A DNA stretch of 32,146 nt from Spirochaetaceae bacterium (GCA_029210985.1 JARGFR010000016.1:1-32146), one strand, 5' to 3'. Shown: positions 1-32,146, counted from the first letter of the stretch. Notes: generated from the letters alone by a model not told the origin. Translations and numbers: made by a program.

Positions 1-171
1 CAGATCCTCCTCTTGAATGGGGTGGAGAATGGCCGGGAATTGGGCCCGCAGGCAGGCGGCTTCAATCTGAGCCGGATGTTTGAGCTTCGCCGTCGCATCA
101 CGATGTGCATTGGTGAAATTGATTTCGAATTGCAGATTCCCTCGTGGATTTTTGACTTTGAAATTATTCAT
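1..171 (-). CDS. Partial CDS running off the left edge; hypothetical protein (N-terminus MNNFKVKNPRGNLQFEINFTNAHRDATAKLKHPAQIEAACLRAQFPAILHPIQEEDL)
   Basis: Open frame from ATG (171-169, minus strand) to the window edge, with an AGGAG-like RBS just upstream and an operator/-10 element at 210-273. Too short to be in the ORF track. Confidence 0.5.
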   Translation of the reverse strand, partial: MNNFKVKNPRGNLQFEINFTNAHRDATAKLKHPAQIEAACLRAQFPAILHPIQEEDL

Positions 172-209
172 TTCGGCTCCTGATCTTTTCACCTTCCGAT
201 AGTTTCACC

Positions 210-273
210 ATGTTAATCGGAGAATGCCTCCCCCGCTTGTCTTGATATGATCGAAACCTTGTCCTGTATTGAC
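210..273 (-). promoter_or_regulatory. Putative AraC-type operator plus -10 driving the leftward partial gene
   Basis: Direct repeats CTTGTCTTGATATGAT (236-251) and CTTGTCCTGTATTGAC (258-273) with 22-bp spacing. On the minus strand TAACAT (210-215) begins 21 nt past the operator edge. Near-identical element at 4096-4159. Confidence 0.7.
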
Positions 274-318
274 TTTATGTCGGTGATATCCCCTTGTGAA
301 ATGATGAAACTGACCATC

Positions 319-1326
319 CTATGTGTGATTGCTCTTCACATATTCCAGAATCTCATCCACATAGGCATAGGCCAACGCCGTGTAGGTGTCTGTCGCACCG
401 TAGTAGATAGCGATGCGGCCCGTGGCACCGTCGGCTAAGACGGAAGTGGGAAACACCACATTGTCCACGCTCCCACCGGTTTCATACGACGCTTCGGGCG
501 TCATGATGGGAAAGCGGCATCGGTAGAGAACCCTGCTCGGATCCTCCAGGTCCAGAAGCGCCACGCCCACGCTGTAAATGAAGCCGGCACAGGTGTCGGC
601 CACCCCGTGATAGAGGAGCAGCCAGCCTTCCGATGTCTCGATCGGAGTGGGTCCGGGGCCGATTTTCACCCGCTCCCACTTTTTGGGTCCTCGTGTGAAG
701 ACGACTCGGTGTCTGCCCCAGTAGGTGAGATCCCTGCTCTCACTGCAGAAGATATCTCCATAATTCACGGCCATTCCCATGCCCATGGGTCTGCTCAGCA
801 TCAGATACTTATCGCCGATTTTCCGCGGGATGAGCACACCATTTCGATTGTAGGGCAGGAATGGATTTTCCAGCTGATGAAACGACTTGAAGTCCGTCGT
901 CCAGGCCGCTCCTATCGTGGGACCGTTGAAGTTATAGCACCAGGTGATGTAGTACCTGTCATCTATTTTGCAGATTCTCGGATCGTAGGCGAAGTTGATC
1001 TCTTCCAATGCCGGATCGGGAGAAATGAACCGAATCGGCTCTTCATCAAAGGTCCACTCGATGCCGTCTGGACTGCTTCCCATATGCAGGTACGGCGTCA
1101 TGCAGTGCCAGTCCGCCCTGAACACTCCGATGAAATGATCTTCCCAGGGCACAACACAGCTGTTGTAAACACCCCTCGCATTGGGAAAAGGATTGATATC
1201 GACGATGGGATTTGTGCTGTGACGCCAGATGATTCCCTTACAGCCCTCCGGTTTATCTTCCCAGGGGATGTTCGGCAGCGGTTCGCCGACGAGCGCTGTT
1301 GTATTATGTGACGATTTCTTATTCAT
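319..1326 (-). CDS. Glycoside hydrolase/phosphorylase family 130-like (mannoside phosphorylase-like)
   Basis: 335 aa; GH130-like beta-propeller segments such as NPIVDINPFPNARGVYNSCVV, GVFRAD, YDPRICKIDDRYYITWC. Overlaps the upstream gene by 4 bp. Confidence 0.8.
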   Translation of the reverse strand: MNKKSSHNTTALVGEPLPNIPWEDKPEGCKGIIWRHSTNPIVDINPFPNARGVYNSCVVPWEDHFIGVFRADWHCMTPYLHMGSSPDGIEWTFDEEPIRFISPDPALEEINFAYDPRICKIDDRYYITWCYNFNGPTIGAAWTTDFKSFHQLENPFLPYNRNGVLIPRKIGDKYLMLSRPMGMGMAVNYGDIFCSESRDLTYWGRHRVVFTRGPKKWERVKIGPGPTPIETSEGWLLLYHGVADTCAGFIYSVGVALLDLEDPSRVLYRCRFPIMTPEASYETGGSVDNVVFPTSVLADGATGRIAIYYGATDTYTALAYAYVDEILEYVKSNHT

Positions 1327-2168
1327 GATGGTTCCCTCCAGTCAAGTTCGGCTTCGTACTTCCGAAGCGTCGCGATTTCCCGCGGCAAGTGGATATCCCA
1401 GGGCTCCCATCGGATCCATTCACCGCTGATAAAGCCTGCGTAATCAATATTCCGCAGCAGCTCGAGAGCACGCCGATGATCTATACCGCCGGTCCCGATG
1501 GGCATCATCTGATCGATATCACCGGTTCCGTTGGCGGCAAATTTTGCCTGCTCGGGTCCCATGCCGTCATGTACGTGGACATGCCCGATCCATGGCTTCA
1601 GGATCTCAAAGGCCTCATCCATCGTGTAGCCGCAGACCCGGATTGGATGCATGATGTCCCAGTTCACCGCAATGGCCGGATGATCAACCCGGCTGAGAAC
1701 GGCGGCAACATGCCGCGGATCACACCAGTCATCGTGGGTTTCCATACAGAGTTTGACGCCGCGTTCTCCGGCATAAAAAGCGATGGACGCGAGCAGACGT
1801 ACCGCATGATCAATGGCTGCATCCCGCGTTATACCTTCGGGGATTTGACCGCCGAATACGCGCAGCACGGGCGCTCCCAAATCTGCGGCAAGATCGATGC
1901 GCTGGTATGATTCACGTGTCACGGAATCCGTCAGGGCCGGATCGGCGAACTTCAATGAGGTAGCCAGACAGCCCAGCTCAATCGATCCGGCCTCCATCTG
2001 TTCCACAATCACCCGGCGCGTACCTCTGTCGGCGGCCACTTCGATTCCGTGGGCATGATGAGAGTCAAGCCGCGGCTCAAGGCCGTCATATCCGTAGCGC
2101 CGTGCAATTTCGATCATTTCAGTCAATGTGCTCTCAGGCGTCGAGAAACTCATAAACGCATACTTCAT
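1323..2168 (-). CDS. Sugar phosphate isomerase/epimerase-like TIM-barrel protein (AP_endonuc_2 family)
   Basis: 281 aa; MSFSTPESTLTEMIEIARRYGYDGLEPRLD, METHDDW, VNWDIMHP, HVHDG pattern; overlaps both neighbours by 4 bp. Confidence 0.85.
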   Translation of the reverse strand: MKYAFMSFSTPESTLTEMIEIARRYGYDGLEPRLDSHHAHGIEVAADRGTRRVIVEQMEAGSIELGCLATSLKFADPALTDSVTRESYQRIDLAADLGAPVLRVFGGQIPEGITRDAAIDHAVRLLASIAFYAGERGVKLCMETHDDWCDPRHVAAVLSRVDHPAIAVNWDIMHPIRVCGYTMDEAFEILKPWIGHVHVHDGMGPEQAKFAANGTGDIDQMMPIGTGGIDHRRALELLRNIDYAGFISGEWIRWEPWDIHLPREIATLRKYEAELDWREPS

Positions 2169-4024
2169 AGTTCTGTTCTCCGGTTCTCATCCACATCCAC
2201 CCACGCGCCATCCCGTGACGCCGACTCGTACATCCGATCCAGGACAAGACGGCTGCGGCGCCCGTCGCCCCCGTCACAGATCAGCTCCGCACCAGTGCGG
2301 ATGGCGGCCGCCAAGTTCTGCGCCATATTCGTCCAGATCGGCATCTTCGGCTCGGGAGGAATATCCTCCCAACGGCCGTCGACATGCCACCGTTCGATGG
2401 GCGTGGAGTAGGGCCCGCCGAAGTTGTACATCACAGCGCCTTCCTTTCCATGCAGCTCCAGGTTCAGATACCACGTGTCCACCGGATAGGAGGTGGTGGT
2501 GTAGAGCTGTATGACAGTTCCGTCTTCATACTCCCAGAGGCCGCTGCCCAAGTCCTCCGCCTCGATATCATGCGCTTGGGTCCACGTGCGCAGCGACACC
2601 CGTTTGGGCAGGCCCAGGAAGTAAACCAGCTGGTCGATATGGTGAATGGCCTGGTTGCTCATCACACCGCCGCCGTCCAGCCGCCGGGTGCCGCGCCATC
2701 CGCCGTTGACGCGGTAGTACTCCATAGTTCGGCGTATTTTCAGCAAAAGAGTCCCGCCAATCGGCTCTCCAAGGTGCCCCGAGGCGATCCGCTGCCGGAT
2801 GCGCTGCGAAGGGACATCCAGCCGCTGAGCAAAATCCACGGCGAGCAGCCTGCCGGCCTTCTCCGCCGCCTCGATCATCCGGTCGCAGGAGGCGAGATTG
2901 GCTTCCATGGGCTTCGTCGTTATCACATGTTTCCCTGCGTTCAGTGCAGCGACGGCCAGATCGGCATGAATACCCGTGGGCGTCATCACGAAAACCGCCT
3001 CACAGTCATCACGTTCAAGCCACGGATCGAGGGATGTCGTCCATTCGCAGCCGAGTTCACCGCCGGCCTTTTCCGCCCGTTCGGCATCGATGTCGACAAC
3101 ACCTATGACGTGTGTTCCAGTCTCGTCCTGGAGTTGCCTTGCGCGCTCAAGACCCATGCCCAAGCCGACAACAACGAACTTTACAGGCTCAAAATCCAGC
3201 GGTGTCGGCCGCTTGGGCGAGGGTATTCCGCCGGGCCAAGCCTGACGAACCCGGTCGATGAGCCGCTTCAACATGTCGAGATTGCTCACCGACTTGTCCG
3301 TGTTGTGGGTTTCAACAGAGACGGGACCTGTAAATCCGTGGGTTGTCAGCGTCAGGAGGATCTTCTCCCAGGGCACAATCGCGTCCGCCAGGCCGGGCAC
3401 CATACCCTCCGCCTTTATATGAATGTTCCGGCTTCGTTTCACCCGCAGGGCGATGCCTTCGTCGTCCGGAGCCGCGTCATCCAGCCATTCGTTAGCGCAG
3501 TCCCAGGCCAGCCCCCATTCCGGCACGGCCAAGGAATCAAGGACGGCAAGACATTCCGGTACGGTGACATCGCAGTTTTCGAAGACAAGGGTCAGTCCGG
3601 CCCTTTTCGCACGCTCGGCGAGAGGGCCGAAACGGTCGAGTACCTTCTGGAGCTGGTCCGGATGAACGGCGAGATCTCCCTTCCGGTCCGCATTGGGCTG
3701 CCAGAAGAAGAACGATCGAACCAGAGGGCAGTTGAACTTATCGGCTGCCCGGATGATGCCTTCCAGCTTCCGACTCTCGGACTCGAGTTCCTCCGGCCCG
3801 GGCAGGTGAACCTTCGCCAGAGACGACTGCAGACAGGCGACTTTCAGGTGGCTGGCATCGAGAAGCCTGACGATATCGTCCATCTCATTTTCTTCGAGCA
3901 TGCAGAACTCCCGGCCCAGGACACGGCCCCGGAGGTCAACCCACTCCATTCCCCAGTCCCGGAATTGACTGACGGCCTCGGTGATATCAAGTCCGACTTC
4001 GTCGTTGAAGATGGATAGTCGCAT
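2165..4024 (-). CDS. Two-domain fusion: N-terminal sugar isomerase/epimerase-like TIM barrel and C-terminal Gfo/Idh/MocA-family oxidoreductase
   Basis: N-terminal half MRLSIFNDEVGLDITEAVSQFRDWGMEWVDLRG...FENCDV...VSVETHN; C-terminal half VVVGLGMGLERARQL...HVITTKPMEANL...MSNQAIHHIDQLVYFLG. Likely ATG at 4024 (AAGGAGAAACGAATG) rather than the ORF-track start at 4048. Confidence 0.85.
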   Translation of the reverse strand: MRLSIFNDEVGLDITEAVSQFRDWGMEWVDLRGRVLGREFCMLEENEMDDIVRLLDASHLKVACLQSSLAKVHLPGPEELESESRKLEGIIRAADKFNCPLVRSFFFWQPNADRKGDLAVHPDQLQKVLDRFGPLAERAKRAGLTLVFENCDVTVPECLAVLDSLAVPEWGLAWDCANEWLDDAAPDDEGIALRVKRSRNIHIKAEGMVPGLADAIVPWEKILLTLTTHGFTGPVSVETHNTDKSVSNLDMLKRLIDRVRQAWPGGIPSPKRPTPLDFEPVKFVVVGLGMGLERARQLQDETGTHVIGVVDIDAERAEKAGGELGCEWTTSLDPWLERDDCEAVFVMTPTGIHADLAVAALNAGKHVITTKPMEANLASCDRMIEAAEKAGRLLAVDFAQRLDVPSQRIRQRIASGHLGEPIGGTLLLKIRRTMEYYRVNGGWRGTRRLDGGGVMSNQAIHHIDQLVYFLGLPKRVSLRTWTQAHDIEAEDLGSGLWEYEDGTVIQLYTTTSYPVDTWYLNLELHGKEGAVMYNFGGPYSTPIERWHVDGRWEDIPPEPKMPIWTNMAQNLAAAIRTGAELICDGGDGRRSRLVLDRMYESASRDGAWVDVDENRRTEL

Positions 4025-4095
4025 TCGTTTCTCCTTGTCCGTCCGCAATTATTCGTTGCGGCTGCCGGTTGTTCTCGTCTGTCGAGCGCTTCCAC

Positions 4096-4159
4096 ATCTT
4101 AGACATGGAGGAAAGAATCTGCTTGTCTTGATATGACCAATACCTTGTTCTATATTGAC
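4096..4159 (-). promoter_or_regulatory. Putative AraC-type operator and leftward promoter in the divergent intergenic region
   Basis: Direct repeats CTTGTCTTGATATGAC (4122-4137) and CTTGTTCTATATTGAC (4144-4159) with 22-bp spacing. Minus-strand TAAGAT (4096-4101) lies 21 nt from the operator edge, the same geometry as at 210-273. Confidence 0.72.
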
Positions 4160-4182
4160 ATTGCCAGATAAGGACAAAGAGA

Positions 4183-5133
4183 TTGAAACTACTGCTCAGC
4201 CGTTTCATTAACGATCCTCACCGAGAGTATGCCAGTATCATCAACGACCACCGACAGCTTCGTGTGGAACACTCCCATGACTTTTATGAGTTGTTTGTGG
4301 TCAATCACGGCAGCGCGACACATGCGATTAATGGTGAACATCTCAATGTGGCCAGAGGCACCCTCACGCTCGTGCGTCCGGATGATGTGCATTCCTATCG
4401 GCACATGTCGAACGACTTCGAAATCATCAACATCCTCATACCGATGCAGACCATGCGGGAATTGTTTGACTACCTGGGGGAGAATTTCAAACCGGATCGG
4501 CTGTTAAGTCCAAAGACTTCTCCGGATACCCGGCTGTCCCTGGACGATCTGGAATCGGTGGTCACATCACTCGAGAAACTTGTGGTGGCCAAACACGCTT
4601 ACGGAGTCAGTTCGGACGCGTTATTCCGATTTACCCTGCTTAATCTCATTTTCACATGCTTCCCCGTTACCGAAGAACACGGGATGCCCGACATGCCGAC
4701 CTGGTTAAGAGGGCTGTGCCTGGAGATGATGAAGAAGAGCAATTTCGCCGAGGGGCTGCCGGCTCTCTACAATCTGGCCAACAAGAGCAAGGAACACCTT
4801 GCCCGTATTTTCCGCCGATATCTCAAGAAGACACCCACGGATTTTATCAACGATCTACGGCTTGAATACTCTGCACGTATGATCGTGTCGACTGAAGCGA
4901 AAGTGGTTGATATCTGCGGCGACGCCGGGTTTGAAAGCGTCAGCCATTATTATCATCTCTTTCACAAGAAATACGGAATGTCGCCGCTGGAGTTCCGAAG
5001 CAAGGCGGCAGGGTCCGATCAGTACTTTTCCATCGTGGGTGATTCGATCCTGGAAACCGGGATTCCCCAAGGCATTCCCCTGCTGTCAAAACATAGTAAA
5101 GGCAAGTTGCCGCGTCCCGCCGATTTCAGCTGA
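4183..5133 (+). CDS. AraC-family transcriptional regulator with N-terminal cupin-like sensor domain
   Basis: 316 aa, TTG start; N-term HSHDFYELFVVNHGSATHAINGEHLNVARGTLTLVRPDDVHSY, C-term double HTH SKEHLARIFRRYLKKTPTDFINDLRLEYSARMI...ICGDAGFESVSHYYHLFHKKYGMSPLEFR. Confidence 0.92.
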   Translation: MKLLLSRFINDPHREYASIINDHRQLRVEHSHDFYELFVVNHGSATHAINGEHLNVARGTLTLVRPDDVHSYRHMSNDFEIINILIPMQTMRELFDYLGENFKPDRLLSPKTSPDTRLSLDDLESVVTSLEKLVVAKHAYGVSSDALFRFTLLNLIFTCFPVTEEHGMPDMPTWLRGLCLEMMKKSNFAEGLPALYNLANKSKEHLARIFRRYLKKTPTDFINDLRLEYSARMIVSTEAKVVDICGDAGFESVSHYYHLFHKKYGMSPLEFRSKAAGSDQYFSIVGDSILETGIPQGIPLLSKHSKGKLPRPADFS

Positions 5134-6250
5134 GTTCCTTGATGAAACAGCGACGTCTTTTGTGCTGGCGATGGTCGTAACTCCGCCACATGGCCTGGAC
5201 TTGCGTGTTGGACTCCAGCTCACCGGAACTCTCGGCAGTTTTAATACCTGCTTCGATACAGGCTTCGGTAACCGACCCGAGCAAAACTGAAATCACACCG
5301 GAGGCACGATACTCAGGCAGAACCGCAACGATGTACAAATCCAGCCCGTCAGGATTTTTCATGGCCTTCAGCATGTGATACCAGCCGAAGGGGAACAGCT
5401 TGCCCCGGTTTCGCTGAAGGGCCCGGGAGAATGACGGCATGGCCACTCCGAACGCCACCACCTCGTTGTCATCATTCACCACAACCTTGGTGAATTTCGG
5501 ATCGGCGAATGGAATGTACTGCCTGATGTAGTTCTCTACCTGCGCTTCGGACAGGGGTACAAAACCATAGAGATCTTTGTAGGACTCCGAAAGCACATGA
5601 AACAGCCCCTTGGCGTAAGGCATTAAATCCTTGGACTTTTTGGCCTCTACCATCCGCAGTTTGTTGCGCTTCATCACAAGTCCCTGCACCCTCTTCACCT
5701 TCTCGGGAATTTCAGCCGGAGTCTTGATTTCAAACTCCAGCCAGTCAATTTCCTTGGCATATCCGAGGCGTTGAAGATGTTCCGGATAATATGGGTAGTT
5801 ATAAATCATCGGAAGAGTACCCATCTCATCAAATCCTTCGATGAGCATGCCCTCGGGATCCAAATCGGTAAATCCCTGCGGACCTGTGACGCCTTCGGCG
5901 CCCAGGCTTTTGGCCCATTTTTCGACCGTTCGGAATAACGCTTCGGAGACCTCATCATCGTCAATGAAATCGACCCAGCCGAAACGGGCCAGATCTTTAC
6001 CCCAGATTTCCCGATAGGCGGGTATATAAAGACCTGTGATACGCCCGACTATCTTCCCGTCCCTTTTTGCCAGCCAGCTTTTGGCCTGGGCTATATCAAA
6101 AGACGGATTCTTCGCGGGATCCAGAATCTCAATCTCCTCGGAAAACAAGGAAGGAACATAGTAAGGATGGCCCTTGTAAAGACTCAAGGGAAAGTCCACG
6201 TACTTTCTGCGATCGCGTTTGGTCCTGACTTCTGTCACTGTGAGGGGCAT
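5126..6250 (-). CDS. GNAT-like acetyltransferase family protein
   Basis: 374 aa; WLAKRDGKIVGRITGLYIPAYRE, GPQGFTDLDPEGMLIEGFDEMGTLPMIYNYPYYPEHLQRLGYAKEIDWLEFEI. Convergent 8-bp overlap with the AraC gene. Confidence 0.7.
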   Translation of the reverse strand: MPLTVTEVRTKRDRRKYVDFPLSLYKGHPYYVPSLFSEEIEILDPAKNPSFDIAQAKSWLAKRDGKIVGRITGLYIPAYREIWGKDLARFGWVDFIDDDEVSEALFRTVEKWAKSLGAEGVTGPQGFTDLDPEGMLIEGFDEMGTLPMIYNYPYYPEHLQRLGYAKEIDWLEFEIKTPAEIPEKVKRVQGLVMKRNKLRMVEAKKSKDLMPYAKGLFHVLSESYKDLYGFVPLSEAQVENYIRQYIPFADPKFTKVVVNDDNEVVAFGVAMPSFSRALQRNRGKLFPFGWYHMLKAMKNPDGLDLYIVAVLPEYRASGVISVLLGSVTEACIEAGIKTAESSGELESNTQVQAMWRSYDHRQHKRRRCFIKELS

Positions 6251-6385
6251 AAGGGGAGTATATTAGTCCGTCGAACCCAGGAAAAGACTTCAATGTGTCT
6301 AATTGAGTTTTTGTTCGGTCGGGTTTACCGTACAAGCCGACGACCGATTCGATTCGTCTTCAGCAACCGTCTTTTCAGGAATAAC

Positions 6386-6413
6386 TTTACTCAGAACTGG
6401 ACCATGATATACT
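6386..6413 (+). promoter_or_regulatory. Putative sigma70-type promoter for the tup/mo operon
   Basis: TTTACT (6386-6391), 16-bp spacer, TATACT (6408-6413); predicted TSS near the 5' edge of the riboswitch candidate. Confidence 0.5.
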
Positions 6414-6423
6414 CGCGCTAACA

Positions 6424-6524
6424 ATAACTCCGAGCGGTACGTTCTACGGTCCGACGACTAGGAATGTGCCGCCGATAGGGTATCGCCGGAAACAGCGTTG
6501 CCTCCCGTGTTTGGAAAGGAGCTG
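6424..6524 (+). ncRNA. Moco/Tuco riboswitch candidate (Moco RNA motif) in the tupA leader
   Basis: ACTCCGAGC at the 5' end; 10-bp helix CGGTACGTTC (6435-6444) with GAATGTGCCG (6462-6471); hairpin CGATA-GGG-TATCG (6473-6485); 3' segment GCCTCCCGTGTTTGGAAAGGAG (6500-6521) closely resembles the E. coli moaA leader end GCCTCCCGTATCTGGAAAGG as recalled. It overlaps the RBS of a tungstate transporter gene. Confidence 0.83.
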
Positions 6525-6526
6525 CC

Positions 6527-7384
6527 ATGCGCAAACCAAATCTCTGGAAGAAATTCGCCCTCACCTGGATTGCGGCACTATTTGCCGTCGGAACCTTGTG
6601 GTCAAACGGGACTCAGGAGACACCGGACCCTATCTCCCCGAGGGTCATCAAACTGGCCACCACCACCAGTACCGACAATTCGGGACTCCTAGCCGAGATC
6701 CTTCCGGTCTTCACGGCCGCCACCGGCATCGAGGTGGATGTCATCGCCGTCGGAACCGGAAAGGCGCTGACTCTGGGGCAGAACGGTGATGTCGATGTCG
6801 TCCTTGTCCATGCCCCATCCCGTGAAATCGCCTTCGTAGAAAATAGATATGGCGTGAATCGTCGATCCGTGATGCACAACGATTTCGTCATCATCGGTCC
6901 GCCTTCAGACCCCGCAGGCCTCTCCGGGATGTCCGACGCCGCCAAAGCACTGGAAGCCGTCTCCATTGCCGGAGAGCTTTTCGTTTCCCGCGGCGACGAT
7001 TCGGGAACCCATACCAAGGAACGCTCTTTGTGGCAGGATGCCGGCGTCTCACCCCAGGGTGACTGGTACAGCGAAGCCGGCCAGGGTATGGGTGCTGTAA
7101 TGACCATCGCGTCGGAGTCCCGGGGTTACACCCTGGCGGATCGCGGAACATGGCTGTCGATGAAAGATCACTTGGATCTCACGGTGCTAGTGGAAGGGGA
7201 TCCCAGACTCTTCAATCCCTATGGCGTCATCGCCGTCGATCCGGCGCTCCACGAACACGTCAGGTATGTCGAGGCCATGGTGTTTATCGCCTGGCTCACA
7301 TCTGTGGAAGGTCAGCAAAACATCGCCGATTTCCGTGTGAACGGTGAAAGTCTCTTTATTCCCGATGCCGTCCCGGCTCAGTAG
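6527..7384 (+). CDS. tupA: Tungstate ABC transporter, substrate-binding protein
   Basis: Signal peptide, then IKLATTTSTDNSGLLAEILPVFTAATGIEVDVIAVGTGKALTLGQNGDVDVVLVHA, NDFVIIGPPSDPAGL, RGDDSGTHTKE, all typical of TupA. Confidence 0.92.
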   Translation: MRKPNLWKKFALTWIAALFAVGTLWSNGTQETPDPISPRVIKLATTTSTDNSGLLAEILPVFTAATGIEVDVIAVGTGKALTLGQNGDVDVVLVHAPSREIAFVENRYGVNRRSVMHNDFVIIGPPSDPAGLSGMSDAAKALEAVSIAGELFVSRGDDSGTHTKERSLWQDAGVSPQGDWYSEAGQGMGAVMTIASESRGYTLADRGTWLSMKDHLDLTVLVEGDPRLFNPYGVIAVDPALHEHVRYVEAMVFIAWLTSVEGQQNIADFRVNGESLFIPDAVPAQ

Positions 7385-7397
7385 CTTCAACTGATTG

Positions 7398-8078
7398 ATG
7401 GACAGCGCATTCGGCCGAGCACTGAATCTCATATTATCCGGCGATGTCGAAGTGATGGGCATCACACTCACGTCCCTGGGACTCGCCTTTTCATCCACTG
7501 CAGTGTCCGGCATTCTGGGGATACTTCTCGCCCTGGTTCTCCATCTGAATTCATTCCGGGGCAGGAAAGGAGTACTGGTCGTACTCAACGGCCTGATGGC
7601 CCTGCCGACGGTGGTGATCGGTCTCACCGTCTATTCTCTCCTTTCACGGTCGGGACCCTTGGGATACTGGGGACTCCTCTACAGTCGGGGCGCCATCGTC
7701 ATCGGTCAATCCATCCTGGCTCTTCCCATCATCACATCCCTGGTCTACGGTGCCCTGAATTCCGGTTCCGAGATCATTAGGGAAACACTCTCCACTTTGA
7801 GGGTCCACGGTGTCACCCGATTCCTATTGATTCTCAATGAATCCCGCTATGCGGTATTGATGGCCGTGGTGACGGGATTCGGCCGAGTCGTGGGAGAGGT
7901 GGGCGTGTCCATGATGCTCGGGGGAAATATCCGGTGGAAAACCCGTACCATTACGACGGCCATCGCCCTGGAATCGGGTAAAGGGGAATTTGAACAGGCC
8001 CTCGCCTTGGGCCTCATACTAATCTTCGTCTCCCTGGGTGTGAATACGGTTCTTCAAGTCGGAATGCGTCATGAATAG
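7398..8078 (+). CDS. tupB: Tungstate ABC transporter, permease
   Basis: Multi-spanning protein; LNGLMALPTVVIGLTVYSLLSRSGPLG, GFGRVVGEVGVSMMLGGNIRWKTRTITTAIALE; between tupA and tupC. Confidence 0.9.
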   Translation: MDSAFGRALNLILSGDVEVMGITLTSLGLAFSSTAVSGILGILLALVLHLNSFRGRKGVLVVLNGLMALPTVVIGLTVYSLLSRSGPLGYWGLLYSRGAIVIGQSILALPIITSLVYGALNSGSEIIRETLSTLRVHGVTRFLLILNESRYAVLMAVVTGFGRVVGEVGVSMMLGGNIRWKTRTITTAIALESGKGEFEQALALGLILIFVSLGVNTVLQVGMRHE

Positions 8079-9033
8079 GACGCCTTGGAACACCGGTCCG
8101 GTCGCGTTTGCCTATCCCGAGGGGCCGACCATCCTCAGCCTTACCAACCTGCAGCTGAGTCCCGGAACCATCACGGTGATTGCCGGGGAAAACGGATCAG
8201 GAAAAACCACACTGCTTAAAATCTTAAGCGGACTGCTTCACATCCGGCGGGCCGTTGGGGACGAACTTCGGACATTCCGGACCCATTCCTCTTATCTGCA
8301 CCAGCACCCTTATCTCTTTAGAGGTTCGGTTCTGCGAAACCTCCGGTTGGCCTCACCGCAGGCCGGGGATTCCGACATCACCAGGGCCCTGGATTCGGTT
8401 GGATTGGCAGGATACGCACAGCGCAATGTGAAGAAGCTGTCGGGCGGTGAAATCAAACGGGTCGCTCTGGCGCGGCTCTTTCTGTCGGATCGCCAAATCC
8501 TGCTTCTGGACGAACCGGCGGCTCACGTGGATGCGATATCCATCAGGAAAATCGAGGAGTGCTGTCGTGGGCTGGCAGATCGGGGCCGGACGCTGATCGT
8601 CACCAGCCACCGCGGAGGATTCGGATACAGAGTCGCCGATACTTTGGTTGACCTCGAGGATGGGAGTGTTCGGACTTCTTCGGTGAATATCTTGAGGGGA
8701 TCGGTCTCGGAAGAAAAGGAAAGTTCCCTGTCCTTCGAATCCCGGGGCGTACGATTCCGGGTGCCCCACCGTGACGGATCGTTTCAGGTGGCCGTTCTGG
8801 CCGGCGAGGATATCATCCTGTCCAAACAGCCGTTGGAATCCAGTGCGAGGAATTGCCTGAAAGGAACCATACGGCGGCTCGATGAAACAGGGGATGATGG
8901 AATCCGCGCTTCCTTGGATTGCGGGATGAATCTGGTGTCGGTCATTACACCGGCGGCAGTCGATGAGTTGGGACTTCGCCCCGGAAAGACCGTATACGCG
9001 ACTTTCAAGGCCTCATCTGTGGCTTTGTACTAA
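8071..9033 (+). CDS. tupC: Tungstate ABC transporter, ATP-binding protein with C-terminal Mop/TOBE-like domain
   Basis: Walker A GENGSGKTTL, signature LSGGEIKRVALARL, Walker B ILLLDEPAAHVD; C-term SARNCLKGTIRRLDE...VITPAAVDELGLRPGKTVYATFKASSVALY resembles a Mop/TOBE fold. Confidence 0.9.
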   Translation: MNRTPWNTGPVAFAYPEGPTILSLTNLQLSPGTITVIAGENGSGKTTLLKILSGLLHIRRAVGDELRTFRTHSSYLHQHPYLFRGSVLRNLRLASPQAGDSDITRALDSVGLAGYAQRNVKKLSGGEIKRVALARLFLSDRQILLLDEPAAHVDAISIRKIEECCRGLADRGRTLIVTSHRGGFGYRVADTLVDLEDGSVRTSSVNILRGSVSEEKESSLSFESRGVRFRVPHRDGSFQVAVLAGEDIILSKQPLESSARNCLKGTIRRLDETGDDGIRASLDCGMNLVSVITPAAVDELGLRPGKTVYATFKASSVALY

Positions 9034-9050
9034 TGTGGAAAGGAACCGAT

Positions 9051-10232
9051 ATGATACCGTTTGATCGAGCTTCCGAACTGGTTCTGGCCGAATCGCTGCC
9101 CATGATGACTCAGCATGTGAAGCTTTCCGAAGCTCTCGGACGATTTCTAGCCGAGAAAGTGGCTTCTCCGCTGGACGCCCCCCCCTTCGACAAGTCGGCT
9201 ATGGACGGTTATGCCGTCCGGTATAACGACGAACGGAACCAATATAATGTTCGGGAGATCGTCGCGGCGGGAGATGCACCGTCGGATCGTCCCATTGAGC
9301 CGGGAGAAGCGGTTCAAATCATGACCGGCGCGCCTCTGCCGCCTGATACCGGGAAAATTATCAGGGTGGAGTTCACCCGGCGGAATGGGGATGTGATGAC
9401 GGTGACCGAGCCCGAGCCCTACGACAATATCATCAAACGCGCCTCCAACATCAAAGCCGGAGACCCCCTGCTGGCTCCATGCCGCCTGGGAGCCAAGGAG
9501 ATCGGGTGCCTGGCGGCGGCCGGAATACCTGAGGTGACCGTCTATAGACCGCTGCGCGTCGGCATCATCATCACCGGCGACGAATTGCGTAACGCCGGGT
9601 CGCCGCTGAGACCCGGGGAAATCTACGATTCCAACGGACCTCAATTGTCGGCTCAGATTATCAACGCCGGTGCGGTTCCGGTTTCCTACGGCATCATAGA
9701 AGACGACCGTGACGCCCACCGGGACGCCGTCGTCCGGGGACTCAAGGAGAGCGATATTCTGCTGCTCTCCGGCGGTGTCTCCAAAGGGGAGTTCGATTAT
9801 GTCTCCCGGACCCTATCGGATGCCGGCGTCGACATATTGTTCCACGGTGTGAAAGTCAAACCGGGCCGCCCTACCCTCTTCGGTCGGACACCGTCCTGCC
9901 TGGTATTCGGTCTCCCGGGGAACCCTGTTTCGGTCTTTGTCCAATTCGAGGCTCTGGTACGACCCCTGATCAATAAGCTGAATCAGGCCCCGTCCCCGAT
10001 TCGTCCGGTTCCCGGACGTCTGACTCGCGTCCTCAAGAGGCGGGACGTGGACCGGGCGGAATTCATGCCGGCAGTTATCGGCAGCGGCCCGGAAGGCCTG
10101 GAACTCACGCCGTTGAAATACGGCGGCTCATCCCATTTGAATGCTTTGGCGGATGCGAATGCCCTCATTTTTATACCTGCAGGCACCGAAACCTTGGAAC
10201 AGGGAGATCAGGTTGATGCGCGACTCCTATAA
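9051..10232 (+). CDS. moeA: Molybdopterin molybdotransferase (MoeA)
   Basis: DAPPFDKSAMDGYAV, IMTGAPLP, GVSKGEFDYV, FGLPGNPVSVFVQF. Likely ATG at 9051 behind GGAAAGGAA; the ORF track starts at 9033. Confidence 0.95.
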   Translation: MIPFDRASELVLAESLPMMTQHVKLSEALGRFLAEKVASPLDAPPFDKSAMDGYAVRYNDERNQYNVREIVAAGDAPSDRPIEPGEAVQIMTGAPLPPDTGKIIRVEFTRRNGDVMTVTEPEPYDNIIKRASNIKAGDPLLAPCRLGAKEIGCLAAAGIPEVTVYRPLRVGIIITGDELRNAGSPLRPGEIYDSNGPQLSAQIINAGAVPVSYGIIEDDRDAHRDAVVRGLKESDILLLSGGVSKGEFDYVSRTLSDAGVDILFHGVKVKPGRPTLFGRTPSCLVFGLPGNPVSVFVQFEALVRPLINKLNQAPSPIRPVPGRLTRVLKRRDVDRAEFMPAVIGSGPEGLELTPLKYGGSSHLNALADANALIFIPAGTETLEQGDQVDARLL

Positions 10233-11022
10233 CCGGGATATCCGCTACCTCCGTATATCGGTCACCGACCGCTGCGATCTGGCATGCCGTTACTGTCGGG
10301 ACGGCTCGGTGCCGGAGGGGGATTGCGGCCGAGAATCGGGGATACTCAGTTTCGATCAGATCGTCGAAGTGGTTCTGGCGGCGGTGGGTCTGGGTTTCTC
10401 CAAGTTCAGGCTGACCGGCGGTGAGCCCCTGATGCGCCGGGACCTGACCACCCTTGTCAAAATGATCCGCGGTATCGACGGAGTGGAGTTCATCGGTCTC
10501 ACGACAAACGGCACCCAATTGGCACGTTACGCCCGGGATCTCAAGAGTGCCGGTGTGGATGGCGTGAATGTGTCTTTGGACACATTGGACGCCGATGAAT
10601 ACCGTGACATTACCGGCGGCGGGGATATTCAGAGAGTTTTTGCGGGGCTGGATGCCGCCAGGGAGGCGGGATTTACGTCCATCAAGGTCAATATGGTGGT
10701 TAATCTGGATACGCCGGCGGAACAAATTGCCCGGATGGACAGGTTCTGCCGCGATAATGGATTTCTGCTCCAAAGGATTCGGGAATACCGTCTGTCAAAC
10801 CGTCAGGATACCGACCACGATTATGAACGGCCGCTGAGGTGCGGCGACTGCAACCGGCTGAGACTCACATCCGACGGCAATCTGCTTTCCTGTCTTCATT
10901 CGGATCGGGAAATCCCCGTGAATTTCGACGATATCGCCCGGAGCCTCATCACCGCGATTGATGCCAAACCCCTGAGGGGCGGACAACGCCGACACCACGA
11001 TGTGTCAAAAATCGGAGGATGA
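10216..11022 (+). CDS. moaA: GTP 3',8-cyclase MoaA, compact form
   Basis: Radical-SAM CDLACRYC, LTGGEPLMRRDL, second cluster CGDCNRLRLTSDGNLLSC, C-terminal SKIGG. Likely ATG at 10216, giving 268 aa. Confidence 0.9.
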   Translation: MRDSYNRDIRYLRISVTDRCDLACRYCRDGSVPEGDCGRESGILSFDQIVEVVLAAVGLGFSKFRLTGGEPLMRRDLTTLVKMIRGIDGVEFIGLTTNGTQLARYARDLKSAGVDGVNVSLDTLDADEYRDITGGGDIQRVFAGLDAAREAGFTSIKVNMVVNLDTPAEQIARMDRFCRDNGFLLQRIREYRLSNRQDTDHDYERPLRCGDCNRLRLTSDGNLLSCLHSDREIPVNFDDIARSLITAIDAKPLRGGQRRHHDVSKIGG

Positions 11023-11477
11023 CTGTGGAATTTACCCACCTTGATCGAAACGGAACCGCCCGCATGGTGGACGTGTCTCCAAAGGCGCCGATGCGCCGCA
11101 CCGCCCGGGCACAGGCAGCCATCGTTCTCCAGCCCGGAACCATCGATGCGATTCGCGAGAAAGCCCTTCCCAAAGGAGATGTGCTGACGGTGGCTAAAAT
11201 CGCCGGGGTCAATGCCGCCAAGAAAAACGCCGAAATCATTCCGCTCTGCCACACGATTCCCCTGGACATGGTGGATGTGGATTTTCAGGTGGATGACGAT
11301 CGCATCATCATCAAATCAGTGGCCCGGTGTGTCGGGCGGACGGGTGTGGAAATGGAAGCCCTGGCCGCAGCCGTCGGCGCAGCAATGGGCATATATGACA
11401 TGTGCAAAGCCATCGACAAATCCATGGTCATCACCGATATCCGTCTTCTGGAGAAAACCAAGGAAGAGCTGTCGTGA
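11019..11477 (+). CDS. moaC: Cyclic pyranopterin monophosphate synthase MoaC
   Basis: AKIAGVNAAKKNAEIIPLCHTIPLDMVDVDF, GVEMEALAAAVGAAMGIYDMCKAIDKSMVITDIRLLEKT. Confidence 0.97.
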   Translation: MTVEFTHLDRNGTARMVDVSPKAPMRRTARAQAAIVLQPGTIDAIREKALPKGDVLTVAKIAGVNAAKKNAEIIPLCHTIPLDMVDVDFQVDDDRIIIKSVARCVGRTGVEMEALAAAVGAAMGIYDMCKAIDKSMVITDIRLLEKTKEELS

Positions 11478-11917
11478 AGAATCAATTCACCGTTTTGTCC
11501 CTGAACATCTCCACGAATAAGGGCGAGAAGAAAGTTCCTGTTGACCATGTGGAACTCCGGGTGAACCACGGCATCGTCGGGGACGCCCACGCCGGAGACT
11601 GGCACAGGCAGATATCCATGCTCGCCGATGAGGATATCGATTCCATGAGAGGCCGCGGGGCGGATCTCCACTCCGGCGACTTCGCGGAAAACATCACCAC
11701 CCGCGGCATCGCTCTGGCCCAGCTGCCCATCGGAACCCGCCTCATCATCGGAGATGCGGAACTGGAAGTCACCCAGATCGGCAAAGAGTGCCATCACGGA
11801 TGTGCCATACGCCGGCAGGTCGGCGACTGCGTGATGCCCAGTAGGGGAATCTTCTGCAGAGTGATCAGCGGAGGATCTCTCCGACGTGATGATACGGGTT
11901 TTGCCGTCTCCGAGTGA
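11474..11917 (+). CDS. MOSC domain-containing protein
   Basis: GTG at 11474 overlaps the moaC stop; NISTNKGEKKVPVDHVELRVNHGIVGDAHAGDWHRQISMLA, SGDFAENITTRGI, QIGKECHHGCAIRRQVGDCVMPSRGIF. Confidence 0.9.
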   Translation: MKNQFTVLSLNISTNKGEKKVPVDHVELRVNHGIVGDAHAGDWHRQISMLADEDIDSMRGRGADLHSGDFAENITTRGIALAQLPIGTRLIIGDAELEVTQIGKECHHGCAIRRQVGDCVMPSRGIFCRVISGGSLRRDDTGFAVSE

Positions 11918-12046
11918 TTGTGAAACCGGCTGAGCCGGGCCATTGTGAACGTCGCGGGAGCCGGGGTACCGAAAAATCTGTCTTTCACAACAGAACTGTA
12001 ATGTTATCGAGCGGTAATTCGGTCATTTATATATTACTATATTACC

Positions 12047-12613
12047 ATGGTTTCCATATCAAATAGTGCGACTGCCACCCTTGTCCGCTCCATCACGCTC
12101 ATCCTGCTGATGTTGGTGTTTTCAATCGGAATCGATGCACAGACTGTTGTGGAGGAACGACTCACGGCTGAGGGATTCGCCATAGCACCCGAGCGGCCCG
12201 AAGCACCGGATTTCACGCTGAAAACATTGGGTGGGGAGGAACGAAGCCTTTCTTCATATCAAGGATCCGTTGTCTTCCTCAATTTCTGGGCCACATGGTG
12301 CGGACCCTGCCGAGTCGAAATGCCCTCAATGGATCGACTATATCAGGGTATTGACGACGACCGATTTGAGATTGTCGCGGTGGATCTCCAGGAGGACAGA
12401 AAGACTGTTGAGGAATTCGCCGAGGAGCTCGGATTCACCTTCCCCATTCTCCTGGATGAGAAGGGCATTGCAGGTTCCATGTATGGAATCAGCGGCATAC
12501 CGACAACCTTCCTGATCGACAAAAACGGCGGTCTTGTGGCTCGACTCGTGGGATCCCGGGAGTGGGACACCAAGGATTTTCGGGAAACGATAGGGATGTT
12601 GATGGATGAGTAA
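12047..12613 (+). CDS. TlpA/ResA-type thioredoxin-like protein, exported
   Basis: N-terminal hydrophobic signal; APDFTLKTLGGEERSLSSYQGSVVFLNFWATWCGPCRVEMPSMDRLY; GISGIPTTFLIDKNG. Confidence 0.93.
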   Translation: MVSISNSATATLVRSITLILLMLVFSIGIDAQTVVEERLTAEGFAIAPERPEAPDFTLKTLGGEERSLSSYQGSVVFLNFWATWCGPCRVEMPSMDRLYQGIDDDRFEIVAVDLQEDRKTVEEFAEELGFTFPILLDEKGIAGSMYGISGIPTTFLIDKNGGLVARLVGSREWDTKDFRETIGMLMDE

Positions 12614-13422
12614 GACCACCAGTTCCATATTCGATATGAGCCTTCGGTTCAAAACAGGAATTGTTCTATTCAACTTGATTGTATCGGCGGCGTTGCTGGC
12701 CGCCGATGATACAGACCATCAACTCGAATCCTTATCTAACAAGCAAGAATCCGAACTATCGACTCCAGGTGAGTCACATTCACGGTATTGGATTTGAAGA
12801 AGACGAACTGATTCTGGCCACGCATCTGGGCCTTCTTCGATTCCAGGACGGAAGTTGGGTTGCCGAGGAATCTCCTCCCCACGACTATATGGGGTTTGCT
12901 CCGGTGGAAGATGGGGCCTACATCAGCGGCCACCCGTCCATCCTCCACGCTGATGAATTCATGAATCCGCTGGGTGTGATGTTCACCGAAGACTGGGGAG
13001 ATACCTTAACTCCTAAGGGTTTCTATGGAGAAGTCGATTATCATTGGCTCACCGCAGGATACCATACGACGTCGGTTTATGCCCTGACATCCAGCCATCC
13101 GCAGGCCAAGGCTCCAATGTTTGCCATGTCTCAGAACTCGAAGGAGCGTTACGAGCGGGAGGATGGGAAAGAACGGATCGAGACAGTGGAACGTCTTCGA
13201 CCTCTTGCCGATGGACTCGGCCTGAGCCTGGCCCAGATGGCATTGGCCTGGGCGACAAAAAATCCGAATGTCAGCACCGTCATCACCGGAGCCTCAAAGC
13301 CAGAACAGGTGGAACAGAATATGAAAGCTCTGGATGCCGCGGAACTTCCGACACCTGAAATCATGGCACGGATCGATGAATTGGCCGGTACCAAACCGAC
13401 AATGCCCAGAAGCTGGCGTTAG
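12606..13422 (+). pseudogene. Chimeric pseudogene: signal peptide and beta-propeller (F510_1955-type glycosylhydrolase-like) 5' part, frameshifted, fused to the 3' part of an aldo/keto reductase
   Basis: ORF 12606-12797 supplies a signal peptide; ORF 12679-13422, in another frame, continues HIHGIGFEEDELILATHLGLLRFQDGSWVAEESPPHDYMGFAPVEDGAYISGHP...GEVDYHWLTAGYHT and then becomes ERIETVERLRPLADGLGLSLAQMALAWATKNPNVSTVITGASKPEQVEQNMKALDA (AKR C-terminus). Junction near 13110-13150. Confidence 0.75.
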
Positions 13423-13469
13423 GTCCACCCGACGATAACAAGATCAATCCCCTGGCTGCCTTTCCCGTC

Positions 13470-14001
13470 TCAGGGACGAACCAATTCGATCAGTTCCCGG
13501 CGGTTCGAGACATTCAGCTTTGTGTAGATATTCAGTACATGACGTTCCGCTGTCCGGGGGCTGATTCTCAAAATTTTTCCAATATTCCTGGATGTCATAC
13601 GATTGCTGAGCATCCTGCAGACCACCGTCTCCCGGCGGCTCAGTCCCGTAAATCCCGGCAGAGATTCCAATCGCCTCAAATTGGCCGCAAAATCATCCTC
13701 ACCCTCATCCAAACGGCTATAGAGTTCGGAAAATGCCGTTATCATGGATTTCATATTCTTCATATCCCGCTCGGAAAACGGCCGATCCGTTCTACCACGA
13801 TTCACCACCAGTATATGAGTCTTCCCGCTGCCGGTTCTGACAAAACCGGCCCCCATGCTGTGTCCGACACTGAGCGGTCGGTTGAAATCCGCGTCGTATT
13901 CCGTTTCGCGGTACCGGGCTTTCCAGTCGACAGGGCCGAGGGTTATCTGACAGGTCGTTCAGGAGGTGATATAAGCCTTTCCAGTCCGCATCGACAATCA
14001 T
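13470..14001 (-). pseudogene. LuxR-type regulator, probably frameshifted and internally shortened; intact HTH encoded by 13470-13856
   Basis: GFTGLSRRETVVCRMLSNRMTSRNIGKILRISPRTAERHVLNIYTKLNVSNRRELIELV is a LuxR HTH. Its frame continues upstream without a start (ITLGPVDWKARYRETEYDADFNRPLSVGHSMGAG...), while the plausible N-terminus MIVDADWKGLYHLLNDLSD lies in another frame starting at 14001. Confidence 0.6.
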
Positions 14002-14151
14002 TGACCATCCAATCTCGACGGGGCCTATTGTCAACAGTCATATACTTATCATGCATATGTCAAGAAAAACTACGCAGCCGTTACGGATGTTTGGTTGTTC
14101 ACGACCCCGTAAAATAAACAAATATTTTATCCCATAGAAAGAGGTGTTTGT

Positions 14152-14634
14152 ATGAATGGAAGAAGGGTTTGTTCCGCCTCGTTCCTGCTTCTCCTGATGG
14201 TTATTCCGCTCTGGGCGGGGGGTGGAAACGACGAGATGGAACTGGAGAAGGTGAATGCCGTTCTTCAGGAGTACGGAAAACTGCTGATTGACGGCGACTA
14301 TGAAGCGTGGGGAGAACTGCATACTCAGGACGTCATCAAGATGCCGCCGAAGGTCCCCCCGACAACCAATCGAGCGGATATGGTGGCCCGCTCCTCGGCG
14401 GGTAGTGATCAGGCGAGAATTGTCGAATTCAATGTCGAGACTCGGGATACAAAAATCTCCGGGGATATGGCCTACAATTGGGGAATGTATACGGTGAAAA
14501 TCCAGCCGAATGCGGGCGGTCCGCCCATCCTTGTCGACGGCAAGTTCCTGACATTGCTGGAAAAACAGAGTGACGGAAGGTGGCTGATTTCCCACGACTG
14601 CTTCAATTCCAACGTACCGCCGCCGTCACCGTAG
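14152..14634 (+). CDS. Exported SnoaL/DUF4440-like (NTF2-fold) protein
   Basis: Signal peptide SASFLLLLMVIPLWAGGG; EKVNAVLQEYGKLLIDGDYEAWGELHTQDVIKMPP...GRWLISHDCFNSN pattern; RBS AGAAAGAGG. Confidence 0.75.
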   Translation: MNGRRVCSASFLLLLMVIPLWAGGGNDEMELEKVNAVLQEYGKLLIDGDYEAWGELHTQDVIKMPPKVPPTTNRADMVARSSAGSDQARIVEFNVETRDTKISGDMAYNWGMYTVKIQPNAGGPPILVDGKFLTLLEKQSDGRWLISHDCFNSNVPPPSP

Positions 14635-14765
14635 GGGATAATCCCAAACGCGTTCCATGCTTGAATATTCACATGTACCGAACAGAACGCGTCCTGGCGC
14701 AATTTGCCGCCGATTCGGCCTGATCCCAATCGGTGGCCGTCGTTTTATCGGCTGTCATTCTTTTT

Positions 14766-14885
14766 TCTTTTAAAGGGGGGCAAGCCCCCCTGGCTCCAGA
14801 CCGGCTTTTCCCCGGCGCTGTTCCGGGCTTGCTCCGCGCCGCCCGGCGCCGGGGGCCGTTCTTCCGCCACCCCCCGAGAAACTCC
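14766..14885. repeat. GC-rich intergenic repeat-like element with strong palindromes
   Basis: GGGGGG-CAAG-CCCCCC hairpin (14775-14790), palindrome CCCGGCGCCGGG (14842-14853), strong composition shift, spurious ORFs on both strands (e.g. GGWRKNGPRRRAARSKPGTAPGKSRSGARGACPPLKEK). Confidence 0.55.
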
Positions 14886-14982
14886 GCTATCGGCGGTAGA
14901 TTCCGTCTCAAGAACATCGGTCAAAGTGGATATGGGTCAGCGGCGATTGCTGCCGGCGGAAAATCCCTATAGTTAATAGTGT

Positions 14983-15714
14983 ATGAAAGCCCTCTGCATC
15001 TACAACGATTTCCATCATCCCGGCGCGTTGGTAAAAAACGGGCTGGAGGAATTTGCCCCGCCTGAAATATCCATCGAGTTTACAGACGCCGAGGACGGCA
15101 TTCCCACCGACTTTCCAACGAACTGCGGCATATTGATCCTGAGTAAGGCCAACATGACCGCGTCGGATAAAGAGACTTCCTGGGTAACCAGAGACTGGGA
15201 GATACACATCCGGGATTTCGTTGAGAACGGAGGGATGCTGCTGGCCGTTCATTCAGGCATCGCCGGCTATGAAAAAGGCGGCATCATGGGCAATCTTCTC
15301 GGCGGAACATTCAAATGGCACCCGGAGATATGTGATGTATCGTATCGCGGTTCTATTAAAATAGGCCGGACCGGTATCGGGTCGGTCGATTTCACTTGCA
15401 GGGACGAGCACTATTTTGTCGATGTATTTAATAAGGATGCCGAGATATTTCTGACCTCGGAATCCCGGCACGGGAGACAGCCTGCAGGGTGGATCTGCAA
15501 TATAGAACGGGGAAGGGTCGTCGTTCTGACCCCCGGTCATACCTTGGAGGTCTGGAATCATCCCGTTTTCCGGAAAATGATCCTCCAAGCACTTCAGACG
15601 AAAAAAAAGGCAGCTCCGGCCGCCCTTAGTCCGCGTCAAAAAAACGCGACAGCGGAAAAACCCAACAATCCAAGCAGGAAGAGCAGCATGACGGACCGAA
15701 CGTCCGGGGCGTAA
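14983..15714 (+). CDS. ThuA-like domain protein
   Basis: MKALCIYNDFHHPG, FVENGGMLLAVHSGIAGYEKGG, GNLLGGTFKWHPE, PAGWICNIERGRVVVLTPGHTLEVWNHPVFRKMILQAL. The last ~40 aa look non-homologous and overlap mrpD antisense. Confidence 0.8.
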   Translation: MKALCIYNDFHHPGALVKNGLEEFAPPEISIEFTDAEDGIPTDFPTNCGILILSKANMTASDKETSWVTRDWEIHIRDFVENGGMLLAVHSGIAGYEKGGIMGNLLGGTFKWHPEICDVSYRGSIKIGRTGIGSVDFTCRDEHYFVDVFNKDAEIFLTSESRHGRQPAGWICNIERGRVVVLTPGHTLEVWNHPVFRKMILQALQTKKKAAPAALSPRQKNATAEKPNNPSRKSSMTDRTSGA

Positions 15715-17291
15715 CTCTTCACCACCGCCGCGGCTTTTTTACCAGGCTGAGAGACAACCAAAAAATACAGTCCGACGCCCAGCGTAAGAGTCAGAGCCGT
15801 TGACGCCAATTTCGGGACGGTGTAGAGAGCCGGAAGTACCGGCGTCGGACCGCTTCCGACGAGTTTGTGGAGTATACCGACATACGGGAAGGCAAAGAGA
15901 CCTGAAAGGATACACAGAAGGGCAAGAAATACCATGGAAATCGAGGTGAGCACACCCGGCCCGGAGATGGTGCCGCCTGCCTCGGAGGTTTTTCGCAGAG
16001 AGAACACCCGGCTGAGCTTGATGAAGCTGGCAATGGTGGCCACAGAGGTCGCCTTGAGCAAAAACGCCACCGCTGACGACCCGGCAGTGCTCTTGAACAC
16101 GAGGGTTTTGCTGGCATATCCGTTGAACGGCGGAATACCCGAGATGGAAAGAGCTCCCACCAGGAATACCAGACTCAGCAGCGGCGCCTTCCTTCCGACA
16201 GGCTTCATTCGATATAGGTTCCGTTCTCCCGACATCTGGACGGCCGTTCCGACGGACAGGAACAGGAGGCTCTTGAACATGGCATGATTCAGGGCATGGG
16301 AAAAAGAGGCCGACATGGAAAGACTCTCGGCAGCCGCAAAAGCGGCCAGCACATATCCCATTTGAGAGACAGAATGATAGGCCAGAAGACGCTTGGCATC
16401 GCTTTGGGCCAGGGCCAGTATGACGGCCGTCAGTGCGGTGACTCCCCCGATCCAGAGAAGCAGCCCATTCAGATAGATCACTTGAAAACGAATCAGTATC
16501 CGCACTAATGCAAATAGGGAGACTTTGATGAGAACCCCTGAGAGAAGCGCCGAAATCGGATGGGGCGCATAGGCATGAGCTTCGGGCAGCCAGGTATGGA
16601 AGGGAATGAAGGCGGTTCGGACGCCGATACCGACGCAGAGTGAGGCAATGGCCAGATGTATCGATGGGGATTCGCCCAGAGTGGGGTTCGAGCGAATGAC
16701 GGCGCTGATGCCGGAAATGGAGAGCGTTCCGAAGTCCCGGTAGATCAGGAACACTCCGATCAAATAGAAGAGAATGCCGATTGAACTTAAAAAAAGGTAT
16801 TTGATGCCGGCGACAAGACCGGCAGGGGTCTTTTCATAGGCAATGAGCACATAAGCGGTAATGGCGATGATTTCGAAGCTCACGAACATTGTAAAAAGGT
16901 CCCCGGTGAGGCAAACCGACAGCATACCGGCTTTCAGAAGCAGCAGGAAAAAGAAAAACGGCGGCCCATAGAGACGCCGGGAAAGGGCGGCGATGCCGAT
17001 GGGCAAGGAGATCACCACTATCAATAACGAGGAGACCCAGGAGAACCCATCCAGAACGAAGGAAATCCCGTAGGGTTCCGGCCATCCCCCAAGGAAGTAG
17101 GTCAGGACACCGCCGTCAAAAATCGTCGGACCCAGAAGTATCAGTATCACGCCGGTGAATGCCATCGAAGCCACGGCTGCGACACAGGTGAAATAGGCCA
17201 GGGTTTCGCTTTTCAGAGCCTTGCCGAACAGGGCGGATGCACCGCCGAAAAGAGGTATCACCACGAGCAGCGGGAGCATGGATTCAATCAT
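15636..17291 (-). CDS. mrpD: MrpD/MbhH-type antiporter subunit (proton-translocating NADH dehydrogenase N/M/L-like)
   Basis: Polytopic; FEIIAITAYVLIAYEKTPAGLVAGIKYLFLSSIGILFYLIG, HTWLPEAHAYAPHPISALLSGVLIKVSLFALVRI, YHSVSQMGYVLAAFA. Likely start at 17291 (MIESMLPLL). Confidence 0.9.
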   Translation of the reverse strand: MIESMLPLLVVIPLFGGASALFGKALKSETLAYFTCVAAVASMAFTGVILILLGPTIFDGGVLTYFLGGWPEPYGISFVLDGFSWVSSLLIVVISLPIGIAALSRRLYGPPFFFFLLLLKAGMLSVCLTGDLFTMFVSFEIIAITAYVLIAYEKTPAGLVAGIKYLFLSSIGILFYLIGVFLIYRDFGTLSISGISAVIRSNPTLGESPSIHLAIASLCVGIGVRTAFIPFHTWLPEAHAYAPHPISALLSGVLIKVSLFALVRILIRFQVIYLNGLLLWIGGVTALTAVILALAQSDAKRLLAYHSVSQMGYVLAAFAAAESLSMSASFSHALNHAMFKSLLFLSVGTAVQMSGERNLYRMKPVGRKAPLLSLVFLVGALSISGIPPFNGYASKTLVFKSTAGSSAVAFLLKATSVATIASFIKLSRVFSLRKTSEAGGTISGPGVLTSISMVFLALLCILSGLFAFPYVGILHKLVGSGPTPVLPALYTVPKLASTALTLTLGVGLYFLVVSQPGKKAAAVVKSYAPDVRSVMLLFLLGLLGFSAVAFF

Positions 17292-17622
17292 GGAGTTTCC
17301 ATACACTCTTTTCGATGACGCGGATATCCAGAGTCTTATGTACAAGATAGATCCGGTAGATCAACACCAGCGCCAAAGCCACGACGCAAATCCCCACGAC
17401 AATGGCCGTCAGCATCAAGGCCTGAGGCAGCGGATCCACCATAACTTCCTGAGTTCCCAGAATCGGTGCGGTGCTGCCGGATAGAGAACCGTGGTAAACG
17501 AACAGAAGAACAACGGCCGAGTTGCATATGGAGAGAGCCATAATTTTCTTTATAAGGTTGGCTTTCGTTGTCAGGCCCCACAGTCCCACCAGAAACAGCG
17601 CCCCGATCAGTAAATCCGTCAT
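17284..17622 (-). CDS. mrpC: MrpC/MbhG (NuoK-like) antiporter subunit
   Basis: 112 aa; GLWGLTTKANLIKKIMALSICNSAVVLLFVYHGSL...VDPLPQALMLTAIVVGICVVALALVLIYRIY. Confidence 0.9.
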   Translation of the reverse strand: MTDLLIGALFLVGLWGLTTKANLIKKIMALSICNSAVVLLFVYHGSLSGSTAPILGTQEVMVDPLPQALMLTAIVVGICVVALALVLIYRIYLVHKTLDIRVIEKSVWKLHD

Positions 17623-18038
17623 GTTGTTTCCCTGAAGAGATGGATGCAGATCAGGCTTATTCCGGCGCCGACTTTGATGCCGATGAGGAAATTGAGCATT
17701 GTGATGAAACTCGCCCTCGGCAAAACCGGCTCACGGGCCAGAACGGCGGGATTGCCTAGGAAGCCCACCCCGAAAATCATGCCGACAACACCGACGCATA
17801 AAAGCAGGAAGAACATCAGGAATTCAACCAAAGCCAAAGACTTGGCTGGAAAGAGTTCCTCCGCCGCCGCAACACCCTGACTCATGGAGAGCAGGATGAC
17901 TCCCGATGAAATCACGACTCCTCCCTGAAATCCGCCGCCGGGAGATAAACGGCCGTAGAATAAGAGATAGAAACCGAAGAGAAACATGAATGGAGCGAGT
18001 TTACGGGAAATCAAATCCAGTATTTCCGTCTTCTTCAC
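17619..18038 (-). CDS. mrpB: MrpB/MbhF-type antiporter subunit
   Basis: LAPFMFLFGFYLLFYGRLSPGGGFQGGVVISSGVILL. Confidence 0.9.
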   Translation of the reverse strand: MKKTEILDLISRKLAPFMFLFGFYLLFYGRLSPGGGFQGGVVISSGVILLSMSQGVAAAEELFPAKSLALVEFLMFFLLLCVGVVGMIFGVGFLGNPAVLAREPVLPRASFITMLNFLIGIKVGAGISLICIHLFRETT

Positions 18039-18304
18039 GATTCCCTCTCCACAAAAAACACCACCCCGGATACCGCCAGAAGAAGAACGAGTGTTTCACC
18101 CAGGGTGTCATAGGCGCGATAACCCAGGTAGATGGATGTCACCAGGTTCGTCGCTCCGGTTTCCCTCTCACCGTGAGAAACCAAATAGTCTCTGATCGCT
18201 GTTTTTTCCTCATGCTCGCCCTGGAGAGCCAGGAAGAGAAAGAGACCGACAAGAAGAATAATCAGGGTCTCGAGGATTCTGCTCAATACAGCCCGCCGCT
18301 TCAT
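18035..18304 (-). CDS. MbhE-like subunit (equivalent to part of the MrpA C-terminus)
   Basis: 89 aa; TNLVTSIYLGYRAYDTLGETLVLLLAVSGVVFF; operon position. Confidence 0.8.
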   Translation of the reverse strand: MKRRAVLSRILETLIILLVGLFLFLALQGEHEEKTAIRDYLVSHGERETGATNLVTSIYLGYRAYDTLGETLVLLLAVSGVVFFVERES

Positions 18305-18534
18305 GTATCGTCCCTCCTTTCGGTTTTCCGAACAATCCAGACAAAAACCACTGTTCCGACGCCGGTTCCCACAGCCGCTTCGGTAAGCGCGACATCCGGC
18401 GCATGGAGCAGAAAGAACACCAGAGTGCTCAGGAGGCTCACCACTCCCAGGAGAATCACCCCCGCCAGTAAGTTTCTCAGCTGCAGAGTGATGAACGACA
18501 CGATGACGAGTATCCCGACGAGAATTTCAATCAT
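18301..18534 (-). CDS. MbhD-like/DUF4040 subunit (equivalent to part of the MrpA C-terminus)
   Basis: 77 aa; RNLLAGVILLGVVSLLSTLVFFLLHAPDVALTEAAVGTGVGTVVFVWIVRKTER. Confidence 0.85.
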   Translation of the reverse strand: MIEILVGILVIVSFITLQLRNLLAGVILLGVVSLLSTLVFFLLHAPDVALTEAAVGTGVGTVVFVWIVRKTERRDDT

Positions 18535-18853
18535 CGTCCGATCCTGTGCTTTTCCTGTGATAGGTATGCCGCCATGGAATCATCTCCTTGTTCCAGGCAA
18601 AGCGGGCGATGATATGGGCCGAGATGGGATTGGTGATGAAAAAGAATATGCCGATTACCAGGAGCTTACCGGTAATGGGTCCCCATCCGGCGAAGAACAT
18701 ACACCCGATCAAAATGGAAAAAACGGCGGTGGTGCTGCATGTGGATGAGGCCTGCAGACGCGTATAGACGTCGGGAAATACCAGAACGCCGATATTGGCC
18801 ATGACGATGAACAGAGCGCCGATACCCATAAAAATGAAGCCTGCAATAATCAT
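18527..18853 (-). CDS. mrpG: MrpG/MbhC antiporter subunit
   Basis: FMGIGALFIVMANIGVLVFPDVYTRLQASSTCSTTAVFSILIG...NPISAHIIARFAW. Confidence 0.92.
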   Translation of the reverse strand: MIIAGFIFMGIGALFIVMANIGVLVFPDVYTRLQASSTCSTTAVFSILIGCMFFAGWGPITGKLLVIGIFFFITNPISAHIIARFAWNKEMIPWRHTYHRKSTGSDDD

Positions 18854-19116
18854 AGGTCCTCCCGCCGGGTCGAAAAATACCGGGTGATGGTCAGCAGCCC
18901 GATGAAGCCGAATATGTCATAGACCAGAGCCACATCGAGATAGATGGCTCGACCGGCCTGGACGGACAGCACGGCCAGAAGAGCCAGAACCTGGGCGGAC
19001 ACCATGCTGAATCCAATCAGTCTGTCGACGATGGACGGACCAATGACGATGCGTATGGCACTGACGCTCGATCCGGCAATGAGGAAATAGACCATGAGTT
19101 CCAGTGCTAAATCCAT
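18850..19116 (-). CDS. mrpF: MrpF/MbhB antiporter subunit
   Basis: IRIVIGPSIVDRLIGFSMVSAQVLALLAVLSVQAGRAIYLDVALVYDIFGFIGLLTITRYF. Confidence 0.92.
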   Translation of the reverse strand: MDLALELMVYFLIAGSSVSAIRIVIGPSIVDRLIGFSMVSAQVLALLAVLSVQAGRAIYLDVALVYDIFGFIGLLTITRYFSTRREDL

Positions 19117-19619
19117 ACGCGCTTGAGGAGTTCCTCGTAGGCGCCCTTGATAAGGTTGCCCGCATATCGGGAATGGGTCGTTTTAGCTTCCAGCCAATGG
19201 ACAATAAGATGATCGTCGTCCAGGAGCACGGTCACCGTTCCGGGCGTCAGGGTAATCGAGTGAGTCAGCGCCACCCTGGCGATGTCGGACCTGAGGCGAG
19301 TTCGAAAATGGACGATTCCCGGTTTTATCCGGCCCCTGATGATGTGCCAAAGAACCTGGAAGCTTGCCACATACATATTGAATATCAGGACGGCCAGGAA
19401 CACGATAAAGACATGCAGTCTGGGGAGATGTGACCGTCGGCCCGCTTCTTCTTCATCAATGAAAATCGAGTATGTGATGTATGACAACAGAAGGCTTGCG
19501 GCCAAGCCGGTAATGAGGGATCCCGGATCAACCGACCAGGTGAACAGAATCCATCCGCCCATCAGGGAGACGGTGGTCATCAGAAACCTGACGATGGCCC
19601 ATTTGGTCCGGGGGTTCAT
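19107..19619 (-). CDS. mrpE: MrpE/MbhA antiporter subunit
   Basis: VASFQVLWHIIRGRIKPGIVHFRTRLRSDIARVALTHSITLTPGTVTVLLDDDHLIVHWLEAKT. Confidence 0.92.
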   Translation of the reverse strand: MNPRTKWAIVRFLMTTVSLMGGWILFTWSVDPGSLITGLAASLLLSYITYSIFIDEEEAGRRSHLPRLHVFIVFLAVLIFNMYVASFQVLWHIIRGRIKPGIVHFRTRLRSDIARVALTHSITLTPGTVTVLLDDDHLIVHWLEAKTTHSRYAGNLIKGAYEELLKRVWI

Positions 19620-20086
19620 GGGGAGTTCCGATCCTTTTCTTCGATGGCGGCAATCACTTCCTCCGGTGTCAGTGCATCATGAAGGGCACGGCAGAACTTA
19701 TCATCGTGAAGATAACGGGCGATTCTGCTGAGTACTTTCAAGTGTTCTACGTGAGACCCCGAAGGTCCCACCAGGAGAAAGAAGAGCGTGACAGGACGAT
19801 TGTCAACCGAATCGAAGCGAGCGCCGTCTCTCTTGAGGCCGAACGCCAAAAGAGTCTTGTCGACGGTGTCGGACATGGCATGAGGGATGGCGATTCCGCT
19901 TCCGATCCCCGTCGATGCCACCTTCTCCCGCTCGATGACATCAGAAGTCAGCTTCTTCAGGTCCGAGACGCACCCTCCCCGGCCTAGAACCTTCACCAGA
20001 GCTTCGATGATATCCGGTTTTCGTTTCCCACCTAATTCCAGATCGATGCACGATGGGTCGAGCATATCGCTGAGCGTCGAAGTCAT
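19616..20086 (-). CDS. PTS EIIA-type (fructose/Ntr class) protein
   Basis: GIGSGIAIPHAMSDTV (phospho-His motif), NRPVTLFFLLVGPSGSHVEHLKVLSRIARYLHDDKF. Confidence 0.92.
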   Translation of the reverse strand: MTSTLSDMLDPSCIDLELGGKRKPDIIEALVKVLGRGGCVSDLKKLTSDVIEREKVASTGIGSGIAIPHAMSDTVDKTLLAFGLKRDGARFDSVDNRPVTLFFLLVGPSGSHVEHLKVLSRIARYLHDDKFCRALHDALTPEEVIAAIEEKDRNSP

Positions 20087-20425
20087 TTAGAGATCCTCCA
20101 CCAGGCCGACGGCCCAGTCAACGGGAAGTGTAAACAGGATACCGGTTCCCGGATCGGTGAATTTTCCACAGATATCCTCAAGGACGGATTGCAGCCGAGG
20201 AATTACCGACTCGTCCCTGACAACTGAGAATATGGTCTTGTTGTAAGGTTTGTTACCTTTCATAAACTCTCTGAACTCAGCGAACAGAGGTACTTCATAG
20301 GTGAGAAACCGACCCATTCCTTCGGAATCCAGGATGGTTCCTCCGGATATGCCCAACTCCGCAAAAACTTGAAGGACCTGATCGAGGAGTTCTTCCTTGT
20401 TTAGGACGAAGACGATGCATTTCAT
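20087..20425 (-). CDS. PII-like (GlnB-fold) small regulatory protein
   Basis: 112 aa; MKCIVFVLNKEELLDQVLQVFAELGISGGTILDSEGMGRFLTYE...TDPGTGILFTLPVDWAVGL is a PII-like ferredoxin-fold pattern. Directly abuts the EIIA gene. Confidence 0.75.
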   Translation of the reverse strand: MKCIVFVLNKEELLDQVLQVFAELGISGGTILDSEGMGRFLTYEVPLFAEFREFMKGNKPYNKTIFSVVRDESVIPRLQSVLEDICGKFTDPGTGILFTLPVDWAVGLVEDL

Positions 20426-20429
20426 AATG

Positions 20430-20462
20430 TATACTCTAGTATAAACAGCCGGGTTCCTTCCT
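20430..20462 (-). promoter_or_regulatory. Putative leftward promoter for the PII-like/EIIA/mrp operon, overlapping an inverted repeat
   Basis: Inverted repeat TATACT-CT-AGTATA (20430-20443). The minus strand reads TATACT as a -10 with a weak GACA-containing -35 about 18 bp upstream; the start codon lies only 5 nt from the repeat. Confidence 0.4.
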
Positions 20463-20472
20463 GTCGGCCGAC

Positions 20473-21120
20473 CTATTCCACTTTTTTAAAATGAAACTTA
20501 GTTTCTTCTCCCCGAATAAGTCGGCGAATGTTCTTCCGGTGAAGCCATGTTATACCCAGAGGTATCAGACAGAAAAAGATCAGAAGCGTCACCGAAAGAG
20601 CCGAGCCGCGGATCCAAGTAACGCCAAGATAGACGAAGGGGAGTATCCAAGCGGCGACGAGGGATGCCAGGAAGACATAGGAACTGACCGCCAAGACCGC
20701 CGCAAACACAGCCAGGCAGAACGGTGCCGCGATGGGATAAAGCGCAGTGATTCCGCCGGCGGATGAAGCGACGCCTTTACCGCCCCGGAATCCGGCCCAA
20801 AGGGGATAGGCATGGCCGATCACCACAGCTGCCAATACACCGATTTTCAGAGCATCCGCTTCACCTGCCGAGAGAGCCGCGACCGGAGTCAGGAAGACCG
20901 GTAGAAATCCCTTCATCAGATCCAGAACAAGAACGGCCGCGGCGGCTTTCCAACCCAGCACGCGATAGACATTGGTGGCGCCGGCGTTCCCGCTCCCCTT
21001 CTCCCGGATATCGATGCCGGCAAATATCCGGCCGAAAATGAGAGCAAAGGGAAGGGATCCGACCAGGTAGGCCGCAAGAAGGATAATCGGCAGGGAAAGG
21101 CCGATGGGCAGACTCATCAT
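20473..21120 (-). CDS. plsY: Acyl-phosphate:glycerol-3-phosphate acyltransferase PlsY
   Basis: [66 protein letters not shown]. Confidence 0.96.
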
Positions 21121-21917
21121 TCCCTTCCGCTCCGGCGCCTGGGCAGAGGAATCAGAAGACTGGTGGAGTTCTTATAGGCTTGGTATTCGGGATTATCGCC
21201 ATACTTCTCATCACCGCTTTTTTCCAGGAGAGGTATGCCGCTGACAAAAAGCAGCAGCGTTGTGATGGAAATCGGACCGAAAACCGTCAGCCACTGCCAT
21301 CCGGTCAATCCCGGAAGGATCACCAGAAAGAGCCCCCACCATAACAATATCTCACCGAAATAGTTGGGGTGGCGGGAGTAGCGCCACAGGCCGCTTTCTA
21401 TCCACCGATTTCGGTTTTCAGGTTTCCGCTTGAATCGGAATTTCTGAGCGTCGCCGAAGGTCTCAATCATCAGACCGACAAGGAAGAGAAGGAAGCCGAC
21501 TGCTGCCGGCCCGGTTGAGAAGTCATAAACCCGCCCGGTCAGTGCCAGAGTCATCGGCAGCATAATCGCCCAGACGCCGATGGTCTGAAGAAGCCAGAAT
21601 TGGAGAAAGACGAGGGGTTTATCCCTCTTATCGTCAAAGCGATCATCTTTACCGATGACGCTGATCCGATAGAGAAGATAGACCCCCAGGCGGAAAGCCC
21701 ACAGACTCACCGCCAGGGCAATAAGAAGACGGACTAAAGAAATCGGCCGGTCTCCGGTGAGCAGCAGTACCCAGGTGAGGATCAGGAAACTCAGACTGTA
21801 GGAGAAGTCGGTGACCTTGTCGGTTTTAAACATCGCCGCGAAGAGAAAAAAGGTCATATTCACGATGAAACTGAGAACCAGAGAAACCATAATGGGGTAA
21901 GCTTGAATTATTTCCAT
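21117..21917 (-). CDS. DUF1295/steroid 5-alpha-reductase-like membrane protein
   Basis: 266 aa; [58 protein letters not shown]. Confidence 0.9.
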
Positions 21918-21959
21918 AGTTGTTCATTTTAAGACATTTCGAGAGGGAAAGGGGCTTTT

Positions 21960-23771
21960 GTGACCGAATCATCAATTTCCGGCTATGAGATTTTTCATGG
22001 GTTTCTCTCCGGATACAGAAACATCATGAACCATCGGGATCATATCAATAAAATCAATGTGTTCCCGGTACCCGACGGTGACACCGGAAACAACATGATT
22101 CATACGTTCCGCTCCATCGTGGACAACCTCGAGTGCCGTCGTTCCGCTTCCTGGGTTCTGGAGGGAATCGCCTACTATTCCCTGAACGGCGCCCGGGGAA
22201 ACTCGGGAATCATCATATCCCAGTACCTCAACGGTCTCGCCCGGGCTGCCGCAAATCGACAGACCATCACAGTGAGGGAATTCGGAACGATGCTGCTGGA
22301 CGCGGTGTCTGATGCCTATCAGGCCATGGATCAGCCCCGGGAAGGCACGATACTGACGGTTCTTCAAACCTGGGCCGGGACGGTGAATAGAGCGGGTGCG
22401 GTGGGCGAGTCCCTTACTTCTATGCTCACCCGGGGATACGATGCCGCTCGGAAGGCCCTGAAACACACTCCTGACCAGTTGAGTGTTCTGAAAGACAATA
22501 AAGTCGTGGACGCCGGTGCATGGGGATTTGTCAGCTTTATTGAAGGGATTCAGCGTCTACTGCGCGATGGGCCGGTGCCCATTTCGCTTCGTCGGAAACT
22601 TCTGGGAGCACCGGAGCCCGAACTGACGCCCTCCCATGTGAAATCCCCCGATGCCTACCGGGATCTGGAATACCGCTACTGCACCGAGGTTCTGGTGGAG
22701 AGCTCCGAAGAGGATCTTGAAGCGGTGAAAGCACAGCTGAGAGCACTGGGAGATTCTCTCATTGTCAGCCGTGGCGCTGGCCGATTTCGCATCCATATTC
22801 ACAGCAACCACCCCGAATCGGTGGTGAATCTCGGCCGTTCCTACGGACGGGTTCTCCAGCAAAGCGCCGAGGACATGCTCCGACAGGAACAGATGATCCA
22901 CCAGAGGACAGGCCGGGTTGCGGTGTTGACCGATTCAATTGCCGACATTCCCCGAGAGCTGCTGGATCAGTACCAGATCCATGTTCTGAATCACAAACTG
23001 CTTTGGGATGAAGATGAGTATCTTGATCGGCTGACCATCTCACCGGTCAGTTTCTACAGGATTCAAAACGAGCGATCCTCCTTTCCCGGTACAACGGTTC
23101 CCGAACGGGGCCGGGTGGACAGTCTGCTGGCGATGCTGATGGAGAACTGCGATCAGCTCATCGTCCTCCCGGTGGCAAAAGCGCTGAGCGGAACCTGGCA
23201 GCAGCTGAGCCTGGCGGCGGAGCCGTACAACCGAAGTGAAAAGAGGATTGAGGTGGTGGATACATGCCTCAATTCCGCAGCGCAGGGGCTCCTGGTGCTG
23301 GAAATCGCCAAAGCGGCGGAATCCGGTGAAAATCTGGACAAGCTCGTCCGGCGGGTGGAAGAACTCAAGAACCGTGTTCGCATCTTCGTCAGTGTCCGAA
23401 CGTTCAAGTTTATGGTGAAGGGCGGACGGGTGAGTCCACTGAAAGGTTTGGCCGCGAAACTGCTGAATCTGAAACCGATCGTCTCACTGGATGAGAGCGG
23501 ACGCGGTATCGCCTTCGACAAAGCCTTCTCTTATCGGGGACTCATCCGGAAAATCTCCTTTCTGATTGATGAGATCAACAGAAATCCCGGCATTGTCGAC
23601 TACGCCGTTGTGCATGCGGACGACATCAATCGAGCCCGGGAGTTCGCCGCCCTGGCGGAATCCCTGATCGGAAAACCGCCAGCCTACATCACCGAAATTT
23701 CGCCTGTCATCGGCATGCATTCCGGGAAAGGCGCCGTGGCCATCGGTCTGATTGAGAAATTGCCGGAATAG
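21960..23771 (+). CDS. DAK2 (DhaL-like) + DegV fusion, candidate FakA-FakB-type fatty acid kinase
   Basis: GTG start; NHRDHINKINVFPVPDGDTGNNM and NGARGNSGIIISQYLNGL (DAK2); VAVLTDSIADIPRELLDQ, ERSSFPGTTVP, LPVAKALSGTWQQL, VMVKGGR-type FMVKGGRVSPLKGLAAKLLNLKPIVSLDESG (DegV). Confidence 0.9.
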   Translation: MTESSISGYEIFHGFLSGYRNIMNHRDHINKINVFPVPDGDTGNNMIHTFRSIVDNLECRRSASWVLEGIAYYSLNGARGNSGIIISQYLNGLARAAANRQTITVREFGTMLLDAVSDAYQAMDQPREGTILTVLQTWAGTVNRAGAVGESLTSMLTRGYDAARKALKHTPDQLSVLKDNKVVDAGAWGFVSFIEGIQRLLRDGPVPISLRRKLLGAPEPELTPSHVKSPDAYRDLEYRYCTEVLVESSEEDLEAVKAQLRALGDSLIVSRGAGRFRIHIHSNHPESVVNLGRSYGRVLQQSAEDMLRQEQMIHQRTGRVAVLTDSIADIPRELLDQYQIHVLNHKLLWDEDEYLDRLTISPVSFYRIQNERSSFPGTTVPERGRVDSLLAMLMENCDQLIVLPVAKALSGTWQQLSLAAEPYNRSEKRIEVVDTCLNSAAQGLLVLEIAKAAESGENLDKLVRRVEELKNRVRIFVSVRTFKFMVKGGRVSPLKGLAAKLLNLKPIVSLDESGRGIAFDKAFSYRGLIRKISFLIDEINRNPGIVDYAVVHADDINRAREFAALAESLIGKPPAYITEISPVIGMHSGKGAVAIGLIEKLPE

Positions 23772-23809
23772 TTCCAAAGATCTCTCTATCTGCTACACTT
23801 GAAGTCAGC

Positions 23810-25459
23810 ATGAGTACCATTTACATCACAGGACATCGCAATCCCGATTTCGACTCTGTGGCTTCCGCATACGTCTATGCCCATCTGAAAAGCCGTGTGG
23901 ACATAGACAACGAATATGCCGCCGTCCGATGCGGTAGTCTGAATGCACAGACCCGGGCAATTTTCCAAAAGCTGGAATTGGAGCCGCCGCGATACCTGAA
24001 AGATGTCAGGGCGGTGGTGGCCGACGTCGTGAACCGGGAAGTACCCAGACTGGAGGCCACCGATCCGCTTCAAACGGCCATCGGCATGCTCGATGAAACC
24101 GGTTTGAGTCTTCTTCCGGTGTTCGATCAGGACAGTGTCTATAAGGGGACCATCAGCAGCGTCGAGGTGAGTCATTTCCTTATGAGGGAAACCTTCGGCG
24201 CTCGTCCGACTTATCGTTTCCGGATGGAAAATCTCTCAAAGGTGGTTCCCGGACGGATGATTTCCCGGGGTGCCGCGGAAGAGTTCACGGCACCGGTGAT
24301 GATCGGCGCCATGCCCTTCGAACGAAGCGTTGAGCGCATCACCGCTCTGGAGTCAAACCGGCCTCTCCTGATCGTCGGACTCAGACGGGATCTGGTGGAG
24401 TATGCCGTCACTCACGATTTTCCGGCCGTCATCCTCACCGGCGCCACCGAAAAGGAAGCCGCGGAGCTTGATTTTGAACGTTATGAAGGTTCGGTCTACC
24501 TTTCGGACGTGGATACCGCCGAAACCATCCGGCTGCTGAGGTTCAGTACTCCCCTGGACGGCATTTTTGAAACCGAATCGGAACGCCTTGATGTCGTCGA
24601 AGATTTCGATATTGCCAAGAAGGCCCTGGCGGCGTCCGGCCGGCGGGGTCTGGCGGTATTCGAAGACGATCATTTTATCGGCATTGTCTCACGGGGATCT
24701 TTTCTGGACCGACCGCGGAAAAAACTCATCCTGGTGGACCATAATGAGGTGGATCAGAGCATCGTCGGCGCCCGGGATGCCGATATTCTGGAAATCATCG
24801 ACCACCACCGAGTCGGATCGGTGATGTCCAGAGAGCCTTTCAGTCTCTTCACCCGTCCGGTGGGCTGCACCTGCACCATTCTACGACAACTTTATCGACA
24901 GCACGGCATTGCCATTCCCACCGATGTGGCACTTCTCATGCTTTCGGCCATTCTCTCGGATACGATTCTGCTGAAGTCACCGACGACGACGGAAGAAGAC
25001 AGACAAACCGTGGACGGACTGGCCCGACATGCCGGTGTGGACTGGATGGAATGGGGTAAGGAGATGTTCGCCTCAGGGGCGCGCCTGGCGGATATCGACC
25101 CGGATGACGCGGTCGGCGGGGATTTCAAGACTTATGAATCGGGAGATTTACGGTTCGGCATCGGACAGGTGGAGGTTCAAACCCTTTCCGACCTGGACGA
25201 CGTGATTCCTCCGCTGAACGAAGCTCTGATCAGGGCAAAGGAATCCCAGGTGCTGGACGGTACTATGCTGCTGATTACCGACGTCATGCGGGAAGACAGC
25301 GTCCTCCTGATCAAAGGTTTGGACGATGCGGCCACGGCTCTGCCTTACGAAAAGCTGGCCGACGGGGTATTGAGCCTGCCGGGGATTCTGTCCCGAAAAA
25401 AACAGCTTCTGCCGGAAATTATCAGGGCCGTGGATGAAACAAAAACACCCGACGCCTGA
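23810..25459 (+). CDS. Putative manganese-dependent inorganic pyrophosphatase with CBS and DRTGG domains
   Basis: MSTIYITGHRNPDFDSVASAYVYAHLK, LVDHNEVDQSIVGARDADILEIIDHHRVG (DHH), SATSVG-type metal/phosphate motifs, CBS pair flanking a DRTGG-like segment at ~70-300 aa. Confidence 0.88.
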   Translation: MSTIYITGHRNPDFDSVASAYVYAHLKSRVDIDNEYAAVRCGSLNAQTRAIFQKLELEPPRYLKDVRAVVADVVNREVPRLEATDPLQTAIGMLDETGLSLLPVFDQDSVYKGTISSVEVSHFLMRETFGARPTYRFRMENLSKVVPGRMISRGAAEEFTAPVMIGAMPFERSVERITALESNRPLLIVGLRRDLVEYAVTHDFPAVILTGATEKEAAELDFERYEGSVYLSDVDTAETIRLLRFSTPLDGIFETESERLDVVEDFDIAKKALAASGRRGLAVFEDDHFIGIVSRGSFLDRPRKKLILVDHNEVDQSIVGARDADILEIIDHHRVGSVMSREPFSLFTRPVGCTCTILRQLYRQHGIAIPTDVALLMLSAILSDTILLKSPTTTEEDRQTVDGLARHAGVDWMEWGKEMFASGARLADIDPDDAVGGDFKTYESGDLRFGIGQVEVQTLSDLDDVIPPLNEALIRAKESQVLDGTMLLITDVMREDSVLLIKGLDDAATALPYEKLADGVLSLPGILSRKKQLLPEIIRAVDETKTPDA

Positions 25460-25512
25460 TCTTGGGGCCGGGTATTCTCGTGCAATTTTCATTGATGATG
25501 AAGTCGGACGCG

Positions 25513-27531
25513 TTACCGGCTGTACATCATATCCATGATGCCTCCGCCGTTACGCACGTTGCTGTATCCCACCTGCATCAGGATTCTCTGAGCATAAGCG
25601 CTGCGGGCTCCCGAGGCACAGTACACGACGATATCCCGATCAAAAGGACCCAGGTCGCTGATGCGGTCACCCAGCTCGTCCAAGGGCAGATTGACGGCAC
25701 CCGGATACGCGCCGCCGGCGAATTCTTCGGGTGTTCGAACATCAATCACCACAGGACCGGTTCCGGCCAGCGGGTTGGCATTCAGCTCCGGTTCGTTCTC
25801 GCCGGCGTTCTCGTCGACATCGGCGGCGTCCCGCTCAAGAGTTTTGAAATCCAGCTCACCCAGGCCCACGCTGAGATTCTTGAAGCCGACTGATCTCTCA
25901 TGGCGTTCGATACTGGTATAGCCGCCGGACGCGTTCACCACATCGGTAAACCCGGCCTGAACCAGCCGCCGCAGGGCCTGATGGCCTTTCTTGCCGTTCT
26001 CACCCACCACCAGGAGGGGCTTCGACGCATCAAGCTCGGAGAGCCGGGATTCAAGATATCCCAGGGGTATATGGAGGGATTCCTCGATGTGCGCCCTATC
26101 CCGGGCGAAGGTGTCCCGGATATCCACAATCTGAGGCTTTTTTTCACCCGCCCAGGCATCCAGCTCACCGGCGGTGAGAGAAGGACTGAATCCGCTGAGG
26201 CGGTTCTCGGCGGTGAAGGCCGCCATATTCACCGGATCGTTGGCGGTTCCCAGGGGCGGCGCATAGGCCAGATCCAGCTCGGCGATATCGCCAAGGGTCA
26301 TCTTGGCCGCCACAGCGGTGGCCAGGACGTCCAGTCGACGATCGGCGCCGGCATACCCGGCGGTCTGACCGCCGATGATGACACCGGTATCCCGATTGTA
26401 GATAAGCATCACCGTCACTTCCTTGGAACCCGGGTAGTAGGAGGTGTGATGTTCCTTGTGAATGGTGACCGCATCGGCGGGTATTCCGGCTTCGCGAGCC
26501 TTGGAGAGGCTCAATCCCGTGGATCCGGCCACGGCTTCGAACACCCGGACAATCGAGGTTCCCATGGATCCCGAATACGATCGCTTGACCCCCAGGGCAT
26601 TACCCGCCGCCAGGCGTCCCTGTCTATTGGCCGGACCGGCCAGCGGAATCCGCACCTTCCTGCCGAAGACAAGATGCTCGATTTCCACCATATCGCCCGC
26701 GGCGAATATGAACGGATCACTGGTACGCAGATATTCGTCCACCAGCAGACCGCCGGCCTCGCCGATGGCCAGACCGGTCTCTTCGGCCAGCTTGAGGGTG
26801 GGTTTAACTCCCACGGACATGAGCACCATATCGGCGGAAACCTCCCGACCGTCATCAAGCTTCACCGTCGAAGCGTGAATCTCGGACACCGATCGTCCCG
26901 TGAGTACATCCACGCCGTAGGAGGCGAGTTCTTCTGTGAGGAATCCGGCAATTTCAGCCTCGAGATTGGGCATCACCTGGGGAAGGCGTTCCACAACCGT
27001 CACGTCCAGGCCGCGTTTCTTGAGCGCCTCAGCCATTTCCAGGCCGATGAAGCCCCCGCCGACCACAACGGCGGTTCTCGGAGCGGCCTGTTCGATGTAC
27101 TTGTGAATGGTATCCATATCGGCCAGGGTCCACAGTGAGAAAACATGTTTCTGGTCCACTCCCGGAAGAGGCGGAACGATGGGTTTGCCGCCCTGGGCCA
27201 GAATAAGGGAATCGTAGTCCATTTTCATGGTCCGGCCGGACTTCTTGTCCCTGGCGGTGATTCTCTTGGCCTCTTTATCGATGGCTACAACTTCGGTTTC
27301 GGTCCGAACCGTCACGTTGTATTGGTCTTTGAAGCTCTCCGGGCTCTGGAGAATGAGTTTGGAACGGCTGGTGATGTCCCCGCCTATGTAGTACGGCAGG
27401 CCGCAGTTGGCAAAAGAAACGTCGGGACCGGCTTCCAGAACGGTGATTTCGGCATCTCCCGAAAGGCGCCGAGCCCTGGCGGCGGCGGTCGCTCCTGCGG
27501 CGACTCCGCCGACAATTACCATCTTATGCAT
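25513..27531 (-). CDS. CoA-disulfide reductase-like FAD oxidoreductase with two C-terminal rhodanese domains
   Basis: MHKMVIVGGVAAGATAAARARRL, VSFANCGLPYYIGG (redox Cys), VVVGGGFIGLEMAEALKKRG, FAAGDMVE. Rhodanese 1 ~25903-26154, rhodanese 2 ~25516-25782 (VVYCASGARS). Confidence 0.92.
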   Translation of the reverse strand: MHKMVIVGGVAAGATAAARARRLSGDAEITVLEAGPDVSFANCGLPYYIGGDITSRSKLILQSPESFKDQYNVTVRTETEVVAIDKEAKRITARDKKSGRTMKMDYDSLILAQGGKPIVPPLPGVDQKHVFSLWTLADMDTIHKYIEQAAPRTAVVVGGGFIGLEMAEALKKRGLDVTVVERLPQVMPNLEAEIAGFLTEELASYGVDVLTGRSVSEIHASTVKLDDGREVSADMVLMSVGVKPTLKLAEETGLAIGEAGGLLVDEYLRTSDPFIFAAGDMVEIEHLVFGRKVRIPLAGPANRQGRLAAGNALGVKRSYSGSMGTSIVRVFEAVAGSTGLSLSKAREAGIPADAVTIHKEHHTSYYPGSKEVTVMLIYNRDTGVIIGGQTAGYAGADRRLDVLATAVAAKMTLGDIAELDLAYAPPLGTANDPVNMAAFTAENRLSGFSPSLTAGELDAWAGEKKPQIVDIRDTFARDRAHIEESLHIPLGYLESRLSELDASKPLLVVGENGKKGHQALRRLVQAGFTDVVNASGGYTSIERHERSVGFKNLSVGLGELDFKTLERDAADVDENAGENEPELNANPLAGTGPVVIDVRTPEEFAGGAYPGAVNLPLDELGDRISDLGPFDRDIVVYCASGARSAYAQRILMQVGYSNVRNGGGIMDMMYSR

Positions 27532-27544
27532 TTCGAACTCCTGT

Positions 27545-27572
27545 TATCAATATCTATATATCAATATTAATA
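27545..27572. promoter_or_regulatory. AT-rich tandem 14-bp repeats, candidate operator upstream of the CoA-disulfide reductase gene
   Basis: TATCAATATCTATA (27545-27558) and TATCAATATTAATA (27559-27572), 12/14 identical, in the 57-bp intergenic region. Confidence 0.45.
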
Positions 27573-27588
27573 TATACAAGAGTTTTGG

Positions 27589-28470
27589 TCAAGCGGTATG
27601 TTCCGGTTCCGGTTCGAAGGTGTTCATGGCGAAATTCACCAGCGTCATCATCAGGAGGAACTGAAGGAAGCTGTAGATGAGCCAGAAGACGAGGCTCCCC
27701 ACACCGAAGATGGCGCCGCTGCTCATCAACAGTGTAAAAAGAAAGAGGAGAAGCAGAGCGGGCAGGATGATGACGAAAAGAAAGAGCATCGAGACCACAG
27801 GACGGCGGCGGATATAGAACGCCCGACTGAGTTGACAAGATTCACGTCCCGATAGATTCAAGCTCAAATGGATAAACGGGCCCAATCCGAACTTATACAG
27901 ACCGCTGAGGAAAAGAAATGTGGAGATGAAAAACGTCACGGTGGGCACCGCGGATGACGCGGCAAAATACCCGATCAATCCACCGGCGATACTGACCGCC
28001 AGAGGACGGGCCAATATCAGGAAAGCCGCGTACAGAACAGCCTTGAGAAATCCGTAATACCGTGTCCAGCCCAATCCCATGGCATCGATATATTTCGGAA
28101 AGGTTTTCTCCCGAAAACGGCTGATGGTACCGGCCAGAACCGCGCCCATGTAGATGTTCACCAGAGCCATCACCATCCACAATGCCAGGTTCCAGAACGA
28201 AAGCTTGAGAAACGGCATCATCAGCTCGGGCGGCAGACGATCAGGAGTCGTCCCGGACGTCAGGAGCTGCTCGGATTGTTCCAGGAACGCATTGAAAGCC
28301 GCGGAGACGGGTTTTGAGAATACCAAACCCAGAAAAATATATGGCGCCAGCGCCAGGGACAGCCAAATCAGCGCGTAGACGGCTGGTTTGGCCCGTATCT
28401 GCAGCCAGGAGTCTCCGAATGCCCTGGAGGTGGGTTCGAAGATGCGAGAACTCGGTGTCTGTGAATCCAT
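27589..28470 (-). CDS. Polytopic membrane protein of unknown function
   Basis: 293 aa with several hydrophobic helices (YALIWLSLALAPYIFLGLVF, FWNLALWMVMALVNIYMGAVLAG, VVSMLFLFVIILPALLLLFLFTLLM). Confidence 0.75.
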   Translation of the reverse strand: MDSQTPSSRIFEPTSRAFGDSWLQIRAKPAVYALIWLSLALAPYIFLGLVFSKPVSAAFNAFLEQSEQLLTSGTTPDRLPPELMMPFLKLSFWNLALWMVMALVNIYMGAVLAGTISRFREKTFPKYIDAMGLGWTRYYGFLKAVLYAAFLILARPLAVSIAGGLIGYFAASSAVPTVTFFISTFLFLSGLYKFGLGPFIHLSLNLSGRESCQLSRAFYIRRRPVVSMLFLFVIILPALLLLFLFTLLMSSGAIFGVGSLVFWLIYSFLQFLLMMTLVNFAMNTFEPEPEHTA

Positions 28471-28565
28471 GGAAACAGGCTAACACGGCAGGAGGGATGC
28501 TGACGACCCCGCCCGGCTGACACGATCCTTATGCCGATCGGCGATTTCATCCGTCGTAAACCGCA

Positions 28566-28982
28566 CTATAAATCCAAAGGCCTGTCGTATCCGTTTTTTC
28601 TCATGATGGTTTGACCCTTTTCCAGGTCTTCCACTTTGAATACGACATCGGCCTTCCCGCCATCTCCGGCCAGGATTGAATAAAGGTATTCGATATTCAC
28701 GTTGTTCTGTTCAAAGAGTTCCATCACCTCGGCCAGGGCGCCGGGTCTGTCGTCCATGGCCACGGCCAACACTTCGGTTTCCTTCGCTGTGAATCCGGCT
28801 TCCAACAGGACGTCCCGGGCGTAGTCGGGATCCTTCACGATGAGTCGAAGGATACCGAAATCCGCCGTATCGGCGATGGTGACCGCCCTGAGACTGACAT
28901 TCTTCAAGGCCAGCAGTCGGGTGATTTCCGCCAGGCGGCCGTTCTTGTTTTCCATAAATACGGATATCTGTGTGGTTTTCAC
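28566..28982 (-). CDS. Tandem ACT-domain protein
   Basis: QISVFMENKNGRLAEITRLLALKNVSLRAVTIADT...AVAMDDRPGALAEVMELFEQNNVNIEYLYSIL: two ACT repeats. Confidence 0.92.
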   Translation of the reverse strand: MKTTQISVFMENKNGRLAEITRLLALKNVSLRAVTIADTADFGILRLIVKDPDYARDVLLEAGFTAKETEVLAVAMDDRPGALAEVMELFEQNNVNIEYLYSILAGDGGKADVVFKVEDLEKGQTIMRKNGYDRPLDL

Positions 28983-28994
28983 GTTGGTGTCTCC

Positions 28995-30296
28995 TTACAG
29001 GGTCCTCTTGTCGATCACCCGCTTCGCCTTGCCCATACTCCGCTCGATGGATTTGGGTTCAACGAGTTTGATATGAAGGTTTAAACCGAGTTTGTTTTTC
29101 ATGGCTTCGGCAATCTTCCGACTGATTCGTTCAAGTTCTTTGGTTTCATCCGAGAAGAATTGGGGTTCCACTTCCACGCGCAGCTCGACGTCATCCAGAT
29201 AAGTCTCAACACGATCGATAACAATCTGATAATGGGGCTGGGTTTCTTCGATATCCATCAATATGTGTTCGATCTGGGAGGGAAAGACATTCACCCCCCG
29301 GATAATCATCATGTCGTCGGTACGTCCCAGCAGCCGATGCATCTTCACCAGATTCCGACCGCATGCGCATTCGCCCCGCTCAAGCCAGGTGATGTCCCGT
29401 GTGCGATATCGAAGAATCGGCGTCCCTGTCTTGGTGAGTGTGGTGAAGACCAATTCCCCTTTTTCGCCTTCGGGAAGCACCTTGCCGGTCTCGGGATCGA
29501 TGATTTCCGGATAAAAATGATCCTCGTTGACGTGCAGTCCGTTCTGTTCGCCGCACTCACAGGAAACTCCCGGACCGATAATTTCCGTCAAACCGTAAAT
29601 GTCGTAGGCTTTCAGGTGCATCTTTTCTTCGATTTCCCTCCGCATATTTTCGCTCCAGGGTTCGGCCCCGAAGATGCCGGATTTTATGCTCAGGGATTCC
29701 ATGTCGATGCCCATATCCTTGGCCACCTCGGCCATGTAGAGAGAATAGCTTGGTGTGCATGTCAGGATGGTGGAGCCGAAGTCCCGCATGAGCTGCAGCT
29801 GTCTCTCGGTATTCCCGCCCCCGATGGGAATGGTGTTGCAGCCGATGGCATGGGCGCCGTAGTGGACACCCAAACCCCCGGTGAACATTCCATAACCGTA
29901 CCCGTTCTGAACGACATCGCCTTTTTCGGCTCCGGCCATCATCAGGCACCGGGCCATCACCTCGGACCAGACATCCATGTCGTTCCTTGTGTAGGCATCC
30001 ACCACAGGAGTGCCCGTGGTTCCCGAGGAGGTGTGAATCTCGACGATATCGTCATGGTCGGCGGCCAGAAGCCCGTAGGGGTATGTGTCGCGAAGATCGT
30101 CCTTGGTGGTAAAGGGAATTTTAGATATGTCTTCCAAAGTGACGATATCCGTCGGTTTCACTCCGGCCTCGTCAAATCGAGTCTTGTAGAATTCGACCCT
30201 ATTATACAGGCGGGCCGCCAGGTCTTTGAGTTCGGCCAGCTGCCGATCCCGCCTTTTGGCGGGTGATTCCGATTCTCTTACGGCATTCCAGATCAA
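28995..30296 (-). CDS. paaK: Phenylacetate-CoA ligase family protein (copy 1)
   Basis: VEIHTSSGTTGTPVVDAYTRNDMDVWSEVMAR, KAYDIYGLTEIIGPGVSCEC, RTRDITWLERGECACGR, RTDDMMIIRGVNVFPSQIEHIL. Confidence 0.94.
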   Translation of the reverse strand: MIWNAVRESESPAKRRDRQLAELKDLAARLYNRVEFYKTRFDEAGVKPTDIVTLEDISKIPFTTKDDLRDTYPYGLLAADHDDIVEIHTSSGTTGTPVVDAYTRNDMDVWSEVMARCLMMAGAEKGDVVQNGYGYGMFTGGLGVHYGAHAIGCNTIPIGGGNTERQLQLMRDFGSTILTCTPSYSLYMAEVAKDMGIDMESLSIKSGIFGAEPWSENMRREIEEKMHLKAYDIYGLTEIIGPGVSCECGEQNGLHVNEDHFYPEIIDPETGKVLPEGEKGELVFTTLTKTGTPILRYRTRDITWLERGECACGRNLVKMHRLLGRTDDMMIIRGVNVFPSQIEHILMDIEETQPHYQIVIDRVETYLDDVELRVEVEPQFFSDETKELERISRKIAEAMKNKLGLNLHIKLVEPKSIERSMGKAKRVIDKRTL

Positions 30297-31603
30297 TAGA
30301 GGTTCCCCCTTTCGTCCACAACCCGGATGGCCTTGCCCTCTTGAACAGGAAGCTGTCCCGGCTCATGGAATTCCACAACTGGTTTAATCGATATACTGGC
30401 CTTCAGGGCCTCGGTCAAGCGCCCGCGAAGAGCGTAGAGATCGCGGGTATCATCCGAGAGGATGTCGGGACCCACCTCCAGCTCGACGGTCAGGACATCC
30501 AGAGTCCCGTTTTTCTTGACGACGATGCGATAGTTGTTCCCGGCCTCCGGCACCTTCATCACCACGTCTTCGATCTGGGAGGGAAAGACATTTACTCCAT
30601 TAATGATAAGCATGTCGTCGGTTCGCCCCATCATCCGATCCACCCGGACGGCGGTTCGTCCGCAGGGACAGGAACCCGGCATGATTCGGGTCAGATCTTT
30701 TGTCCGATATCGCAGAATCGGGGACGCATGACGAATCAGATTGGTGAGAACAAGTTCTCCCACTTCTCCGTCTGCCACCGGTTCGAGGGTGTCCTTATCG
30801 ACGATTTCAATGCGATAGGCATCCTCCCAGAGATGCATACCGTTTTTCTCCGTGCATTCGAAGGCGACGCTTGGTCCGTTCATTTCAGAAAGACCGTAGG
30901 AATTGTAGGCGTCGATACCGAAGAGCTTTTCAATCTTACGTCGCAGATCTTCCGAGTGCGGCTCCGCGCCGATAAGGGCCTTGCGAAGTTTCAAATCCCG
31001 CTTTTTCACGCCCGCCTCGTCCATTTGCGACCAGAGGTGGAGCATGTAGCTCGGCGTCGCGTGCACCACGGTGGTGCCGAAATCCTTCATAAGCTGAAGC
31101 TGCCGCCGGGTATTGCCTCCCGACGAGGGGATGACGAACATCTCGGCCTCTTCAGCGCCGTAATGAAGCCCCAGACCGCCGGTGAAAAGACCGTAGGTCA
31201 TCATATTCTGGAAGACGTCGGATCGCCGGCAGCCGCAGGCCCGCAGGGAACGGAAGGTGAGTCCGGTCCATCGGGATAAATCTTCTTTGTCATAGTAAAT
31301 GACCGTGGGTTTGCCGGTGGTGCCGCTGGAGGCGTGCATCCGCACGACTTCATCTTTGTCCACCGCCAGCAGTCCGTAGGGATAAGTGTCCCTCAGATCG
31401 TCCTTGGTGGTGAACGGAACCTTCCGGAGGTCTTCCATACACTCCAAATCCTCGGGATGCCGAATACCGACGTTGCCCAGACGCTCCTTGTAGAAGGGTG
31501 TGGCCAAGGCAACGGCTATCACTTTTTTCAACCTGAGGAGCTGCACCGCCTCCAGAGCGCGGCGATCGAGATATTCGATGTCCTCCGGCGAATAGACTCT
31601 CAT
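30293..31603 (-). CDS. paaK: Phenylacetate-CoA ligase family protein (copy 2)
   Basis: VRMHASSGTTGKPTVIYYDKEDLSRWTGL, DAYNSYGLSEMNGPSVAFEC, RTKDLTRIMPGSCPCGR, GRTDDMLIINGVNVFPSQIEDVV. Confidence 0.94.
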   Translation of the reverse strand: MRVYSPEDIEYLDRRALEAVQLLRLKKVIAVALATPFYKERLGNVGIRHPEDLECMEDLRKVPFTTKDDLRDTYPYGLLAVDKDEVVRMHASSGTTGKPTVIYYDKEDLSRWTGLTFRSLRACGCRRSDVFQNMMTYGLFTGGLGLHYGAEEAEMFVIPSSGGNTRRQLQLMKDFGTTVVHATPSYMLHLWSQMDEAGVKKRDLKLRKALIGAEPHSEDLRRKIEKLFGIDAYNSYGLSEMNGPSVAFECTEKNGMHLWEDAYRIEIVDKDTLEPVADGEVGELVLTNLIRHASPILRYRTKDLTRIMPGSCPCGRTAVRVDRMMGRTDDMLIINGVNVFPSQIEDVVMKVPEAGNNYRIVVKKNGTLDVLTVELEVGPDILSDDTRDLYALRGRLTEALKASISIKPVVEFHEPGQLPVQEGKAIRVVDERGNLY

Positions 31604-32146
31604 GCGGCGCGCCCCGATCGGAAAGCTTTGAGGTTTGATGCCACAACCGCTTCACCCTTCCTGGCGAAGAGGCTCGCAATGGCGTCTTTAAGAGTTTCCT
31701 GGGGGAAGGGCAGAGAGTTTGACGCGGCGCCCACCATCACCATGTTGACGGCCCGGGGATTTCCGGCCTCCTTGGCCAGGGCCGCGGCATCGATGAGCCG
31801 GGCGCCGGATATGGACTCGACACGGGAATGGATTTGGTTGACGTCTGGGTAGTTGGGGATATTTTCGAATGGTTTTGATGCGGCCACGCAGGCGCCGTCG
31901 GGTTTGAGATATTCGGTGTAGCGCAGCAATTCCAGGGGCTCCATGGAAAGAATTAAATCGGCGCCGCCTTTGGGTACCAGATCGCCGGGTATTGTCTCAT
32001 CGGATATACGCAGATGACTCATCACGGCGCCGCCCCGCTGGGCCATGCCGTGAACTTCGGATTGACGGACTTTTAATCCGCCGGCGGCGGCGGCGGCGGC
32101 AATGGCGGCGGCGTCCACCGCAAAGGTGTACGCGCCCAGCGGGGGC
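31600..32146 (-). CDS. iorB: Indolepyruvate oxidoreductase subunit beta-like (partial; N-terminus beyond window)
   Basis: Frame remains open to the window edge; LKVRQSEVHGMAQRGGAVMSHLRISDETIPGDLVPKGGADLILSMEPLELLRYTEYLKPDG. Confidence 0.88.
   Translation of the reverse strand, partial: PPLGAYTFAVDAAAIAAAAAAGGLKVRQSEVHGMAQRGGAVMSHLRISDETIPGDLVPKGGADLILSMEPLELLRYTEYLKPDGACVAASKPFENIPNYPDVNQIHSRVESISGARLIDAAALAKEAGNPRAVNMVMVGAASNSLPFPQETLKDAIASLFARKGEAVVASNLKAFRSGRAA

Follow-up and report, generated by a model that had tools for sequence, protein, structure and literature searches.

What do a small PII-like protein and a PTS EIIA protein do at the head of an operon that otherwise encodes a cation antiporter? 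The question is raised by a ten-gene unit in a 32,146 nucleotide stretch of Spirochaetaceae DNA (the window). It touches two gaps, in that little is understood of how Mrp antiporters are regulated, and the control of transport by PII and by EIIA proteins has so far been studied separately. The unit lies on the minus strand (20425 to 15636) and has the order PII-like, EIIA, MrpE, MrpF, MrpG, MbhD, MbhE, MrpB, MrpC and MrpD. Profile matches place all ten genes, tightly packed, where an earlier note on this DNA had put them, with a 0 bp gap at the PII/EIIA junction and an overlap of 4-10 bp at every later one:

20438-20467, minus strand: weak promoter-like site 5' of the PII gene (9/12 consensus matches)
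20087-20425, minus strand: PII-like protein, 112 aa, first gene (PF00543, 23.8 bits, cut-off 25)
19616-20086, minus strand: PTS EIIA of the EIIA_2 family, 156 aa (PF00359, 118 bits, cut-off 27)
19107-19619, minus strand: MrpE/MnhE subunit (PF01899, 117 bits)
18850-19116, minus strand: MrpF subunit (PF04066, 47 bits)
18527-18853, minus strand: MrpG/MnhG subunit (PF03334, 83 bits; TIGR01300 above cut-off)
18301-18534, minus strand: MbhD (DUF4040) subunit (PF13244, 74 bits)
18035-18304, minus strand: MbhE subunit (PF20501, 30.5 bits, above cut-off)
17619-18038, minus strand: MnhB subunit (PF04039, 82 bits)
17284-17622, minus strand: MnhC/NuoK-like subunit (PF00420, 80 bits)
15636-17291, minus strand: MrpD/NuoL-M-N-like predicted antiporter subunit (PF00361, 201 bits)
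15606-15627, minus strand: terminator-like stem-loop and T run 3' of mrpD (consensus match only)

Given the terminator-like stem 3' of mrpD and the weak promoter-like site 5' of the PII gene, the unit seems to start with the latter gene and end with the former. Promoter-like sites are no more numerous in the region than expected by chance. The start of mrpD is more likely the ATG at 17291 than the TTG at 17345. A ThuA-like gene (14983-15714, plus strand) is convergent, past the hairpin that directly trails mrpD. On the same strand plsY, 47 bp from the unit, and a DUF1295 gene lie upstream, neither of which was detected adjoining the orthologous operons at 80 related loci.

Mrp subunits B, C, D, E, F and G are all present, with a single MrpD/NuoL-M-N-like (PF00361) subunit, and Pfam and TIGR profile matches reveal no MrpA with an N-terminal antiporter domain in the window operon; the unit is therefore closer to an Mbh-type module than to a standard Mrp operon. 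This raises the prospect that the module is no free antiporter but supplies the ion-pumping half of a redox complex, the genes for the catalytic part lying elsewhere and PII and EIIA tuning energy conservation, a reading consistent with the separate MbhD and MbhE genes, the missing MrpA-type second antiporter subunit and the top match of the MrpD-like protein, to an 'NADH dehydrogenase subunit N' model, albeit far under that model's cut-off. However, the window operon contains no hydrogenase or other catalytic gene, and plain CPA antiporters have the same regulators (below), making a redox complex rather improbable.

The arrangement is not a chance one. When 85,462 species genomes were scanned once with the window PII-like protein as query, 80 related loci came back, their titles naming Spirochaetota, Ca. 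Aerophobetes, Ca. Fermentibacteria, UASB270, Chitinispirillum and a few others, the closest being for the most part in spirochaete genomes. Carriers in culture include Sphaerochaeta halotolerans 4-11 (L062) and Alkalispirochaeta alkalica (L068). The order PII-EIIA-E-F-G-MbhD-(MbhE)-B-C-D recurs in nearly all of them and mrpE lies downstream in 77, the exceptions (L049, L080 and L086) being at or near a contig end, so the linkage is kept almost everywhere, where the earlier note had allowed that it might not be conserved in related genomes. A separate EIIA adjoins PII in 76/80; elsewhere, the EIIA is located at the operon end (L035), is missing from the Mrp operon (L016), or is joined to PII in an in-frame fusion of 264 aa with PII first, in which Pfam sees both domains (L024), while at L049 the contig ends inside PII. 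In a 149-genome sample MnhE was found in 34 genomes and linked to this PII family in only two, and because most Mrp operons of the phylum are without the PII-EIIA cassette, it is a marker of one Mrp lineage.

The cassette can do without EIIA, which is missing from some Mrp operons (L016, L189 and L191) and some CPA operons (below). Loss of HPr was considered as the reason and rejected, since HPr is present in two of the three genomes whose Mrp operons have no EIIA; conversely, several EIIA-bearing draft genomes have no detected HPr. At L195 EIIA and PII sit within another Mrp operon, between MbhD and MrpB. The L088 genome has its PII-EIIA pair away from Mrp; on a different contig it carries an Mrp operon of a different type that has no PII (L099).

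The association extends to a second antiporter class, the single-chain CPA exchangers (PF00999). A family profile search of the window's own genome identified a PII paralogue fused behind an EIIA (288 aa) directly after a PF00999 exchanger (L087), and when 394 genomes from this phylum and four more groups (17, 168, 42 and 284 genomes) were searched with profiles, CPA-linked PII, mostly in the form of an EIIA-PII fusion of 270-290 aa, proved recurrent across the searched groups. The fusion may follow the CPA gene or precede it; there are also three-gene arrangements in the order EIIA-CPA-PII (L142, L145 and L146) and PII-CPA pairs without EIIA (L137, L138, L184, L185, L187 and L188). Of 194 distinct PII domains, 182 had enough flanking sequence for a tally, and an antiporter adjoins 162 of these (95 Mrp, 67 CPA), neighbourhood calls that were made with profiles built from these same loci, Pfam confirming 17/18 CPA proteins checked (L269:3994-5187, called CPA, gave no Pfam match). 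Ten of the other 20 PII domains are stand-alone proteins from a distant branch, found in another phylum, that have neither EIIA nor antiporter (L264, L266, L268, L270, L271, L273-L275, L277 and L278). The others comprise four solo EIIA+PII pairs (L088 and L091-L093; five such pairs exist overall, with L124), a degenerate CPA/EIIA locus (L135), two HAD-linked fusions (L254 and L257), a pair with a convergent CPA gene (L267), and the weak matches L147 and L148, a separate DUF1538-linked tandem PII that was set aside. The antiporter tie is thus a trait of most of this PII-like family, not of all of it.

The link that the earlier note drew between cation/proton antiport and the two regulators, PII-like protein and EIIA, is borne out by linkage in several phyla, by the second antiporter superfamily and by the many fusions, and on this comparative evidence their functional association with antiport is strongly supported. 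How often fusion or partner switching arose is a separate matter, and we draw no number of origins from the PII tree. Holding all Mrp rows together was not rejected (p-AU 0.55), nor was holding all EIIA-PII fusions together (p-AU 0.49), so the tree does not separate one from several fusions or partner switches, L024 aside, in which the fusion order is the opposite one, PII first.

The CPA partners themselves suggest what the pair does. They extend at most 23 residues past the transport-domain match in 60 cases, and Pfam found neither RCK nor TrkA nor Usp domains there. Because they are without a cytosolic regulatory domain, the EIIA/PII pair probably stands in for it. A different view is that the pair acts on gene expression or on other targets and is co-transcribed with antiporters because both answer the same stress, with transcription or metabolism and not the transporter protein as what it regulates. 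Solo EIIA+PII pairs would fit such a role, as would the EIIAs with a helix-turn-helix domain that adjoin the cassette at L201 and L203, which place transcriptional PTS inputs nearby. Yet Pfam detects no DNA-binding domain in the window EIIA or PII, adjacency to two unrelated antiporter classes together with regulator fusion is better suited to a complex, and the PII and EIIANtr precedents work on the transporter protein. We consider action on expression or other targets unlikely.

One of the two putative inputs is phosphotransfer. The window EIIA carries the intact IPHA motif noted earlier, here within GIAIPHAM, in which His69 is the phospho-acceptor, with His115 as second histidine; among orthologues His69 is kept in 78/79 and His115 in 77/77. 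EIIA is far more variable than PII, yet the phospho-histidine is retained in 168 of 169 distinct EIIA sequences, and is still there in the very divergent L195 EIIA. The solved structures closest to the window EIIA are PtsN/EIIANtr, and its score of 81.7 bits is below the TIGR01419 (EIIANtr/PtsN) equivalog cut-off of 138.7. The remainder of a relay is at hand, with three EI-type matches and one HPr in the window's genome, and across 16 tested genomes, this one included, EI in all and HPr above cut-off in 14, the two missing it being draft Aerophobetes.

The second input would be read by the PII-like protein, whose full-length match to PF00543 falls just under the gathering cut-off. Its AF2 model (pLDDT 82.7) has the PII (ferredoxin-like) fold, and every one of the 50 PDB fold matches listed is a PII or PII-like protein (E 2e-6 to 3e-5; best match E 2.1e-6, TM about 0.6), in agreement with the GlnB fold assigned from sequence. 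A near-invariant region among Mrp-linked members, LDSEGMGRFLTYEVPLFAxFxxFMKGNKPYNKTI, includes a low-confidence loop in the model (residues 41-48) that is presumably mobile; this is the T-loop, which in known PII proteins contacts partners, as in GlnK-AmtB. Canonical PII proteins use T-loop Gln39 for Mg-ATP and 2-oxoglutarate, and a C-terminal Arg in phosphate binding. Here Gln39 aligns with Phe40 (Phe in 79/81), the Arg position aligns with an invariant Gly107, and the B-loop GxGKIF with its phosphate-binding Lys occurs in 0/182 family members, the window PII having GTGILF. Since these residues are replaced, the canonical ATP/2-oxoglutarate binding mode is unlikely, judged by alignment; adenine-nucleotide binding in another mode is possible. 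Phosphotransfer from EIIA to the PII-like protein is also unlikely, no His being found among the invariant or near-invariant PII positions. The proposal that nucleotide/metabolite and phosphotransfer signals converge on the antiporter thus stands in part: functional association is strongly supported and the phosphotransfer input is supported, given the conserved EIIA histidine and the EI and HPr genes, while the nucleotide/metabolite input has no residue-level support.

Our favoured view, which we hold to be likely, is that the PII-like protein works with EIIA as a dedicated regulatory pair that binds and switches cation/proton antiporters, with the PTS as one input and a second signal entering via PII. 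EIIA would carry the phosphorylation state of the PTS relay (PEP-EI-HPr), a readout of carbon and energy supply, and the PII-like protein would sense a second signal separate from it. Both would dock on the antiporter at its cytosolic face and thereby switch activity, much as EIIANtr acts on YcgO, GlnK on AmtB and SbtB on SbtA. In the window the target would be the Mrp/Mbh-type complex with its one MrpD-like subunit; elsewhere the same pair, usually as an EIIA-PII fusion, would serve CPA antiporters that have no cytosolic regulatory domain, and under the simplest reading such antiporters have in EIIA and PII a regulatory subunit that is detachable. What we infer here is direct control of antiport, and with it physical binding, direct gating, the direction of the effect and the nature of the PII ligand. 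Against this view count the EIIA-less operons, the solo EIIA+PII pairs, the distant PII branch, the many Mrp-bearing relatives without such a PII, and the fact that Mrp and CPA antiporters, unlike the transporters in the reviewed PII cases, are not known to be trimeric. Information might also flow the other way, the antiporter or ion state being the input that the pair reports to the PTS and metabolism; gene order is silent on direction and EIIANtr has several targets in enterobacteria. However, known contacts of EIIA and PII with transporters run from regulator to transporter, and CPA partners without a regulatory domain look like the regulated side, so that reverse flow seems very improbable.

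A broader proposition, on which we are evenly divided, is that EIIA and this PII-like family constitute a general and exchangeable two-input regulatory subunit in several phyla, one that replaces RCK-type domains on CPA and attaches to Mrp, with its own T-loop (VPLFA..F), a non-canonical ligand mode and non-trimeric targets. If regulation of this kind is confirmed, carbon and energy state would be linked to Na+, K+ and pH balance by a cassette common to two antiporter superfamilies, and a pattern in which the PII-transporter cases reviewed all involve trimeric transporters would have an exception (PMC10710835). In either form the proposal offers the so far unassigned PII-like family a function that can be tested. 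The combined PII-EIIA cassette and its use on Mrp were not found in the open-licence literature searched, and a PII/EIIA cassette shared by two unrelated antiporter families would apparently be an undescribed control device for cell ion balance.

Known systems resemble it piecemeal. The window unit shares subunits E, F, G, B, C and D, and the Mbh-type split into MbhD and MbhE, with Mrp (CPA3) and Mbh modules, but has neither the MrpA N-terminal antiporter subunit nor a hydrogenase part and places regulatory genes first. A CPA antiporter of 704 aa with an EIIA domain in the same chain (L132) likewise ties EIIA to a PF00999 antiporter, but there EIIA lies within the antiporter chain and no PII domain is present. 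The CPA1 antiporter YcgO of E. coli is inhibited in its K+/H+ antiport when PtsN, in its unphosphorylated form, attaches to the cytosolic domain, a contact that becomes weaker on phosphorylation (PMC11808508). An EIIA from the Pfam family of the window EIIA thus controls a cation/proton antiporter by its phosphorylation state, but PtsN docks there on C-terminal RCK and CorC-like domains that belong to YcgO itself and that the CPA partners here do not have, and that account involves no PII-like partner and no Mrp complex. Closest on the PII side are GlnK-AmtB and SbtB-SbtA, in which a small PII-fold protein gates or locks the transporter (PMC10710835), glnK being linked to amtB as PII is here to the antiporter. 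The transporter families differ, both being trimeric there, and in contrast to GlnK and SbtB the PII-like protein described here is without the canonical ATP residues, bears the T-loop motif VPLFA..F and nearly always has an EIIA alongside.

The PII-like gene of the window has a plsY/DUF1295 pair directly upstream of it, 47 bp away and on the same strand:
Window 20473-21917, minus strand, plsY and DUF1295 gene.
A second mrpE in the same genome lies at a contig edge (locus L100, G000:C109), and no PII gene was found on its 6.4-kb contig.

EIIA is missing from the Aerophobetes Mrp operons L016, L189 and L191, in which the PII-like gene is retained; absence of HPr was considered as the cause and does not account for these operons. 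The phospho-acceptor His is changed to Gln in L054:2732-3184 (plus strand), the sole replacement among 169 EIIAs. A PII-EIIA-mrp operon of spirochaete type (L073) occurs on a contig titled Crenarchaeota archaeon, which is probably mis-binned.

EIIA is also joined to an antiporter chain, in a protein adjoining a separate pair of CPA and EIIA-PII fusion:
L132:2172-4283, minus strand, PF00999 antiporter and EIIA domains in one 704-aa protein.

Four EIIAs with an N-terminal helix-turn-helix adjoin EIIA-PII/CPA or PII-EIIA genes, and possibly represent a transcriptional PTS output:
L201:3479-4186, minus strand, HTH_17 in Pfam.
L203:3868-4575, plus strand, HTH_17 in Pfam.
L143:4519-5241, plus strand.
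L124:2820-3338, plus strand.

At two loci a HAD-type hydrolase is either fused to EIIA-PII or immediately upstream, with no antiporter in the neighbourhood:
L257:3935-5605, plus strand, EIIA-PII with HAD-type hydrolase.
L254:5384-6957, minus strand, EIIA-PII with HAD-type hydrolase.

In a different phylum, a distant PII-family branch is solo (L264-L266, L268, L270-L275, L277, L278); Ser/Thr kinase-like genes adjoin several members, and in L265 and L268 the PII forms the end of an open frame of ~505 aa. Tandem PII-like proteins adjoining a DUF1538 membrane protein constitute a further PII/membrane-protein pairing:
L147:6245-8367, minus strand, tandem PII-like protein.
L148:6286-8399, minus strand, tandem PII-like protein.
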